A DNA stretch of 57,962 nt from a virus: IMG/VR virus record IMGVR_UViG_3300048834_000191, positions 1 through 57,962 of that record; one strand, written 5' to 3'. The position numbers and the translations under genes were made by a program. Positions within the stretch are counted from its first letter, which is position 1. Every line of letters begins with the position of its first letter. The notes beneath the pieces were generated by a model. That model saw only the letters and a list, made by a program, of their open reading frames with translations, did not search any database and was not told where the DNA came from. Of this stretch, positions 1 to 57,962 are shown one piece after another.

Positions 1-126
1 CGACTTCATCAAGCGCGGCGTCGATTACATCCTCGCCCGCGTTGACTGGAAGAATGCGAAGGAAGCCAACACCGGCTACCAGAGCGCAGCGACCAACACG
101 GGCGACCGGAGCGCAGCGACCAACAC
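1..126. repeat. Terminal direct repeat (circular overlap of the assembly)
   Basis: Bases 1-126 are identical to 57793-57918. After that the two copies differ inside the 27-bp repeats (C at 127 versus G at 57919). The simplest reading is that one circular or permuted genome was cut inside the repeat gene and the repeat array was not resolved uniquely. Confidence 0.9.
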
Positions 127-439
127 CGGCTACCGGAGCGCGGCGACCAACACCGGCTACCGGAGCGCAGCGACCAACACCGGCAACCAGAGCGCAGCGA
201 CCAACACCGGCTACCGGAGCGCAGCGACCGTCGAAGGTAAGGACAGTGTTGCTCTCGCCTCTGGATGCGAAGGCCGCGTTTCCGGCGCGGACGGTTGCGC
301 CCTTTTCCTGGTCGAGCGCAGCGACAACTTCAAGATCATCGCTGCATGGGCCGGAATTGTAGGTCGCGACGGCATCAAGCCCAACACCTTTTACACCCTC
401 AAGAACGGCCAACCTGTCGAAGTTCAGGAGGCCGCGTGA
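1..439 (+). CDS. Nonapeptide-repeat phage protein, C-terminal part (gene wraps from window end)
   Basis: Open frame from position 2 to TGA at 437-439, continuing the gene that starts at 57476. It reads six 9-residue repeats of the form TG-[YDN]-[QR]-SAATN, then about 68 non-repeat residues ending VEVQEAA. The repeat may build a beta-solenoid-like rod, as short glycine/serine repeats do in other phage and surface proteins; that is inference. The N-terminal part (57476-57962) resembles a domain frequent in phage early genes (DUF7666 in my memory). No enzymatic motif is visible. The stop overlaps the next start (TGATG), so it heads an early operon. Function unknown. Confidence 0.8.
   Translation, partial: DFIKRGVDYILARVDWKNAKEANTGYQSAATNTGDRSAATNTGYRSAATNTGYRSAATNTGNQSAATNTGYRSAATVEGKDSVALASGCEGRVSGADGCALFLVERSDNFKIIAAWAGIVGRDGIKPNTFYTLKNGQPVEVQEAA
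71..232 (+). repeat. 27-bp in-frame tandem repeat array, 6 units
   Basis: Six 27-bp units (71-97, 98-124, 125-151, 152-178, 179-205, 206-232), each encoding TGxxSAATN with variation mainly in codons 3 and 4. A copy of the array begins at 57863 at the other end of the window. The last unit ends in V instead of N, leading into unique sequence. Confidence 0.95.
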
Positions 440-651
440 TGCGCATGACCATCCTCCCCGTCCTCGGACAACTCAACTGGGCTGCATATCACCGCAACCG
501 CGCAATCAAATTTAGACGCGCTGGAAATTCTGACGATGCGTATATCGAAAAGCGCAAGGCAGAGGGCAGCGTGTGGTGGAGCAGAAACGAGCGCAAAGAT
601 TTTCAGACGCGCATGGAATTCAGGAAAGAACTGGCGGAGGCAAACTCATGA
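439..651 (+). CDS. Hypothetical protein, 70 aa
   Basis: Starts at the ATG of TGATG overlapping the previous stop and ends with ATGA overlap into the next gene, so it is translationally coupled on both sides. Basic, with many Arg and Lys and a WWSRNERK segment; no recognised domain, signal or membrane segment. Probably a small accessory early protein; function unknown. Confidence 0.65.
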   Translation: MRMTILPVLGQLNWAAYHRNRAIKFRRAGNSDDAYIEKRKAEGSVWWSRNERKDFQTRMEFRKELAEANS

Positions 652-941
652 GCGCCCTGTGTCTCAATCTCGAATGCTGCAAAACGAGCGAGCCGCACAA
701 GCAGATTGAATTGATGGCCCGCATTGCCAGACGCGATGAATTGCTTGTTTGCGCCAAGGTGAATGAGATTTTTGTTTCTGTCGGCTGGACGGAGGATTCC
801 GAACGGGCGGCTAAGGACAAGTATGACCGCGACTACAAGCGGCTTCCAGAACATCGCAAGCGGTTCTCGATAGTCACGCACACAGCATCCGCATGGCTTC
901 TTCTTTCTATTGTTCTGATGGCGAAGGGGTTGATGGCATGA
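648..941 (+). CDS. Hypothetical protein with C-terminal membrane helix, 97 aa
   Basis: Start ATG 648 overlaps the previous TGA (ATGA). The N-terminal third has a CLNLECC cluster; residues about 78-97 form a hydrophobic stretch (ASAWLLLSIVLM) that fits one C-terminal transmembrane helix, so a tail-anchored protein facing the cytoplasm is likely. Coupled to the next gene by ATGA. Function unknown. Confidence 0.6.
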   Translation: MSALCLNLECCKTSEPHKQIELMARIARRDELLVCAKVNEIFVSVGWTEDSERAAKDKYDRDYKRLPEHRKRFSIVTHTASAWLLLSIVLMAKGLMA

Positions 942-1258
942 GTACTTTATACAAATCACTTTCAGTGGTTCGCGGGTTGATCGCCAACAAAGAAAGCTGG
1001 TGTCAGCACGAGCCTATCATCCGCGAAAAAGGAAAACCCACAAAGCGGTGTTTGCGCGGAGCTATTTTTGCCGCCAGCCTTAATGAGTCGGACGAGAAAA
1101 GCGTCGTTGAATCTCTCGTCGCAGTTATTGGCGGCGGGAATGGCTCAAGCGTCCAGAATCTAAACCGCATCGCGAGATACAACGATACGCATTCCCATGA
1201 TGACGTAATTGCGCTGATTGATACGGCGCAATTTATATCGCCAGTGGGGACGGCATGA
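938..1258 (+). CDS. DUF6197-like protein, 106 aa
   Basis: Start ATG 938 is inside an ATGA overlap. The pattern of an N-terminal WCQ segment, a CLRGAIFAA motif and a C-terminal RYNDTHSHDDVIALIDTA helix matches the DUF6197 family as I remember it (small proteins of phages and actinobacteria, function unknown). No catalytic motif is evident. Neighbours are equally small coupled early genes. Confidence 0.65.
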   Translation: MSTLYKSLSVVRGLIANKESWCQHEPIIREKGKPTKRCLRGAIFAASLNESDEKSVVESLVAVIGGGNGSSVQNLNRIARYNDTHSHDDVIALIDTAQFISPVGTA

Positions 1259-1500
1259 ACGTAGATCAAACCGCAGCCGAATACGCCGACGATTGGGCAA
1301 TAGATACAATCGAATATTACGCGAACGCATTGATCTTCCCCGCGCAACGCATTGATGTTGCGGCAACGGAATTAGAGCGGCGCAGACCGTTCAGAACACG
1401 CATGGAATCGTCGCTTGATAAAGCTGAGGAAAGTTTGAACGCAGCATTACTCAGCGTGAGGGCTGCGAAGAAGGCTTATTCGGAAAAGGAGGCTGCGTGA
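1255..1500 (+). CDS. Hypothetical protein, 81 aa
   Basis: ATGA-coupled to both neighbours. Mostly helical by composition; residues about 40-81 look like a coiled coil rich in Glu, Lys and Ala. No known domain recognised. Confidence 0.6.
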   Translation: MNVDQTAAEYADDWAIDTIEYYANALIFPAQRIDVAATELERRRPFRTRMESSLDKAEESLNAALLSVRAAKKAYSEKEAA

Positions 1501-1850
1501 TGGAGTATGAAATTTACAACCCCAAGAATAAGCCGGTTGAAGAATTGCCCGTCATTTACGGCTTCAATAACGGCGGTAGTCCCGGTTGGTATTCTGGCTG
1601 CTTACTTGCAGAGGATGGCACGGGTCTTGGCGGTCATGTTTGCTCGTCTGAGGGATTTATGTACGGCGACTTAGGTGTCGCCAAGGGTTCTCGACCAGAC
1701 CGGCACGAAACTTTCAGAGAACATTATCCCGATGGGTACCGCATGGATTTTGTGCGATCTGAGGATGTGAGGAGCCATCAGGGGCTTGCAGCCGCGTATC
1801 AGAAAAATCAACAGAAGTCCAAAGCTGCGAAAGAGGCGGACGCAGCATGA
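1500..1850 (+). CDS. Hypothetical protein, 116 aa
   Basis: ATG 1500 in TGATG is preferred over the GTG at 1497 because it gives the same coupling as the other genes here. The body has many Gly and aromatic residues (GFNNGGSPGWYSG; HYPDGYRMDFV), suggesting a compact beta-rich fold, and a Lys/Ala-rich tail. Family not recognised. Sits directly before the recombination genes. Confidence 0.6.
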   Translation: MEYEIYNPKNKPVEELPVIYGFNNGGSPGWYSGCLLAEDGTGLGGHVCSSEGFMYGDLGVAKGSRPDRHETFREHYPDGYRMDFVRSEDVRSHQGLAAAYQKNQQKSKAAKEADAA

Positions 1851-2644
1851 GCATGACGCTGGAAGATTTCGAGAAAGCGCATGGCCTGGACGGGCCGCAG
1901 AACCCGCGCGCCGTTGCCGGGAATAACAACCCGCCAGCCGGCGCTATTGAGCGCAGCAAAGACACGCTGGCCGATCTACAGCAATTCCTGAAAGACGAGC
2001 CGGTTATCTGCGATGAAGATAAGGCGCGGTACGCAAAAGGCTTGATCGAGCGGGCGAAATCTTCATGGAGCGATATGGATGCTGAGCGCGATGGGAAAGT
2101 TCGTCCTCTCAATGAGCGGGTACGAGAAATCAACGCTAATTATAAGTCGCCTATGGCTGTTATCAGGTCCGCACTGGATTTGGCGACCGGCAGGCTCGAC
2201 ACTTTCTTCAATGAGCAGCGAGAGAAAGCCGAAGAAGAAGCGCGCAAAGCTGCGGAAGAAGCCGAGCGTAAAATCCAGGAAGCTAATGACGCGATCAAGG
2301 CCAAGACGGAAGCTGCGGAAAACGCGGGCTTAGGCGAAGTCGGCATTGATGTAGTCGCCGCCGAACAGGAAGCGGCGCAGAAGGTTGCCGAGGCCAACAG
2401 GGCCATTCGCGTGGCCAACAGAGCCGAGCGAGACACAAATATCCGCGTTGGCGGCGGGTTCGGTCGCGTCATGACTCAGCGCACGAAGGAAACGCTGATC
2501 GTCACTGATTGGCAGAAAGCCATTACGGAAATGGGGTTTGTGGACGGCATTCGTGATGCAGTGCTGACGGCTGGCCGAGCATATCGAAAACTAAAGGGCG
2601 ATCTTCCCGAAGGGATTGTGAGCGAGAAGGAGAAGTCTTTATGA
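1847..2644 (+). CDS. Coiled-coil protein next to the recombinase, 265 aa
   Basis: ATGA-coupled to the gene before and overlapping the Rad52-like gene after. Residues about 115-195 are a long Glu/Ala/Lys/Arg coiled coil. The C-terminal 60 residues contain a basic stretch and a short globular part (VTDWQKAITEMGFVDGIRDAV). Proteins of this build commonly precede single-strand annealing recombinases in phages, so a partner role in recombination is inferred; no nuclease motif is visible. Confidence 0.65.
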   Translation: MSMTLEDFEKAHGLDGPQNPRAVAGNNNPPAGAIERSKDTLADLQQFLKDEPVICDEDKARYAKGLIERAKSSWSDMDAERDGKVRPLNERVREINANYKSPMAVIRSALDLATGRLDTFFNEQREKAEEEARKAAEEAERKIQEANDAIKAKTEAAENAGLGEVGIDVVAAEQEAAQKVAEANRAIRVANRAERDTNIRVGGGFGRVMTQRTKETLIVTDWQKAITEMGFVDGIRDAVLTAGRAYRKLKGDLPEGIVSEKEKSL

Positions 2645-3312
2645 GTGATATTTTTGCCGCCCTCGCCGCCCCGTTCGATCCGGCGGATGTTTGCTGGCGT
2701 ATCGGCAGCACGACGAAAGATAAAACACGAGGGATGGCCCTTGCCTACGTTGACGCCCGCGCGGTGCAAGACAGGTTCAACGAAGTCCTCACGCCCTACG
2801 GCTGGCAGAACGAATACGTCATGGGACACGATAAGCGGATTACTTGCCGCATCGGCATTTCGCTTCATGTTGCCAACGCCGTGCTCGCCAACGCGGCAAT
2901 GCCAGAGAACCCGTTTTGGGTTTGGAAGTCAGACGGTGCCGGCGAAACAGATTTCGAGGGAGAGAAAGGCTCCTACTCCGACAGCTTCAAACGCGCTGCC
3001 GTCAAATGGGGTGTCGGTCGGTATCTCTATGACTTAGAAGCTCCGTGGGTAGAGCTTGAGAACGAGGGGCGGAAAATTAAAGCAAGCGAGCTGGCAAAAT
3101 TGTCGGCACTTCTCCCCGCCCCGTCAAAGCTAAGCGATGTAGAAATCGCCAAGCTGGTTATTCAGGCTGGCGCGGAATCCAACGAGGGTATGGATTCCTA
3201 TAAGGACTTTTACGAGTCGCTTGGCAAAGAGCATCGCCTAGCCCTCAAGCCATATCACGATCAATTCAAACAGAATGCACAAACTGTAACGCAACAGAAG
3301 AAGGCTGCTTAA
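2641..3312 (+). CDS. Rad52/22-type single-strand annealing protein, 223 aa
   Basis: The N-terminal 130 residues carry the Rad52 fold signature: YVDARAVQDRFNEVLTPYGWQ, then a WKSDGAGETDFEGEKGSYSDS loop and a FKRAAVKWGVGRYLYDL helix. These proteins form rings that anneal complementary single strands for phage recombination and DNA circularisation. The C-terminal 90 residues are variable, as usual. The coiled-coil gene before it and the SSB-like gene after it support a recombination module. Confidence 0.85.
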   Translation: MSDIFAALAAPFDPADVCWRIGSTTKDKTRGMALAYVDARAVQDRFNEVLTPYGWQNEYVMGHDKRITCRIGISLHVANAVLANAAMPENPFWVWKSDGAGETDFEGEKGSYSDSFKRAAVKWGVGRYLYDLEAPWVELENEGRKIKASELAKLSALLPAPSKLSDVEIAKLVIQAGAESNEGMDSYKDFYESLGKEHRLALKPYHDQFKQNAQTVTQQKKAA

Positions 3313-3314
3313 TC

Positions 3315-3572
3315 ATGAGCAAGACATACGACAACACGAACTCTGGCGCGCTGTTCAAGAACCAGAAGAAGTCATCGGAGAAGCATCCCGATTATACGGG
3401 CAGCGTCAATGTCGGCGGCGTCGAATACTGGCTTTCTAGCTGGATTAAGAAGTCAAAGACCGGCGACACGTTCATGTCGCTCGCGGTGACGCCGAAGGAC
3501 AAGGACGCCAAGCAGACAGAAAAGGCGAAACCTGTGTCTAAGGAAGAACTCGACGACACCATCCCATTTTAG
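3315..3572 (+). CDS. Small SSB-like protein with acidic DDTIPF tail, 85 aa
   Basis: A compact middle region (VGGVEYWLSSWIKKSKTGDTFMSLAV) reads like a short OB/DUF736-type beta barrel. The C-terminal DDTIPF is the acidic hydrophobic-tipped tail typical of single-strand binding proteins, which recruits partner enzymes. Two bases after the Rad52-like gene. Role in covering single strands during annealing is inferred. Confidence 0.65.
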   Translation: MSKTYDNTNSGALFKNQKKSSEKHPDYTGSVNVGGVEYWLSSWIKKSKTGDTFMSLAVTPKDKDAKQTEKAKPVSKEELDDTIPF

Positions 3573-3581
3573 AGGCGATCC

Positions 3582-3881
3582 ATGTGCCAGCTCACAAAGC
3601 ACGGTGTCGAGCGAATGGAAAGTAGGCTGGGTATCCCCAGGAAAGCCGCGCAGAAAATGGCGGACAAGGCATTTGAATATGGGGCATGTCGGCGGGATTT
3701 TTCAGGAAGTTTCCGCCGATACCTGGACGATCAATATTATTCAAAGGCGCAAGCAAACAACATGCGGGTATATGCCGAGCATCTATGGCTGTTCGCGAAT
3801 ACTGATCTAATCACAGTCTGGCGTGTACCGCATGAATATTTGAATGCTGCGAATAGAGCGATGAAACGGGAGGCTGCGTGA
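3582..3881 (+). CDS. Hypothetical protein, 99 aa
   Basis: ATG 3582 lies nine bases after the SSB-like stop. The pattern KHGVERMESRLGI, then AFEYG, then AEHLWLFANTDLITVWRVP suggests a small alpha-beta fold reminiscent of the DUF4258/RelE-like superfamily, but catalytic residues cannot be assigned. Found in the recombination operon; function unknown. Confidence 0.6.
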   Translation: MCQLTKHGVERMESRLGIPRKAAQKMADKAFEYGACRRDFSGSFRRYLDDQYYSKAQANNMRVYAEHLWLFANTDLITVWRVPHEYLNAANRAMKREAA

Positions 3882-3997
3882 TTGGAGATGAATATAGAGA
3901 CTTCGGCCCGTCTGACAAATGGGTAACGTTCGGTGAGTTGTTCTTTTGCGCGCTAGAGTTGGCGGCAATCATAGCTCTCATTTGTATGGTGGCCTAA
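3878..3997 (+). CDS. Small membrane protein, 39 aa (GTG start)
   Basis: GTG 3878 overlaps the previous TGA (GTGA), stop TAA at 3995-3997 overlaps the next ATG (TAATG). Residues about 20-39 (FFCALELAAIIALICMVA) form one transmembrane helix with a short acidic cytoplasmic head. Coupling on both sides supports translation despite the size. Confidence 0.6.
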   Translation: MIGDEYRDFGPSDKWVTFGELFFCALELAAIIALICMVA

Positions 3998-4311
3998 TGA
4001 GCAACCAACCCCTCTCCGAACAATACCGCCTACAAGCAATCGAATATGTCGAGGCTGAATCACGCGCCTCGCTACTAGAAGAACTGAAGTCTGCAACACT
4101 ATCGCAGATGATGCTCAAGCTAGGCGACATTGCCGTCAATAAGGCCGAGCGCGATGTGAAGGCGTCTGATGATTGGAAACAATACATAACCGGCATGGTT
4201 GAGGCGCGAAGAATTGCAAACCAAGCCAAGCACGATCTTGAAGTTATCCGAATGAAATTCAACGAGCAGCAAAGCGCGGAAGCTACTGCGAGAGCTGAAA
4301 GGCGGATGTGA
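3997..4311 (+). CDS. Helical hypothetical protein, 104 aa
   Basis: ATG 3997 (TAATG overlap) was chosen because it lies exactly at the preceding stop. Entirely helical composition with heptad-like Glu/Lys/Ala spacing from residue 20 on. Proteins like this are common next to phage recombinases; no domain recognised. Confidence 0.6.
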   Translation: MSNQPLSEQYRLQAIEYVEAESRASLLEELKSATLSQMMLKLGDIAVNKAERDVKASDDWKQYITGMVEARRIANQAKHDLEVIRMKFNEQQSAEATARAERRM

Positions 4312-4535
4312 TGGCTGGACATAGATGGAGTGGTTGGCCGGGAGCTTGGTGCCTAGATTGCGGTTGTGATGATCCGTTTGAAATCGCGATGGCAGAAGGA
4401 AAGTTCGTTGAAGTTCCAGACGATTCACCGATGGGGTTTCATTATGAGTTTCCCACAGTGAAGCAGGCCGACTGTCCAGAACCAGGAAGCGGACGACACG
4501 ATCCCTACGCATCTAGGATGCGCGAAACAAAATGA
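4311..4535 (+). CDS. Small Cys-containing protein, 74 aa
   Basis: ATG 4311 in TGATG. The N-terminal WCLDCGCDDPFE segment offers three cysteines but no second pair, so metal binding is uncertain. The rest is acidic. Reading on past its TGA in the same frame gives a 35-residue protein-like stretch (see the remnant at 4536-4643), so this region has been disturbed by HNH insertion. Confidence 0.55.
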   Translation: MAGHRWSGWPGAWCLDCGCDDPFEIAMAEGKFVEVPDDSPMGFHYEFPTVKQADCPEPGSGRHDPYASRMRETK

Positions 4536-5137
4536 CCAATTCAATTTCACCGGACAGCGCCTCTCCCAATCCATCCGGTGAATCGGGAGTCGTGGGTGGT
4601 TCAGGCCGAACTCAACCTGCGGCTCCCGCCCTGGGGATGGTAAATTTGAAAATAAAGAACCCGCGAAAAAAGAATTTTGAACCAATAACAATAGAATATT
4701 TTATTGAGCGCTCTATCCCAGAACCTAACACGGGTTGCTGGTTGTGGCTCGGAGCAACGCAATGGAATGGCTATGGTGCCGTCAGGGTCGGAAATAAAAC
4801 AAAACCAGCGCATAGGTTAGCCTATGAAACTCATCATGGCGTTACTCTCGCTTCTGACTTGGATGTTTGTCACAAGTGCGACACTAGGGCTTGCGTAAAT
4901 CCAGATCATTTATTTTCAGGGACGCGCACAGACAATATGCGCGATTGCTCAAATAAGGGAAGAGTTGTCACTCCATCATTGGCCGGAGAGAGATGCCCTG
5001 CATCTAAACTAACTCCAAGGCAAGTTATAGCAATCAGAAGCGATCCGCGTTCCCAGCGCGCCATTGGACGCGCGTATGGCGTTGACCATGGAACCGTAGG
5101 GCACATTAAGCGCGGGTCCACGTGGAGGTCGCTTTGA
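4532..5137 (+). CDS. HNH homing endonuclease (HNH_3 type), 201 aa
   Basis: The core runs GCWLWLG, NGYG, AHRLAYE, DVCHKCDTRACVNPDHL and GTRTDNMRD, the classic HNH_3 ββα-metal pattern with the Cys-x2-Cys knuckle. A C-terminal helix-turn-helix (QRAIGRAYGVDHGTVGHIKRG) gives DNA specificity. ATG 4532 couples to the previous gene, but the first 35 residues are low-complexity and an internal ATG at 4637 starts exactly where homology begins, so the true endonuclease may be 166 residues. Free-standing selfish gene; it lies directly before a second, unrelated HNH gene. Confidence 0.85.
   Translation: MTNSISPDSASPNPSGESGVVGGSGRTQPAAPALGMVNLKIKNPRKKNFEPITIEYFIERSIPEPNTGCWLWLGATQWNGYGAVRVGNKTKPAHRLAYETHHGVTLASDLDVCHKCDTRACVNPDHLFSGTRTDNMRDCSNKGRVVTPSLAGERCPASKLTPRQVIAIRSDPRSQRAIGRAYGVDHGTVGHIKRGSTWRSL
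4536..4643 (+). pseudogene. Remnant of a resident gene in another frame under the HNH N-terminus
   Basis: In the frame of the gene ending at 4535, the sequence 4536-4643 reads a protein-like stretch including VNRESWVVQAELNLRLPPWGW before TAA. It has no ATG; a GTG lies in VNRESW. The composition looks more natural than the overlapping N-terminus of the HNH gene. I read it as the 5' part of a resident gene cut by arrival of the endonuclease whose ATG 4637 sits at the break. Inference. Confidence 0.35.
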
Positions 5138-5544
5138 GGTCGGTGGAAGAATGGGTCGGCTCAAGTGATGACGCTGCGATCCCAGCAAGAGTAAAACTGC
5201 GTATTTTTAATAGATGTGGAGGAGTATGCCACCTCAGCGGGAAAAAAATAAGGCCAGGAGATGCGTTCGAGTTTGATCATATTATTGCCATCGCAAATGG
5301 AGGTAGGCACGCTGAGTTTAATTTAGCGCCAGCACTCGTTGCCCCGCACAAGATTAAAACCGCAGAAGACCGACGCAAGAAAAAGAAATCAGATCGCGTG
5401 CGTAAAAAACATTTCGGAATGCACGAAGCTAAACGCCCGATGCCGGGAGGAAGAAAATCACGCGAGAAAATTACTTGGGGGCCGAACGGAAATAAAATCG
5501 TGATCGACAGAATCACGGGCGAGCAAATCTGGCCGAGAATTTAG
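5134..5544 (+). CDS. HNH endonuclease, phage operon type, 136 aa
   Basis: TTG 5134 is preferred over GTG 5122 because GGAGG at 5124-5128 sits five bases before it and the protein then begins MRSVEEWVG, as relatives do. HNH core: GGVCHLSGKKIRPG, then FEFDHIIAIANGGRH, then NLAPALVAPHKIKT (His-Asn-His metal finger). Basic Lys-rich linker and a PMPGGRKS tail follow. In alphaproteobacterial phages this family usually sits at the end of the recombination operon; it may be a phage nuclease with a role in replication or packaging rather than a homing enzyme. Confidence 0.8.
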   Translation: MRSVEEWVGSSDDAAIPARVKLRIFNRCGGVCHLSGKKIRPGDAFEFDHIIAIANGGRHAEFNLAPALVAPHKIKTAEDRRKKKKSDRVRKKHFGMHEAKRPMPGGRKSREKITWGPNGNKIVIDRITGEQIWPRI

Positions 5545-5611
5545 TCACAGATTAAACCGCTGCTCTGTCTAACCCGATGTAAATACTTGTTTTTATTGTG
5601 TTTAGTATTGC

Positions 5612-5638
5612 TTGACAATGTTACTACTTTGCTAGTAT
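5612..5638 (+). promoter_or_regulatory. Early promoter P1
   Basis: -35 TTGACA at 5612-5617 and -10 TAGTAT at 5633-5638, 15 bases apart; the upstream TAGTATTGC is also present before P2 at 57001. It lies in the gap between 5544 and the gene at 5672, which begins a new operon. Confidence 0.65.
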
Positions 5639-5647
5639 TACTACACA
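5629..5647. promoter_or_regulatory. Operator-like 19-bp site at P1
   Basis: TTGCTAG-TATTA-CTACACA, a 7-5-7 imperfect inverted repeat covering the -10 box. The right half CTACACA is identical to that at 57039-57045, and the site contains a perfect TAGTA-T-TACTA palindrome. Likely a binding site for the repressor at 55726. Confidence 0.5.
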
Positions 5648-5671
5648 TATAGTTTGGATTGGGAGATTCAG

Positions 5672-5905
5672 ATGACCGAACAAGGGAAACGGGAGACGCG
5701 CGAAAAACGACCGGGCTTTAAGTTTTGCGTGTGCTGTAACACGCGGGTTTTAAGGTCTGCGCGGAAATGTCCAACTTGTGGGCCCGCGCTTTGGAGAGAG
5801 CCAACCAAAGCCGAGATCGAGGAAGAAGCCCGCTTAAATGCGGAAGCTGAAAAAACCATGCGTTCTATAAAAGGTGCCGCTCTCACCCGGAGTCGCCAGT
5901 CATGA
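5672..5905 (+). CDS. Zinc-ribbon protein, 77 aa
   Basis: ATG 5672 with GGGAGA seven bases upstream was chosen over the TTG at 5654. Two knuckles, CVCCN and CPTCG, 16 residues apart form a probable zinc ribbon; the C-terminal half is a Glu/Ala helix. First gene downstream of P1. A small DNA- or protein-binding accessory factor is possible. Confidence 0.65.
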   Translation: MTEQGKRETREKRPGFKFCVCCNTRVLRSARKCPTCGPALWREPTKAEIEEEARLNAEAEKTMRSIKGAALTRSRQS

Positions 5906-6054
5906 CCGCGCAGGAATTAATCGCCCGTCTGAAACTCCGCATTGCCGATTTCAACGAGGCAACGGCGCAACTCGAAACCATGACCTACTCAAAGGTCGAT
6001 GCAGAGCTGGATGCGGAAATCATCAAGCGCCTTGAGAAGGACGGTGCGAAATGA
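5902..6054 (+). CDS. Small helical protein, 50 aa
   Basis: ATGA overlap with the previous gene and again with the ATG at 6051. Predicted wholly helical (ELIARLKLRIADFNEATAQL), no cysteines, no membrane segment. Coupling on both sides supports translation; function unknown. Confidence 0.55.
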   Translation: MTAQELIARLKLRIADFNEATAQLETMTYSKVDAELDAEIIKRLEKDGAK

Positions 6055-6113
6055 CCCCCTCACTAAAGCAGATAGAGGAATTGATCGGGCATCCTCAGCA
6101 AGGAGGAAGCGTG

Positions 6114-6761
6114 ATGGCTGTGCAAGCCGCCATCTTCCTCTGCGATCTGACCGGTCGCATGGCCGAGCCCTGGGCCAATGCCGGCATCCGCTGTTACTGC
6201 GTTGATACCCAGCATTCGATCCGGAAAGACAGAATCGAGGGCAATATTCATTACGTCTGGGGTGATGTCCGCACCTGGACGCCGCCAAAAGGCATCAAGC
6301 CGATCTTCGGCGGGTCTTTCACGCCGTGCACTGATGTTGCGGTCAGCGGTGCGCGCGACTTCGAGAAGAAGGGCGGTTATCTTTTAAGGGATGCACTGGA
6401 GGCTTTCGAGGCGGCACGTCAGTGCTTTGAGTGGGCAGGCATTCCGTACTTCCAGGAAAACTCTGTCGGTATCCTCTCCAGCATCCCGCATATAGGGAAG
6501 CCTGACTATTACTTCCACCCGTATGAATACGCTGGCTGGTGCGAGGAAGATAACTACACCAAGAACACCTGCATATGGGGCGGTAATGGCTTTGTGATGC
6601 CGGCTCCGCGACCGGCCCCGCATCTTGGTCAGCCCGACAACCGCATATGGAAAGCGCCGCCATCTGACAGCCGCGCTGATTTTCGCGCAGCCACGCCTCG
6701 TGGCTTTGCGCGCGCAGTATTTCACGCAAACGCACCCGAAGAATACCGGAGAGCAGCATGA
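6114..6761 (+). CDS. DNA cytosine-5 methyltransferase-like protein, 215 aa
   Basis: Start ATG 6114 follows AGGAGG at 6101-6106 by seven bases; an in-frame ATG 6051 coupled to the previous stop would add 21 residues. Motif I-like region IFLCDLTGRMAEPWANAG, acidic VDTQ, motif IV GGSFTPCTDVAVSG with the candidate catalytic Cys after Pro, and motif VI-like YFQENSVGIL. The target-recognition part is short, so the protein is smaller than host Dcm enzymes. Probably protects phage DNA from restriction; activity is inferred. Confidence 0.65.
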   Translation: MAVQAAIFLCDLTGRMAEPWANAGIRCYCVDTQHSIRKDRIEGNIHYVWGDVRTWTPPKGIKPIFGGSFTPCTDVAVSGARDFEKKGGYLLRDALEAFEAARQCFEWAGIPYFQENSVGILSSIPHIGKPDYYFHPYEYAGWCEEDNYTKNTCIWGGNGFVMPAPRPAPHLGQPDNRIWKAPPSDSRADFRAATPRGFARAVFHANAPEEYRRAA

Positions 6762-7174
6762 ACACCCCCACCCCCTCTACCGATACGGTGCAGAGCGCGA
6801 GTGCTTCGCCGCCGCGAACTCGCAGGAGGAAAGCCATGAGCGGTCGAGCACCAAACATCGACCCCGAATTCATTGTTATTTGTCAGTCGGCATGGATGAC
6901 TGATAGCAATTTCGGCATTTCATACGATTGGGACGGTGCGAGATTCAACAATCGACCAGACGCCATAAAACACGGTTGGAAGTTGCGTGGCTCCGATGAC
7001 TTTAACATCGGCCAGACATATGGCGACGATTTGATCTGGTTCGGGTGGATGGATGAGCAGATTAAAGAACCCATAGAGACGATGCGCGAGATAGCTAACT
7101 CTATCGGGCTCGATTTCAATGCAAAACTATACCGCCTAAAATTTTCCAAGGCATCCGGGATGGCCTTGCCATGA
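6758..7174 (+). CDS. Hypothetical protein, 112-138 aa
   Basis: ATG 6758 is ATGA-coupled to the previous stop, but ATG 6836 follows AGGAGG with seven-base spacing, and the conserved-looking part begins there (NIDPEFIVICQSAWMTDSNF). The 26 extra residues are Ser/Thr/Pro-rich. Aromatic-rich body (FGISYDWDGARF; DDLIWFGWMDEQ). Family not recognised; no membrane or enzyme motif. Confidence 0.6.
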   Translation: MNTPTPSTDTVQSASASPPRTRRRKAMSGRAPNIDPEFIVICQSAWMTDSNFGISYDWDGARFNNRPDAIKHGWKLRGSDDFNIGQTYGDDLIWFGWMDEQIKEPIETMREIANSIGLDFNAKLYRLKFSKASGMALP

Positions 7175-7377
7175 CAGGGCGGGTGAAGCTGACGGAGGCG
7201 CAGCGAGAGGTGCTTCAAAGGGCTCCTAGCGAGTTCGGTCGATTGGCCATGCCATCAAATACAAGAAACGCCTTATGGGCGCGGGAATTTATTGAACCTT
7301 CACATCAGCCCATCGGACCGATGACCAAATGGCGCATCACCGATGCCGGTCGCGCCGCCATAACGAAAGGCGGGTAA
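7171..7377 (+). CDS. Small winged-helix-like protein, 68 aa
   Basis: ATGA overlap with the preceding gene. LTEAQREVLQRA followed by PMTKWRITDAGRAAI resembles the last helix and wing of small phage winged-helix proteins. DNA binding is inferred only from this pattern. Confidence 0.55.
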   Translation: MTGRVKLTEAQREVLQRAPSEFGRLAMPSNTRNALWAREFIEPSHQPIGPMTKWRITDAGRAAITKGG

Positions 7378-7381
7378 GGGG

Positions 7382-7666
7382 ATGAGTATTCCTTTCACGC
7401 AATTTCTCTTGCCCGATGGCCGAGAGCGGCCCGAGAAAATCGACCGTCCTGCCGAGATCGAAGCAATGGCGACCTCATTCATCGAAGCTGGCGGCCGGTA
7501 CACTTGCGAGATTCTTTCAACAGGCGAAGTCAGTCTCGCGGCTGAAATTCGTGACGAAGATATAGCCTGCATAGTTTGCCCGAACGCGGTCGGCGTTGCG
7601 CTTCACGTTGACAATCTCGTTCGCGCGTCGGCCCGGCATCTTTCTAAATTGGAGTCCTCCCAATGA
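7382..7666 (+). CDS. Hypothetical protein, 94 aa
   Basis: ATG 7382 preceded by AAGGGG. Soluble, acidic, with a mixed alpha-beta pattern; no recognised motif. Ends ATGA-coupled to the long gene that follows. Confidence 0.55.
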   Translation: MSIPFTQFLLPDGRERPEKIDRPAEIEAMATSFIEAGGRYTCEILSTGEVSLAAEIRDEDIACIVCPNAVGVALHVDNLVRASARHLSKLESSQ

Positions 7667-8763
7667 CCCATGAGCAAGGGAATACGCAGACGCCGTGGTG
7701 CGTTCAAAACCAAGACGAAATTTGGGATGGCGAAGCGGAATTTCCCGGCATCCCGCTTTTCAAGCCCGCAAACCAGTATCGTTCATGGGGACGCGAATAT
7801 ACCCATGCTGAGCGTGCAGCGAACGCTCAACTGATCGTCACCGCCGTCAACGAACGAGCCACCCTTCTCTCCCAGGTCAGGCAGAAGGACGAGGCGCTGC
7901 GGAAGATTCGAGATATGAAATTCAACGATTGCGGTATTGCCGATGTGGCAGAACGAGTCTTTGAAATGCGGCAGACTGCACGGGACGCTCTATCTCCCGC
8001 CCCACAACCCGGTGCTGATGCAGAGCCGTTGACCCGTAACGAGGTAGATCGCCTCGCGGCGGATAGGCCGAACAGCCAGTTTGATTCTGGCGACCGGGGC
8101 CAAGCCCCACAACCCGACGCAGCACCGGCAGATGAAAAAAAGAGATCCGATATTACGGATAAGCCGCACCTGAAAACTATTCTTTGCGTTTTGTGCGCGG
8201 CGAAGGAAGGGCAGTCGTGGTCAGCGCCCATGCTCAAGGATTTAGATATTGCGATTGAGTGCGCACAATATCTCATGGCGCAGCCCGCCTCCCCCTTACC
8301 GGCAGACGATGTGGTCGAGCGGGCGCTTAAGGAGTGGATCAAGCGTGTTCTCAATTATCCTTCCGATCAGCCTTGCAAGCACTGGGTATTGACGGCGCTT
8401 TTGTCTGAAATTGAAGGACTGGGTGCAGTTCATTCTGGCTCATTCATCAAAGCGGTAGTGGATGCGGATGATGAAACCGCATTGTCTCTGTTGGATAATG
8501 AAACGATCCTCCCCGCCAACCTTCTCCGCCAATCACCACCGGCAGACGTGACGGGGATGCGGGAAACTTTAGAAAAGAAGCTCACCGAGCTTCACGCTGG
8601 CGTTTATCGCCTTTGGGAAGCACAGCCTGATCGCCACCCGACCGGCATGAGTTCCCCGCCGCTTGGAAATATCAACGAAATCTGCGGTCTTTTTTCTGAT
8701 CTGAAAACGCAACTCGATAACCGCGACGCGGCAGCCAAGGCGCTGGTGGAGGATAATCGATGA
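7663..8763 (+). CDS. Ea22-like mosaic accessory protein, 366 aa
   Basis: Begins with a short module (QTPWCVQNQDEIWDGE ... ERAANAQLIVTAVN) frequent in phage accessory proteins, then a helical part, and Pro/Ala-rich linkers (APQPGADAE, APQPDAAPAD) joining further modules, ending in a helical segment. The composition of modules and linkers resembles lambda Ea22/Ead-type proteins. No catalytic motif. A recombination-prone early gene of unknown role. Confidence 0.6.
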   Translation: MTHEQGNTQTPWCVQNQDEIWDGEAEFPGIPLFKPANQYRSWGREYTHAERAANAQLIVTAVNERATLLSQVRQKDEALRKIRDMKFNDCGIADVAERVFEMRQTARDALSPAPQPGADAEPLTRNEVDRLAADRPNSQFDSGDRGQAPQPDAAPADEKKRSDITDKPHLKTILCVLCAAKEGQSWSAPMLKDLDIAIECAQYLMAQPASPLPADDVVERALKEWIKRVLNYPSDQPCKHWVLTALLSEIEGLGAVHSGSFIKAVVDADDETALSLLDNETILPANLLRQSPPADVTGMRETLEKKLTELHAGVYRLWEAQPDRHPTGMSSPPLGNINEICGLFSDLKTQLDNRDAAAKALVEDNR

Positions 8764-8948
8764 TCTCATGTCCAAAATGCGGAAGCAGCCGTATCAACGG
8801 CCCTTTCTATAAAGCGGCATGTTACCCAGCGCGTGATTTGCTGAAATATATTTGCGCTCAATGCGGGTATTCAGGTTACGAGGTGCCGCTCGACAGAAGG
8901 CAAGAAGATAAAGATGTCCCCACCCTCGCACAGCACGGGGTGAAGTGA
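8760..8948 (+). CDS. Zinc-ribbon protein, 62 aa
   Basis: CPKCGSSRI at the N-terminus and CAQCGYSG at about residue 35 make a classical CxxC-CxxC zinc ribbon. ATGA coupling before, TGATG overlap after. Small phage Lar-like/zinc-ribbon accessory proteins have this architecture; function not assigned. Confidence 0.7.
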   Translation: MISCPKCGSSRINGPFYKAACYPARDLLKYICAQCGYSGYEVPLDRRQEDKDVPTLAQHGVK

Positions 8949-9346
8949 TGGCTCGCCAGACCTCATTATCTACAGCAGCGTCGGCAGAGAATTTGGAAAT
9001 ATATTTTTCCAAAATTCTGCAACATGCCGTCGATGGACAGGACGGCTCTTGCAGTTATGCCCTAGACCGCCTCGCTCAAATTAAAAAGGTGGCAAACCTT
9101 GGACTTAAACGCCTCCGCCAACCAGTAGCAGGTGACGCCTCTGATCTCGTGAAGGCGTTGGAAGGTGAACAAAAAGCGATTGATACCATTTTAGAGAAAG
9201 GCCGGTGGCTTATGAGCGAGCCATATCTTTCCGGCGCTCGCGTCACCATTGGCACTGATAACATGAAAGATGCAGGCGACATCCAAAAAGCGTTTGCAGA
9301 ATTGAAGAAATCCGCCATCACCCGTCACCGCCAGGGAGAGAAGTGA
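8948..9346 (+). CDS. Hypothetical helical protein, 132 aa
   Basis: ATG 8948 (TGATG) preferred over GTG 8945. Mostly helices, with SSALDRLAQIKK-like basic segments and a C-terminal Lys-rich tail. No known domain recognised. Confidence 0.55.
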   Translation: MARQTSLSTAASAENLEIYFSKILQHAVDGQDGSCSYALDRLAQIKKVANLGLKRLRQPVAGDASDLVKALEGEQKAIDTILEKGRWLMSEPYLSGARVTIGTDNMKDAGDIQKAFAELKKSAITRHRQGEK

Positions 9347-9438
9347 TGAAGATGCTTGATACGGACGAGGCGCTAATAGAGGCGTACGCCCGCACAGGTA
9401 TTGATCGTGACGCGGCGATCAGGGCCCACAGAAAATAG
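9346..9438 (+). CDS. Very small protein, 30 aa
   Basis: ATG 9346 in TGATG overlap; ends TAG 9436-9438 just before promoter P4. DTDEALIEAYARTGIDRDAAI resembles a short helical pair. Supported only by coupling. Confidence 0.4.
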   Translation: MKMLDTDEALIEAYARTGIDRDAAIRAHRK

Positions 9439-9450
9439 GGAATTATATAT

Positions 9451-9483
9451 TTGACTCCCCGATAATTCCGGGGTAGATATCTA
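9451..9483 (+). promoter_or_regulatory. Promoter P4 with inverted repeats
   Basis: -35 TTGACT at 9451-9456, 17-base spacer, -10 TAGATA at 9474-9479. The spacer itself is an inverted repeat (CCCCG-ATAATTC-CGGGG), and TAGATATCTA at 9474-9483 is a perfect palindrome, so a dimeric regulator may bind. Drives the three small genes before the att-like site. Confidence 0.6.
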
Positions 9484-9524
9484 CTTATGGAGCGGATAAG
9501 ACGAACGCTCACAAGGAGATAGCG

Positions 9525-9734
9525 ATGAGCAATCAAGCCACGGGCAATTCCGCCCATCAGCCCCGGGAGGGTTTCATGGCTCCGACGTTCCGCATCTTCG
9601 TTCGCACCGCTGAAGGCGCCGAGTTTCAGGCTTTCACGTGGTGCCGGGACGAGGCATCTGGCATCGCTCGCGCTTGGCGCGAGGGCCGCGAATTTGGTCA
9701 CAACGTGACCGCCGTCTGGGCGGAGGCGGTCTAA
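9525..9734 (+). CDS. Hypothetical protein, 69 aa
   Basis: ATG 9525 with AAGGAG upstream (9512-9517). Alternative ATG 9576 would begin MAPTFRIFVRTAEGAEFQAF. Short beta-hairpin-like pattern followed by a helix (EASGIARAWREGREFG). First gene after P4; TAATG overlap with the next gene. Confidence 0.6.
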   Translation: MSNQATGNSAHQPREGFMAPTFRIFVRTAEGAEFQAFTWCRDEASGIARAWREGREFGHNVTAVWAEAV

Positions 9735-9940
9735 TGGCCGTCACGCTTGAAATCGGCCCCAATGGCTCAACCGTCATGGTTGAGCCTGTGCTTCGCAAGG
9801 GCCTAACCCGTCGCGTCTTCCGCTACATGGCGGATGGCTCGCTTGAATGGGCCGCCTACGATGACTGGCGGTCTCAACATGAGCGCGCCCGGTTCTTCGG
9901 CTTCGCCTCCCGCGAACTCCCCGCCTCTATGACCTCCTGA
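9734..9940 (+). CDS. Hypothetical protein, 68 aa
   Basis: ATG 9734 overlaps the previous TAA. Composition suggests a small beta-rich domain (RRVFRYMADGSLEWAAYDDW) and a basic end. No family recognised. Confidence 0.55.
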   Translation: MAVTLEIGPNGSTVMVEPVLRKGLTRRVFRYMADGSLEWAAYDDWRSQHERARFFGFASRELPASMTS

Positions 9941-9952
9941 AAGGAGCCCGAC

Positions 9953-10066
9953 ATGCATAGCGTTCTTCGCCCCAACTACCGCCGCGCTCGCGCCCTCGCC
10001 TTGGAGATCGAGGCCCAAGCAGCGGCTGAGCGGACACAATGGGAAGACGTTATCGAGGTTTTGTAA
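9953..10066 (+). CDS. Small basic protein ending inside the att-like site, 37 aa
   Basis: ATG 9953 preceded by AAAGGAG. Arg/Ala-rich N-terminus (NYRRARALALEIEAQAAA), ending VIEVL with its TAA (10064-10066) inside the tRNA-like anticodon loop sequence. If the site recombines, this reading frame stays intact only on the phage side. Function unknown. Confidence 0.55.
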   Translation: MHSVLRPNYRRARALALEIEAQAAAERTQWEDVIEVL

Positions 10067-10104
10067 ACCGAAGGTCGGGGGTTCAATCCCCTCATCCGGC
10101 ACCA
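10057..10104 (+). other. Putative attP: 3' part of a tRNA-Thr(TGT) gene, 48 bp
   Basis: The sequence folds as a tRNA 3' half: anticodon loop TTTGTAA (anticodon TGT), 3' stem ACCGA, variable AGGTC, T-arm GGGGG-TTCAATC-CCCTC, acceptor ATCCGGC, discriminator A and CCA. The 5' half of the tRNA is absent; pairing is lost before position 10057. Phages that integrate into tRNA genes carry such a 3' segment so the host gene is restored. This is an inference from structure; no integrase is seen nearby. Confidence 0.7.
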
Positions 10105-10183
10105 GAAAGACGCTTGAATATTGATATTTTCAAAAAACCGACACGAGAACAAAAGCGCGACAAACGCGCGTGCCGCGTACACG

Positions 10184-10204
10184 GGTATCCCAAACGGTAT
10201 CCCA
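10184..10204. repeat. Direct repeat GGTATCCCA x2 beside the att-like site
   Basis: Two copies at 10184-10192 and 10196-10204, about 80 bases from the core. Could be arm-type binding sites of a recombinase, or chance. Confidence 0.35.
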
Positions 10205-10271
10205 CTTTGTTCACGGTTTCTCTCGCCCAATAGGAAGATTGTCAGCGCGTTTAATTTGACTTGGACCAGTT

Positions 10272-10544
10272 ATGCGCCTAGAACAAAGCAAGAACGCTGT
10301 AGCCTACGTTTCCGGGCCATTACGGGTCACTTTATACATGCGCGACGAGGACTTGTTCATTCGGCATACCATCGAGGGCGTTAACGACCTGCGGAAGGCG
10401 CTTGGCTTGGGGCCTTTAGAGCAAGAGAAGGCCTATCGTCTCGCCAGCTTTTTATGGAAGCGGTACCAGATCAAGGGCTGGCAGTTCTCCCCGCCCCTTA
10501 TGCCCATGACCGGAGGATTAACCGGGGGCCGCAGAAAAGATTAA
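10272..10544 (+). CDS. Hypothetical protein, 90 aa
   Basis: ATG 10272. Reads a beta-hairpin start (AVAYVSGPLRVTLYMRDEDLFIRHTI) then helices (EQEKAYRLASFLWKRYQIKGW) and a Gly-rich tail. It is not an integrase: no Arg-His-Arg-Tyr set. Alone between the att-like site and the leftward operon. Function unknown. Confidence 0.6.
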   Translation: MRLEQSKNAVAYVSGPLRVTLYMRDEDLFIRHTIEGVNDLRKALGLGPLEQEKAYRLASFLWKRYQIKGWQFSPPLMPMTGGLTGGRRKD

Positions 10545-10582
10545 AACCCCGACAGCGAGCCGCAATATGGCCGCCATCGGGG
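10537..10582 (-). terminator. Terminator between converging genes
   Basis: CCCCGA (10547-10552) pairs with TCGGGG (10577-10582), with a shorter GCC/GGC pairing inside the loop. Read on the minus strand it is followed by TTTTAATCTTTT, a good leftward terminator for the operon ending at 10605. Confidence 0.5.
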
Positions 10583-10604
10583 CGATAAGAAATAGGTTAT
10601 GAAA

Positions 10605-10865
10605 TTAATTTGTTGAGTTGATGTTTCCGCCAAACGCCGAACGCGGAAGATCGGAGCGCGACGGATATTTAATTCTATCGTCCCCCACTGGATAGCCCAG
10701 TGATTGATGTTCACGCGCACAAAGGGCATACGCGACTTCAAATGCTACATTCGAGTTGTCATACTCTCCCCTTTGGTCGCTACCGCAAGCTGCGCCGCCG
10801 TCTTTCTCGTAGTAGCGCGTTACAATATAGCGCGGGATTTCCCGTACCCTATATTCAATCTTCAT
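10605..10865 (-). CDS. Hypothetical protein, 86 aa
   Basis: ATG at 10863-10865 with AGGGA upstream was chosen; a TTG at 10928 would add 21 residues and nearly touch the previous stop. Pattern KIEYRVREIPRYIVTRYYE ... GEYDNSNVAFEVAYALCAREH is one I associate with small phage proteins of unknown function. Last gene of a leftward operon. Confidence 0.6.
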   Translation of the reverse strand: MKIEYRVREIPRYIVTRYYEKDGGAACGSDQRGEYDNSNVAFEVAYALCAREHQSLGYPVGDDRIKYPSRSDLPRSAFGGNINSTN

Positions 10866-10930
10866 TTTTAGTTTCCCTGCGGCCTCAGCCGCGTAAATCA
10901 TCGAGCATAATTGCACGATGAAACTCAAAA

Positions 10931-11284
10931 TTATTTTTCAATCATACGGTCAAGTTCTTCCGGCCTAGCTTTCAGATATTCGTGCAGATAGCCGGATGCA
11001 TTGAAGATGATCGCGCACAGAGACGACACAACATCGTCCTTAGCCGGAAGCCCGCGATGGCATTTCCAGAAATCCATATGGTGCCGCCATTCAGATTTGG
11101 CGTAAGCATCTAGGGGAATGCCCTTCTGCCAGTTATCGCTATCGCGCAATGATCCGTCAGCCTGTTTACGATGCTTGTGCATGTAGGCTGCATAGGCTTC
11201 CAGAACTAGCGGGCTGAGAAACCCTTCATAATCGAATTTATCGACTTCTGAATCCCTGGTAGCGCCGGTAGCAAATTTGCGCAT
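10931..11284 (-). CDS. DUF5664-like protein (dATP/dGTP diphosphohydrolase N-terminal type), 117 aa
   Basis: Diagnostic RKFATGATRD start, then DKFDYEGFLSPLVLEAYAAYM, HRKQADGSLRDSDNWQKG and WRHHMDFWKCHRG. The family is named for the N-terminal domain of dATP/dGTP diphosphohydrolases; it is widespread in phages. A nucleotide-pool role is inferred from the name, not shown. Overlaps the upstream membrane-protein gene by 79 bases in another frame. Confidence 0.75.
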   Translation of the reverse strand: MRKFATGATRDSEVDKFDYEGFLSPLVLEAYAAYMHKHRKQADGSLRDSDNWQKGIPLDAYAKSEWRHHMDFWKCHRGLPAKDDVVSSLCAIIFNASGYLHEYLKARPEELDRMIEK

Positions 11285-11508
11285 GTAATCCCCTGCACTC
11301 GGATGTATTCAAAGCAACGCCGCAGAATGTATGAGCGGCAGATAGATATGATCGTGAATAGAATTGCTAAAGCGATGTTCTCGGCTATCGTTATGTGAAT
11401 GCCGACAAGCGGGAATATGTAGTGCTGAGCGATGACATTGATCGTTAGGCCAATCACAACATTCGTCACGCTCTCGAATAGAGATGCCTTGCGAGATTGA
11501 GCGGTCAT
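11206..11508 (-). CDS. DUF7220-like membrane protein, 100 aa
   Basis: SRKASLFESVTNVVIGLTIN, then two hydrophobic helices (about residues 14-38 and 42-60) ending RSYILRRCFEYIR, match the small two-helix phage family I know as DUF7220. Inner-membrane location expected. ATGA-type overlap with the exonuclease gene upstream. Function unknown. Confidence 0.7.
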   Translation of the reverse strand: MTAQSRKASLFESVTNVVIGLTINVIAQHYIFPLVGIHITIAENIALAILFTIISICRSYILRRCFEYIRVQGITCANLLPALPGIQKSINSIMKGFSAR

Positions 11509-12257
11509 GCTGCGGTCTTTACTAACTCACCGCGAAACCATGCACCGCAATCCTGACAGTGAATGCGCTGATATGTGCGCTTCAATGTCTTATCGTGTCC
11601 CCTGCGCTGCGTATTTAGCGACTGGCAGGTTGGGCAGGCGATGGAATGCGAATAGCTGTTAAGATTCGGGTGGTTCTTAGCCCACGGCCTAAGCTTTAGA
11701 TAAACCTGTTCCAGCAATTCAACGTCATGCTTGTTATATTTCCGCATGACTTTCCATGAGGCTGGGTCACCGTTCATGCAGCCAAGCCACAGGTGCATTC
11801 CGGTATGGGGAATCTTCCCGCCAATGTTTAGGTATTTTGCCAGATCGTTCAGCTTGTTTGAATCAAACCCGAAACTTGCTCTGGCAATTTTTAACGTATC
11901 AATCGACTTGCAGGGCGAAGGTGGCCCCATTCCATTGATGATAAAGCGAGCGTTAGTTTTTTTAATATCGAACTTGTCGCCATTGTGGGCGACGATAATG
12001 TCAGACTCGTCCATCATCCTCCAAAGCTGCGCGAGAAGCTTTGAATCGTCTTGTTTATTTTTCTTGTATCCAGGAAAGTCTGGCAGGCAGTAACAATGAA
12101 CTTTGTTATCGCCCAGCATCTTGTAGGAGAATGAAAGCATATAGGTGGGGTTTTTAACCGCCACCACATTCGTCTCGTACATTCCCCATGTGAAACCTTC
12201 AATAGGTGCGGTTTCAATGTCAAATATGGAAATGCGAGGTTCACTGAATTTCGTCAG
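11505..12257 (-). CDS. DEDD-type 3'-5' exonuclease with zinc ribbon, 250 aa (CTG start)
   Basis: Motif ExoI FDIETAP at about residue 15, ExoII IIVAHNGDKFD at about 90 and ExoIII YNKHDVELL at about 175 make a DEDDy-like ribonuclease H fold (RNase_H_2/YprB type). The C-terminus has CPTCQS and CQDCGAW, a zinc ribbon. The first ATG (12182) would remove ExoI, so the gene must start upstream; the only candidate after the stop is CTG 12255-12257, six bases after GGAG. Acts on single-stranded DNA or RNA by family. Ends overlapping the DUF7220-like gene. Confidence 0.75.
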   Translation of the reverse strand: MTKFSEPRISIFDIETAPIEGFTWGMYETNVVAVKNPTYMLSFSYKMLGDNKVHCYCLPDFPGYKKNKQDDSKLLAQLWRMMDESDIIVAHNGDKFDIKKTNARFIINGMGPPSPCKSIDTLKIARASFGFDSNKLNDLAKYLNIGGKIPHTGMHLWLGCMNGDPASWKVMRKYNKHDVELLEQVYLKLRPWAKNHPNLNSYSHSIACPTCQSLNTQRRGHDKTLKRTYQRIHCQDCGAWFRGELVKTAA

Positions 12258-12270
12258 TGGGCTCTCCTGT

Positions 12271-12370
12271 TCAATAATTCAGGAAACGCAAAATGATGTA
12301 GATTATAAGCAGCGGGCCTAGTGTTGCAGTTAAGGTAACGATTAACGGTGCAAGAACCCCGTCAGGCTCG
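12271..12370 (-). other. Hydrophobic reading frame without a canonical start
   Basis: Between the exonuclease and the 106-aa gene a minus frame ending TGA 12271-12273 reads a strong membrane helix (VTLTATLGPLLIIYIILRFL) but has no ATG, GTG or TTG after the preceding stop. It could be a lysis-type peptide made by frameshift or rare start, or chance. Confidence 0.25.
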
Positions 12371-12379
12371 CTGTGACGC

Positions 12380-12700
12380 TTACTTATCGTCTCTGTCCAT
12401 AAGCGCCATGAAGATTTTATCCAGACGCTCGGTTACACCGCCCATAGCCGACATGAGGCGAGATTCAACATCGTGCAGCATCCGCAGAGGGGCGTATTCC
12501 TTGGCGACCTCAGCCTTAAATTCCGCGTGCTGAAGCAATGCCAATTCGGATTTTGCTAGGGCTGACGTAGAGGCCAATACGGCATTCTCGACGCGCTCAA
12601 GACGACCGCCCAAACGCATCCAGAAGGCGATGATGGCTATGATAGAGCCCCCCGAAAGGACAAGGGTTCCAATAATGATGGCTGGCAAGTATTCCATCAT
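12380..12700 (-). CDS. Membrane-anchored coiled-coil protein of the lysis cassette, 106 aa
   Basis: N-terminal helix (residues about 5-28, PAIIIGTLVLSGGSIIAIIAF) followed by a long coiled coil. Location beside holin-like and lipoprotein genes suggests a spanin- or XhlA-like lysis role; this is inference. ATG 12700 overlaps the previous TAA. Confidence 0.6.
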   Translation of the reverse strand: MMEYLPAIIIGTLVLSGGSIIAIIAFWMRLGGRLERVENAVLASTSALAKSELALLQHAEFKAEVAKEYAPLRMLHDVESRLMSAMGGVTERLDKIFMALMDRDDK

Positions 12701-13002
12701 TAAACGCTGTCCTGCGGGAAGTCGTTATTCGGATTGGCGGCAAACGTATTCCGCTCCATCCAGATTTTTTCTTCCGCCGCGTCCATCTTGTGGACCTTGG
12801 CGACAGAGGCGAGGAAGTTAAGTCCCGCTTCTAAATCCGGTGCCCCGTTTTCTTTGAACTTCTCAATGACGCCCTCGGCCACGGCCAAGGCTTTCTTCGC
12901 GGTATCGCTCTGTAGCAATGCTAGAATTTCAGAGACGGTGTAACCGGCGAAGATAACCTTGGAGCCGTACCAGGCGTTAATGAGGGAAATTAGCCAGCTC
13001 AC
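12700..13002 (-). CDS. Hypothetical protein of the lysis cassette, 100 aa
   Basis: N-terminal hydrophobic segment (SWLISLINAWYGSKVIFAGY), then helices and an acidic/Asn-rich end. Overlaps both neighbours by a few bases, so it is in the same transcript. Not recognised. Confidence 0.6.
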   Translation of the reverse strand: MSWLISLINAWYGSKVIFAGYTVSEILALLQSDTAKKALAVAEGVIEKFKENGAPDLEAGLNFLASVAKVHKMDAAEEKIWMERNTFAANPNNDFPQDSV

Positions 13003-13211
13003 TTCGCATCAACCACTTTGGTTGAGAACCGGGCATAAAGCATATGCGCGGTCGAGACGATGAAAAACACATTGCCGACAATCTGGACGATCTGATCTGA
13101 GAGGGCGCCAAGATCAACGCCCTGGAACAGGTCTGGACGCAACGAGGCCGCGAGGCCGATGAACTGGAACGCGGTGCGCACCAGCATGACGATATAATCT
13201 TTGTTGAACAT
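12999..13211 (-). CDS. Putative holin (Pam3-gp28-like), 70 aa
   Basis: Short N-terminus FNKDYIVMLVRTAFQFIGLAA, a first membrane helix, a soluble turn and a second helix (QIVQIVGNVFFIVSTAHMLY), then a basic tail. The build and start match the small two-helix holin family Pam3-gp28. Its place next to the esterase and endolysin supports timing of lysis. Confidence 0.65.
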   Translation of the reverse strand: MFNKDYIVMLVRTAFQFIGLAASLRPDLFQGVDLGALSDQIVQIVGNVFFIVSTAHMLYARFSTKVVDAK

Positions 13212-13213
13212 GA

Positions 13214-13591
13214 TTAGCTGACCTTTCCGGCGAGGATGGCGACACGCTCAATCCAAGCGTTGATCTGTGGGATTTTCTTAAAGAGTGACGCTAGATCGTT
13301 GGGAACGGTCGCGCAGACTTCTACGCCCTGATTGTAGAGAGCCATCTCGTTTGCATCGTCTTTCGCAGAGAGGCGGATGATTCCCGCGTCCATCTGCGTG
13401 CGCAGAATTTCATGCGCTCGCTTGCCTGCCGCGCAGGCGTCAATGAAAATGTTTTTATTCTTTGCAACAAGCTCGTCGCCCTCGGTAATGGCAACCTTGA
13501 CCTTGCCGATGATCTGTTCCCACGTAACGCAGCCGCCGAGACTGGAGGCCAAAAAGACAACGGCAAACGCCGCCATAAGACGGTTTTTCAT
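13214..13591 (-). CDS. Lipoprotein of the lysis cassette, 125 aa
   Basis: Signal peptide with basic MKNRL, hydrophobic core AAFAVVFLAS and lipobox SLGGC at residues 17-21, so an outer- or inner-membrane lipoprotein. The mature part is helical. Together with the coiled-coil membrane protein at 12380 it could form a two-component spanin, but the gap between the genes is unusual. Function inferred from place. Confidence 0.65.
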   Translation of the reverse strand: MKNRLMAAFAVVFLASSLGGCVTWEQIIGKVKVAITEGDELVAKNKNIFIDACAAGKRAHEILRTQMDAGIIRLSAKDDANEMALYNQGVEVCATVPNDLASLFKKIPQINAWIERVAILAGKVS

Positions 13592-13610
13592 TCCTGAATT
13601 TTCCTTGGAT

Positions 13611-14129
13611 TTAAGAGAGGGTGATTGCCTTGACGCGCTTAATCACATCGTCATGCATTTGAACGCACTGAGCCATTGCAACGTGGTTCAGAGATAATTT
13701 AGTAACGGATGTTTCGCCGGGGCCTTTATCGAACGGAGGATTGCCGCCGCCCATAGGGTCTACACGCTGGTAATAGAGAACGCGGTCGCCTCCGGTTGCG
13801 GGAACGCTGTCTTGTGTAATTACGGTATCGACGACAACGAGCAGCGAAACCTTGATGCCCATCTTCCAGAGATACCCGGCAATCCTACTTGCTGCATCAG
13901 CGCCGTAGCTGTGCCCGATTAAAACAATCTCACGATATTTGATTGCCGCCATGCACGCCTGAATTAGATTCCAGACGACAGCTAATGGAAATAGTGAGTT
14001 CTGCTCATAGGTGGATGAAACGCCGGGAATGGTATTCAGCTTATCGGATAGCTGCCGCATCCCGATTGAGAAGTTAAACGGAAGGCCGCCGAGAAGGCCG
14101 CCGATGCAGAAGGCGCGAACCTTTTTCAT
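13611..14129 (-). CDS. Alpha/beta-hydrolase (esterase) in the lysis cassette, 172 aa
   Basis: Nucleophile elbow GHSYGAD at about residue 73 preceded by the strand EIVLIGHS, an acid strand LLVVVD and a late His (SLNHVAMA), giving a plausible Ser-Asp-His triad. Small for the fold. In mycobacteriophages LysB esterases free the outer envelope; here a comparable lipid or outer-membrane target is conceivable but unproven. Lies between lipoprotein and endolysin. Confidence 0.7.
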   Translation of the reverse strand: MKKVRAFCIGGLLGGLPFNFSIGMRQLSDKLNTIPGVSSTYEQNSLFPLAVVWNLIQACMAAIKYREIVLIGHSYGADAASRIAGYLWKMGIKVSLLVVVDTVITQDSVPATGGDRVLYYQRVDPMGGGNPPFDKGPGETSVTKLSLNHVAMAQCVQMHDDVIKRVKAITLS

Positions 14130-14156
14130 TCCTATTGTATTCCGTAATTAGAAAAT

Positions 14157-14178
14157 AAAAAAAGCCGCACACGCGGCC
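14157..14178 (-). terminator. Rho-independent terminator after the endolysin
   Basis: GCCGC (14164-14168) - ACAC - GCGGC (14173-14177); on the minus strand followed by seven T. It lies in the 72-base gap between endolysin and esterase, so it would reduce expression of the lysis genes behind it. Confidence 0.7.
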
Positions 14179-14201
14179 CAAATAAAATATCGTCTCACTG
14201 A

Positions 14202-14969
14202 TTATGCGGCTTTCTTCATGTCGAGTAGTTGCAATTCGGATTCGATCTTGCCCCATGTCTTTGGACCGGGAATGCTGTCGTCTTTTAGACCGCGCGATTT
14301 CTGATAATCTCGGATTTCCTCGCGCGTCTTCGGCCCCATGATTCCATCTTCTGACAATGGCGGGTAAGTGCCGAGGCGGTTGAGTGCCTTCTGCAATTCT
14401 AGCGTGGTATGCTGGATGACGATGCCGTTTTCGTTGGCGGGCGCGGTTGGTTTAGCCATCACACCGAAATATGGGCGAGCGTCGATATAATATCCGCCCT
14501 TGTAATACGGACGGTTGTTTCGCACAGGAGCGACGAGAACCCTTCCGTCTGCGCAAGAATAGATGCCTTCCCGATAAAGGCGCTGCTCGCCTCGCCTGCG
14601 TCCCGTGATTTCAGGCGGCTTGGTATAGAGCATGAGGGACTGACCGATGGCGTCCACCGAACGGCCAGAGCACAGCTTGCGCAAGTTACCCTGCCCGAAA
14701 TTGTAACAGGCGGAAGTCAGGGCATCGAACTGGAATTGATTGAACGGCTTGCCAGTGGCCTTAACTGCATTGGCGTATGGCTGCACATCTTCCTTGAAAA
14801 GCTCTATGGCTTTTTCAATCGTGATCTTGCCGAACGAGCGCGGGTCTTTACCGTCATAGGCAGTACGCCCTGCCCCAATAGTCCATACGCCCACACTATC
14901 AAGATACGGCTCTAGGATAATGGCTTCGCGAGCAATAATATCTATTGCGCCGGATGCGCTTAATTCCAT
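14202..14969 (-). CDS. Endolysin: GH24 lysozyme with C-terminal peptidoglycan-binding domain, 255 aa
   Basis: T4-lysozyme-like catalytic site: Glu in REAIILEP at about residue 14, Asp in YLDS at about 23 and Thr in WTIGAG at about 30; FNQFQFDALTSACYNFG follows, as in phage lambdoid lysozymes. Residues about 195-250 are a PG_binding_1 repeat (LQKALNRLG ... EDGIMGPKTREEIRDYQ). No signal peptide, so holin-dependent release is expected. Cleaves the glycan strand of peptidoglycan. Confidence 0.9.
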   Translation of the reverse strand: MELSASGAIDIIAREAIILEPYLDSVGVWTIGAGRTAYDGKDPRSFGKITIEKAIELFKEDVQPYANAVKATGKPFNQFQFDALTSACYNFGQGNLRKLCSGRSVDAIGQSLMLYTKPPEITGRRRGEQRLYREGIYSCADGRVLVAPVRNNRPYYKGGYYIDARPYFGVMAKPTAPANENGIVIQHTTLELQKALNRLGTYPPLSEDGIMGPKTREEIRDYQKSRGLKDDSIPGPKTWGKIESELQLLDMKKAA

Positions 14970-15002
14970 CGTGTTGCAAACCTCGCAAATATGTAGTTGG
15001 AT

Positions 15003-15230
15003 ATGGATATGAGGTACTTATTCTTATTGAATGCGCTTCTCGTATCTGGCTGCGGAAGCTCGCAGCCCCCAATCATCGACATGACCGGAGTAGACCAGGG
15101 GCAGCACAGCCGGGATTTGGCTGAGTGTACCAAGGCTGCCGGGCAGAAGATTATCGACTACACGCCGGGAGGATTTGTTTCCTCCTGCATGAAAGATCGC
15201 GGGTACAAGGTTCTGGTGAATACCAGTTGA
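15003..15230 (+). CDS. Small lipoprotein, 75 aa (moron-like)
   Basis: Start ATG 15003 or 15009; signal MRYLFLLNALLVSGC with lipobox LVSGC. Three further Cys in a short mature part. Encoded against the surrounding late genes, right after the divergent endolysin. A candidate for altering the lysogen surface or blocking superinfection; inference from location. Confidence 0.65.
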   Translation: MDMRYLFLLNALLVSGCGSSQPPIIDMTGVDQGQHSRDLAECTKAAGQKIIDYTPGGFVSSCMKDRGYKVLVNTS

Positions 15231-15327
15231 GGCACCCGCCTATGGACGGGTCACGCGGTACTGCCGCTACGCTTAGGGCTCGTCTCGGCATCGATGCTGA
15301 GATAAGATATTCAAGGGAGACATATCG

Positions 15328-15513
15328 ATGAGCCGACTAACGAGCTTGATAAGAAGGAAGCCGGCACAAGAGGCCGAGAAGCAGATTGGCGATTTTACAA
15401 CCGACTTGGGGAATCCATATGAAATCGTTTTTTGCAGCATTGATTGGTGCAATCATTGGTGCAACCGCGACAAATATCGCCAACAACTATTTCTATCGCC
15501 ATACTGCGTTTGA
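15328..15513 (+). CDS. Possible small protein, 61 aa
   Basis: ATG 15328 with GGGAG well placed upstream. Basic N-terminus and a Trp/Cys-rich end that lies in the frame opposite to the next gene for 95 bases, so only the first 30 residues look natural. May be a leader or truncated gene. Confidence 0.35.
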   Translation: MSRLTSLIRRKPAQEAEKQIGDFTTDLGNPYEIVFCSIDWCNHWCNRDKYRQQLFLSPYCV

Positions 15514-15886
15514 AATAGTTGATCGTGCTGCGCTCCCATACGGGGTTCCCGTCGTCAGGTCGGGACGCAAATATGGAGAAAATAGACCTACTGCTTTCGA
15601 TATTCTCCCTCGGGGAAATCCAAGCGATGAAGCAAATAGTGGCAAGGCATGGTTTGACGTTTGTAACGCGGATATTATAGAAAACCCAAACTCTGCCGTA
15701 AGCTGCATCTACGCAGGAGCATGGGCCGACAAAATGTTTCTCGGAACGCGAAGTTTTAATGGCGCGCCAACCGTTCCGCTTTATCTCCGGATAGGAAATC
15801 TTAAAGTTGGCGAACTGAGCGAGGCGGGGCTGAAAATCTATGGGGATATTTCCGCCCACAGTTTTAAAATAGATACTAGCCGTTAA
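15419..15886 (+). CDS. Membrane-anchored protein, 155 aa
   Basis: ATG 15419 gives an N-terminal signal anchor (SFFAALIGAIIGATATNIA). The remainder is a soluble domain likely outside the cytoplasm. Its TAA (15884-15886) overlaps the stop of the convergent fibre gene. A moron-like gene between fibres and endolysin; function unknown. Confidence 0.6.
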   Translation: MKSFFAALIGAIIGATATNIANNYFYRHTAFEIVDRAALPYGVPVVRSGRKYGENRPTAFDILPRGNPSDEANSGKAWFDVCNADIIENPNSAVSCIYAGAWADKMFLGTRSFNGAPTVPLYLRIGNLKVGELSEAGLKIYGDISAHSFKIDTSR

Positions 15887-16497
15887 TGCAGCCCATAAAG
15901 TTGCAGCTCAGCACAGGCTAAAAACGTATTGCTATTTGCGGCAATAGCCAACAACACATGATTGTATACAGTCGTTAAATCGGAGGACGTGATGGTCCTG
16001 CCTGTGCTTTCATTGGAGAGACTTGTAAACGGCGTAAGGGTGCCAAGTAACGTCCCATCCGTATGGCTTGTTGGCGCGCTACCAACCTTGCCATACAAGG
16101 ATAAGGTAATTGTTCGTGGAGAATTTGAAGAGTACCCGAGGTTGTTAGACCCGAATACAATGCACTTGGAAATGATCGAAGGTACGGCAAGCGTTTTCCC
16201 AATCGAATTGAGTGTTTCCCCTCCCGTGCTAGTAGCTGTAGACGTCGCAACTTGATTAGTTACGCCGTCAAATGCAGCCGACAGACCACCATTGCCGGTC
16301 ATGCCGCCAATATTCGTTCCGGTCGTTCGGTCGATCAGGTATTCGGTAAGAGAAACTACCGGCGGAACAAAAAAAGGAAGCGGGAAGACTGCCTTCATTC
16401 CCTTCTGCGCCAGATGATCAAGCGTATCGCTGTGCGCGCGAATGATCGCTGGCTTGGACGGCAGCCAAAATTTCGGCGGTGGCGTTGCGTCAAGCAT
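15883..16497 (-). CDS. Tail-fibre accessory / receptor-binding protein, 204 aa
   Basis: ATG 16497 overlaps the stop of the large fibre gene (TAATG), which fixes the start. After a Pro-rich linker (FPLPFFVPPVV) comes a beta-rich domain with SIISKCIVFGSNNLGYS and TVYNHVLLAIAANSN patterns, like discoidin/carbohydrate-binding jelly rolls. Downstream of the fibre, so a tip or chaperone role is likely. Confidence 0.55.
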   Translation of the reverse strand: MLDATPPPKFWLPSKPAIIRAHSDTLDHLAQKGMKAVFPLPFFVPPVVSLTEYLIDRTTGTNIGGMTGNGGLSAAFDGVTNQVATSTATSTGGETLNSIGKTLAVPSIISKCIVFGSNNLGYSSNSPRTITLSLYGKVGSAPTSHTDGTLLGTLTPFTSLSNESTGRTITSSDLTTVYNHVLLAIAANSNTFLACAELQLYGLH

Positions 16498-18341
16498 TAG
16501 AACATCTTTTGCACATGAAGGTGGGAACCGCCGGTTCCGTAGCTGATAAAGCAACGCCAGATATGCGCGTTTGTGGTGTCGAATGCGTCTCCGGTGACTT
16601 TCGTAAAGCCCGAAGTCGTGATGGCACCCGCCGAGCCGTTGTTTGTGATGTTGAGGAGGAACGAGCAGGCTTTCGTGGTGTAAGGCGCGAGGGTAAAGGC
16701 ACCCCCATTGACGCATTTCTGGACAGCGCCGTTGAGCGGCGACGGCGTGAAGGTGCCCGTGGTCTTCGTGCCGTTGTCGTATTCGTCGGTCGTGAAGCCG
16801 CCGGTGAGGTTTTGGTTTCCGGCTTTCTGCGCCGCCCCCGTAATCCGGCTATCGTCACCTGCCGCTAGCGTTCCCGTAGTGGTGCCGGTGTTTTTGTAAG
16901 CCGCGTCACCTAGTGCAGCACTCGCCTGCTTTAACAGCTTCCCGGTTGTGCCATCGAACAGAGCTGGGCGGCCATCAGTAGAAGATGCCGGGCCGGTTAC
17001 AAAAATTGCAGAGAGCGCCGCCTTGAGATTGGCCCAGGTCAGCTTCTTCAGAACATTGGAAGCGGCTGAATCAATAAGGCCCAATTCGTCGGCATCAACC
17101 GGGGTGGTTTTTCCGGCCGCGCCATGAATTGACGATGCAACATTCTCTGCGTCTGTTACATCGGCGTTAGATTCAATGCCTGATAACTTTGATTTCTCCG
17201 TCCCGGTGTAGTTTTTATTTGTCGTGCCATCGACCATATTGTCCTGATCGAATGCATCGGCAGCCTTGCTATTCGGGTCGTAGGTCGCGGCCTGCATATC
17301 GCCAGTGCCAAGACCGTCTGCACCCTTGTCGCCGCTCCGCGTAAACTGCAGGCTGATTGCGTCCGCTGTTGAAAACGATGTTGCCCCGAACGGAGCAGAG
17401 ACGGCCACTTTTACATATCCGCTAGCGTCCGTGATTCCGGCGACAACAAATCCAGACTGCGTATCATTGGATGGCTTGGTTAGAAGAAGGTCGCCCTTCT
17501 TCGTGTTGGTTGAATCATCAAGGGACGCAAGGAAATCTGAAATATCGCTCCCGCCCTTGCTTGTTTTGGAAACATACAGAACGGTTGCAGAGGCTAGTGA
17601 AGCGTTATTAGCCCGGATTTTACCTGAACCGGGGTTCGCGTCTGACGTCCCGGTATCCCAAACAAGTAGAATACCGGGATCGGCTCCGTCACTTCCGTTA
17701 AAACCGGGGTCCCCCTGATGTCCGCGAATGGATGCAATCAAGCCCCATGAGCCCGAAATCTTCTGCCAAACATTGCCCGCAGTATCCGGCGAGACACCGC
17801 CCGTATCTAAATATAAATCTCCGTCGTTTCCAAAATCAGGAGACGCGGAGGGGGAACCAGCCCCAGTATACCACCCTGTCCCATCTACTCCGGGTTCATT
17901 CGCCAGCGGATATGGAACCGCAGTCGCCACACAGTTCCACCGGCTACTATTCGTATCATAAACAAGACAAGCGCCGTATCCGGGGGAGATAACCACGTCC
18001 GATGCACCGGGCAGGCTAAACCGCATGGCTGCAGTAGTCCCGGAAGTATATTCGTGTTTGAGCGTCAGATTTTCGGAAGCGTCGTCATTCAGGATGACCT
18101 TGGCAACCTTAACGTCGCCTCCGTCCATCGAGCGAATTTCAAACGGGCCGCCATCCTGTGTAACGCTGATAACTTGCGCATCCGCTAGTCCCGTCGGCTC
18201 CCAATCGGTTTGGCTAGCCCCGATCTCTGCAGAGATGAACGCATCGCCAATTACGCGGCGGGCATGAAGCAAGTTCAAAATAGGAGAGAGCTGCAACCCG
18301 CTCATGGTGGGCGGGGTGCCGCTGAAAAAAGCGGTCATCAA
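16497..18341 (-). CDS. Tail fibre protein with collagen-like segment, 614 aa
   Basis: N-terminal 110 residues are a beta domain probably attaching to the tail. A short collagen-like Gly-x-y run (GHQGDPGFNGSDGADPG) at about residue 228 is followed by beta-rich spacer and a fibre-shaft signature (NYTGTEKSKLSGIESNADVTD). The C-terminal 100 residues form the likely tip. ATG 18341 or 18338 (two adjacent Met codons). Host recognition. Confidence 0.75.
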   Translation of the reverse strand: MMTAFFSGTPPTMSGLQLSPILNLLHARRVIGDAFISAEIGASQTDWEPTGLADAQVISVTQDGGPFEIRSMDGGDVKVAKVILNDDASENLTLKHEYTSGTTAAMRFSLPGASDVVISPGYGACLVYDTNSSRWNCVATAVPYPLANEPGVDGTGWYTGAGSPSASPDFGNDGDLYLDTGGVSPDTAGNVWQKISGSWGLIASIRGHQGDPGFNGSDGADPGILLVWDTGTSDANPGSGKIRANNASLASATVLYVSKTSKGGSDISDFLASLDDSTNTKKGDLLLTKPSNDTQSGFVVAGITDASGYVKVAVSAPFGATSFSTADAISLQFTRSGDKGADGLGTGDMQAATYDPNSKAADAFDQDNMVDGTTNKNYTGTEKSKLSGIESNADVTDAENVASSIHGAAGKTTPVDADELGLIDSAASNVLKKLTWANLKAALSAIFVTGPASSTDGRPALFDGTTGKLLKQASAALGDAAYKNTGTTTGTLAAGDDSRITGAAQKAGNQNLTGGFTTDEYDNGTKTTGTFTPSPLNGAVQKCVNGGAFTLAPYTTKACSFLLNITNNGSAGAITTSGFTKVTGDAFDTTNAHIWRCFISYGTGGSHLHVQKMF

Positions 18342-18354
18342 TAATCCTGATTAT

Positions 18355-19245
18355 TTATGGAAGCGACGGGTCGCGGTACTGCTTGAAAGCGTTGTAGATG
18401 TTCTGCAGCTGCGTGGACGAAAGCGCCGTATCGAAGAATGCGAGATGGCTGATTTGACACGTGCTTGGCGTGCCGCTGCCACCGAATTGCTGCCAAGGGC
18501 TTCGGTCGGGGTACTCTCGTTTACCACCAGCGTCGGTAGATGGGTTGGTATCCCCATCACCCCAAGAAGCAGCTGTGTTGTTAGACGCATCGTTTACGCG
18601 AAAGTGCTGCTCACCATTTTTGATTGACGCCATGACCATGAGAAAATTCTGATCGGAAATGTCCAGGCCGGTATCGACCCCGGCGGCGTTCTTACTGTTA
18701 TTGCTGGTCGCTCGATAAACGGCATACATGCGTTTGTTAGTTTTGAAATTGTCAAATCCGTTTGGGTATCCGTTCCCATTCCCACGATGGAGTGCAAATC
18801 CCTTGGTCACATTGCTGCCATTGATAACTACGCCGGTCGAAATCACCGATAATGCCACTGTTGCGGTGCCTGGGGTCTTCAAGCCAACAATCACACTGAA
18901 GTTTGCCGCCGCCGTATGCCACGGGTCCATGAAATTGAAAGACGCATCTGGTATCAACTGTTGATAATGATTACCGATTCCAAACATGCCGATTTGAAAG
19001 TATTCGCTCGGGCTGCGGCCATCTGGCGTCCCGTTGAAAATCCCCAGCTTGTCGGTCGGAACAATCATATCTCTGTCATTGCCAGAAAGATCATACCAGG
19101 TATCGCCTGAACCTGGGTAAGAGTCGCCAGCGCCAGCATCAAGACAGCACAACGTATTGCTGCCTAGCCCTTGGAGGTTCAGAATATCCATCAGTGTGGG
19201 AGCTTTATTTTTGCCCCCCAGACTTCCCCATCCGTAACGTGTCAC
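18355..19245 (-). CDS. Concanavalin/LamG-like tail protein, 296 aa
   Basis: AGAGDSYPGSGDTWYDLSGN and the closing HLAFFDTALSSTQLQNIYNAF are the hallmarks of LamG/concanavalin-type jelly-roll domains that bind polysaccharide. Lies between two fibre genes, so a surface-binding tail component. Confidence 0.7.
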   Translation of the reverse strand: MTRYGWGSLGGKNKAPTLMDILNLQGLGSNTLCCLDAGAGDSYPGSGDTWYDLSGNDRDMIVPTDKLGIFNGTPDGRSPSEYFQIGMFGIGNHYQQLIPDASFNFMDPWHTAAANFSVIVGLKTPGTATVALSVISTGVVINGSNVTKGFALHRGNGNGYPNGFDNFKTNKRMYAVYRATSNNSKNAAGVDTGLDISDQNFLMVMASIKNGEQHFRVNDASNNTAASWGDGDTNPSTDAGGKREYPDRSPWQQFGGSGTPSTCQISHLAFFDTALSSTQLQNIYNAFKQYRDPSLP

Positions 19246-19248
19246 GGC

Positions 19249-20304
19249 TTAAGCCTTCAACGAGCCAGACAGCTTCCAAACATTCGTAGCCGTTTTGACA
19301 ATCATCGCCGTTGAATGTTGTGCATTCAGCTTGAGAAACGAGCTTTCGGAATTTATCGTGACACCCGCTTCCGCTTGTAGGACGACCTCGCCCGCACCGG
19401 AACGGCTTAGATCAATCTGCGCCCCTACCGGGATAGCTACCGTGCCGTTTGCCGGAACAGTGATGGTAACAGTGCCAGCATTGTTGAAATCAACAGGACG
19501 CCCAACATCGGAAGCCGCGAACGTGTAAGACGTGCCGGTTTGGAAATTAATATCCCGAACAGTCCCGGTTCGCTCGCCAACTGTTTGCCAACCCGAGCCG
19601 TTCCACTCCAAGCGAAACACATGAAAGGCGTAAGCCGTTTTCGACGCAGCACCATCAATCGTATCCGAGCCGTTTGGACTGATCGTGCAGCGCCCCGCAA
19701 ATGCGCCCTCGAAATCGATATAATCGCCTTCAGACAGCCCGCTCCCCGCCGGCAATGTATGCGTCTTGGCGGCGGTTAGCTTGTGAACTTTGGTAAGTGA
19801 ATTTGTAGTTAGAGTCGTATTGTCTGAAAGCGTAACGACCGGGAAGCGTGCAGAGTCAGGCGTCGCAAATCCCATAGAGCCGTTGCCGACGCGCAGGAAC
19901 TTTCCAATATCAGAGGGCGTCGGAGCCGGAACTAGGCCTTTAACACCGTTTGCCGAAGGGGAGGAAGTCGGCCCCTGCACTGTGCCGAGCAACGACAACA
20001 GAGTCGTCATCGAAGATGGATTCGGAACACCGTTATCGTCGAAGATCGGAACCTGGTTCTCGTTCCCCTTCTGCATCTTGAAAAGGGGAATATCCTGCGA
20101 GCCATCAACGGCGGCACCACACATAATCCATACCGGCGGTGAGAAATTGGTATTCAGATAGACGGTGCCGAGGCCAGCCCAATCGGGGCGAGTCGTGCCG
20201 GAATAGTTATCGAGAAACGAAGTCCAGAAGTTAGAAAGCAAAGCCGCTAGCTGCGAGCCGGAAGTGACATTGGGATTAATCGTCCCAATCGGATTGCGAG
20301 ACAT
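19249..20304 (-). CDS. Tail fibre/baseplate-distal protein, 351 aa
   Basis: Starts directly at the stop of the tip protein (overlap at 20304). N-terminal domain, then tandem beta segments with HTLPAGSGLSEGDYIDFEG and ITVPANGTVAIPVGAQIDL repeats, a fold seen in trimeric tail fibres (two similar ~100-residue modules). A structural linker of the fibre is inferred. Confidence 0.65.
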   Translation of the reverse strand: MSRNPIGTINPNVTSGSQLAALLSNFWTSFLDNYSGTTRPDWAGLGTVYLNTNFSPPVWIMCGAAVDGSQDIPLFKMQKGNENQVPIFDDNGVPNPSSMTTLLSLLGTVQGPTSSPSANGVKGLVPAPTPSDIGKFLRVGNGSMGFATPDSARFPVVTLSDNTTLTTNSLTKVHKLTAAKTHTLPAGSGLSEGDYIDFEGAFAGRCTISPNGSDTIDGAASKTAYAFHVFRLEWNGSGWQTVGERTGTVRDINFQTGTSYTFAASDVGRPVDFNNAGTVTITVPANGTVAIPVGAQIDLSRSGAGEVVLQAEAGVTINSESSFLKLNAQHSTAMIVKTATNVWKLSGSLKA

Positions 20305-23300
20305 TAAGCGGTCACCTTCCCATATCCTTTCGCGACGTAACCAAAGGTGCGCTCCTGCGAGACACCAGCCGCGTTGAAAAATTCAATATCAAAGCCATCT
20401 TCGGCCTCGTTAGATTTTGTGTAGTAATCACCAGTCGCCATATCGCGGGCATTGATGCCAACACCAGGAACGGCCTTGAAGCGTGGAACGTAAGTCACTC
20501 GCAAACCGCCATCAGGGCAGGTAAGCGCATCCTCCGCGACAACGCGGTCGGGCATATCAATCGAAATATCCATGTTGAGAACGCGCGGCGAAATGCCAAT
20601 GCGGTTTGTTCTCAGCGTAACGCGAAAATCAAAGCCTCGCGCCGAGTAGTCGCCCACCCTAAATTCCTCCCAATCGCTCCATGATGGAGCCGGAGAAACG
20701 GAGAGCGGATCGTCATTCGTGGTGCGAACCTCAAGAAGTACCGACCATTCTGAAGGATCGATGTTGGAAAGAGATGCAACGTCAGACAGGCGAACCCAGC
20801 TAGAAATCGCTTCAAGGTCGTTCGTCGCATCAACGCGCAATAGAACCGAGACGCGGCTGGTATAGACCTCCGAGAGATCAATCGGCTGGTCAATCTGATA
20901 CGAGCCGACAGTCGTTCCGCCGCCGACACCGAAAGCCAATTCAGGCACGTCTTCCAAGTGCGGCCAGTCGCCAATGTCATCCTCAAAATCGAGGCGTAGC
21001 GCATTGGTGAAATCGACTATCGTATCCGTTCGGCTTCCAGTCCAGCCCGGCTCTTCCTCTTCATTGAAGACCGCATTGAAATTCAGCGCGCCAGAAATGG
21101 TGGAAACAACAGCCGCCGCATTAATGCTGGCTATGCCCTGCCGAGTAACGCCCTTGACGAAATACGTTCCAGACATGGCCGGGACTTGCGCGGATGTGCC
21201 GGCAATGCGCGGAAGCAGAATGGACGATGTGCCATATTGAGCGGAGAACACATCGGGAGAGAACCTGATTTCGTAATGATCGAGATTCAGCGCCTCCACG
21301 GCGTCCCATGACGCCGTAGCCGTCTCACCCAGTACCGATAGCTTGAAATTCTGCACATCATCGGGAGGTGCAAGCAGGCCGTCTAGAGATAGAGTTGTAG
21401 TCTGTGCCCACGGCGAGGCGCGTCCCAGTGAGTCAAGTGCGCGAACGCGAAAGACGAAATTCCCCGACCCAACATTATCAATATCAATGGACGGGGTATT
21501 TGACCTTCCACCATCCTGAAACAGTTCGCCCTCACCTGCATACTGGACTTCAAACAAGGCAACGCGAGCATCCTGCGGCGGCGTCCATGAGACGGTAACG
21601 CGCTGAGCTGCGGTAGAACCGCCAACCAGAACCAGCTTGTCAGAAACCGTAATAAGCGAAGGGGCCTTAATCGGCCCCGTAGGTATCGCTGAATATGAAT
21701 CGGTGTCTAGCGTTACGCCTAGATCAATCCTGTCATATTTATTTGGATCGTGAATTATCGCGCTGAAATCAAACTGGTGCGGTGCGCTTTCTTTCAACCC
21801 GACAAGAAAGAACGGTCTTGGTTTTACGCCGCCACCGGATAATGACCAAATGGCACCGGGAACCGGCGTATCGGGCAATGGCGTATCGAAATGCAATTCA
21901 TCAGTCGCTCCCTCGCCGTCAGTAACATCGCGAGTAACCGCCGTGCCGTCTGGCATCGTGATCGAGACTAAGAAATCATCGCTGCTCGTGAGCGTGACAG
22001 GAGCATCCAGCGTGATCCCAACGATGGCGTCAGGAGAAGACGAATAGATAAACGATTTAATGCGGCCCGACCGACGAATACCGGCATAGGCCGGATCGTT
22101 GATCGGAATGATATTGCCGGGACGGAATTTGGCCTGATCGAAGCTGGCCGACCATGCAACCGTTTCGGCTTGGGCTTCCGTATTCAGGAACCACAGACCG
22201 ACTCGATGCGCCTGCCCGCGAGACGTGCAACCGACAGCTACTATCTCCTGAACCTTGCGCCCGATCTTCTGAATCAGTGCCCGATCTTCGACGACTTCAA
22301 TTTTCTGGTTGCCAGTGTCTTCCTGATCAAACCAAGTAACATGGACAACCGAATGCCGCGTCTTTTGCGAGACGCCAGCATAGGTAAAGCCCTCGACAAG
22401 CGTATTTGCCTGCGAGATAGGCGCAACCGGCTCGGTCGGCATGTCAGCCGCAAACGTAATCGTGCCTCCACCCCAGTAAGGCTGCGCACGGATACCAGAG
22501 GCTACAGTTTGCAGAACCTTCCACGCATCTTCGGCTGCAGTAATCGCGCCGTTGAATGTCGCTCTTGGCTCATAGCCCCCGAAACCGTCAGGCACAGTCT
22601 CATCGAAATATTGTCCGATGGAATAGAGCGCCCACTTATCGACAATCGACTCGTCGATAAACTGACCAAGCCCGCCGATCTTGTTCGTCAGAAGATCGTA
22701 GAGAACCCATGCAATTCCGTCATAGGCCGCTAACTTGAACGTGCCATCCCAAACGCCAGAATATTCCCGCGTTTCGGGATCAAGATTCGTCGGGATTTTG
22801 ATTTCAATGCCGCGCCAGTCATAGTTTCGCTGCGGGATATTATTGCCGAAATCATTGGCGTTACCGGAGATGCCGACAAGCGCACAATGTGGATAAGAAA
22901 AGCGCTCGTCAATGATCGTGGTATAGCTCGCCCAATAGGTGGCGTTCTGTAGCGTGTCCCGCGTGCTATCGTCGGTGATACGGCGGACGCGAACCGTCCA
23001 CGGCGCTGATCCCTGCAGCGGAACTCGATAACCAAGCTCGACCGGAGAGCTGGTTTTATCCGGGCCTATCGTCTCAAGTATCTTGGTGCCGAACGTGCCG
23101 CCATTAGGCTGAACATCAATGGCGAACTGGACAGATGTTTTCGGGTGATCCGCGTTATTTGAATCAATCAGCGATGGAATGCGAATCTTGACGCTAACTG
23201 CATCCACATTCTCGTCGGAGATAACGCGAGTAACTGGCGTATTCTTTTTGACTTCTGCGTTGACGCTGGTTTCCGCTTCAACGCCAGGAAATCCGTCTAG

Positions 23301-24191
23301 CGGCCCCTGATCGGGTAAACCATTCCGCGTCTCAACGACGATGTTGTAATAATTAAATGAGCCATCATCATTCTGAACAGGAGTCCCGTCCAGCTTTACC
23401 GATTTAAGGCCATCAGCTAACCCACCTGAAGGCCCACGCGTAATCAGGTCAATGATGTTGACGCGCGAAACCGTGCGGAGAGAATTAGGCGTGTCGAACG
23501 GGCTAGCCTGCGAGCCGCCGGACGACTTACCGCCGCCGCCGCCAGTACCCGGCCCAGTCCAAGTAGAGGCTAGTTTGGCGGGATCGCTAGACGGATCTGC
23601 AATCCTATCCGAACTAATGCCGCCGGAGATAACAACCGAGCCAGTCCATGCGCGCCCGTAAAGACGCGGTACAGGCCCGCCCTCTGCATCAACATTGGCG
23701 GTAGAGCCGAATAGGAACGATTCTCGCTGATCGCCTGCCTTGCCGCCCTTGAGGGACGGGTTAGGGGCGAGCATTTGCGCAACGCCGGAAAGGACCAGAC
23801 CGGCACCCATCAGGGCGATATTGCCGTATGTCGTCAGCCCGAAAAGCGTGGACGCGCCAAGACCGCCAGCAGGCCCGGCAAACACGAAAGCCGCAGCCAT
23901 GATCGTAACGCCAAGGATGACCTTGAACGTAGGGCCCGCGCCTTCGGCAGCAGGAACAAAATGAATCTCCGAGCGGCCAAGACCGAACTTTAACTCATGC
24001 TCGTCAATTGCCCTGCCAGATTCCACCGGCCCGCGAATGACGTGCCATGCATCGGCAACAAGATCGTTCTGGAAACCCTTGAATTGCGAGGCGAGCGCAC
24101 GCACGGCCTCGGCGGGGTTTCTAACGTCTAGCTGAAACTCGTGGCCGTATTTTTGGGCTAGCTGGCCATGCAGATAGACCTTACGCAGCAA
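20304..24191 (-). CDS. Tail tip attachment protein, lambda I-J fusion-like, 1295 aa
   Basis: Residues 1-about 85 resemble the ubiquitin-like N-terminal domain of lambda gpI (LRKVYLHGQLAQKYG), and about 90-145 the hydrophobic Gly-rich region of the same protein. The rest is gpJ-like: tail hub domains to about residue 800, then fibronectin-III-like modules (VTVSWTPPQDARVALFEVQY; ATASWDAVEALNLDHYEI). Lambda has I and J as separate genes, so a fusion is notable. Adsorption and host range. Confidence 0.8.
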   Translation of the reverse strand: MLRKVYLHGQLAQKYGHEFQLDVRNPAEAVRALASQFKGFQNDLVADAWHVIRGPVESGRAIDEHELKFGLGRSEIHFVPAAEGAGPTFKVILGVTIMAAAFVFAGPAGGLGASTLFGLTTYGNIALMGAGLVLSGVAQMLAPNPSLKGGKAGDQRESFLFGSTANVDAEGGPVPRLYGRAWTGSVVISGGISSDRIADPSSDPAKLASTWTGPGTGGGGGKSSGGSQASPFDTPNSLRTVSRVNIIDLITRGPSGGLADGLKSVKLDGTPVQNDDGSFNYYNIVVETRNGLPDQGPLDGFPGVEAETSVNAEVKKNTPVTRVISDENVDAVSVKIRIPSLIDSNNADHPKTSVQFAIDVQPNGGTFGTKILETIGPDKTSSPVELGYRVPLQGSAPWTVRVRRITDDSTRDTLQNATYWASYTTIIDERFSYPHCALVGISGNANDFGNNIPQRNYDWRGIEIKIPTNLDPETREYSGVWDGTFKLAAYDGIAWVLYDLLTNKIGGLGQFIDESIVDKWALYSIGQYFDETVPDGFGGYEPRATFNGAITAAEDAWKVLQTVASGIRAQPYWGGGTITFAADMPTEPVAPISQANTLVEGFTYAGVSQKTRHSVVHVTWFDQEDTGNQKIEVVEDRALIQKIGRKVQEIVAVGCTSRGQAHRVGLWFLNTEAQAETVAWSASFDQAKFRPGNIIPINDPAYAGIRRSGRIKSFIYSSSPDAIVGITLDAPVTLTSSDDFLVSITMPDGTAVTRDVTDGEGATDELHFDTPLPDTPVPGAIWSLSGGGVKPRPFFLVGLKESAPHQFDFSAIIHDPNKYDRIDLGVTLDTDSYSAIPTGPIKAPSLITVSDKLVLVGGSTAAQRVTVSWTPPQDARVALFEVQYAGEGELFQDGGRSNTPSIDIDNVGSGNFVFRVRALDSLGRASPWAQTTTLSLDGLLAPPDDVQNFKLSVLGETATASWDAVEALNLDHYEIRFSPDVFSAQYGTSSILLPRIAGTSAQVPAMSGTYFVKGVTRQGIASINAAAVVSTISGALNFNAVFNEEEEPGWTGSRTDTIVDFTNALRLDFEDDIGDWPHLEDVPELAFGVGGGTTVGSYQIDQPIDLSEVYTSRVSVLLRVDATNDLEAISSWVRLSDVASLSNIDPSEWSVLLEVRTTNDDPLSVSPAPSWSDWEEFRVGDYSARGFDFRVTLRTNRIGISPRVLNMDISIDMPDRVVAEDALTCPDGGLRVTYVPRFKAVPGVGINARDMATGDYYTKSNEAEDGFDIEFFNAAGVSQERTFGYVAKGYGKVTA

Positions 24192-24897
24192 AGCGTACTG
24201 CCCGCCTTACAAATCGCTGCCAGTTATTCAGCGGCTCCCGCTTTGATAGGTTTTCCGGGCTTCCGCCGGCGTGATGCAGAATGAGATTGTTTGCTTCCAA
24301 TACGGCGCAATGATTAGGAACGCGGGCACCAATCTGCATGATCAAAATGTCATTCTCTTTCGCTTCGCTCGTATCAATTTGAAAACAGCCGGCAGCTTCC
24401 ATGCTTTCGGAAATCAGGTCTTTTGGCTCGATGCCATCCCGCTTCTTCCACCATTCGTTATCGCGCGGAAATTCGGGCATCTTGATTTTGAACTTCTGCC
24501 AGCGCCATGAACGCACCAGCGAATAACAATCGAATACACCGTGCATGAACTTTCGGCCCAAGAGCGGAACATCCAGAAGATGATCGCCAAGCCACAGAGG
24601 CCCATGAGCGGCCTTGCCGTTCGTCCAGACGATGCCCCAAGGTATTGCTGTTCTAATCATGCCCTGCATATCGAGGGCTGATGGATGCGGCCCATCGCCG
24701 TTTTGCGCAACGTGGCTATGCACGATGGCCTCAGCGCCTATTAATAATTCCGGTTTGATCTTGAACGAGCGTTGTGGGTTATCAGCGATGTTTTCGCATT
24801 CGATATACTGGCCCCCTCTGATAACAGCGCAGCACTCATTTGGGCTTTTGCGTATAGCGTGCTTGCGGGCAGCCAAGTCAACTTCTTCACCGAACAT
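24181..24897 (-). CDS. Tail assembly protein K-like: JAMM + NlpC/P60 peptidase, 238 aa
   Basis: N-terminal metallopeptidase motif HSHVAQNGDGPHPSALD (JAMM H-x-H-x10-S-x2-D) with an upstream Glu in NECCAVI, then NlpC/P60 with Cys in FDCYSLVRSW and His in PNHCAVLE. Same two-domain order as lambda gpK, which processes tail tip parts and may open the cell wall. Overlaps the tip gene by 11 bases. Confidence 0.85.
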   Translation of the reverse strand: MFGEEVDLAARKHAIRKSPNECCAVIRGGQYIECENIADNPQRSFKIKPELLIGAEAIVHSHVAQNGDGPHPSALDMQGMIRTAIPWGIVWTNGKAAHGPLWLGDHLLDVPLLGRKFMHGVFDCYSLVRSWRWQKFKIKMPEFPRDNEWWKKRDGIEPKDLISESMEAAGCFQIDTSEAKENDILIMQIGARVPNHCAVLEANNLILHHAGGSPENLSKREPLNNWQRFVRRAVRFAA

Positions 24898-25631
24898 TAT
24901 TGTCTAATCCGCGCAACGCCGGGGAACCCGCCAAAAGGAAGCGAGCCAGTTGGAAATCTTTTTTTGCAATCCGAAACGCGCTTGCCGCATACATCAAGAG
25001 ACGGAACGGAAGTGGAATTACCATTCACGTCGAACATATCAACGCCGACATACGGGCAGCCAATGACTTTGGAATAATCGTATTCGCTGCCGTCCCAGAA
25101 CCGATAGGTCCACTGGCAGGAGTTTTTCAGGACGGCATCGGTCGGCAGTAAAACGCCCTGCTGATCTATGGGAGAGGCTAATTCGTATTCAACAATCGTT
25201 TTTGTCTGAAGCGATTTGCGGTCTATCTTGAAAACGTCAACCTGATAATGGCTATCGGGGTCTGCCTCTGGCTTTCCGTCAAGGAACCGATCAAACGTGC
25301 GCCAGCGAGTAAGCGTGGCACCTACCAGATCGTTGTATTGGATATTCAATCCAGTAAATGAAAGATCGACGTTCGCCGTTCGGAATTTAGGTGTTGGTGC
25401 TGGCCCATCGCCGCCCCACTCCCATCCATCGGTTTCAAACGGGTGCGGAGTGTAGATATTACCCCGCCAAGTAACGGCCTCTGGAATAACCTCGCCGCTG
25501 GCAAACGTCACCAATGGCGCTGGAACGAGATAAAGAACAACACCGCCCAATGCGGTTAGATCAATGTCTATCAGTTCAACATGAGAGCCAAGTGAGGCTT
25601 TTTGAACATGCGCCTCAAGAGACAATATCAA
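24897..25631 (-). CDS. Minor tail protein L-like, iron-sulphur type, 244 aa
   Basis: Four cysteines in the C-terminal half (NSCQW, IGCPY, DVCGK and SDCKKRF) match the cluster-binding set of lambda gpL. The N-terminal region is the upper tail-tip beta domain. Position between M- and K-like genes is as in lambda. Confidence 0.8.
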   Translation of the reverse strand: MILSLEAHVQKASLGSHVELIDIDLTALGGVVLYLVPAPLVTFASGEVIPEAVTWRGNIYTPHPFETDGWEWGGDGPAPTPKFRTANVDLSFTGLNIQYNDLVGATLTRWRTFDRFLDGKPEADPDSHYQVDVFKIDRKSLQTKTIVEYELASPIDQQGVLLPTDAVLKNSCQWTYRFWDGSEYDYSKVIGCPYVGVDMFDVNGNSTSVPSLDVCGKRVSDCKKRFPTGSLPFGGFPGVARIRQ

Positions 25632-25968
25632 ACACCTCTTTCAGCGTAGCGGAGTAAGAACCGCCCACGCCATATTCATATCCATTCCGCCAGCCAGCGC
25701 ACGTCCACATGCGTTGCGCACTATCGCCCGCTACCCAATACAGAAACGCCTCGTCCCCACCGTGGGCCTCGAAGAAGGAATCAAGGTCTGCGGCTTCGTC
25801 GAATGTGAGATAATCCCAATTCAGAACAAGAGAGCGAGAGATGGAGTTGATCCCATCCCTCGCCCGCTGAGAATATCCGTCGCCAAATTGTGCCGTGTTG
25901 ACAGCCGCCGATGTGGTTCTATTTGTTCCGCTGGTCTGCGGGGTGACGGACGGATTAAAGGTATCCAT
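25615..25968 (-). CDS. Minor tail protein M-like, 117 aa
   Basis: RVRVNTAQFGDGYSQ-type motif (here AAVNTAQFGDGYSQRARDGIN) and LDSFFEAHGGDEAFLYW are diagnostic of phage_min_tail proteins of the lambda M family. Connects tail tube end to tip. Confidence 0.85.
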   Translation of the reverse strand: MDTFNPSVTPQTSGTNRTTSAAVNTAQFGDGYSQRARDGINSISRSLVLNWDYLTFDEAADLDSFFEAHGGDEAFLYWVAGDSAQRMWTCAGWRNGYEYGVGGSYSATLKEVFDIVS

Positions 25969-28016
25969 TAAATAGCGGACGCCCTGTTGAGATCGCCGCC
26001 GGGGCGCTGTTGCTTGATTAGCTCACTACGCACCATGCCGCGCACGGTGCCCTCAAGAGCCTTGGCCACAGATGATGCCCGAGTCGCGCCGGTTGGGTCG
26101 TTGCCGTTCGGGTCTTCCGGCAGTGAAATTTGCATCCCGCTCATGTCTATGTAGGTATCGCCTGATTTGGCACCGTCAGCCCTAACGCCGAGCTTCCCGC
26201 CGATACGAGTAAGCGGCATGATCGCTTCCGCGCCAGCCTCGCCCATCAAGCCAATGCCTTTGGCGAACGGGAAGATCGTTGGGCGGTCCACAATCTGGTT
26301 GCTGAAAGCGGAAATACCGGGGCCAGATTGCACACCGCCATCTGCATAAAGTGCGCCAAGAGAGCTAGGAACGCCTACAGAAGCCGATACCGCAGATGCA
26401 CCAGTGAACGGTGACAGGATCGACATAAGCCCGCGAGCAATGGGGGCGGCAATCGTCATATTCACAATCATCTGCTCGATGGAGCGAATGACGTTAAGGC
26501 CCATCTGCCGGAAAGCATCGCCAGCCTTTGTTGCACCGGATGCGAGATCGACAAGCGGCCCTGAAATTCCATTAGTAATCCCCTGCCCCAACTGATCGAG
26601 CTGAATACGAATATCTTTCGATTGCAGCTCTAGTTGTTTCAATCCGGGGAGTGCAGCAGCGGCAACCTCGTTATTCATACGAAGCTGCTCGGTCTGCTTG
26701 CGGTAGGCTTCTGTTTGTTCTGCGATTGCGCGTTGGGCGGGAGGAATAGAGGCGAGAATCTGCTTACGAATGTCAGCCTCAGTGGCGAGGCCGTATTGGA
26801 GGCGAACGCTGGCGTCAGCCGCGTCTTTCTTCAGGGCGACTTCAGAAATGATTGCTTGTCTGACCGACGCCGAAACACTCACGCCGTTCAACGAAGCGAT
26901 ATTAAGCTCATTCTGCTTTTGCGTAACTAGATCGGTCTTTGTCGCAAGGTCGCCAAGCAGCGAAATGCGCTGATTGATTAGCTGCATTTGCGCGATCTGA
27001 ACCTGAGGATTATTGGCGGGTGAAGATTTTCCGCCCTGATCCGATATAAATCTGTCAATGCCGGAGAAGTCAGAAAAATCAGCGTTCTTTCCAGTTGCGC
27101 CATTTTGCAACCGAACGCTAAGGAGGTTCTTTGCGACCGCGCCGTTGGTAATTTTATTCAGAAACTGATCGGCCTCGTCGCTTAAGCGAGAGAAGAAACC
27201 AGTAAGTGAAAGAAACGCGGACTGGCCGTCTTGCTTGAAGTTAGTCCAAGCAATGTTCCATTTCCTGCTAAAATTTTCCGCCTGTCTCGCCAGATTCTCA
27301 AATGCAGGATCAGTTGCCGCCTGAACCTGCGCACGCAAAGCAGCGCCGCCCTGCTCATACAGCCGGACATTTTCTCTCGTTGCAGAGATACCCGCTTGCT
27401 GCAGGATGCTCAGCTTGTCCCACTCCGTGCGGGCATTGCGAACCAGGTCTGCAACCTGTTCCAGGTTATCAAGCACATCTCGACGAATAGTGAGGCCGTT
27501 AGCGTGGAACAGATTTCCAAGTTCGGCGGCGTACTGGCGAGACTCATCAAGCCTGCCGGCAAATGCAGTAATATCCTTGAGAAGCGTCTGTGTATCTACG
27601 CCGTTCGCTCCAGCAACCCGCGACAGACCTCCCACCGCGTTAGTGCTAGCGCCAAGACGTGAGGAGATATCACCGAACGCCGCAAACTGCGCATTGATTT
27701 GCAATAGCGTCGAACCGAGGTTGCGTAGCTGTGTGACAGCATAACCGACAATCAAGCGCCGCGTTAGGGTATCTGCAAAGCTACGAGCGGCCTTATCCGC
27801 CGCGTTCATCTTATTGGCGGTATCGTTTACTGCGGTATTAGCAGCCCTGTATTCAGCAACGCCCTCGCGAACACCCTGAGCGAAGCCACCCGCAAAATCT
27901 CGGGCAACCTTTGTTGCGGCCTGCACCGAGACAATGAATTTGTTAGACGCGCTGGTGGCCTGATTAAAACCTTGAACTGCGCCAGAGGAATTAACTGCAA
28001 GATCAAGTGAGGCCAT
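25968..28016 (-). CDS. Tape measure protein, 682 aa
   Basis: Long helical protein with Ala/Gln-rich coiled coils, hydrophobic segments near residues 490-560 and the C-terminal GLMGEAGAEAIMPLTR motif common to siphophage tape measures. Its length would set a tail of roughly 100 nm by the usual relation, which is an estimate. Preceded by the frameshifted chaperone genes. Confidence 0.9.
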   Translation of the reverse strand: MASLDLAVNSSGAVQGFNQATSASNKFIVSVQAATKVARDFAGGFAQGVREGVAEYRAANTAVNDTANKMNAADKAARSFADTLTRRLIVGYAVTQLRNLGSTLLQINAQFAAFGDISSRLGASTNAVGGLSRVAGANGVDTQTLLKDITAFAGRLDESRQYAAELGNLFHANGLTIRRDVLDNLEQVADLVRNARTEWDKLSILQQAGISATRENVRLYEQGGAALRAQVQAATDPAFENLARQAENFSRKWNIAWTNFKQDGQSAFLSLTGFFSRLSDEADQFLNKITNGAVAKNLLSVRLQNGATGKNADFSDFSGIDRFISDQGGKSSPANNPQVQIAQMQLINQRISLLGDLATKTDLVTQKQNELNIASLNGVSVSASVRQAIISEVALKKDAADASVRLQYGLATEADIRKQILASIPPAQRAIAEQTEAYRKQTEQLRMNNEVAAAALPGLKQLELQSKDIRIQLDQLGQGITNGISGPLVDLASGATKAGDAFRQMGLNVIRSIEQMIVNMTIAAPIARGLMSILSPFTGASAVSASVGVPSSLGALYADGGVQSGPGISAFSNQIVDRPTIFPFAKGIGLMGEAGAEAIMPLTRIGGKLGVRADGAKSGDTYIDMSGMQISLPEDPNGNDPTGATRASSVAKALEGTVRGMVRSELIKQQRPGGDLNRASAI

Positions 28017-28024
28017 TTATGCGT

Positions 28025-28270
28025 CTATCTTTTTCCAAAATGATTGCGTAGCGCAGAAAGTAATTTACTGGCCGGTTTTATCTCCGGCTCATTCGCGGCA
28101 GTCTTATCGTCCCCGCCGAATATTGCGCGGAGCATATCGACGCGAGCCTTATAAGCTCGCTCGATAGCCTGCATCGTGGTGTCAAGCGTTTGATCTTCTG
28201 TCCAGCCGATCCAGCCGGTGCCTAGTCCTTCAAGCCACTCGAAATAATCCGAGTGGCTTAGGCTTCCCCC
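28025..28270 (-). CDS. Tail assembly chaperone T-like extension, reached by -1 frameshift
   Basis: In the -1 frame relative to the G-like gene the sequence reads SHSDYFEWLEGLGTGWIGWT and on to TAG 28025-28027, without a start codon of its own. As in lambda G-GT, ribosomes slip near the end of G: the run GAG GGG GAA at 28264-28272 offers five G on which the P-site tRNA can shift back. Product would be a G-T fusion that binds the tape measure. Confidence 0.65.
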   Translation of the reverse strand, partial: GGSLSHSDYFEWLEGLGTGWIGWTEDQTLDTTMQAIERAYKARVDMLRAIFGGDDKTAANEPEIKPASKLLSALRNHFGKR

Positions 28271-28584
28271 TCGCGCGGCTCGCCTTCGTTGCGCTTCGGC
28301 TCCTTGCCGCCATTGCCGAGAATACTGACAAACCTAGAAAGCGGTTCGGCTAGAGGCTCCATGCCGGTAGCCCACACATCATCTTCAATATCGGTGCGGC
28401 GCTTCTTTAAGCCAGCACAAACAACCGTGATATATGCCTCAAGATCGCCAGATGCCAATTTGGTTATTGCGCCAGCAATCCCGCCGAGCAGATTTACTTC
28501 TTTGGCTGCCCTCAAGGTTGGACGCAAAACCTCTCTGCGCCCATTCAATTCAATCTCAACTTCACCGGGATTCACTGGCATCAA
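28258..28584 (-). CDS. Tail assembly chaperone G-like, 108 aa
   Basis: VEIELNGRREVLRPTLRAAKEV is typical of phage tail assembly chaperones; the C-terminus becomes charged (PKRNEGEPREGEA) just before the stop, where the frameshift occurs. Two adjacent ATG codons at the start. Between tail tube and tape measure, as in all lambda-type phages. Confidence 0.8.
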   Translation of the reverse strand: MMPVNPGEVEIELNGRREVLRPTLRAAKEVNLLGGIAGAITKLASGDLEAYITVVCAGLKKRRTDIEDDVWATGMEPLAEPLSRFVSILGNGGKEPKRNEGEPREGEA

Positions 28585-28593
28585 TCACCTTAA

Positions 28594-29046
28594 TTAGCTT
28601 GCGGAAACTTCGCTATATGTCGCCGGGTTCACGCCGATATTGACGGTAGCGCCAACCGGGTTATTCGGCCCGCCCATATCGACGGTGTAGGACATAACCT
28701 TGCCCTCAAACGTGATCGTGGTCGGGTTCGTCAGCGGCGCAATATCGTCGTTGAGCACAATCTTGAAATTGTAGTCATCGTCGCTATCCGCTGCGGTCTT
28801 GATAAGCGCCTGCCCGGAATCTTCTGGATCGCGGTTGAGCTTCACCTGCAACTGCGTAGAAGTCTTCGTGCCCTTCAGTGTGCGCTCATTGCGGTCGCCA
28901 ATCGAGGTAATCGTGATCGGCGTATAATTCGGGCCGACCGAACCGAGATCGTTGATCTCGCCAACTTCAACAAAAGTATCGGGCGAAGGCGAAGCGCCCG
29001 GAGGCGCAATATAAAGTTTAGAACCGGCGGTTGCTCCAACGGCCAT
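28594..29046 (-). CDS. Major tail tube protein, 150 aa
   Basis: Beta-rich, with GEINDLGSVGPNYTPITITSIGDRN and FEGKVMSYTVDMGGPN as in small siphophage tube proteins; right size and position next to the chaperones. Forms the hexameric tail tube. Confidence 0.85.
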   Translation of the reverse strand: MAVGATAGSKLYIAPPGASPSPDTFVEVGEINDLGSVGPNYTPITITSIGDRNERTLKGTKTSTQLQVKLNRDPEDSGQALIKTAADSDDDYNFKIVLNDDIAPLTNPTTITFEGKVMSYTVDMGGPNNPVGATVNIGVNPATYSEVSAS

Positions 29047-29080
29047 TTAATCAATCTCCATAATATAAAGTGATCGGCTG

Positions 29081-29524
29081 TTAGGCCGGGTTTTTCGCGT
29101 AGCAGACGTATGCAATCCGAACTGGAAGCATCCACCACGCCTTGGTTTCCGCGTCCTGCAGGTAAGGCAGGCGAGACGGAGGGTCTTGAATTTCAATCGT
29201 GAAATTGTTTTTAGTTAAACGAGTGCCGCGTTTGAACTTGGCAATGATCTGTTCTGCAATCGCGACTGCGGCTGGCTCGCCTGCGCCATTCCCGATGAAT
29301 ACGTCTACCTGATAAAGACCCGCATACTTGTTGCTGTCTAATTTTCCGATAGACGCCGCGAATGTGTCTGCCGGCAAATGTGAAACGCGAAGATATTTCG
29401 CTGTTTTCGATGCTGCAGGCGGGGTAAAATCAATATTCGGATACGAGACTGGAATAGACGGAGAGAAAACCAGCGATGCTAACTGCGTATTCAGCGCAGC
29501 TAGAATTGATACCTCTGCCGCCAT
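29081..29524 (-). CDS. Tail terminator-like (DUF4128), 147 aa
   Basis: ILAALNTQLASLVFSPSIPVSYPNIDF and LPVRIAYVCYAKN fit the DUF4128 tail-completion family. It caps the tail tube for joining to the head. A homing gene on the other strand separates it from the gp10-like gene. Confidence 0.75.
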   Translation of the reverse strand: MAAEVSILAALNTQLASLVFSPSIPVSYPNIDFTPPAASKTAKYLRVSHLPADTFAASIGKLDSNKYAGLYQVDVFIGNGAGEPAAVAIAEQIIAKFKRGTRLTKNNFTIEIQDPPSRLPYLQDAETKAWWMLPVRIAYVCYAKNPA

Positions 29525-29593
29525 TAATAATTACATTTACGCCGCGTTACGTGACTTTCGTTATAATTTTGCTTCACAAGCGGAGCATCCCCC

Positions 29594-30133
29594 ATGCAAG
29601 AAACTTGGATTCCAATCATAGATTTTTCAGACATCTACGAGGTTTCAAATCTCGGAAATGTAAGATCAATAAATAGAACTGTTAAAATGAGTAACGGTCG
29701 CGTTCGCGAATTTCCAAGCAAACGACTTGCGTGGCAGACTCAAAAGCAGGGTTATGTTTTTGTTCTTCTTTCCAGACGTTCAAAATGTTCTAAGCGATAC
29801 GTACATCGCCTAGTTGCTGAAGCATTTATTCCAAACCCAAATCACTTACCGCAAGTGAACCATATCGACGGCAACAAGAATAATAACGTCAGGTCTAATC
29901 TAGAGTGGTGTACGGCTAGCCAGAATTGTCAACACGCTCACGACAACAGGATCTATCAAAATGCCGTTGGATCAATGTGCCCGAACGCTAAAATCACCGA
30001 GGCTGATGTAATTGATATTCGACGAAGAGCCTTAGCCGGGGAAGTTCAGCAAAAAATTGCTGACGACTACGGGATTGGAAGAAAGGCCATCACCAAGATA
30101 ATCAACAGACAGAGGTGGAAGCATGTAGCTTAA
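29594..30133 (+). CDS. NUMOD4-HNH homing endonuclease, 179 aa
   Basis: NUMOD4 start (ETWIPIIDFSDIYEVSNLGNVRS), HNH core (YVHRLVAEAFIPNP, QVNHIDGNKNNN, NLEWCTASQNCQHA) and a C-terminal helix-turn-helix (QQKIADDYGIGRKAITKIINR). It is transcribed against the tail operon, and its stop overlaps the stop of the convergent gp10-like gene. Selfish element between the tail-completion genes. Confidence 0.9.
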   Translation: MQETWIPIIDFSDIYEVSNLGNVRSINRTVKMSNGRVREFPSKRLAWQTQKQGYVFVLLSRRSKCSKRYVHRLVAEAFIPNPNHLPQVNHIDGNKNNNVRSNLEWCTASQNCQHAHDNRIYQNAVGSMCPNAKITEADVIDIRRRALAGEVQQKIADDYGIGRKAITKIINRQRWKHVA

Positions 30134-30552
30134 CCAAATGTCTTGGTTGACTTAGATGCCCTGCTTAAGAGTGACTGAAACTCTAAAACAGTTATTCCCA
30201 CAAACCCCGCGGGAGCCTGCTTCGACCATCCCGTTTCGAGCCGCCATGCGTAAGGAAGACTATTCGTCATCCAGATCATGTCGCCCATCTTCGCTGTAGC
30301 CGCTATGTTTGAAATCTTGCCGATGGTCTTTGCGCCAGCGGGGTCAACGCCCTCATTCGTCTGCGAGACAGGCGCGCCGATGGACGGATACCAGTTATTG
30401 CGGAATCTTCCGGTATCTACCGGAGAGCGCAGGACTACGCGCGAGAAAAGATCGAGTGTAACCTTGCGGAGTATCTTGTCCCCGTCTTGCTTGGCTTGCT
30501 TTAGCCAGTCTCCGATTTCGAGAATAAACTTATTGGTATTGTCAGCCGCCAA
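30130..30552 (-). CDS. HK97 gp10-like head-tail joining/tail completion protein, 140 aa
   Basis: RSPVDTGRFRNNWYPSIG and LPYAWRLETGWSKQAPAG are the diagnostic HK97-gp10 motifs. TTG 30552 is the only start before the conserved region, overlapping the previous gene by 11 bases. Confidence 0.85.
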   Translation of the reverse strand: MAADNTNKFILEIGDWLKQAKQDGDKILRKVTLDLFSRVVLRSPVDTGRFRNNWYPSIGAPVSQTNEGVDPAGAKTIGKISNIAATAKMGDMIWMTNSLPYAWRLETGWSKQAPAGFVGITVLEFQSLLSRASKSTKTFG

Positions 30553-30844
30553 TGACGGTCTCGATCATCTGCCGCTTAAATATCTCTGTCTGCAAAAGCA
30601 TCTCGCCAATATCGGAATATGACGTTGCGTAATAGGTCGAACCATCCTCACGCATTCCGATAATCATTACCTGAGCCAGCTTCTCGGGCTTGGCCCCATC
30701 GAGAACAGATTCGACGGGAATTTCTGAAAATGTGGCCCCTGTGAATCCTATAAGGTTGTCTGGATGATTAGCGCGATACTCCGCCTCGGCCTCCGGCCCC
30801 GCCTTGATCGGATGCTTTGGCAGGAGAATTACTTTGTCATCCAT
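30542..30844 (-). CDS. Hypothetical head-tail region protein, 100 aa
   Basis: ATG 30844 in the TAATG overlap is preferred to the upstream in-frame GTG. Mixed alpha-beta composition; no family recognised. Conserved position between neck genes suggests a connector or accessory role. Confidence 0.6.
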   Translation of the reverse strand: MDDKVILLPKHPIKAGPEAEAEYRANHPDNLIGFTGATFSEIPVESVLDGAKPEKLAQVMIIGMREDGSTYYATSYSDIGEMLLQTEIFKRQMIETVIGG

Positions 30845-31206
30845 TAGCTGGTAGCCCTCAATTCCCACGTTGCTTTAGCTGGATCTGTACCGATGGAAAC
30901 AACGGTATAAGTTTTTCCGCGAATGGCGATCTTGTCGTTCTGCTTCGGCTCGGTATTCAATGAGTCAGCCAGCACCAGAATCTTTCGCTCATTCGCCTGA
31001 ACAAGATTTTGCAGTTTGTAGTAATCGGAGAACTCCTCCGTAATCGCCTTGCAGTTAAAAGTCTGCGTTACAGTCTGTGCCGGCTCGCCCGGTGCTGGTG
31101 CGGGGCTATCAATAGCCACCTCGCGAAATATCGTGGCATTCAGAAACAGATTGTTGAATGCCTTGCCGATTGTCTTGGCAAGGGAACCTTCAAGAGGAGA
31201 ACTCAC
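30844..31206 (-). CDS. Head-tail connector-like protein, 120 aa
   Basis: A long helix followed by a beta region with AIRGKTYTVVSIGTDPAKATWELRA resembles the barrel of phage head-closure (stopper) proteins such as HK97 gp7/SPP1 gp16. Assignment by pattern and place. Confidence 0.6.
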   Translation of the reverse strand: MSSPLEGSLAKTIGKAFNNLFLNATIFREVAIDSPAPAPGEPAQTVTQTFNCKAITEEFSDYYKLQNLVQANERKILVLADSLNTEPKQNDKIAIRGKTYTVVSIGTDPAKATWELRATS

Positions 31207-31433
31207 TTGCCGAGCGGCTTCCCGTTAATGCGCAAGCCATACCGCAGCATGTCGCACGAAATACCCTCAACGATGCCGAGATGAAACCGCTTGGCGTTGT
31301 CAGCAGCCCACATAATGGCGGGGGCGATGGGGCGAAACCACCACGCAAAAGTAATTTTCAGCGGGGAAACTTTAATGCTTTTCATTTTCTTCTTGGTTCG
31401 CTTATGCGTTGCAACCATTTCACCGCGCTTCAT
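31203..31433 (-). CDS. Small basic protein, 76 aa
   Basis: Very Lys/Arg-rich N-terminus (HKRTKKKMKSIKV) then a short amphipathic part. Overlaps the next gene by four bases. Unknown; perhaps a minor virion or DNA-binding protein. Confidence 0.5.
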   Translation of the reverse strand: MKRGEMVATHKRTKKKMKSIKVSPLKITFAWWFRPIAPAIMWAADNAKRFHLGIVEGISCDMLRYGLRINGKPLGK

Positions 31434-31434
31434 A

Positions 31435-31950
31435 CTAACCCCTCATCACGCGAGCAAAAGCCACACCACTAGTCCGAACATTGCCAAGTAGCCCAGCGAG
31501 AATGCCGTCAATAATACTGAATGTAGTCTGGCTAGGCGCGTTCGTCGCATAATCAATCTCTACCGAGCCAGCGGCCATATGCGTAATAGCACCGCCCCGC
31601 TCTAAGTCTGGCATCAGCGAATTGGGGCTGGCGGCTTCTCTTAGCGCCGCCTCACATGTCGCGTCTTGAATTTCTACCGGGATTTCATCGGGCATGATTT
31701 CAAAGCCCTCCTGATCCCTTACATATGAGCCATCATATAACTCACGCGGCCAAGCTAACGTCTGCGAGCGTCCGCCAGTCTTTTGGCCTGGGAACTTCGC
31801 GCCGTACTGCGCATCAATAAACTGCGAGCCACGCACTAGCGCCGCTTCGATAGCCTCATCGGAATAATCTGTAATATCGTTACCGCGAGCGTTGTGATAC
31901 GCTTTGAACTCGTTCACACTAACATACACATCAATATCAGGCGACGGCAT
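31435..31950 (-). CDS. Head-tail adaptor (DnaT-like family), 171 aa
   Basis: YVSVNEFKAYHNARGND, AIEAALVRGSQFIDAQYG and LAWPRELYDG follow the pattern of phage connector proteins often labelled DnaT-like. Located two genes after the capsid, as HK97 gp6-type adaptors are. Confidence 0.75.
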   Translation of the reverse strand: MPSPDIDVYVSVNEFKAYHNARGNDITDYSDEAIEAALVRGSQFIDAQYGAKFPGQKTGGRSQTLAWPRELYDGSYVRDQEGFEIMPDEIPVEIQDATCEAALREAASPNSLMPDLERGGAITHMAAGSVEIDYATNAPSQTTFSIIDGILAGLLGNVRTSGVAFARVMRG

Positions 31951-32315
31951 TAGGCCGCGTCCTTATTCTTGCGGGGACGGCCACGCTTCTTGGGAGGCGC
32001 AATAATATCCTCGATCTTCTCTATCGAACGATAATCCTTGCCAGCCATGTCCCTATCGGCACGCGCCTGAATCTTGGCTATCTCGGCAGGATCAATTTCA
32101 TCAATCGGCTCTGGTGCACCTACGCCAAACACATGCTCAATGCGCTGCCGGTCGAAATACGAGACACAATCCATAATCTCGGCTTGATCGCCGTCTTTCG
32201 TGCCTTCCCAAACCGTCACATCGCAAACCATCACCTTTTTCTTTTCGCCACGTAATTCCTTGGCTCGTTCTTTCGCCCCGGCTCCATTACGCCCATAGAA
32301 AATGATGGTCTGCAT
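31950..32315 (-). CDS. Hypothetical protein with AT-hook-like tail, 121 aa
   Basis: N-terminal strand-loop-helix TIIFYGRNGAGAKERAKEL and a C-terminal KKRGRPRKNK that matches the AT-hook core GRP. Located just behind the capsid gene; perhaps binds packaged DNA. Family unknown. Confidence 0.55.
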   Translation of the reverse strand: MQTIIFYGRNGAGAKERAKELRGEKKKVMVCDVTVWEGTKDGDQAEIMDCVSYFDRQRIEHVFGVGAPEPIDEIDPAEIAKIQARADRDMAGKDYRSIEKIEDIIAPPKKRGRPRKNKDAA

Positions 32316-32342
32316 TTAGCTTCCTAATATGCTGAAAGAAAA

Positions 32343-32372
32343 AGGGGCGAGGAAAATCCCCGCCCCTCAAAT
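32343..32372 (-). terminator. Terminator behind the major capsid gene
   Basis: GGGGCG-AGG-AAAA-TCC-CCGCCCC type hairpin on the plus strand; read on the minus strand GGGGCGGGGA pairs with TCCTCGCCCC and is followed by TTTTTCTTTC. It would make capsid mRNA the most abundant part of the late transcript. Confidence 0.75.
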
Positions 32373-32375
32373 TTA

Positions 32376-33347
32376 TTAGCGGGAAACAACCGCTACGCCG
32401 AGCGTATCCTTGATGCTCGTCGCAGTCTTATCCCAGTTGGTACCCGTCTTGAGAACCGCATCGGTCGGCGAGTGGCTGCCCGAACCCGTATCCCAGGTGT
32501 AACCCTTGAGAGCGAGGTTGAACGTCCATTCCGCCTGATAGGTGCGCTCGATGTTCTCCTGGCCGTTGGTCGTTTCGGTGTTCGCGAAAAAGTCGTTGTT
32601 GTCTTCAGCGATAATCGCGTTCTCGACCAGACCAAGCGAGACGTAATCATAAACGTCAGGCGAGACAATGTGCTGTGCAAGGCTCGGAGAGTCGGTGATG
32701 ATGAACACGCGACCAAAGCCATCCTCGCGAATCTGCACCGTGCCGAACTCGAACAAATTGGTCGAGTTGGTCAGTGCCTTATCGCGGATATCGAACAGCG
32801 GCTTGGAGTGCATGACCCACGCCTTGATTGCCTGCTCACGGTCGCCAAACTTGGCAGAACCGTAGTTAAGGCCGTTGAGCGTAAGCGTGCCGTTCGACGG
32901 CACCGTGTAGGTAACGTCAGTACCAACATTGCGCACCGCAGCCGCAGCCGCACCAATCGCGGAGTTAAGCTCGTCCTGCAACATCGCCTTGGCAAGCTGC
33001 TCGCCAATGACAACGCCGGCGACTTCGGGATTCTGCTGAATCCAGGTGAGCTGCTGCGGTTCCCACTTGATCGGGGGAGTGCCACCGGCAACCTTGACGC
33101 TGTTGTTCTGCAACATGGCGAGCGCAACCGCGTTCACCGAGCCGGAGCCGTAAGCATTACGCCGACGCACGAGGCCGGAGATATTGGCAAACGACGCCTT
33201 CATGGCGTAATCGCCAACGTTACGCTTCGAGGTCAGGGTAATGGTACCCCGCGAAGCGGCATTAAATTTCTGAACTTCCTGGTCTACAGTCTCCGTCACG
33301 GTATCGTAAACGAAGTCGTTGAAGACCTTCATATCGGTCAAAGCCAT
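32376..33347 (-). CDS. Major capsid protein, 323 aa
   Basis: Type of capsid protein without a long scaffold domain: FNAASRGTITLTSKRNVGDYAMK, QLTWIQQNPEVAGVVIGEQLAKAML, GDREQAIKAWVMHSKPLFDIRDKAL and VFIITDSPSLAQ. This matches a group of siphophage major capsid proteins with HK97-like fold (assignment from memory). Preceded by a scaffold gene and followed by a strong terminator. Confidence 0.85.
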   Translation of the reverse strand: MALTDMKVFNDFVYDTVTETVDQEVQKFNAASRGTITLTSKRNVGDYAMKASFANISGLVRRRNAYGSGSVNAVALAMLQNNSVKVAGGTPPIKWEPQQLTWIQQNPEVAGVVIGEQLAKAMLQDELNSAIGAAAAAVRNVGTDVTYTVPSNGTLTLNGLNYGSAKFGDREQAIKAWVMHSKPLFDIRDKALTNSTNLFEFGTVQIREDGFGRVFIITDSPSLAQHIVSPDVYDYVSLGLVENAIIAEDNNDFFANTETTNGQENIERTYQAEWTFNLALKGYTWDTGSGSHSPTDAVLKTGTNWDKTATSIKDTLGVAVVSR

Positions 33348-33364
33348 TTAAGTATAAATCCTTG

Positions 33365-34129
33365 CTATTTATTTTCGCGTTTATGTTTGAGGTACGCGGC
33401 CTTATCCTCGTCGGTCTTGGCTTCTGACCAAGACTTAGGAACGCCGCTGTTGTTAAGAGGCTTCCCGCCATCATTTTGTGAGCGCGTCCCGCCGCCCGAT
33501 TGGCCAGAGCCTTCAAACGCTCGACCGTAGATATTCACATCCGCTTTCATTTCCTTGATGAGATCGGAAATGGTGAGCGGTTCGCCTTTTGCGTTAATGC
33601 GAGGATCACCCTTGGCATCAACAATCTGGACGGCGTACTCGCCATCCTGCTCGACCACCCGCGTGAGGCGCTGCACATGCGGCAGGAGCAATTCAGGAAC
33701 GCCCTTCTCCGCAGCAATCGCGGATACAGCCTGAGAGTTAATCAGGTGTTTTTCGAGCGTGGTTTTCATGGAAGCAACGGACTGATCGCGCTGCTTCAAT
33801 TCGTTCTGGTGTTTTTCGTTAAGCTGATTTTTCAGCTTGTCCCATTCACCGGCATTCTTGGCCTTGTCTTCTTCGGCCTTCTTGCGGGCCTCAACCAGCT
33901 CGGCAATTTCTTCCGCGCTAAGTCCGAGTCCCTCATACTGCTTGGCGCGCTTGGCTGCATCTGCTGCCGCCTTGCGTTCCTTCTGCAAGGCAGACTTAAG
34001 ACTTGCGGTGTCTTCCGGTTCAGGAAGGCCATCAACGGCCAAACGAAACTTGCCGTCTTTCTCTACATAAAGCGCCTTCTGCGCGTCTTCCAAACCATCA
34101 AGAGTATCAATTTCAAATTTAAGAGACAT
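33365..34129 (-). CDS. Scaffold protein, 254 aa
   Basis: Coiled-coil rich in Lys/Glu/Ala (residues about 40-140), then GVPELLLPHVQRLTRVVEQDG and a Gly/Ser-rich end, typical of minor structural GP20-like scaffolds. Directly before the capsid gene. Confidence 0.8.
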   Translation of the reverse strand: MSLKFEIDTLDGLEDAQKALYVEKDGKFRLAVDGLPEPEDTASLKSALQKERKAAADAAKRAKQYEGLGLSAEEIAELVEARKKAEEDKAKNAGEWDKLKNQLNEKHQNELKQRDQSVASMKTTLEKHLINSQAVSAIAAEKGVPELLLPHVQRLTRVVEQDGEYAVQIVDAKGDPRINAKGEPLTISDLIKEMKADVNIYGRAFEGSGQSGGGTRSQNDGGKPLNNSGVPKSWSEAKTDEDKAAYLKHKRENK

Positions 34130-34180
34130 TCCCTGTCCTAGTGATAATCAGCCAGCCCTCTCGGCGGCTTTCTGCCGTGT

Positions 34181-34738
34181 TTATTGCGGCTCACCCGCAA
34201 TCCATATTGGCGACGGCTCGCCAAAAAGCTCTTTCGTCAGCCCCGATACGGAGCGGACGTTATTCCTCAAATACGGTACAGCGTCCTTTAGCCCACGCAG
34301 GAACGCATCGCATTGCGTCCATTCCTTCCCGCGTGTGAAATGCCCCTGCTCTGCCTGCATGGGAATGCCAGCCAGCACGATACGGTCGCAGCCATCTTCC
34401 AGCGCGACTTTTGCGGCATAAATTCCAGAACTGGCGGAAGCATTCATTCCGGGAAAGCGATACGAAACACGCCTGTCCGGCTCATGCTTCGCGTGCCGCC
34501 CCACTTCACCGTCTAATGGTGCTACAGTCTCGAACTCCATCGGATAACCGAGAGCGAGACGCTGTTTTTTATAGTCTTCGATCCACTCGGGGTGGAGCGT
34601 CACAAAGGTATCGAATTTATCCGGCCAATGAACTGCGGCTAGTTTTACGCAATAGATCTTGTCGAATTGGCCTAGGGATTTAGCAATCTCAACGTCGCGC
34701 CAGACACATTCGGCGCAACCGACAACTAGAGCCTTCAA
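34181..34738 (-). CDS. DUF115/MptE-like glycosyltransferase-associated protein, 185 aa
   Basis: KALVVGCAECVWRDVEIAKSL at the start and AAKVALEDGCDRIVLAGIPM later look like the Rossmann-like fold of DUF115-type proteins that often accompany glycosyltransferases. Overlaps the metalloprotease-like gene by four bases. Function in sugar transfer is inferred from neighbours. Confidence 0.55.
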   Translation of the reverse strand: MKALVVGCAECVWRDVEIAKSLGQFDKIYCVKLAAVHWPDKFDTFVTLHPEWIEDYKKQRLALGYPMEFETVAPLDGEVGRHAKHEPDRRVSYRFPGMNASASSGIYAAKVALEDGCDRIVLAGIPMQAEQGHFTRGKEWTQCDAFLRGLKDAVPYLRNNVRSVSGLTKELFGEPSPIWIAGEPQ

Positions 34739-35103
34739 AGTTTCGCTGATTTAATCCAGTCAATCAGCCAAGGATTGTCGCGGTAAACAGCAGCCCATGC
34801 GCTAGAGGATGTGCCGACAATGCGCTCCTCCTTATCTTCATCTTCGATGCCGTATGCCCAAAAGATTGCATGGCTAATTTCGTGCAATACAGTATCGACT
34901 GCCTTAAACCGCGTTACATGGTCGATCTGAATTGAAATGCGCTGCTCGATCGTGGAGCATTCGCCGTAACTTGATCGTTCGGCGCTACGAGACGGCGACC
35001 ATTTCTCAATAGCAAAATCGAATGGGCCAACTCGCACCTTAGCCGGAAGACGCTTAACAAGCTCGCTCGCAAACTTCTGTTCTGCTACTGGATCAAGCGC
35101 CAT
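34735..35103 (-). CDS. Small zinc-metallopeptidase-like protein, 122 aa
   Basis: LHEISHAIFW gives the HExxH zinc motif at about residue 78; ERISIQ preceding strand and YGIED after. Like the small phage/ImmA-type predicted peptidases. Lies inside the glycosyltransferase cluster in the head operon, where virion processing would be a possible use; not shown. Confidence 0.6.
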   Translation of the reverse strand: MALDPVAEQKFASELVKRLPAKVRVGPFDFAIEKWSPSRSAERSSYGECSTIEQRISIQIDHVTRFKAVDTVLHEISHAIFWAYGIEDEDKEERIVGTSSSAWAAVYRDNPWLIDWIKSAKL

Positions 35104-35882
35104 AAGGTATCTTCAATCATCTCTTGTTCGGTGAACTGCGAATAGGCCAGCGACCAGCACCATTGTTCACGGTCTGGATAAATCGGCGTCTCAATTTGTT
35201 TTAAGTCTGTCTGCCCAACTAGCGCGGCAGCGGAATCAGCGTGAACAAATACAGGTGTGCCAAGAATAACCGCCTCAACCGCAGCAATAGAGCCATGCGC
35301 GATAAGGCAATGCGCGTTTCGCAAGTCATCCTGTAATGGCCGTTTTGTTTCCTTGTCACGAATGACAATCTGTCTGTCTGTGACTTTGGCTAATTCAAAT
35401 AGCGTGTTCTCTATCCAGCCTTCGCAGGCATGAGACGCCATATAAGTCTTTGTCGGTGGCGCTAGAACGATGTGCGATCCGTTACGATTCCACGGCTCTA
35501 AGGGCAGCTTCAGGCTATTCCATCTATCGCCAGGAACGTCTCGTATCGACCGCATTTGATATGCGTTGAGCGTCCAGCGGTAATACCCGCCAGCAAACCC
35601 TCTGGGCAACCAAGTAGCGTGGGTTCTGCGGAAATACCCGCGATCCCATCCTATCCATTGCTTACCGCTCTTGCGCCATTCCCGAACTATCGGAGCGAGC
35701 CTCGGTGAAGCACCCACAATCGGAATGGTGTGTGCCGGCAAGTAACGTAATGCAGTTTCGTTATCCCGAACGACTCTGCCGCCGCGCCGCTCGATGTACC
35801 CGGCTATTCTATTGAATAGGGCTAGCTTAAAATCCTTGAGGCCCTTCGGAATAAATAATGCGACGTTCTTTGGGTCAATCAA
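35085..35882 (-). CDS. Glycosyltransferase-like protein (GT-B/capsule type), 265 aa
   Basis: The C-terminal part reads CLIAHGSIAAVEAVILGTPVFV, the loop that holds the nucleotide sugar in KpsC/KpsS-type and other GT-B enzymes. IVLAPPTKTYMASHACEGW lies at the domain hinge. Shorter than bacterial relatives. Part of a five-gene sugar cluster. Confidence 0.6.
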   Translation of the reverse strand: MIDPKNVALFIPKGLKDFKLALFNRIAGYIERRGGRVVRDNETALRYLPAHTIPIVGASPRLAPIVREWRKSGKQWIGWDRGYFRRTHATWLPRGFAGGYYRWTLNAYQMRSIRDVPGDRWNSLKLPLEPWNRNGSHIVLAPPTKTYMASHACEGWIENTLFELAKVTDRQIVIRDKETKRPLQDDLRNAHCLIAHGSIAAVEAVILGTPVFVHADSAAALVGQTDLKQIETPIYPDREQWCWSLAYSQFTEQEMIEDTLWRLIQ

Positions 35883-35890
35883 CTCACTAA

Positions 35891-36070
35891 TTAATCGGCA
35901 TAAAGATAGCGGCCAATAAAGCGGCCAGAGTATTTGTCGCCATACTTAGTCAGGTAATTTGCGTGCATCCGCAACCAAGCGGCGATTTCCTTTCGGCCCT
36001 TCGGCGTCATTTCATCAGCGCTCTTGATGGTAACAATCGCAGCGCTTTGCACTTTAGTTTTCTTCGCCAT
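35891..36070 (-). CDS. Small basic protein, 59 aa
   Basis: ATG 36070 starts MAKKTKVQ; overlaps the end of the previous gene by 17 bases. Basic with Tyr-rich end (YGDKYSGRFIGRYLY). Unknown. Confidence 0.55.
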   Translation of the reverse strand: MAKKTKVQSAAIVTIKSADEMTPKGRKEIAAWLRMHANYLTKYGDKYSGRFIGRYLYAD

Positions 36071-36704
36071 CACCAATCCAGTTCTCTTTAACCCAATCTA
36101 AATCTTGAATCTGATCCGGCCTTCGCTTGCCGGCGAATGTCACCAGCTTTGCGCGTTCCGGTAAAATATCGTCTTTCGGCCAGCCGGGTTTTTTGTAAAC
36201 GAAAACCTCATCGCCGCATTGCCAACCCGCAGCATCGGGAAGCGTAGAAGCTAGCCAGCCCTGATCGTCTGGAAACTCATGGAATTGAGTCTTGGCGGCT
36301 TCGTTGAGATTAAATCCCGTCCAAACTTCTTCATTCGTATATGCGCGCTGCATCCAGAGAGCGCCGTCATATGGGCATGGCTGGTAACTGCCGCCCTGCA
36401 TAATCACAAAGTCTTCGCCTCGATCAAACAGCGTATCGAGGTTGCCGGTAATGATCGTGTCAACGTCCACCTGGACGATACGGTCACCGGGCTTGAACCC
36501 CATGCGTTCCTGCCACGCATAATCGAACATGCGCAGACGGCAAAAACAGCCGGGGATTTCCGTGTACGGTAAATCTTCGATCTCAGGCGCTACGAAATGC
36601 TGTTCGTAGTCCTGATTGATATTTCGTTTTAGTGCAGCAGATAATCTGGACTGGTATTCAGGCGGGTATTTGTTGCCCCACAGCCACGTTACGATGTGAA
36701 GCAA
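36054..36704 (-). CDS. Glycosyltransferase (GT-A, DxD), 216 aa
   Basis: HIVTWLWGNKYPPEY start, then RIVQVDVDTIITGN holding the DxD metal motif, and GALWMQRAY. Resembles GT8-like phage enzymes that move sugar from nucleotide donors. Overlaps the GT9-like gene by 47 bases. Confidence 0.75.
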   Translation of the reverse strand: MLHIVTWLWGNKYPPEYQSRLSAALKRNINQDYEQHFVAPEIEDLPYTEIPGCFCRLRMFDYAWQERMGFKPGDRIVQVDVDTIITGNLDTLFDRGEDFVIMQGGSYQPCPYDGALWMQRAYTNEEVWTGFNLNEAAKTQFHEFPDDQGWLASTLPDAAGWQCGDEVFVYKKPGWPKDDILPERAKLVTFAGKRRPDQIQDLDWVKENWIGDGEEN

Positions 36705-37494
36705 TTAATTTACGTGCCTCGCCCAATACTCTTTCGACTGTGATTGCTCGCATGGCTTGCTTACAGTGTTCGCAGTCAATGATCTTTCCGCACGCCACGC
36801 CGCCCTCGCCCGTAAATATGTTGGCGTGGAAATCATACCCAGTAGTAGCAGGGCTGATAAAACCTCCGAACAATACAACAGCGCCAATACCAACAGCAGC
36901 AGCGCCGTGGTGCATACCGCCTTCACAGCCCATAAACATTTTCGCATGTTGCAGGACTGCAAGTGCTTTCCTGAATGTCGGAGTCTTGATTTCACGCACG
37001 CCTGATAGAACACGGCCGCCGCTATGCCTGAACTGGACAACTTCATGCCCCTCTTTGCGTAGTTGATCGGCTACCGCCTGCCATCGCTCGAACGGCCAGC
37101 GTTTGTTGTTCGCTACTGATTTTTGTTCTGGTACATTCGGCTCAATGACGATGAAGCCAGAGCCAAACTGTTTGCCGAAATCTAATTCGTCTTGATCGAA
37201 AAATATCTCACCGGGTATCGGCTTGAAGTCTCGCCATACCCAATGATCGCCACCGGGATAGAAATTATAGAGGCGGTCACCGGCATAGTGGGCAACCCAC
37301 TCAATGTCAGGTTCACGCTCTGAACCGGGTGGCGCTACGTTCGGATTGTTGCGAAAGATTTCGTATTCGTACGTCTTCCAGCGGATTTTCAGCTTATCGC
37401 CGAAAGCTATTCGCTTTCCTCTTGCCTTCGCGCCACGAGCTAGGCCGGTCGCGATCAGCGCATCGCCAAGGCCGATACTAGAGCGCCCAACTGT
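36658..37494 (-). CDS. GT9-like (heptosyltransferase-type) glycosyltransferase lacking a canonical start, up to 278 aa
   Basis: Open frame from after TAG 37495-37497. It begins SIGLGDALIATGLARGA, the N-terminal phosphate loop of GT9 enzymes, and contains PNVPEQKSVANNKRWP and GCEGGMHHGAAAVGIGAVVLFGG, the donor site. No ATG, GTG or TTG precedes the first conserved motif; the first GTG (36999) is far inside. The frame is +1 to the upstream glycosyltransferase, which ends CTC TAG at 37478-37483. A +1 frameshift, a rare start or an indel is needed. Confidence 0.65.
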   Translation of the reverse strand, partial: TVGRSSIGLGDALIATGLARGAKARGKRIAFGDKLKIRWKTYEYEIFRNNPNVAPPGSEREPDIEWVAHYAGDRLYNFYPGGDHWVWRDFKPIPGEIFFDQDELDFGKQFGSGFIVIEPNVPEQKSVANNKRWPFERWQAVADQLRKEGHEVVQFRHSGGRVLSGVREIKTPTFRKALAVLQHAKMFMGCEGGMHHGAAAVGIGAVVLFGGFISPATTGYDFHANIFTGEGGVACGKIIDCEHCKQAMRAITVERVLGEARKLIASHRNVAVGQQIPA

Positions 37495-38236
37495 CTAATT
37501 CGTCTCGCCACTCTTGGGCGAACTCACAATCTTCGTATCCCGGCATATCTGGTGTGCCTAAAGTGTAGTGCAACAGCTTGGCCTCACCGCGAAACTTCTC
37601 ATCGTACTCGCCTACGAGGAAATTCCACTCCCTGCCTATCGCGCCAATGTCATTATCAGACAGCCACCCGAATTGATGCAGGAACTTCCCGCTTGCGTTA
37701 TTCACAAGATCAATCGTCAACGATTTGTTGGCGGGATGGTCGCAGTTAAACAGCATGACTGACGACCAATTCTTTCGCGCGTATTTAGTCTGCGCTTGCC
37801 CGTCCATTTTAATATCAGACTTGGGCGCGTAATCATGTTGAACGCAAAGCAACGCTTTATGCCGCTGCGTTTCCGCGTATTCAAATAGCCGCACCAGATT
37901 GCAGCCCGGACGAGCCAGCATGTCGCAATCAATAAACAGCGCCCAACCCGTCTGCGCCAGATACGGCACAATGAACCGCGTAAGCGAAAATTGCGTGGAC
38001 ATGGGCGCGTCAGAGATAACATCATATCTCTGGAAGCCCGTTCCTTTAGGGTTCGCCCTGACTTCTTCTTTTCGCCAGTATAAATTCTGCGCGCGCAGAT
38101 CCGATTGAACCAACCCCTGAATCGGGATCGGCTGCGTCAGCCATTTCTTGATCGAATGTCTTGCAACTGCGAAGGCTGCGGACTCTCTCGGATCGAAGCC
38201 TATAAAGATTGATCGTTCATTCACGGCAGAGGACAT
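37478..38236 (-). CDS. Glycosyltransferase (GT-A, DCD motif), 252 aa
   Basis: RSIFIGFDPRESAAFAVARHSI and LFIDCDMLARPG (DxD) are typical of phage and bacterial GT8-like transferases. The N-terminal IFIGFDPRE motif is highly characteristic. Overlaps the GT9-like frame. May decorate capsid, tail or cell-surface sugars. Confidence 0.8.
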   Translation of the reverse strand: MSSAVNERSIFIGFDPRESAAFAVARHSIKKWLTQPIPIQGLVQSDLRAQNLYWRKEEVRANPKGTGFQRYDVISDAPMSTQFSLTRFIVPYLAQTGWALFIDCDMLARPGCNLVRLFEYAETQRHKALLCVQHDYAPKSDIKMDGQAQTKYARKNWSSVMLFNCDHPANKSLTIDLVNNASGKFLHQFGWLSDNDIGAIGREWNFLVGEYDEKFRGEAKLLHYTLGTPDMPGYEDCEFAQEWRDELDSWAL

Positions 38237-38520
38237 TCAACCACAATCGCGTTGTCTTGTTTATCTAACGAGTAGCAATACGGCATCGTATTCAAGTTGA
38301 CCTCGACGCCACTCAAATCGAAATATTCAGATAGAGCGCCCGCAATTAAAACATCTTGCAGGAATTGGTCTATCTGTTCGTCGGAAACACCGCCGCGTAT
38401 ATCAACGATGTTGTCTGATAATCGCCAGCCAGTGACCGGCATATGTTCGCGCGGGAGAAACCTTGTTGAGAGCAATGAGATTAGAAGAAACGCACTAATC
38501 AATATCGGGCGAGTAATCAC
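38221..38520 (-). CDS. Membrane-anchored protein, 99 aa
   Basis: GTG 38520 start; N-terminal hydrophobic segment ITRPILISAFLLISLLS, then a soluble domain. Overlaps the glycosyltransferase start by 16 bases. Unknown. Confidence 0.55.
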   Translation of the reverse strand: MITRPILISAFLLISLLSTRFLPREHMPVTGWRLSDNIVDIRGGVSDEQIDQFLQDVLIAGALSEYFDLSGVEVNLNTMPYCYSLDKQDNAIVVECPLP

Positions 38521-38612
38521 CCGCTCATGGCCTCAATCAAGTTTGTCTCCGAATAAATGCGATGCGGCAACAACCGCTCAACCGCAGCAGCGGACACCTT
38601 GAGCTTAGACAC
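38517..38612 (-). CDS. Possible small protein, 31 aa
   Basis: GTG 38610-38612; SKLKVSAAAVERLLPHRIYS. Stop overlaps the next GTG (GTGA), the coupling seen elsewhere. Could be the end of a decayed gene beside the tRNAs. Confidence 0.3.
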   Translation of the reverse strand: MSKLKVSAAAVERLLPHRIYSETNLIEAMSG

Positions 38613-38677
38613 CACTGCCAGCGGTCAAGACCCCGAAGCGTCCTTGCCAGCGGTGTTGCGGGCCGCGTGTTAGAATT

Positions 38678-38753
38678 TGGTCGGAGCGGAGGGACTCGAA
38701 CCCCCAACCCTCGCGCCCCAAACGCGATGCTCTCCCGATTGAGCTACGCTCAG
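38678..38753 (-). tRNA. tRNA-Pro (TGG)
   Basis: Minus strand: acceptor CTGAGCG/CGCTCCG with one mismatch at pair 2, D-arm GCTCAATCGGGAGAGC, anticodon stem TCGCG/CGCGA with loop TTTGGGG, five-base variable region, T-arm GGGGG-TTCGAGT-CCCTC, discriminator A and encoded CCA. Functional if the mismatch is tolerated. Confidence 0.85.
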
Positions 38754-38933
38754 AAATAATATCTAGCTGGCGGGGTGCCCTACTTCCCGCATCTCTTCGC
38801 TCTTTACCGCTTGTACGTTCTCAATGCTGATCGCATCGAGGGTTTGGCGTCACCAAACTCGGAGAGCTACTTTCCCCTAACCCACGCGAGGATTATGGAG
38901 TGTGAGGAGGCCGTTCTCACCTCAGCTAGAACT
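38754..38933. other. Gap between the tRNA genes
   Basis: About 180 bases with no start-containing reading frame; one minus frame reads a protein-like 28-residue end without a start. I see no third tRNA. Perhaps decayed gene sequence. Confidence 0.4.
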
Positions 38934-39009
38934 TGGAGCCGCCTGTAGGATTTGAACCCACGACCAGAAGTTTACAAAACTACTGCTCTACCAACTGAGC
39001 TAAGACGGC
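38934..39009 (-). tRNA. tRNA-Thr (TGT)
   Basis: Acceptor GCCGTCT/AGGCGGC, D-arm GCTCAGTTGGTAGAGC, anticodon loop TTTGTAA, T-arm GTGGG-TTCAAAT-CCTAC, discriminator T, encoded CCA. The anticodon stem has one T-T pair. It reads the same codons as the host gene whose 3' end is carried at 10057, so it could keep threonine decoding going if integration disturbed the host gene; that is inference. Confidence 0.85.
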
Positions 39010-39021
39010 AAATTCTATAAA

Positions 39022-39306
39022 TCAGGCTTTCGCCAACTCGATAACCTCGCCATCCTTCTGATAGCATAAGGCGCACGCATATATCGAAGTCCCGCCAGAC
39101 AACTCCCCGCTCTCATTTCTAAATGGTGCGAGCGTCAGTTTAATCACCGCGCTGCCGTTGCAGCGGGAACATACAATCTGCTGCGGATCGTCGAATGCGC
39201 GCTTCCTGGGACGGATGACTTTATCCCCATCCTCGCCAACTACAGCCAAATTATCCGGCTTGTCTTTAGCCGTTCGGGGCTTGCGGATGTAGCGCTTACT
39301 ATCCAT
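39022..39306 (-). CDS. Zinc-ribbon protein, 94 aa
   Basis: CSRCNGSA and CALCYQK about 35 residues apart make a zinc ribbon; N-terminus is basic with RPRKRAFDDPQQ. Directly downstream of the head-morphogenesis gene. Unknown role. Confidence 0.65.
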   Translation of the reverse strand: MDSKRYIRKPRTAKDKPDNLAVVGEDGDKVIRPRKRAFDDPQQIVCSRCNGSAVIKLTLAPFRNESGELSGGTSIYACALCYQKDGEVIELAKA

Positions 39307-39363
39307 CGAGAATAGGTTTTAACCCATAAATCCGGAGGATTGCTATAAGTTAAAGCCTATAGT

Positions 39364-41418
39364 TTACGCGGCTAAATTAGCCTTTTTGAACGCGCCAGCC
39401 TCGACTTTCCGCAATTCATCGAGGGTGTATTCCTTGCCCGCATTGTTAATGAAATCGCGGATTTTAAGCCCGCCACGGCGGAATAAAGCGCCCTTCGTGA
39501 CGCCCAGAACATCATCCTGCACTTCGGCTGATTGTCTGCGTAGCCACTGTTCATAAGTCTGCGTGGCAGGTACCTGGCCGTTCATCGAGGCGCGTGTTCC
39601 CGCAGGAACCTCGTCCACATCCAGCCCAAGCTCGCGAAAACTTTTTGTTACTGGGACCGTTGTACAACGGCAGTTGTGTACCCATATGCCGTTAGCGATA
39701 TAAGCGCCAATTTTTGTTTCGAGGTTATAAACGTGACCGCTAAAATCAACACGATCAACACTGATAACCTTATCAAGGACTATCTCGCCGGATTTTCCAG
39801 CGCAAATCTCAGCAGCAAGTACGGCGTCAGCGTCAACACCGTGCTCAGAAGACTTAAAGAACGCGGCGTCAAAATAAGGCCCGGCGCATTCATGCCGTCC
39901 GTTTCCCTCCCGACCGATGAAGTGGTCGCCCTGTTCAACAGGGGCCGAGGCGTTTCTGCTATAGCCAAGCACTTCGGCTGCGTGCGCACCACAGTAGACA
40001 GACACCTGCGTATGGCCGGTATCAAGCCTCGCAATAGAGCCGAACAGCAGGCTGAGCGAATGAAACGTTCTACGCCAGCCGAGCGCAAAAGACTCGCCAA
40101 GGCCGCGCATGACGCGGTTCGAGGAAAGAGCCATACCGAGGCACATCGTAGAAAAACGGCTGCGACGCGACAAAAACGCCAGACACACGTTTCTAAATAC
40201 GAGCGGCAGATTGCCGATCACCTTAAAAATATAGGGCTCGACGCCGTGTGCCAGAAGGCGATTGGTCGCTACAATTGCGATATCGGTATCGCCCCCGTCG
40301 CCGTGGAAATCTTCGGCGGAAATTGGCACTGGTCGGGCATACATTTCGCGGGAACCGAACGCCGCCTCCGCTACATCCTGAATCTTGGCTGGGACGTTCT
40401 TGTCATCCACATCGACAGTCAAAACAGGCCCGACATGGCCGAGGTCGCGAACTACATTGCTTCCTACGTCAATGCTCGACGCGGGCAAGAACCCCCTGCC
40501 CGTGAGTATCGGGTGGTTCGGGGTGCAGGAAAGCTGCTTGCCAGAGGCAGTGCGAATGACGCAAAGCTCTCCATCGTACCAATGTTTACTTGCACCCGTG
40601 ACCCCATCACGGGTCGTTACAAGAGTGTCCGCAGGGAAGCAGTTAATATGTAGCGGAGGGCGCGGCCCTTCGCCCATATCGTATGTCTTGCCATCAAGCG
40701 CGGCGCAGCGGGGACACGTTCTCGTATCGAGCGTGCTCACCCACTGGATTTTAGAAATAATATCCGCGTTCTGTTTATAGACAAGATCGCGTGCGGAATG
40801 GGAAACGTCTGCAACGGCGGTTCTAACGAGAGCCTCAGCCGAACGCCGCGAGATTTCAAGAATCCCGTCCTTGAACTTCAGTGCCCGCGTGCCGCGAATA
40901 CGCTGGATCATTTCCGGCGTAGTCTGGCCTTCAATCATGCCAAGTCTGATGGCTTGGCTTACTCGCGCGTAATTATTCGCGTTTAAGCTGTCAGTCCATT
41001 CCTTGAGTAGCCGACCGCTAATGGGTTCCCGTGTCGCTAAAGCATTAAGCAACGGCGCGGCGGGCGTCACGATATCCATAACGACCGGAATCGTGCTTGC
41101 CAGAAGATTGGCCTGAAAGCCAGCCTCGTATTTCGCTAGGCTCGATAGCTGCCCGCCAAGCTGATTATTTACCTGACGATATGCGTCCGCTGAAATCTCG
41201 CGAACCGCCTTTAGCAAGGCTTCTAATCTGCGCTTCTTAAATCCATCGCCAACATCGTTCAGATCCAGCTTTTGTATTTGCTGGACTAGATCAAGATCGG
41301 TCTTATTCAGTATCGCAAGTATCTTGCGAACTGTTCCATTGGCGAGACGGAGTAGATTTACTTTGTGTCTAACGGAGGCGTCGAATAGGCCTTCGTTTAC
41401 GGATTGCGATTGAGCCAT
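39364..41418 (-). CDS. SPP1 gp7/Mu F-like head morphogenesis protein interrupted by an intein, 684 aa precursor
   Basis: Extein part: long helical N-terminus, then VRTAVADVSHSARDLVY and WVSTLDTRTCPRCAALDGKTY, PPLHIN followed (after the intein) by CRCTTVPVTKS. This is the Phage_Mu_F/SPP1 gp7 domain with its conserved Cys/His metal-like motif. Excision of 323 residues would leave a 361-residue protein, normal for the family. It binds the portal and takes part in DNA ejection. Between portal and tRNA genes. Confidence 0.9.
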   Translation of the reverse strand: MAQSQSVNEGLFDASVRHKVNLLRLANGTVRKILAILNKTDLDLVQQIQKLDLNDVGDGFKKRRLEALLKAVREISADAYRQVNNQLGGQLSSLAKYEAGFQANLLASTIPVVMDIVTPAAPLLNALATREPISGRLLKEWTDSLNANNYARVSQAIRLGMIEGQTTPEMIQRIRGTRALKFKDGILEISRRSAEALVRTAVADVSHSARDLVYKQNADIISKIQWVSTLDTRTCPRCAALDGKTYDMGEGPRPPLHINCFPADTLVTTRDGVTGASKHWYDGELCVIRTASGKQLSCTPNHPILTGRGFLPASSIDVGSNVVRDLGHVGPVLTVDVDDKNVPAKIQDVAEAAFGSREMYARPVPISAEDFHGDGGDTDIAIVATNRLLAHGVEPYIFKVIGNLPLVFRNVCLAFLSRRSRFSTMCLGMALSSNRVMRGLGESFALGWRRTFHSLSLLFGSIARLDTGHTQVSVYCGAHAAEVLGYSRNASAPVEQGDHFIGREGNGRHECAGPYFDAAFFKSSEHGVDADAVLAAEICAGKSGEIVLDKVISVDRVDFSGHVYNLETKIGAYIANGIWVHNCRCTTVPVTKSFRELGLDVDEVPAGTRASMNGQVPATQTYEQWLRRQSAEVQDDVLGVTKGALFRRGGLKIRDFINNAGKEYTLDELRKVEAGAFKKANLAA
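39673..40641 (-). other. Intein (323 aa) in the head-morphogenesis protein
   Basis: Cys1 codon at 40639-40641 (CFPADTLVTTRDG, block A); block B LSCTPNHPILT with Thr and His; block F HVYNLETKIGAYIANG; block G IWVHN with terminal His-Asn at 39673-39678; +1 residue Cys. These are the catalytic residues of a splicing Hint domain, so splicing is expected. About 200 residues between blocks B and F match no sense-strand endonuclease; their DNA is the antisense of the gene at 39733-40653. The insertion point is the most conserved motif of the host protein. Confidence 0.9.
39733..40653 (+). CDS. Vsr-like (EDxHD) homing endonuclease encoded antisense to the intein, 306 aa
   Basis: GTG 39733 with GAGG eight bases upstream is preferred to GTG 39676. 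Residues 12-48 and 63-100 are two helix-turn-helix segments (LSSKYGVSVNTVLRRLKERG; IAKHFGCVRTTVDRHLRMAG). About residue 131 GKSHTEAHRRK is NUMOD3-like. Residues 154-230 are the nuclease: E157 in YERQIADHL, D183 in NCDIGI, E192 in VAVEIFGG and H199 in NWHW, then DVLVIHID. This is the Vsr-fold EDxHD family of phage homing enzymes. The stop lies opposite the extein codon CTA just outside the intein, so the frame covers almost all intein DNA. Confidence 0.85.
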   Translation: MTAKINTINTDNLIKDYLAGFSSANLSSKYGVSVNTVLRRLKERGVKIRPGAFMPSVSLPTDEVVALFNRGRGVSAIAKHFGCVRTTVDRHLRMAGIKPRNRAEQQAERMKRSTPAERKRLAKAAHDAVRGKSHTEAHRRKTAATRQKRQTHVSKYERQIADHLKNIGLDAVCQKAIGRYNCDIGIAPVAVEIFGGNWHWSGIHFAGTERRLRYILNLGWDVLVIHIDSQNRPDMAEVANYIASYVNARRGQEPPAREYRVVRGAGKLLARGSANDAKLSIVPMFTCTRDPITGRYKSVRREAVNM

Positions 41419-41493
41419 CTGCTAGAAATTTTCCTCAAGCGCAAAAATCAGAAAGGGCGATTCCTTAAATTCGGCTCCTACGTTTCGACTATT

Positions 41494-41739
41494 TCAACGC
41501 CAGCCGACATACAGACGAAACGGCCCAATATCTAAACTACAGCCGTGCGTCCGCCACCAACCAGCATAAAGCTGCCACGACAACGGCCAAAACGAAAACT
41601 TGATGTGAACTTTCTGCGCGCATCTCCAAGCCCACAGCCAATCGGAGGGATGGAAAAACATAAATGGCGGTCGCCCAAGTCCGAGCGTGGAATAAACATC
41701 CCGCCGCGTTGCGGGCGGTAAGCTATTTATTTTATCCAT
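41494..41739 (-). CDS. Aromatic-rich small phage protein, 81 aa
   Basis: ATG 41739 (MDKINSLPPATRRDV) chosen over the longer start. Very Trp-rich ending DIGPFRLYVGWR, a pattern I know from uncharacterised phage proteins of head operons. No membrane helix is clear. Confidence 0.55.
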   Translation of the reverse strand: MDKINSLPPATRRDVYSTLGLGRPPFMFFHPSDWLWAWRCAQKVHIKFSFWPLSWQLYAGWWRTHGCSLDIGPFRLYVGWR

Positions 41740-41883
41740 GTACCGCTGCGAATAACATCTCATCTGAGAACCGCTCTACTAGACTAGAATTGGATAAACT
41801 GGCCGATGCTCGTCAACATCACCGGGGATTCCCTCCCCGACAACACTTGGGCGCTATCCAGCAGCCCTATGAAAGCCAGTTAG
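41740..41883. other. Short non-coding gap
   Basis: About 140 bases between two small genes; CGGGGATTCCCTCCCCG at 41821-41840 is an imperfect hairpin that could act as a weak terminator for leftward genes. Nothing else seen. Confidence 0.35.
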
Positions 41884-42129
41884 CTAAATAGAATATCTTG
41901 CTCGGAGATTGGCTCGCTCCATGTCATCCCATGACTTTAGGAGCTTCATCCACTCTTTATCGAACTTGCGAATGCGACCAGTGCCATTGCATCGGTTACA
42001 TGATTGCTCTCGCGTGCCACGACCTGTCTTGCGCCGTTCTGCTAGCGGCATCGGGCGCGGCGGCCACACCCTAATATTTGATCCATCTCCATAACAAACA
42101 TTACAGCACTCTGTTTGCGCAGAACCCAT
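41884..42129 (-). CDS. DnaJ-type zinc protein, 81 aa
   Basis: CCNVCYGDGS and CNRCNGTGRI are two CxxCxGxG-like knuckles, as in the DnaJ central zinc domain. ATG 42129. May help folding of virion proteins or bind DNA; unproven. Confidence 0.65.
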   Translation of the reverse strand: MGSAQTECCNVCYGDGSNIRVWPPRPMPLAERRKTGRGTREQSCNRCNGTGRIRKFDKEWMKLLKSWDDMERANLRARYSI

Positions 42130-42295
42130 CAGCAATCTTCCTGTTTTTGATAATGGAGCGGGCGAGCTTATGCACGTCGAATACGCCGTGGAGGCATACC
42201 CTCGGCCATTTCACATTTTCATCGGAATAAATTAGACCGCGATGTGTGGCCGTTAACTCGATATATAATTCTTCGGCCAACTGCTCAGGCGTCAC
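42101..42295 (-). CDS. Hypothetical protein, 64 aa
   Basis: GTG 42295 overlaps the portal stop (GTGA). Small alpha-beta composition, ends within the start of the zinc protein. Not recognised. Confidence 0.5.
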   Translation of the reverse strand: MTPEQLAEELYIELTATHRGLIYSDENVKWPRVCLHGVFDVHKLARSIIKNRKIADGFCANRVL

Positions 42296-43875
42296 GCAGC
42301 CTCTTGCTGTTGCTGGCCGCCACCCGCGTTAGGGCCGGCCAAAGGATCAACCATATCCCCCAACGCACCGCCCTGCTGGCTAATCAATTCTTCCTCGGAA
42401 TCAGCATCAAACTCTGCCGACAAAATATCTCGGCGCTGCAATTCCGCCCAATATGTTCTACGCGAAATCTGACCGGACTGTGCATCCTTTTGCAGTACCG
42501 CAGCTTCTTCAACACCAGTCGCGTCAACTCCGAAATCGGTGAATACCTGAACTTCCGGCTCGACATTCAAATTCATCCATTGCGCCGTGTATTTCAGCGC
42601 AAGCTCTAGAGCGTCTTTCAAACCAAGTGCCCACGACTGCAATGTTGAATGCGCCTTGGCTTGGTCGATAGCCTGTCCTGTAGCAGTAGGATTGCCCGAC
42701 TTGTCTGTAATCGGCTGCATCGCAAGGCGACGCATATATTCAATCAGGTCGTTAATATCCTCGCGCAGCTCGGTCATATTGGCTGCTGCTGGCTGGATAT
42801 AATCAGCGTCAGGCTGTGCACCATCAACGCCGGGAGGAAGCGTGATAACCCTCTTGGGGCTTACGGTAACGGTCGGGACTTTCTTGCCAGAGCCGTCATC
42901 TTCAGTAGGCAAGCTATCATTGCTAACGCCCAGCAACTTAAGCATTGGGCTGCCGGCGAAAGCTTGAATTTCATTCTTATTAGACAGCTTCTGATAAAGT
43001 TCTATCTGCGCATCTGCCAGAGACAGCAGCGGCGGGTGAACGATGAAATTGCCGGAACGCTTGCCAGTGAAAAAAAGCGAAACGGGAATTTCAGGAAGGG
43101 AAATCAGCCCTTCATCAATCAGGCTATACGCCTGCTTCTTCTTGTCTCCGCTCGCCTGTTGCGAAGTGTTTACCGGCGTAGATTCCCAAACCTGCCAGCG
43201 CACTTTGCCGGATACGTCTTGGCCGTTTCTGTCTTTGGCCCCATCGGGCGCAATCTCAAACACGCGAACGCGGTCAATTTCGACTTCTTCAAACCCATCC
43301 TGTTCCGTATAGCACTCACGGAAACGGAAATGGCTGATAACGGATCGACCGCCAACATTCTTAAAATACAGCGCGATAATGTTTTCCGGCTGGATTAAGC
43401 ACCAGTACGGGCGAGCGCCGGATTGCTTCTCATCGGCAAGCGTTATACCTGCCTGCATCGTGGGGTAATCAACTAGGATCGCCCCAAGACCGAAACCAAC
43501 GCCAGTGTCGAAATACTCTTTCGAGAACCGCGTTAGATTGGTGCCGCCGCCGTCAACATCTTCAGCGAATGTCTTGATCTGTTCAGGCGCGCCATCAGCA
43601 AGTGAAATATCTTTTTGAAACGGCTTGGCCGACAGGTTGCGCAAGCCGTCTTCAAATTCTGGACGCCAGCTCGTCGTGTTAAGACGACGATTGTATTCGT
43701 CGTTTGTTTCGCCCTCGAAGCGGGGGAGATAATCGGTACGATGCTCACGAACTGCATCAAGTCCGCTAAGGATGGCGCGAATCTTCTCCCAGACAGGAGC
43801 CATAACCTCGGAATCGGTCGATAGGCAAGACGGGTCTAGCGTTGTGTTTGCGTTGCCCGCCGTAGTGTCAGCCAT
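42292..43875 (-). CDS. Portal protein (DUF4055-like), 527 aa
   Basis: PVWEKIRAILSGLDAVREHRTDYLPRFEGETNDEYNRRL, then FRNLSAKPF and a long helical crown region with NDLIEYMRRLAMQPI match the DUF4055 portal family. It forms the dodecameric gate for DNA packaging. Ends overlapping the GTG gene; starts after the small membrane protein. Confidence 0.85.
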   Translation of the reverse strand: MADTTAGNANTTLDPSCLSTDSEVMAPVWEKIRAILSGLDAVREHRTDYLPRFEGETNDEYNRRLNTTSWRPEFEDGLRNLSAKPFQKDISLADGAPEQIKTFAEDVDGGGTNLTRFSKEYFDTGVGFGLGAILVDYPTMQAGITLADEKQSGARPYWCLIQPENIIALYFKNVGGRSVISHFRFRECYTEQDGFEEVEIDRVRVFEIAPDGAKDRNGQDVSGKVRWQVWESTPVNTSQQASGDKKKQAYSLIDEGLISLPEIPVSLFFTGKRSGNFIVHPPLLSLADAQIELYQKLSNKNEIQAFAGSPMLKLLGVSNDSLPTEDDGSGKKVPTVTVSPKRVITLPPGVDGAQPDADYIQPAAANMTELREDINDLIEYMRRLAMQPITDKSGNPTATGQAIDQAKAHSTLQSWALGLKDALELALKYTAQWMNLNVEPEVQVFTDFGVDATGVEEAAVLQKDAQSGQISRRTYWAELQRRDILSAEFDADSEEELISQQGGALGDMVDPLAGPNAGGGQQQQEAA

Positions 43876-43878
43876 TAA

Positions 43879-44022
43879 CTAACAGCTACCAGAAATGATG
43901 CAGAGCACCGCCGCGACGGAAACAATGCCACAGCCAACCAAAATTCCGATAGCTGCCCCGCCAGCAACCACAAGCATCGCTTCATCAATTTTATTGCCCA
44001 GCCTCATGCCGTCCTCTGCCAT
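43879..44022 (-). CDS. Small membrane protein, 47 aa
   Basis: ATG 44022 (MAEDGMRLGNK) selected; one long hydrophobic helix (LVVAGGAAIGILVGCGIVSVAAVLCII, split in two short halves). Overlaps the terminase stop by 19 bases. Possibly a membrane factor in packaging or a holin-like peptide; unknown. Confidence 0.55.
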   Translation of the reverse strand: MAEDGMRLGNKIDEAMLVVAGGAAIGILVGCGIVSVAAVLCIISGSC

Positions 44023-45224
44023 CCGAATGTTGCTACTGGTGCCGCCCTGCGTAACGGCTCTAATGCATACCGACACGCATCTATCGTGTGGTTTTTCTTA
44101 TCTTCCAAAACCGGCAAGACCTCATCAGTCTTCTTGTCGATCTCGTATGAATAACTGGAAAGCTCATCGACGACATGCGGACACGCATCGGGGTCAACCA
44201 CAATGTCGTATGACTTCATGAACTCAACGCCCTCCTCAACTGAACCCGGCCCCTTCTTGGCCGCGATTAGTTTCGGATAGCCATGCCGCCGCATGTAACT
44301 AATGGCTTGCGGGTTTGAGCTATCGCCCACACAAGGCCAGAGCCTCGCCATGCCGCCGTCAATCTTATCGAACAATGCCGGTGTGCGGTCTATCTCGCAA
44401 CCTACCGCCCATGATTCAGCGTTGATGTAGATTGTCCGCTCGCCTATCAGATACAGGCGAACGATAACCGTGGGATCAACCGAGAAGCCCCAATCGCAAC
44501 CGAAATACGGGCGACAACCCTTGGGCACCTCCATCTTGCCGGCACGCCAGTTACGGAAGACGCGGGCCTCAGATAGCTTGCGATATTTGCCTAGCCAAAC
44601 GTGGGCGTATTTCTCAGGATCGCGCCGCTTATCGCGCTCCATGTCCCCGCGCAAATCGTCCGGGAACCACGGATTGTCGCTATAGTTAGCGGTAACACAG
44701 ACGAAATTCGGGTCGTCCGCGTTCTCGCGAAACATCTTGTCAACTGGATCTGACGGAGCAGTTGGGTTCCAGCCAAACCTTAGAATAGAACCTTGCGCGC
44801 GAAAGGTAGGTATCGCCAAGTCCATAGACTTCTGCGATAGCTCTTGCGCCTCGTCGAACAAGCCGCGATTAAACCCCTCAGCCGATTTAAAGCGTGAGGC
44901 TGTGTGGTTCTGAATACCTTTGAAGATAAACAGGCTATCGTTCGGACCGCGTATCTCTCGGTCAGTAATTACAAATAAATCATCCAGTCCATATTTATGG
45001 ATGAACGATTCAAGCAACGGCTTAACAGAATCTTCTAGGGAGTTTTGCGTTTCTCTAAGGCACGCACAGCGAATGTGCTGGTCAATGCATTCTTCAACCG
45101 TTCTGCCGCCAAAGAACCAGGATTTACCTGAGCCTCTCCCGCCTTTAGCGCCGGCAAATCGTTTATTGCTTAATAACGGCTCAAATACAGCAGCCGTTTC
45201 AATCCTTAGCGTTCGGCTTGACAA
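44004..45224 (-). CDS. Terminase large subunit, 406 aa
   Basis: ATPase: Walker A GGRGSGKSW at about residue 29, Walker B GLFDEAQEL at about 121. Nuclease: GCDWGFSVDP, VGDSSNPQ and LEDKKNHTIDACRYAL supply the acidic metal ligands. Smaller than lambda A but normal for Terminase_3/6-type. Packages DNA with the small subunit that overlaps it. Confidence 0.95.
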   Translation of the reverse strand: MSSRTLRIETAAVFEPLLSNKRFAGAKGGRGSGKSWFFGGRTVEECIDQHIRCACLRETQNSLEDSVKPLLESFIHKYGLDDLFVITDREIRGPNDSLFIFKGIQNHTASRFKSAEGFNRGLFDEAQELSQKSMDLAIPTFRAQGSILRFGWNPTAPSDPVDKMFRENADDPNFVCVTANYSDNPWFPDDLRGDMERDKRRDPEKYAHVWLGKYRKLSEARVFRNWRAGKMEVPKGCRPYFGCDWGFSVDPTVIVRLYLIGERTIYINAESWAVGCEIDRTPALFDKIDGGMARLWPCVGDSSNPQAISYMRRHGYPKLIAAKKGPGSVEEGVEFMKSYDIVVDPDACPHVVDELSSYSYEIDKKTDEVLPVLEDKKNHTIDACRYALEPLRRAAPVATFGWQRTA

Positions 45225-45498
45225 TCACACGCTCGATCTTCGCGACAATGCCAATGTCCCCGCCGTCTTTTCCTGAATGCTCGACCGCCTGCAATCGAGG
45301 GTGAAGGTACGGCGCGCAAGCCTTCGCCATATCGTCTCTGCGTTCAGTATCGGCAGCCACATCGCGCATAACGCCCAGCATGTATTCTAGCGGGGTAATG
45401 CCCTGCTCTAGGGCCTTGGCGACGATCTCTTGCGTTTTCTTATTCGCTGAGCCTTTGGGCCTACCGGCCCCCGGTCTGGCCCCGCCGTTCTTAGCCAC
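45199..45498 (-). CDS. Terminase small subunit, 99 aa
   Basis: NGGARPGAGRPKGSANKKTQE at the N-terminus is the typical basic lead of this small-terminase type, followed by a helical core. Overlaps the large subunit by 26 bases. Recognises the packaging site. Confidence 0.85.
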   Translation of the reverse strand: MAKNGGARPGAGRPKGSANKKTQEIVAKALEQGITPLEYMLGVMRDVAADTERRDDMAKACAPYLHPRLQAVEHSGKDGGDIGIVAKIERVIVKPNAKD

Positions 45499-45547
45499 TG
45501 ATATCCTCTAAATAAATTTCAGTTAATAAAAGCTCGAAGCGTTTCCG

Positions 45548-45790
45548 TCACGCTGTTGGGTCAATACAGTTGTTTATGTTTGCGTTCCCAGGTTCGGGGT
45601 GACGCTTCGAATCTAGTCTAATTAATATTTCTTCTATAACGTCTTGAAGCTCAGCCGATTTTCGTCCGTCAGCCGCCGCCCAAATACTATTGCGAACAAC
45701 GTCAACATCGCCGCCAGCAAGCGATAGCAAATAATAGGAATAATCTTTTGGCCTAAACCAACTCACGCCCTGCCCGCCGGATGAATGCAT
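45548..45790 (-). CDS. Hypothetical protein, 80 aa
   Basis: ATG 45790; overlaps the preceding gene by 28 bases. WFRPKDYSYYLLSLAGGDVDVVRNSIW and a charged helix. Unknown; begins a set of early leftward genes before the terminase. Confidence 0.5.
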   Translation of the reverse strand: MHSSGGQGVSWFRPKDYSYYLLSLAGGDVDVVRNSIWAAADGRKSAELQDVIEEILIRLDSKRHPEPGNANINNCIDPTA

Positions 45791-45960
45791 TTCAAAAATA
45801 AATCCTTCACCATCGAAAGCACGTTATCTCTCGTCAGAAATGGATTCTTACCCGCCTGATATTCCAATTCTGCATCTGTCCATGAAGCCAGTTTCTTATG
45901 TAACTCTGAGGCTATGTAGATGTTTTCTGGAATAATTACTGGCGGTGGATTAGCCTGCAT
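45763..45960 (-). CDS. Hypothetical protein, 65 aa
   Basis: ATG 45960 with an AGG a few bases upstream. Pro-rich N-terminus (NPPPVIIPENIY) then helical. Unknown. Confidence 0.5.
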   Translation of the reverse strand: MQANPPPVIIPENIYIASELHKKLASWTDAELEYQAGKNPFLTRDNVLSMVKDLFLKCIHPAGRA

Positions 45961-46001
45961 GTACGCCTACATGGTTTTAGCTTCTCTCGGCAGGACGCTA
46001 G

Positions 46002-46172
46002 CTAAAAGCTGACCAGATACAATCTGGTGCGCTTGCGAAATGTGCCGTGTCCGGGGTGGGTGTGATCCCAATAATCAATCGGGTCGCGAGCGATAATTTT
46101 CGGCGGGAACAAAGCGAAAATAACGATGAGATTCAGCCCGACATAGCCAGCCAAAAAATATAATCCGCTCAT
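46002..46172 (-). CDS. Small membrane protein, 56 aa
   Basis: ATG 46170-46172 to TAG 46002-46004. Residues 3-25 (GLYFLAGYVGLNLIVIFALF) form a membrane helix; the cytoplasmic part is His/Arg-rich (YWDHTHPGHGTFRKRTR). Supported by composition; function unknown. Confidence 0.55.
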   Translation of the reverse strand: MSGLYFLAGYVGLNLIVIFALFPPKIIARDPIDYWDHTHPGHGTFRKRTRLYLVSF

Positions 46173-46521
46173 GTAGACTTTCCACGCCGCGAGAGAATTG
46201 GAATTTGAATACCGCAGGCCGGTGCGCTACGTCCGGCTCCCATGATTGAAGATCATCATTAGTCAGCCGCCGCTTGTGCTCGATAGCTAAACGAGCCTTT
46301 GCTAACGGTAGCGACGATCAACTGTCCTCAGCTGCCTCTGGCTTGCCGTGCACAACGCACCAGACTGCATGGGCCTAACTTTCGAATAACTGGCGTTTCT
46401 GCGACTTCAACGCCGCTGCGGTAACTGTATTGAGCGCGCCTAAGCCCGTCTCACGATATGGCTTCATCTCCGCAAGCGGAGAATGTTCACGGCCCGCGCT
46501 CAAACTCGAATGGGTCAGAAA
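46173..46521. other. 349-base stretch with no assured gene
   Basis: Contains a 7-bp perfect stem with AA loop at 46467-46482 (TCTCCGC/GCGGAGA) and short minus reading frames (for example 46375-46467, 30 codons beginning MKPYRETG) that are not coupled or conserved-looking enough to call. Perhaps a disrupted gene at the HNH insertion, or a structured RNA. Confidence 0.4.
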
Positions 46522-47160
46522 TCAAGCCGCGCATTTTAACTGACTATGCTCGGCAACCTTCCTGCATACCTCGGTAAACAACCTTGGAGGCAAGTCGCCC
46601 TTCATAATATTCACGCATCGCAAAACTAATTGAATATTGTCGTAAGTGTAGTGCCGAGAACTATCAATGCGGTCTAAGCTGGGCCAATAGCGTCTATCTA
46701 TCTCGTCGCCAAGCCTTAATGCGAGTCCAGTAAGAGCACACAACCCTCCCTGTTCGATATGTTTTTCGACTATATCCTGAGGCTTAACAGCCAAGACGAT
46801 CCCGCGCGCTTTAGCCGCGCGCCTGACGCCGCTGTATTTATCTTGCCAATACCCAAGCACACTCGCATCCCATAACGGATGACGCTTAAGAGCCTCTAGC
46901 TTTGTAGACCGGCAGTCTATGCAATCCGGAGAATAAACACACTGGCTAGTGAGCGGACTGGTTGGTCCAATACCGTCCACCGTAAGGTGGATGTGCCCCA
47001 TTAACTCAAAATCATCGGCTCGATAAACAGCGCCGCATGAGATACATTGAAACGCATGGAGGACCGCGCCGATAGACGACTCACTTTGAGTTATGTGAGC
47101 CCGGATATAACCTCGCGAGATTGAGCGGATTACGCGCGTTTTCAACGCTCGCTTGCTCAT
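46522..47160 (-). CDS. HNH endonuclease with zinc fingers, 212 aa
   Basis: An N-terminal zinc site (QCISCGAVY and SPDCIDCRS), then a basic helical region and a C-terminal HNH: CALTGLALRLGDE, PSLDRIDSSRHYTYDNIQLVLR and NIMKGDL. This is the group of HNH enzymes with a D-R-I-D-x-S core. Free-standing; it is surrounded by noncoding sequence on both sides, consistent with recent insertion. Confidence 0.8.
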   Translation of the reverse strand: MSKRALKTRVIRSISRGYIRAHITQSESSIGAVLHAFQCISCGAVYRADDFELMGHIHLTVDGIGPTSPLTSQCVYSPDCIDCRSTKLEALKRHPLWDASVLGYWQDKYSGVRRAAKARGIVLAVKPQDIVEKHIEQGGLCALTGLALRLGDEIDRRYWPSLDRIDSSRHYTYDNIQLVLRCVNIMKGDLPPRLFTEVCRKVAEHSQLKCAA

Positions 47161-47245
47161 GGGCGTCTTCGCAATCCACTGAATTTCTTTTTCGGCTTGC
47201 CAAAAATAGGCACTAAAGCCGATGGTAAGTTTTCAGTAGGAGGAC

Positions 47246-47255
47246 GGGGGCCCCC
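47246..47255. repeat. GC palindrome GGGGGCCCCC
   Basis: Perfect 10-bp palindrome in a 137-base gap upstream of the terminase genes, with AGGAGG next to it. Could be a packaging-related site or half of a hairpin; nothing proves it. Confidence 0.3.
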
Positions 47256-47297
47256 AGTCAAGATGCGATAGAACTTCTCCCCTCCCCTAACTAGAAT

Positions 47298-47960
47298 TTA
47301 ATCCTCGTCAGCGATATGTGGAATCTCGGGCCTATTCATCAACCCAAATACTACCGCTATCGTAGGCAAAACGATTGCCCTAAACGACCAGGCCAAACCC
47401 TTAATATCCTTTGCCCCGAATAACCCTCTTTTAGCAGCAGCGTCTCTCAGCGTTAGACCGGAAGCCAAAACATCAAACGCCAGCTCGTTCATTAACGTGC
47501 CCAGCGCCTTAGCAACGTGAGCAATCTTATTTGCGCTGCGGATTCTATCATCACTATCTAGCTCAGACCTCAACCCGCAGTTTTTCTGCGGCGCAAGATT
47601 GGCCGGGTTCGTAGCCCTTAATGAACCAATCTGGCTTCGCTCGTAACAATCCTGCCATGCCTCGCCAGCCTTATTAAGAATTTCATTTATCTCAGGATCG
47701 GAGTGCAACTGTCCTGCTGCCCACATAGCTGCCAACGGATTGTGCCTTATTGATCGAAATACCCGTACCTTATCGCCGGGATTTTCGCCCCAAGGATCAT
47801 CCACATCGGTGATAGCCACGTTTGCATTTAGTAGTAACGTTTCGGCGCGCCGGTCATGCACCTTGTTTGGTGTTACCGGCTCTTGTCGCCCCGGCTCTTT
47901 CTTCCGCTCTCGCCCCCTATTGTTATTCTGCGCTAGGCGGATTTTGGTGCGTTTGCTCAT
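47298..47960 (-). CDS. Phage protein with DUF6456-like C-terminus, 220 aa
   Basis: Basic N-terminus, then DDPWGENPGDKVRVFRSIRHNPLAAMW, and a C-terminal helical part LTLRDAAAKRGLFGAKDIKGLAW that resembles the end of DUF6456 proteins of Alphaproteobacteria. A regulatory (helix-turn-helix) role is possible; not certain. Overlaps the LexA-like gene by 38 bases. Confidence 0.5.
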   Translation of the reverse strand: MSKRTKIRLAQNNNRGRERKKEPGRQEPVTPNKVHDRRAETLLLNANVAITDVDDPWGENPGDKVRVFRSIRHNPLAAMWAAGQLHSDPEINEILNKAGEAWQDCYERSQIGSLRATNPANLAPQKNCGLRSELDSDDRIRSANKIAHVAKALGTLMNELAFDVLASGLTLRDAAAKRGLFGAKDIKGLAWSFRAIVLPTIAVVFGLMNRPEIPHIADED

Positions 47961-48195
47961 GCTCGGATTCCTGCGGAAGAATTTTAATTGACCTATGCAA
48001 TCTCGGATGAGAACAAAGATACCCGCGCGCCTCTAACGCATGCACAAGTTCAAATACGCGCCCCTTAGACCGAAGCCCTATGGCATCAGCAATTTCCTGA
48101 TACGAGGGCGACCACCCAAACATGGCGATATAACCGTCTATAAAAGACAGCGCCTGTTGTTGCCTGCGCGTCATTCCAAGTGTGGCGCGCCTCAT
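47923..48195 (-). CDS. LexA-type winged-helix protein without peptidase domain, 90 aa
   Basis: TRRQQQALSFIDGYIAMFGWSPSYQEIADAIGLRSKGRVFELVHALEARGYL is the LexA DNA-binding domain in order (quoted in part: MTRRQQQALSFI, SPSYQEIADAIG). There is no autocleavage domain. ATG 48195 is ATGA-coupled; ATG 48174 begins at the domain. May compete for or modulate host SOS sites. Confidence 0.65.
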   Translation of the reverse strand: MRRATLGMTRRQQQALSFIDGYIAMFGWSPSYQEIADAIGLRSKGRVFELVHALEARGYLCSHPRLHRSIKILPQESEHEQTHQNPPSAE

Positions 48196-48491
48196 TTTAA
48201 TCCCACCACATCCGGGTGCTTAGCTTTTTTTAACATGGCTACGTGATCGCTGCCCAGATGAACAAAAATTGTCATATCGTCATCTCGACCAAACACCGGA
48301 ACGCCCATTCCCCACGAGTGCTCGCCATAGCAAGAGGCATAGCCATCAATAAACTCGCCGCCCTTAACCAGAATATCGGCCAGCACTGCGGGCACGCCTA
48401 TTTCTTGCAAATAAAAAGAGACAGATTCCACAAATTCACGTGGTGGGATTTCAAGAATGCTTTTCTTGCTCCCTCTTCGTTTGGTTTCCAT
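48192..48491 (-). CDS. Hypothetical protein, 99 aa
   Basis: Basic start METKRRGSKKS, then a helix-strand pattern with MGVPVFGRDDDMTIFVHLGSDH. ATGA overlap with the LexA-like gene. Not recognised. Confidence 0.5.
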   Translation of the reverse strand: METKRRGSKKSILEIPPREFVESVSFYLQEIGVPAVLADILVKGGEFIDGYASCYGEHSWGMGVPVFGRDDDMTIFVHLGSDHVAMLKKAKHPDVVGLK

Positions 48492-48493
48492 AT

Positions 48494-48796
48494 TTATCCC
48501 TCACACAAAATATCCAACAGCTTACCGATAGGAGAACTAGCTGAACCGTCAGGTTCTCGTGTCATTGACTTTCTTAAATTCTTGAATGATGCGCCGTGCT
48601 GTAAAAGCAGAGATAGCAATACGGATTCATCTCTGGCTGCTACGTCGATTTGTGTTCCGTCACGTTGAGCCGCCATAAAACACTCCCCCAGCCTTCCGTC
48701 CGTGTAGAAACCTAAAGTCACCCGATAGCTTATGTTCTCATGCTCAAAGTCGAATGATTCAGCGGGGCGTCTTGAGGGTAAGGGTTCACGGGTCAT
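48494..48796 (-). CDS. TSCPD-like protein, 100 aa
   Basis: LPSRRPAESFDFEHENISYRVTLGFYTDGRLGECFM and the later LSLLLQHGASFKNLRKSM match the TSCPD domain at the end of B12-dependent ribonucleotide reductases. No catalytic residues; possibly a partner of a reductase or of DNA. ATG 48796 overlaps the methyltransferase stop by four bases. Confidence 0.6.
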   Translation of the reverse strand: MTREPLPSRRPAESFDFEHENISYRVTLGFYTDGRLGECFMAAQRDGTQIDVAARDESVLLSLLLQHGASFKNLRKSMTREPDGSASSPIGKLLDILCEG

Positions 48797-49479
48797 GCGT
48801 TCCTCGAAAACATTGATTCTTGTTTTGCTGGCTTAGGTTTTTCGACAAAGAAATCCGGCTGCTTCAATGCATCGGTAATGCGCTTCTTTGCGATCTCGTA
48901 ATATTTCGGTTCAATCTCTATGCCGATGAACTTGCGCCCAAGATTTACCGCTGCAACCCCTGTAGTTCCGCTACCCATGAATGGGTCAAGGATAGATACC
49001 GCTGGTTCCAGTTGCTCGATTGACCACTTCATTATCTCGACGGGCTTCTGCGTCGGGTGCAGCGCGCCGTCAGTCATTAGCGCGACTCGGTTCAATTCAA
49101 ATATGCGAAGCGCACCGTAATGGCTCGTCCACGCAAGTTCTCCATCAGATTGATTGATGCGCTGACCTTTATCCCAGACCAGCCACTTGCCGGTAGCCGG
49201 TAAAAAATCGGCAAAATAGTTACCGCCCCAAATTAGGTGCTGGTCTGCGGCGGAGAGAATTAGATCAAAAACAGAGCGCTCTGGGCGAGACTTATCCCAC
49301 CCAAGAAACTCGTAGGCCTTTCTGCCGCCGTGCTTACCGCTCGATTGTTTCTGCCCGTCTTTTCCAATCCCATAGGGCGGGTCGGTAACTACGGCATCTA
49401 CCTTCCCAAGCGTAGGGAGAATTTCTCGGCAATCACCGCAATATATCTCGATGCCATCGGCTAGAATTTCGTGTTTCAT
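48793..49479 (-). CDS. DNA N4/N6 adenine or cytosine methyltransferase, beta-type, 228 aa
   Basis: ATG 49479 (MKHEILADGIEIYCGDC) is chosen over an upstream Met in a low-complexity lead. Motif IV VTDPPYGIG comes before motif I LDPFMGSGTTG, so beta class; GIEIEPKYYEIAKKRI closes the fold. Modifies phage DNA, probably as anti-restriction. Overlaps the RusA gene by four bases. Confidence 0.85.
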   Translation of the reverse strand: MKHEILADGIEIYCGDCREILPTLGKVDAVVTDPPYGIGKDGQKQSSGKHGGRKAYEFLGWDKSRPERSVFDLILSAADQHLIWGGNYFADFLPATGKWLVWDKGQRINQSDGELAWTSHYGALRIFELNRVALMTDGALHPTQKPVEIMKWSIEQLEPAVSILDPFMGSGTTGVAAVNLGRKFIGIEIEPKYYEIAKKRITDALKQPDFFVEKPKPAKQESMFSRNA

Positions 49480-49832
49480 GCGTTCCGCAGCTCCACGCGA
49501 GCGCCGACGACCTTTCCAGACTGATCCCACATCACATAGCCGCCCTGGCAGAGTGAATCGTCTTCAACGACGCCCTGCCCGACGAGCAAATCCTCTATTC
49601 CCTTGATTAAGTTGAAAACGTCCCTTCTTCGGTTGTCAGGTCTTTGAATCGTGACATCCATGAAGTAGCGGCCGCGAAAGGTGGGGACGCGCTGCTGGTT
49701 CAGTTTCAAACCAGCCTCCATAATCCAGTCTTGATATTCCTTGGTCTTGAATCTCCCGCGCCCATGCTTCGCGTTGTTCGCGTACATGCGGTTTACGGAT
49801 ATGGGCATGGGAAGATGGAAGCTGACGTTCAT
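49476..49832 (-). CDS. RusA-like Holliday junction resolvase, 118 aa
   Basis: IQRPDNRRRDVFNLIKGIEDLL and VVEDDSL hold the three Asp of RusA at the right spacing; FHLPMPISVNRMY start. It resolves branched DNA before packaging. Overlaps both methyltransferase genes by a few bases. Confidence 0.9.
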   Translation of the reverse strand: MNVSFHLPMPISVNRMYANNAKHGRGRFKTKEYQDWIMEAGLKLNQQRVPTFRGRYFMDVTIQRPDNRRRDVFNLIKGIEDLLVGQGVVEDDSLCQGGYVMWDQSGKVVGARVELRNA

Positions 49833-50377
49833 TCCGGCCTCGCCAGCAATTTGTATTCAGTGTGTTGTGGCGAACCGGGACGCCAAATACACCAGATGCA
49901 ATTTCGGTGCGGCCTTCCTGCGCCGGTGAAATCCAGCCGCCATGTCAGGCCAAGAATCTCTGACGGTGGTCGCGTGTCCCACAGTTCTTGCCGGCACTTC
50001 GCATTCCAGAAGTCGGCCTTAAGAAGCATTGCTATGTGTTCGACGTTCAGCTTGTGAGCGTGAGCAATAAATTCATGCGCGAGATTAAACGGCGGGTTAG
50101 TGACGATTGCTCTGGCTGAATTAAATTCTCGTTCAAGAAAATCACCTGTCTTAGTTCCGATATACCCACGGTCAACCAAGTCCTGCGAAATAACAAAAAA
50201 ACCAGCGTCTTCTAAAATTGCTGATATTGCGCCATCCCCGCAAGCTGGTTCCCAGACTTCATGCGGAAAGGTTTTTATATGCGGCAGGAGTGCAATCGTA
50301 GCCAACGGTGGCGTAGGGTAGAAATCTAATTCTCTGCGCTTGCCGCCGCTCGTGGCTGCTTTCAGTGAAGCACTCAT
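49829..50377 (-). CDS. N6-adenine methyltransferase-like protein, 182 aa
   Basis: ATG 50377 begins MSASLKAATSGG; DFYPTPPLATIALLP, VWEPACGDGAIS (motif I) and IVTNPPFNLAHEFI (NPPF motif IV) are typical of phage type DNA methyltransferases. Compact; no recognition domain. The genome thus has at least three methyltransferases. Confidence 0.8.
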   Translation of the reverse strand: MSASLKAATSGGKRRELDFYPTPPLATIALLPHIKTFPHEVWEPACGDGAISAILEDAGFFVISQDLVDRGYIGTKTGDFLEREFNSARAIVTNPPFNLAHEFIAHAHKLNVEHIAMLLKADFWNAKCRQELWDTRPPSEILGLTWRLDFTGAGRPHRNCIWCIWRPGSPQHTEYKLLARPE

Positions 50378-50760
50378 GCAGCAATCTTCCTGCGCTGCAC
50401 AGACACGCGCGCAATGCTCACCTGATGCGGTAGTGACAAACGATAGCCGCTTTCCTTCTCGCAAAGGATTTCAATATCGAGCGGGCGCAATCGGCCACGC
50501 AATTGGTTCACATAAACGCGCACGGTTTCCTTGGCGCTCGGAATTTCATTCTTCCCATACATCTCATGAATCAACCCATGAAGCGGCACGGCATTCGGCC
50601 AAGCTCTCGCTAGGGTTCGGGCAAGCGTCGTCTGCATGTTCGATAAATGAACTGCATCGCCGTTGTAGCTGGCAATATTCCCATCGGAGAAAATAAACAG
50701 CTTCAGCGGATCAACTGCTTGCCCACAGCAAGGACAAATTCCATCCGGCAAATTCTGCAA
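50374..50760 (-). CDS. Zinc ribbon + OmpR-like winged-helix regulator, 128 aa
   Basis: N-terminal CPCCGQ (only one knuckle seen). From residue about 50 a Trans_reg_C-type winged helix: LSNMQTTLARTLARAWPNAV, ETVRVYVNQLRGRLRPLD, EKESGYRL. No receiver domain. CtrA/OmpR-like phage regulators occur in alphaproteobacterial phages and could control late genes; inference. Confidence 0.65.
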   Translation of the reverse strand: MQNLPDGICPCCGQAVDPLKLFIFSDGNIASYNGDAVHLSNMQTTLARTLARAWPNAVPLHGLIHEMYGKNEIPSAKETVRVYVNQLRGRLRPLDIEILCEKESGYRLSLPHQVSIARVSVQRRKIAA

Positions 50761-50818
50761 GAATATTCTCCTGAATATTTAGGCTGAGATTTACTCATTC
50801 AGGCTTGCCGAAACTTGT

Positions 50819-51070
50819 CTAGGGTTCAGGAGAAAAAACCACACCCTGATCGCCAGATATTTTTACTCTCTCCGACAACTGAGACAGCGCACTATTCCTC
50901 GCCATCTCATTCCACCGTTCAGTTTCCCAAAGCGGAGTCTTTTCAAGAAATTCTATGTGCGGCAACGTCACGCTGAGATTGATCGGATAGAACGAGCCGA
51001 ACGGAATGTGCTTGACGATGCGAATAACCGTGGAGGAATTATGCAAGCCAGGGCGACCCGTTTTTGTCAC
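50819..51070 (-). CDS. Hypothetical protein, 83 aa
   Basis: GTG 51070 is chosen; TTG 51094 would extend it. PYFGSFYPINLSVTLPHIEFL-like beta start, then acidic-helical part. Overlaps the previous gene by 32 bases. Unknown. Confidence 0.45.
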   Translation of the reverse strand: MTKTGRPGLHNSSTVIRIVKHIPFGSFYPINLSVTLPHIEFLEKTPLWETERWNEMARNSALSQLSERVKISGDQGVVFSPEP

Positions 51071-51326
51071 GAATATCGTCCCACCACTTGTCAATAATAT
51101 CTATGCGCACGCCCCAATCCTTCCCCGAAGCGCTAGCCGCATCTTCTGCTAGCTCCATCATTTGCTCCAGGTTCATTATTGTTGCCGCCTCGAATCCAAT
51201 AATCCTTATTTGCTCTCTGATTCTTTCCTCATACGCCCTGTCCGGATTATCTGAATCAATCTCTGCGACCGCCGAATCCAAAAGCGATCCCAGCGACGAA
51301 AGCAATTCTTGCCTGCTTCTGCTCAT
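51039..51326 (-). CDS. Hypothetical helical protein, 95 aa
   Basis: ATG 51326 overlaps the helicase stop (ATGA). Entirely helical and acidic (LLSSLGSLLDSAVAEIDS; QMMELAEDAASAS). Unknown; may be a helicase-associated factor. Confidence 0.55.
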   Translation of the reverse strand: MSRSRQELLSSLGSLLDSAVAEIDSDNPDRAYEERIREQIRIIGFEAATIMNLEQMMELAEDAASASGKDWGVRIDIIDKWWDDIRDKNGSPWLA

Positions 51327-52867
51327 AGCGAAGCGCCTCCTGCGGAATAGACTGGTTGCGACATATCAATTTCAGAATATGTTTCGTTGTGAGGGTTGAA
51401 GCGCATAATTAATTGACCACGGCGACCAGTATTCTTGAACCTGACTTTCTTGACATAGACGGTCGTTTCATTGGCCTCCAAATTTGAGCACTCAATAATT
51501 ACACCGTGATCTGGCTTGTTGTACCAATGTGCGCTGCCCTCAACGTCATACAATGTGACTGGGCGATGCTTGCCATCCTTGCCGACTTCCTTGGTCGGGT
51601 GCGCAACTACAATCACGACCACGTTGTAGGATCGGGCAAATCGTTTTAGCTGCCGAATTGCCCTGCCAACATATTCGGTCTGCGATTCATCCTTGCGACG
51701 CCGATGTTCAACCTCGTTCCACGGGTCAACCAGCAAAACATTTATGCCATCCCGAAAGACGGCCTCCGTCGCCTTGTCGAGCACCCAATCCAAATCAATA
51801 TCGTCGTCGTCAGAGCGAGGGTCATAATCAATAAAAACCCAATCCCGCTCAATCCATTTATCGGCGCGCTGAATATCTTCCGCCGTCCATGCCTCGCGCG
51901 TGTGCCCTATAAATCCAGACCGCAATTTGTCCCGCAAATACGGAACCGTAGGGATTTCAAAACTGGCGACACAAATTTTCCAGAGATGCCTTCGCGCCAA
52001 ATTTGCACACAACCCAAGCGCCCATGTGCTTTTCCCGTGGTTCGGAACGCCGGTAATAATCATAAACTCGCCAAGCCACAGCCTTAGGTATTCATCGACC
52101 GAGGCCCACCCCGTGCTAAACGATTTGGGTTCTCCCACTTCCGGGTAATCGGATAGCCGGTAAAGACCCTTAACCGGATACGGCTTTGCGTTCTGGATAA
52201 CGTCCCGCACCGCATCAGCGCCATGCTTGACGCGAACATCATTCAAATCCTTGCAGCCGTCCGGATAGGTGACAAACATGCACCTTCCGGCAGAGAGGCG
52301 GCGAACAATTTCAGAAGCTAAACGCTGGCCAGGCCCATCGTTATCAACCGCGATAATAAATCGCTTAATCCGCTTAAGTTGATTTCGTGAGCGCCATAGA
52401 AATTGAAACTTGCCGCCACTCTTTTCGGCCTCTGGTGATAAAGGTTGCTCGTCTTCTGAATCATCTTCCTTTTCGGGCGGCGCGCCGGCGGGAACAGAAA
52501 CCGTTAGCGGAAACCCGCAATCAATGGCGGTCAGAGCATCAATCTCGCCTTCGCAAATAATTAGAGCGTTGCGGGAATCCTCTAGCAGAGGGTCGTCGAG
52601 AACATCGACATTCCAAAAAATGCTCTGGCTTCCCTTGCGTTGCCACATGCGCTTATGACGCCCGGACTCATCCGGCGCGCGGAACTTCTCGGCGTATTCC
52701 TTGCCGTTTCTGGCAAAGGGAAAAACAATAATCTGACCGCTAGCGTCCGGTACGATTTCGTCGCCGCTTTTCTTAGCGGTAAAGATTCCGAACCTTGCGG
52801 CCGTCTCGGTTTCGATTTTGCGGCTGGTGAAAAACTTTTGTGCCGCTTCGCCAAGCACCTTCGTCAT
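51323..52867 (-). CDS. TOPRIM primase-DnaB helicase (T7 gp4-like), 514 aa
   Basis: N-terminal TOPRIM: ICEGEIDALTAIDCGFP (acid) and IAVDNDGPG (DxD). Then DnaB-type helicase: Walker A GVPNHGKSTW at about residue 270, Walker B VLLVDPWNEVEHR, switch VIVVAHPTKE, and FKNTGRRG arginine finger region. Matches the T7-type primase-helicase without the zinc domain, which is in a separate overlapping gene. Confidence 0.9.
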   Translation of the reverse strand: MTKVLGEAAQKFFTSRKIETETAARFGIFTAKKSGDEIVPDASGQIIVFPFARNGKEYAEKFRAPDESGRHKRMWQRKGSQSIFWNVDVLDDPLLEDSRNALIICEGEIDALTAIDCGFPLTVSVPAGAPPEKEDDSEDEQPLSPEAEKSGGKFQFLWRSRNQLKRIKRFIIAVDNDGPGQRLASEIVRRLSAGRCMFVTYPDGCKDLNDVRVKHGADAVRDVIQNAKPYPVKGLYRLSDYPEVGEPKSFSTGWASVDEYLRLWLGEFMIITGVPNHGKSTWALGLCANLARRHLWKICVASFEIPTVPYLRDKLRSGFIGHTREAWTAEDIQRADKWIERDWVFIDYDPRSDDDDIDLDWVLDKATEAVFRDGINVLLVDPWNEVEHRRRKDESQTEYVGRAIRQLKRFARSYNVVVIVVAHPTKEVGKDGKHRPVTLYDVEGSAHWYNKPDHGVIIECSNLEANETTVYVKKVRFKNTGRRGQLIMRFNPHNETYSEIDMSQPVYSAGGASL

Positions 52868-53069
52868 AGAATTTCTTTCCCTTCCAGCCGCAGTTGAAGC
52901 AATGCCACATCACAAAATCAGATCGCGCCCACCAGCCAAGGCATGGTTTTTTTCGATTTGCTCTTTGTCTCGCGTGAGAGCATTGCGGACATAAACAAAA
53001 CCCGCTGCTCTGATTTCCTACCCGCGCAACAATTCCTGCGCTTGCCAGTAATTCGCCGGCGGCTTTCAT
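52773..53069 (-). CDS. Primase zinc-binding domain protein (CHC2-like), 98 aa
   Basis: CLCPQCSHARQ and WHCFNCGWKG with a GW-aromatic spacer are the four-Cys zinc site of T7 gp4-type primases, which reads the primer start sequence. It overlaps the TOPRIM-helicase by 95 bases in the +1 frame, so the usual single protein is split in two. Overlaps the replication gene by four bases. Confidence 0.8.
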   Translation of the reverse strand: MKAAGELLASAGIVARVGNQSSGFCLCPQCSHARQRANRKKPCLGWWARSDFVMWHCFNCGWKGKKFYDEGAWRSGTKVFHQPQNRNRDGRKVRNLYR

Positions 53070-53929
53070 AGCTTCGGGTCACCGTAACCGGTTAGCGGTC
53101 GTGCTTTTGCCGCCGCAGACAATTCAGCCGATAACCTCAACCCTGCAGCGGTGTTTTTATTCGACAGCCATGTTGAGGTCGCCACAAACCAATTCTTGCG
53201 GGTCGGATGATCGGTGGGTAGGGTTGAAAGCCAATCATCTCTGGCCGACAGCACGGAATCCAACGGCAAATTTTGATTGGCGTTTTTCCATCGGGAATAG
53301 TTCTCCCGGTTAAGTTTTATTACGGCCCCTTCAAAAATATATTTTGAAGCATTGGCAGCCGCGTTAGCGGCCCTCGCTTCTTCTTTTGGTTTACTGGTTA
53401 AATGGTTTAATGGTTTAATGGTTCTAGTTTGCGTCGCCAGTTCGTCGGTTTGTGCGTCATCGGTTTGTCGGCTGGAGCGTCGCGGGTTCTGATTTTTGTT
53501 GTAGTTGCAAATAGTTATGTGTGTCGCGTCGCGCGTCGGTTTGACATGCAGCATTGCGTCGGTTTGTGCGTCATCAGTTCGTCTGTTTGTGCGTCGCGGG
53601 TTCTGATATTTGTTGTAATTACAAATAGTTATGTGTGTCGCGTCGCGCGTCGGTTTGACATGCAGCATTGCGTCGCTTTTTAGCTTGTTCAGAAACCGCC
53701 TTACACGCGATTCATGCCACCCCCATGCGGTCGCCATAAAACGAATGGAATGGGCAAATTCTCCGCGCTTCAAATCAAATACAACTCGACCGCGCCTAAC
53801 TCTGCGCGCATCCCATGCGGCCTCAAAAATCATCCACTGGAATGCCTCACGCTCGGTAAAAGGCTCGTCGGCAAATATCTGATGGTCGAAAAAGCCCCTT
53901 GATAAGGCTATGTATCCTTTATCACTCAC
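53066..53929 (-). CDS. Replication initiator-like protein with internal duplication, 287 aa
   Basis: N-terminal winged helix (GYIALSRGFFDHQIF, SIRFMATAWGWHESRVRRFLNKL) as in phage replisome organisers. Residues about 86-160 are two nearly identical 38-residue repeats (DAMLHVKPTRDATHITICNYN). C-terminal half helical. The DNA of the repeats and of the adjacent 8-bp repeats makes a candidate origin inside the gene, as in lambda O. Confidence 0.75.
   Translation of the reverse strand: MSDKGYIALSRGFFDHQIFADEPFTEREAFQWMIFEAAWDARRVRRGRVVFDLKRGEFAHSIRFMATAWGWHESRVRRFLNKLKSDAMLHVKPTRDATHITICNYNKYQNPRRTNRRTDDAQTDAMLHVKPTRDATHITICNYNKNQNPRRSSRQTDDAQTDELATQTRTIKPLNHLTSKPKEEARAANAAANASKYIFEGAVIKLNRENYSRWKNANQNLPLDSVLSARDDWLSTLPTDHPTRKNWFVATSTWLSNKNTAAGLRLSAELSAAAKARPLTGYGDPKL
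53387..53426. other. Five 8-bp AT-rich repeats (candidate DNA-unwinding element)
   Basis: TGGTTTAC, TGGTTAAA, TGGTTTAA, TGGTTTAA, TGGTTCTA in a row. AT-rich and directly beside the 114-bp repeats; resembles the unwinding element of replication origins. Confidence 0.55.
53443..53674. repeat. 114-bp tandem duplication in the replication gene (candidate origin iterons)
   Basis: Two copies, 53443-53556 and 53557-53670 (+4 bases), differing at a few positions; each contains several GTCGGTTTGT-type submotifs. In frame (38 codons). Confidence 0.85.
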
Positions 53930-54384
53930 GCCGCTTCCGCCTTCTTCAAAATCCTATCGACCTTCTCCGAAACTTCTGTGTCGGCTTGCAATTCTGTTAG
54001 AAACTTCGCGTATCCGTCTCTAATCGCGTGAGTGTCAAAACCGCCGAGAGATATGGCGATTTTGCGCCACGACATGCCGAGATGATTTCGCAAAAGATAA
54101 ATGAACAATCTACGAGCAAATGATTTCTTCAGCCCGCGACTGAACGAAAAAAACTCACGCTTTGATACACCCGTTTGAGTAAGGACGGCGTAAAGAAAAA
54201 AATTTACCTGTGGCGACTCGTTAGCCGGCGGCTTACGCATCGCCAGTTCAACTTTGTGCTTTCGCGCATCCTCTGGCTTGCCGGGACATAGTTCATGATC
54301 TTCATGAACGGCATAAAGCGCGCGAAGCAATTTATCGACGCCGCGAACGCGGCAATCGAGCGGAATGTCTGGCGTGTTCTTCAT
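53926..54384 (-). CDS. DnaA C-terminal domain-like DNA-binding protein, 152 aa
   Basis: FARRLFIYLLRNHLGMSWRKIAISLGGFDTHAIRDGYAKFL has the helix pattern of the DnaA domain IV (helix-turn-helix with GG-x-D-x-x-x-I). No AAA+ domain. Next to the initiator gene and candidate origin, so a role in origin binding is likely; inference. Confidence 0.65.
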   Translation of the reverse strand: MKNTPDIPLDCRVRGVDKLLRALYAVHEDHELCPGKPEDARKHKVELAMRKPPANESPQVNFFLYAVLTQTGVSKREFFSFSRGLKKSFARRLFIYLLRNHLGMSWRKIAISLGGFDTHAIRDGYAKFLTELQADTEVSEKVDRILKKAEAA

Positions 54385-54971
54385 CGTCCGGCACCTCGAT
54401 TGTCTAAAGCGCTTCTGCGCGAGGAAAACATCGATGATAGCCTGTCGGCCCTACATGGCGGCAGGTGATGCCATGTTCTGCTATTTATAATATGTCCAAT
54501 AGTTGTTCTGCCGCAGCCAAATTTTCTGGCTATGGCTGTTAGATTATTTTCTCCCGCATCAAATAATTTTCTAATTTCAAGAACCTCGCGTGAGGTGAGT
54601 CTTGCCGTGCCGGAATTTTCTCCAACCTGCCGAGTTCCGTGTTTTATTTTGTCGGCGTTGTTTTCCTTTGGTGTGGCCCATCTAAGATTCGAGATTGCGT
54701 TATTATCCTTATGATTATCGTTGTGAGCAGCCTGATGAGTCGCCGTTGGGGGCGGGCCAACAAAAGTCATAAGCATCAGTCTGGCTGCACGTATATAAAC
54801 TTGTTTGCCGTCTTTATTTACCAGCTTGAACAGCCTGTAGCCACGAATAACCCTGCCTGATAATTCGGTTCCGGCAGAAGACCTGCTGGTTGTGTGGATT
54901 CTAATTACCCGACAACTCGATGAGATTTTATAATCGGGAAACTCTTCATTGATTTTCCATATCTCGTTCAT
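54381..54971 (-). CDS. NUMOD4-HNH homing endonuclease, 196 aa
   Basis: NUMOD4 (EIWKINEEFPDYKISSSCRV), HNH (AHNDNHKDNNAISNLRW) and C-terminal helix-turn-helix (LTAIARKFGCGRTTIGHII). The last residues SSRRSALDNRGAGR copy the end of the upstream gene (GRSALDKARASK), suggesting insertion with target duplication or fusion to an old 3' end. Coupled by four-base overlaps on both sides. Confidence 0.85.
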   Translation of the reverse strand: MNEIWKINEEFPDYKISSSCRVIRIHTTSRSSAGTELSGRVIRGYRLFKLVNKDGKQVYIRAARLMLMTFVGPPPTATHQAAHNDNHKDNNAISNLRWATPKENNADKIKHGTRQVGENSGTARLTSREVLEIRKLFDAGENNLTAIARKFGCGRTTIGHIINSRTWHHLPPCRADRLSSMFSSRRSALDNRGAGR

Positions 54972-55315
54972 TTGGAGGCCCTCGCCTTATCCAGCGCGCT
55001 TCTGCCCCTGCATGGCTCTCCCAATAGCTCAGCTTGACGACTTGCCCACTCACGCGGGCCATCTCGCTTAGGGTCGTATTCGGGATCGCGAGTGATGCCG
55101 TCCTCTTTCGGAAGCATCATTGTGTAATCGAAATCAGCCAGAGGCGTTCTTGTGTTTGCCTGCTCTGCCAGCTTTCTCGCCCGATATGTCGGGTCGAGTT
55201 TCATTTGGAGCGGATGGAGCGGAAAACGTAGATGCTTTGCAATCCGCTTCCATGAGTAGTTTTCTTGGCGCAGCCGTCTTGCGCGCACGAGAATATCTGC
55301 GGGCACTTCACGCAT
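54968..55315 (-). CDS. Hypothetical protein with helix-turn-helix-like start, 115 aa
   Basis: ILVRARRLRQENYSWKRIAKHL looks like a helix-turn-helix; the rest is disordered/acidic and ends CRGRSALDKARASK. Overlaps the HNH gene by four bases. Not recognised. Confidence 0.5.
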   Translation of the reverse strand: MREVPADILVRARRLRQENYSWKRIAKHLRFPLHPLQMKLDPTYRARKLAEQANTRTPLADFDYTMMLPKEDGITRDPEYDPKRDGPREWASRQAELLGEPCRGRSALDKARASK

Positions 55316-55326
55316 TGCAGATTCCT

Positions 55327-55605
55327 TTAGGTTTTGTGATTTGCAGTTTTGATAAGCGCGGTGATGTGGTCGTAATCATCTTTCGACATGCCATGCACGG
55401 CAAAATGATCCGCCATCAGGTATAGAAATTCGGAAGTTGCGCGCTCGCCGTTCAGTACGGCTAGGCTTGATGCCATTCCGTAACAAAACGAGCGCATCAT
55501 CTTCGTGGTGCTATCGACGCCAAGATCGGCAACCGTGTCGAGAACGTAGTTGATGCCGAGATCGCGCATATGTTCGAGATCATCGGTATCGGTGGAAGCA
55601 GCCAT
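55327..55605 (-). CDS. Hypothetical helical protein, 92 aa, first gene of the leftward operon
   Basis: ATG 55605 preceded by GGGGTGCGGG is preferred to ATG 55617. All-helical (LGINYVLDTVADLG; FLYLMADHFAVHGM). Directly behind promoter P3, so expressed early unless repressed. No helix-turn-helix, so not an obvious Cro. Confidence 0.55.
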   Translation of the reverse strand: MAASTDTDDLEHMRDLGINYVLDTVADLGVDSTTKMMRSFCYGMASSLAVLNGERATSEFLYLMADHFAVHGMSKDDYDHITALIKTANHKT

Positions 55606-55639
55606 CCCGCACCCCATTAGGCTTAATAAGTAACCTCAA

Positions 55640-55658
55640 TGTTAAGTAGTACTATACA
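55640..55658. promoter_or_regulatory. Operator-like 19-bp site at P3
   Basis: On the minus strand TGTATAG-TACTA-CTTAACA, the same 7-5-7 layout as at 57027 and 5629, over the -10 box. Confidence 0.5.
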
Positions 55659-55678
55659 TACCTGGGTATTAGTGTCAA
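55651..55678 (-). promoter_or_regulatory. Leftward early promoter P3
   Basis: Minus strand: -35 TTGACA at 55678-55673, 16-base spacer, -10 TATAGT at 55656-55651. ATTGC precedes the -35 as in P1 and P2. Drives replication genes. Confidence 0.7.
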
Positions 55679-55698
55679 GCAATTCTATCGTTTATTTG

Positions 55699-55722
55699 TA
55701 AGGCTGGCTCGTTCATTGAGCC
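55699..55722 (+). promoter_or_regulatory. Hairpin at the repressor start (structured ribosome site)
   Basis: GGCTC (55706-55710) - GTTCATT - GAGCC (55718-55722) ends three bases before ATG 55726. The only SD-like TAAGG (55699-55703) is 22 bases upstream of the ATG; folding the hairpin would bring it close. Translation may thus depend on this structure, or start leaderless. Confidence 0.45.
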
Positions 55723-55725
55723 GTA

Positions 55726-56481
55726 ATGGGAAAATTGAAAGTGCCAGCTAAAAACTCACTTGGAGCGAGGATTAGGTTCGCGCGAATGAGAGTTAGAGAC
55801 AGCCGTGGGCGCGTAGTTTCTCAAGAGGAATTTGGCGCAAGAATAGGTGTTACGCGCGGGTCGGTATCTCAATGGGAAAACAATACGTCCGCGCCCAGCA
55901 TAGAAAATCTGCGGAGCATCGCAAGAATATCCAGGCTCAGTCTCGACTGGCTCGATAGCGGCAAGGGCGAGCGTGAGATACGCGAAGAAAAACCACTACC
56001 CATAGGCGACAAACACAAGGCTCGCGTTGCCGGCGAAGTGAACGCCGGAGTGTGGCGAGAGGCGTCACCCATCAATATTGACGCCGATGCAGACGCCGAC
56101 AAATACCCACCAGTGCCAGCAGCCATCAACAGTCGGATTCCCGCATCGCGGCAGGGGGCGCTCAAGGTAATTGGCAATTCGGTGAATAAGGCAATACCTG
56201 ACGGGGCTTTTGCTATATGCGAAAGCCTATGGGATTCCAGTGAGCCAGAAGCCGGAGACCTGGTTGTCGTTCAGCGCGAGCGAAACGGGTTATTTGAGGC
56301 GACCATCAAATTATTGGCTCACAAAAATGGGCGTTGGGAATTGCAGACACACTCCCACGATCCAGAATTTCAAGGCATTATTCCGCTTACGGATAATTTC
56401 ACCGCGTCTGAAAAAGACTCTGCCATTGTTCAGATTATAGGCCGGGTAATTGGTCACTATGCGCAATACGGCAATTCTTAA
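55726..56481 (+). CDS. CI-type repressor (XRE helix-turn-helix + S24 peptidase), 251 aa
   Basis: Residues about 32-75: QEEFGARIGVTRGSVSQWEN is the XRE helix-turn-helix. C-terminal LexA/CI-type domain: VIGNSVNKAIPDGAFAIC holds the catalytic Ser (GNS), EATIKLL the Lys; the cleavage site may be Ala-Gly in RVAGEV. SOS-inducible repressor that keeps lysogeny. Placed between two early promoters that carry shared operators. Confidence 0.85.
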   Translation: MGKLKVPAKNSLGARIRFARMRVRDSRGRVVSQEEFGARIGVTRGSVSQWENNTSAPSIENLRSIARISRLSLDWLDSGKGEREIREEKPLPIGDKHKARVAGEVNAGVWREASPINIDADADADKYPPVPAAINSRIPASRQGALKVIGNSVNKAIPDGAFAICESLWDSSEPEAGDLVVVQRERNGLFEATIKLLAHKNGRWELQTHSHDPEFQGIIPLTDNFTASEKDSAIVQIIGRVIGHYAQYGNS

Positions 56482-56941
56482 AGCTGCAATCTGCGCAACG
56501 TTCTTATGGCCCATTGCGGCAAGCGCCGAATGGCGGTCATTCACGCAGATCGACCGCATGTCGGATAAAAAAGAAACGTGGATAGAGCTTCGCGGCAATC
56601 CAATTAATCGTCTCGGCAAATCTGTTACGCCATATATCGAAGTACAGTGTCATCGTGGCCACCCTCTCCCGCAATTCAAATTCAGCTCGCCGGTAGATTT
56701 TGGCCGCGTCGGCGTCAATTACAAATTTGATAACGAGAATATCCGTCAACTCTATATTTCAATTTTTAAAGACGGCATGACGCTGCCTATTTTCGCCGGA
56801 AACGAATCGAACATCAACGCGAAGTTGAAGTCAGCCAAGCGATTGCGGCTCGAAGTTTTCTTCACTGGGCAATCCGCCGAATTTATCGACATGAATTTGA
56901 CGGGCGCAAAAGACGCCTATTCCAAGCTCGGCTGTCGATAG
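56459..56941 (+). CDS. Secreted TagO/VasI-like protein, 160 aa
   Basis: ATG 56459; signal peptide NTAILKAAICATFLWPIAASA with cleavage after ASA. Mature part: EWRSFTQIDRMSDKKETWI, TPYIEVQCHRG, VGVNYKFDNENIRQLYISI and RLRLEVFF, a beta fold resembling type VI secretion accessory TagO/VasI-type proteins. Overlaps the repressor stop region and is probably transcribed with it in lysogens, a lysogenic-conversion gene. Confidence 0.6.
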   Translation: MRNTAILKAAICATFLWPIAASAEWRSFTQIDRMSDKKETWIELRGNPINRLGKSVTPYIEVQCHRGHPLPQFKFSSPVDFGRVGVNYKFDNENIRQLYISIFKDGMTLPIFAGNESNINAKLKSAKRLRLEVFFTGQSAEFIDMNLTGAKDAYSKLGCR

Positions 56942-57009
56942 CCCAATAACTCACTGATTTAATGGGATTATTTGCACTGATTATTCTTGCCTATGATGTA
57001 TAGTATTGC

Positions 57010-57036
57010 TTGACTCCACTATGCGATGTGTAGTAA
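57010..57036 (+). promoter_or_regulatory. Rightward early promoter P2
   Basis: -35 TTGACT at 57010-57015 and -10 TAGTAA at 57031-57036 (15-base spacer), upstream TAGTATTGC as in P1. Starts the early operon that wraps around to 5544. Confidence 0.6.
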
Positions 57037-57045
57037 CTCTACACA
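57027..57045. promoter_or_regulatory. Operator-like 19-bp site at P2 (perfect palindrome)
   Basis: TGTGTAG-TAACT-CTACACA: the two 7-base arms are exact reverse complements. Best example of the shared operator. Lies on the -10. Confidence 0.55.
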
Positions 57046-57072
57046 ATCAGATCGCTTCGGGAGAAAGCAGAC

Positions 57073-57354
57073 GTGACGACCTACAGCCTGACATTCAAGC
57101 AAATCGGCGGCGATGAAATTGCCGTTAGCGAGTCTCGCAATCTGGACTCCGCTTGCGACCGCGTTCTCGAATATCTGGATTACGGCTATGAGCTGATCGC
57201 GGCTACGCGTGGCGATGCAAGCGCCCTCTCCGAAGTCATGGTGGAGGTCAACTACCGAATCGACAATCCAGATTGGGAAGAATCCGAAGAAGAGTTCGCG
57301 CGCAACCAGCGCAATGAAGATCGGCGCGACTATTACGCCGGACGGGGTGTGTGA
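57073..57354 (+). CDS. Hypothetical protein, 93 aa
   Basis: GTG 57073 with GGGAG upstream. Small alpha-beta start (YSLTFKQIGGDEIAV) and a Glu/Asp/Arg-rich end. First gene of operon P2. TGATG overlap with the following gene. Confidence 0.6.
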   Translation: MTTYSLTFKQIGGDEIAVSESRNLDSACDRVLEYLDYGYELIAATRGDASALSEVMVEVNYRIDNPDWEESEEEFARNQRNEDRRDYYAGRGV

Positions 57355-57476
57355 TGGGTATTGCGTTCACATTCCTCATCTTCCTTCCAGCCATTCTCGT
57401 CGTGTGCGTTCTCGCGCAGCAATTCGCTGATGCTTGCCGCGTTGGTCAGCACAGCAAACATTTCGAGGTGATGTGA
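57354..57476 (+). CDS. Small membrane protein, 40 aa
   Basis: ATG 57354 to TGA 57474-57476; FTFLIFLPAILVVCVLAQQF is one transmembrane helix. Coupled on both sides (TGATG). Unknown. Confidence 0.6.
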   Translation: MGIAFTFLIFLPAILVVCVLAQQFADACRVGQHSKHFEVM

Positions 57477-57962
57477 TGGGCATGTCCAGTTACGAGAAGG
57501 CGAAGGAAGAAACGAAACCGGAGGTCATCGTTTCCTACAAAGGCTTCGATCAGAATTTCCAGTGCCGCGGCTTTCAGTATGAAATCAGCAAGACCTACTC
57601 GATCGAAGGCGAGATCAAGGCTTGCAGCCAAGGCTTCCATGCCTGCGAAGAACCGTTCGATGTATTTGGATACTACGGCCCCGGCACATCCCGGTATGCG
57701 CTGGTCGAGCAATCTGGACGGATCGACCGCGATGACGGTGACAGCAAGATCGCCTCGGCGCACATCACCATCGTGGCCGAGTTGACACTCCCCGACTTCA
57801 TCAAGCGCGGCGTCGATTACATCCTCGCCCGCGTTGACTGGAAGAATGCGAAGGAAGCCAACACCGGCTACCAGAGCGCAGCGACCAACACGGGCGACCG
57901 GAGCGCAGCGACCAACACGGGCAACCAGAGCGCAGCGACCAACACCGGCTACTGGAGCGCGG
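57476..57962 (+). CDS. Nonapeptide-repeat phage protein, N-terminal part (continues at 1)
   Basis: ATG 57476 in TGATG. Residues about 20-105: VSYKGFDQNFQCRGFQYEIS, CSQGFHACEEPFDVFGYYGP, a conserved phage domain (DUF7666 in my memory) with GFHAC and a Cys pair. Then the TGYQSAATN repeats begin at 57863. The gene runs over the end of the window into position 1-439, about 300 residues in all. Confidence 0.8.
   Translation, partial: MGMSSYEKAKEETKPEVIVSYKGFDQNFQCRGFQYEISKTYSIEGEIKACSQGFHACEEPFDVFGYYGPGTSRYALVEQSGRIDRDDGDSKIASAHITIVAELTLPDFIKRGVDYILARVDWKNAKEANTGYQSAATNTGDRSAATNTGNQSAATNTGYWSA

Follow-up and report, generated by a model that had tools for sequence, protein, structure and literature searches.

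We report an intein in a phage head-morphogenesis gene that is very probably a mobile element that has its homing endonuclease gene on the complementary strand and not fused into the intein. It lies in the window, the stretch of 57,962 nucleotides analysed here. Because the nuclease is written on the opposite strand of the intein, about 300 codons are read as two proteins. As judged from the sequences, both frames are intact, constraint switches strand within the intein, sense-strand stops are avoided along the nuclease, and the ribosome-binding site and start of the nuclease overlap a splicing motif of the intein. The element quite probably represents a distinct class of mobile intein not described before, with the endonuclease antisense in codon register and block F co-opted as ribosome-binding site and start. 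Such inteins would be widespread among tailed phages from several bacterial phyla, at a single conserved position in MuF, with the nuclease occasionally escaping to a free-standing gene beside an intein-less target.

The MuF gene and its intein

The sense strand of the locus carries the following features (the slash marks the splice or insertion point here and below):

39364..41418, minus strand: MuF/SPP1 gp7-like head-morphogenesis gene with intein, 684 aa (phrog_241 6e-138, TIGR01641 3e-13, Phage_Mu_F 1e-11)
39673..40641, minus strand: class 1 intein, 323 aa, MuF residues 260-582 (TIGR01445, TIGR01443, Intein_splicing)
within the intein, minus strand: motifs Cys1, block B TPNH, block F HVYNLE, block G HN/C
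40297..40311, minus strand: motif DFHGD (reverse complement of VAVEI in the nuclease)

The MuF gene is located downstream of portal and terminase genes in this tailed-phage record and forms, together with the intein, one continuous 684-aa open reading frame unbroken by any split. The intein is inserted after PPLHIN and before CRC, and has the residues of a class 1 intein, namely Cys1, a TxxH in block B and a terminal His-Asn followed by Cys+1. The NCBIfam models for intein N- and C-termini (TIGR01445, TIGR01443) match the sense protein above their own cut-offs, and Pfam Intein_splicing matches it slightly under its cut-off (2e-8, 34.4 against 35.8 bits). A family alignment of 38 relatives shows no variation at Cys1, TPNH or the terminal Asn. 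In a structure model of the sense intein, the Hint parts have a pLDDT above about 85, and Foldseek finds the Mtu RecA intein as their best match, with other inteins and mini-inteins also matched (probability 1.00). Residues 144-269 have a pLDDT below 50, and profile searches with the sense protein gave no endonuclease family. The initial annotation, made from the sequence alone, had described an intein with normal splicing blocks and no endonuclease on the sense strand, and both points are borne out. The motif DFHGD, conserved across the sense alignment, is simply VAVEI of the nuclease in reverse complement.

A Vsr-like nuclease on the opposite strand

The complementary strand carries the nuclease gene with its parts:

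39733..40653, plus strand: antisense homing endonuclease gene, GTG start, 306 aa and stop (profile, AlphaFold, Foldseek, PADLOC)
39719..39735, plus strand: nuclease ribosome-binding site with start codon (tcGAGGTTATAAACGTG), the complement of the block F HVYNLE codons (conservation, codon enrichment)
39760..39861, plus strand: first helix-turn-helix unit, helices 10-18, 23-30, 34-43 (model secondary structure, profile matches)
39913..40014, plus strand: second helix-turn-helix unit, helices 61-69, 74-81, 85-94 (HTH_23 1.3e-6, model)
40195..40413, plus strand: Vsr/EDxHD-like catalytic domain (conservation, profile, model, fold match)

The plus-strand reading frame spans 39676-40653 (325 aa counted from the first GTG), is intact, as is the sense gene, and uses the identical codon triplets, so that the two are in register. 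Its stop lies 12 bases past the intein, inside the codons of the N-extein.

Searched on its own, the antisense frame matched HTH_23 (1.3e-6) and, weakly, a restriction endonuclease. A family profile built from 18 relatives, which is too variable for motif scans, matched the homing endonuclease I-Bth0305I (PDB 3R3P, E=2.6e-8), and its N-terminal half the helix-turn-helix protein 2LVS; the homing-endonuclease model of PADLOC (HEase) matches the nuclease core at 9e-6. The AlphaFold model, computed from 46 aligned sequences of the window and of contigs, has a mean pLDDT of 90.3 and consists of two helix-turn-helix units, a helical linker and an alpha/beta nuclease core; its best Foldseek match is again the catalytic domain of I-Bth0305I (3R3P, probability 1.00). 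Conserved residues of the catalytic domain in 109 representatives are E157, Y180-N181-x-D183, A190-V-E192, GGxWH (H199) and R211; E157, D183, E192 and R211 reach 98-100% and H199 88%. The proposed similarity of the plus-strand protein to Vsr/EDxHD-type enzymes is thus present in both profile and fold, and the two helix-turn-helix segments, likewise proposed from the sequence, recur in the profile matches and the model.

Block F as probable ribosome-binding site and start

The nuclease most likely starts at the GTG at 39733, which is preceded by tcGAGGTTATAAAC, rather than at 39676. The block F His codon, read on the other strand, is this start codon, and the NLE codons in the same way give the ribosome-binding site. 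Relatives keep the start as ATG or GTG, usually ATG, behind a ribosome-binding site of the GAGGT type. Codon choice in block F points the same way: compared with expectations from extein usage, CAT, which gives the start ATG, encodes His in 67 of 74 cases where 30.3 were expected, and Leu is CTC (which gives GAG) in 61 of 75 where 18.0 were expected, with CTG seen once instead of 25.3 times. A longer plus-strand protein with an upstream start was rejected, as the beginning of the open reading frame differs among relatives and the block F start is constant. Of the span given in the initial annotation, 39673-40653, the overlap of the two genes is real, but the nuclease probably begins at 39733. 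A promoter scan upstream of the nuclease gene gave no convincing candidate.

Selection on the two strands

Because both frames share their triplets, position 1 of the sense codons is the wobble position of the nuclease. We compared 11 phage pairs drawn from four lineages: extein changes fall mostly on sense position 3 (for example 64 synonymous changes and 10 not), those of the intein middle on sense position 1. Between L003 and L008, the N-extein has 68, 46 and 154 changes at positions 1, 2 and 3 (90 synonymous, 18 not), and the intein middle 59, 8 and 23 at the sense positions, with 42 synonymous to 13 non-synonymous in the nuclease frame and 7 to 48 in the sense frame. In all 11 pairs, the middle is more conserved as nuclease than as sense protein. 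Taking one pair from each of seven independent clusters, the synonymous to non-synonymous totals are 242 to 107 for the nuclease versus 74 to 275 for the sense frame, with the same direction in seven of seven. As the changes in the middle are synonymous for the nuclease, the middle is conserved as nuclease; changes in Hint C were mostly synonymous in the sense frame. By these substitution patterns, the exteins and Hint C evolve as sense-coding sequence and the intein middle as nuclease-coding sequence.

The sense frame nevertheless stays open. The nuclease codons TTA, CTA and TCA are stops on the sense strand; with each gene's own preference for A-ending codons as the basis of the expectation, 553.6 of them were expected in 108 representatives below 70% identity and one was seen, which lies upstream of the nuclease start. 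As the relatives are not independent, the nominal log10 probability of -289 is not to be read at face value. As a control, the same sum for the N-extein gave 576 seen versus 699 expected. Of 156 loci, 154 have no break in the opposite in-register frame along the entire nuclease, the two exceptions being L029 and L014. L029 was rejected as a true exception, since there the HMM match merely extends upstream of the start; L014 is a free-standing copy. In a further set, the opposite frame is open in 42 of 43, the remaining one (L281) being a second free-standing copy. In these relatives neither frame is broken at the rate expected by chance, in agreement with the initial claim that both must stay open.

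Distribution among phages

The arrangement is present in hundreds of phages, a breadth that the initial annotation could not reveal. A tblastn search with the plus-strand frame matched 120 phage records at E <= 1e-5, among them phages of Salmonella (Jerseyvirus), Escherichia, Vibrio, Pseudomonas, Klebsiella, Gordonia, Haemophilus and others. In IMG/VR, one pattern search turned up 287 relatives, and we retrieved 80 of them; other searches gave 52 and 43, and genome contigs three, including a Planctomycetota MAG. Single-protein scans of viral contigs with either the window nuclease or the divergent L021 copy as query found nothing, and alignment-based searches of such contigs succeeded. In an unbiased search with the sense intein alone, 80 of 80 contigs also had the antisense nuclease, as did five of five further phages found in a separate search of this kind.

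All 52 host proteins scanned match head-morphogenesis families, and the insertion site is nearly always PPxHPN/CRC. Two Escherichia phages, Ec1-ASingh and BEU35 (L021 and L160), have nearly the same nuclease; in L021, a divergent intein with this antisense nuclease occupies a second MuF site at another Cys, before CRARDG and not at PPxHPN/CRC. In every annotated intein-bearing phage record that we examined, well-studied Salmonella phages included, the nuclease is uncalled, whereas the free-standing L014 nuclease does have a gene call. With the enzyme overlooked by gene callers, further endonucleases may lie hidden in the antisense frames of inteins regarded as endonuclease-less.

Empty sites, free-standing copies and decay

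Precise empty sites occur in relatives. In Gordonia Vividuovirus, the exteins of intein-bearing phages match those of close relatives without interruption, at up to 98.5% identity, and many relatives from Salmonella and Escherichia are also without the insert. Vivi2 differs from Geodirt by one in-frame insertion of 948 bp adjoining AAC TGC, with flanks that are 92-96% identical over 120-200 bases; the junction of sidste and TUMS_E19 was left out of this comparison, as the aligner had misplaced it. In Sedona (L159), of the same genus, this site is occupied by another intein, which likewise has an antisense nuclease of its own. Across this genus (L159 versus L005 and L162), the MuF site can thus be empty or hold one intein type or a quite different one. 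For the window's own lineage our searches found no empty site, and we infer the mobility of the element from the Gordonia and Salmonella phages.

Two relatives of the nuclease are free-standing:

L014:455-1348, plus strand: free-standing nuclease relative, overlapping the end of an intein-free MuF gene
L281:2321-3163, plus strand: free-standing nuclease relative, overlapping the end of an intein-free MuF gene

Both are convergent with the MuF gene and overlap its end slightly. The constraint on stop codons is lost in them, sense-stop codons occurring at about the expected rate (12 versus 15.6 expected in L014, 5 versus 5.6 in L281). In a quick tree, L014 groups within the embedded family beside L010, L006 and L013 (97% support), which suggests that its nuclease derived by escape from an intein. 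The opposite case is found in L140 and L142 (L142:2839-3351), where the intein is intact and the nuclease is cut by a single nonsense codon with the remainder still open. By its sequence, the nuclease here is a recent pseudogene, and the intein frame that contains it is unbroken. As these phages retain the intein with a broken nuclease, the host phage seems not to need the enzyme.

Proposed mechanism and alternative explanations

Splicing, cleavage and homing are predicted here from what is known of the respective families. On the sense strand, MuF would be translated through the intein, the two Hint halves would fold with the middle (about residues 130-270) as a floppy linker between them, and the intein would excise itself between HIN and CRC. 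On the opposite strand, translation would start at the block F His codon (CAT/CAC read as ATG/GTG) from a ribosome-binding site formed by the NLE codons, yielding an EDxHD/Vsr-like nuclease with two helix-turn-helix units. In mixed infections, this enzyme may cut intein-less MuF alleles at or near the PPxHPN/CRC codons, and repair of the break would copy intein and nuclease into the cut allele. Selection would then maintain the protein sequence of the nuclease and keep the sense frame open and its Hint ends intact.

Long antisense reading frames arise most easily in the register in which both strands share their codon triplets, which is the register found here, so that the plus-strand frame might be a mirror of the sense gene, with conservation of the intein mimicking conservation of an antisense protein. 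We consider this exceedingly improbable. The codon-position comparison refutes it, as changes in the middle are synonymous for the nuclease and not for the sense protein, and the stop-codon counts also speak against it, as do the independent profile and fold matches to I-Bth0305I, the confident structure on the antisense side only and the intact nucleases of L014 and L281, which have no intein around them.

If the nuclease is real, its surroundings might still have ceased to splice, leaving a translated insert or remnant that MuF tolerates. Out-of-frame HNH inserts without splicing motifs have been published (PMC11855218), splicing of the present intein is a prediction, and the Pfam match in the window (34.4 bits) falls short of the 35.8-bit cut-off. 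Against this, Cys1, TPNH and the terminal Asn do not vary in the family alignment, Hint C changes mostly at sense-synonymous positions, sense stops are excluded along the whole nuclease and the model matches solved inteins, all of which makes loss of splicing very unlikely. Hardly more probable is a mainly non-homing role of the nuclease, such as the exclusion of competing phages or the regulation of MuF through helix-turn-helix binding or antisense transcription. The two helix-turn-helix units and the persistence of free-standing copies beside intein-less MuF genes would fit such a role, and an antisense transcript over MuF could repress it; but the position inside an intein, the kinship to a homing endonuclease family, the presence or absence at a precise site within one genus and the one contig pair that retains its intein despite a nonsense codon in the nuclease all favour homing.

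Relation to known systems

Canonical inteins with LAGLIDADG or HNH endonucleases share with the present one a Hint domain interrupted by an endonuclease region between blocks B and F, but here the endonuclease is outside the intein polypeptide; in the absence of an in-frame endonuclease on the sense strand, we do not assign the element to this type. Fractured genes with a split intein and a nuclease gene between the halves were reportedly described by Dassa et al. in 2009. They resemble our case in combining a phage intein with an EDxHD-type nuclease gene at the intein, and differ in that here one continuous sense frame fully overlaps the nuclease. A split or fractured gene was accordingly rejected, given the single 684-aa reading frame and the open sense frame in 154 of 156 loci. 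EDxHD members are known from group I introns, as free-standing genes and from between split-intein genes (PMC3943268). Profile and fold place our catalytic domain with the I-Bth0305I type, likewise a multi-domain phage enzyme tied to a splicing element; the difference lies in a gene that is antisense within an uninterrupted intein coding sequence.

The ShiLan element is an out-of-frame HNH endonuclease on the same strand as the phage methylase gene that contains it, with no intein or other splicing element detected (PMC11855218). It shares with our case a phage insert read in two frames, one of which yields a homing endonuclease; the opposite strand, the Vsr-like fold of the EDxHD type and the presence of intein motifs set ours apart and led us to reject an insert of this kind. 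Antisense homing endonuclease genes are also known from nuclear group I introns, such as Didymium L2066 (PMC9548176). These too place the gene opposite to a splicing element, but the element is an RNA intron, the gene sits in a peripheral loop and there is no overlapping second protein frame. No Rfam intron family matched between 38500 and 41500 at E-values up to 1. In the part of the literature that we covered, we found no antisense endonuclease within an intein, so an earlier report is possible.

Judged from sequence alone, this is a rare case of two unrelated folded proteins kept by selection on both strands of the same 300 codons. It would be a new way for an intein to carry its mobility gene, as the enzyme need not belong to the spliced polypeptide. 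With its Hint-coding ends and nuclease-coding middle, a splicing motif that conceals a ribosome-binding site, and escapees in nature, the family should make a good test system for the evolution of overlapping genes.

Two further elements were seen near the MuF gene. Just downstream of it lies a skipping-rope RNA (RF02924; 38762-38930, minus strand; 46.9 bits, above the gathering score), flanked by tRNA-Thr (38934-39009) and tRNA-Pro (38678-38753). Within the head gene cluster, a 252-aa open reading frame (37478-38236, minus strand) looks glycosyltransferase-like by eye.
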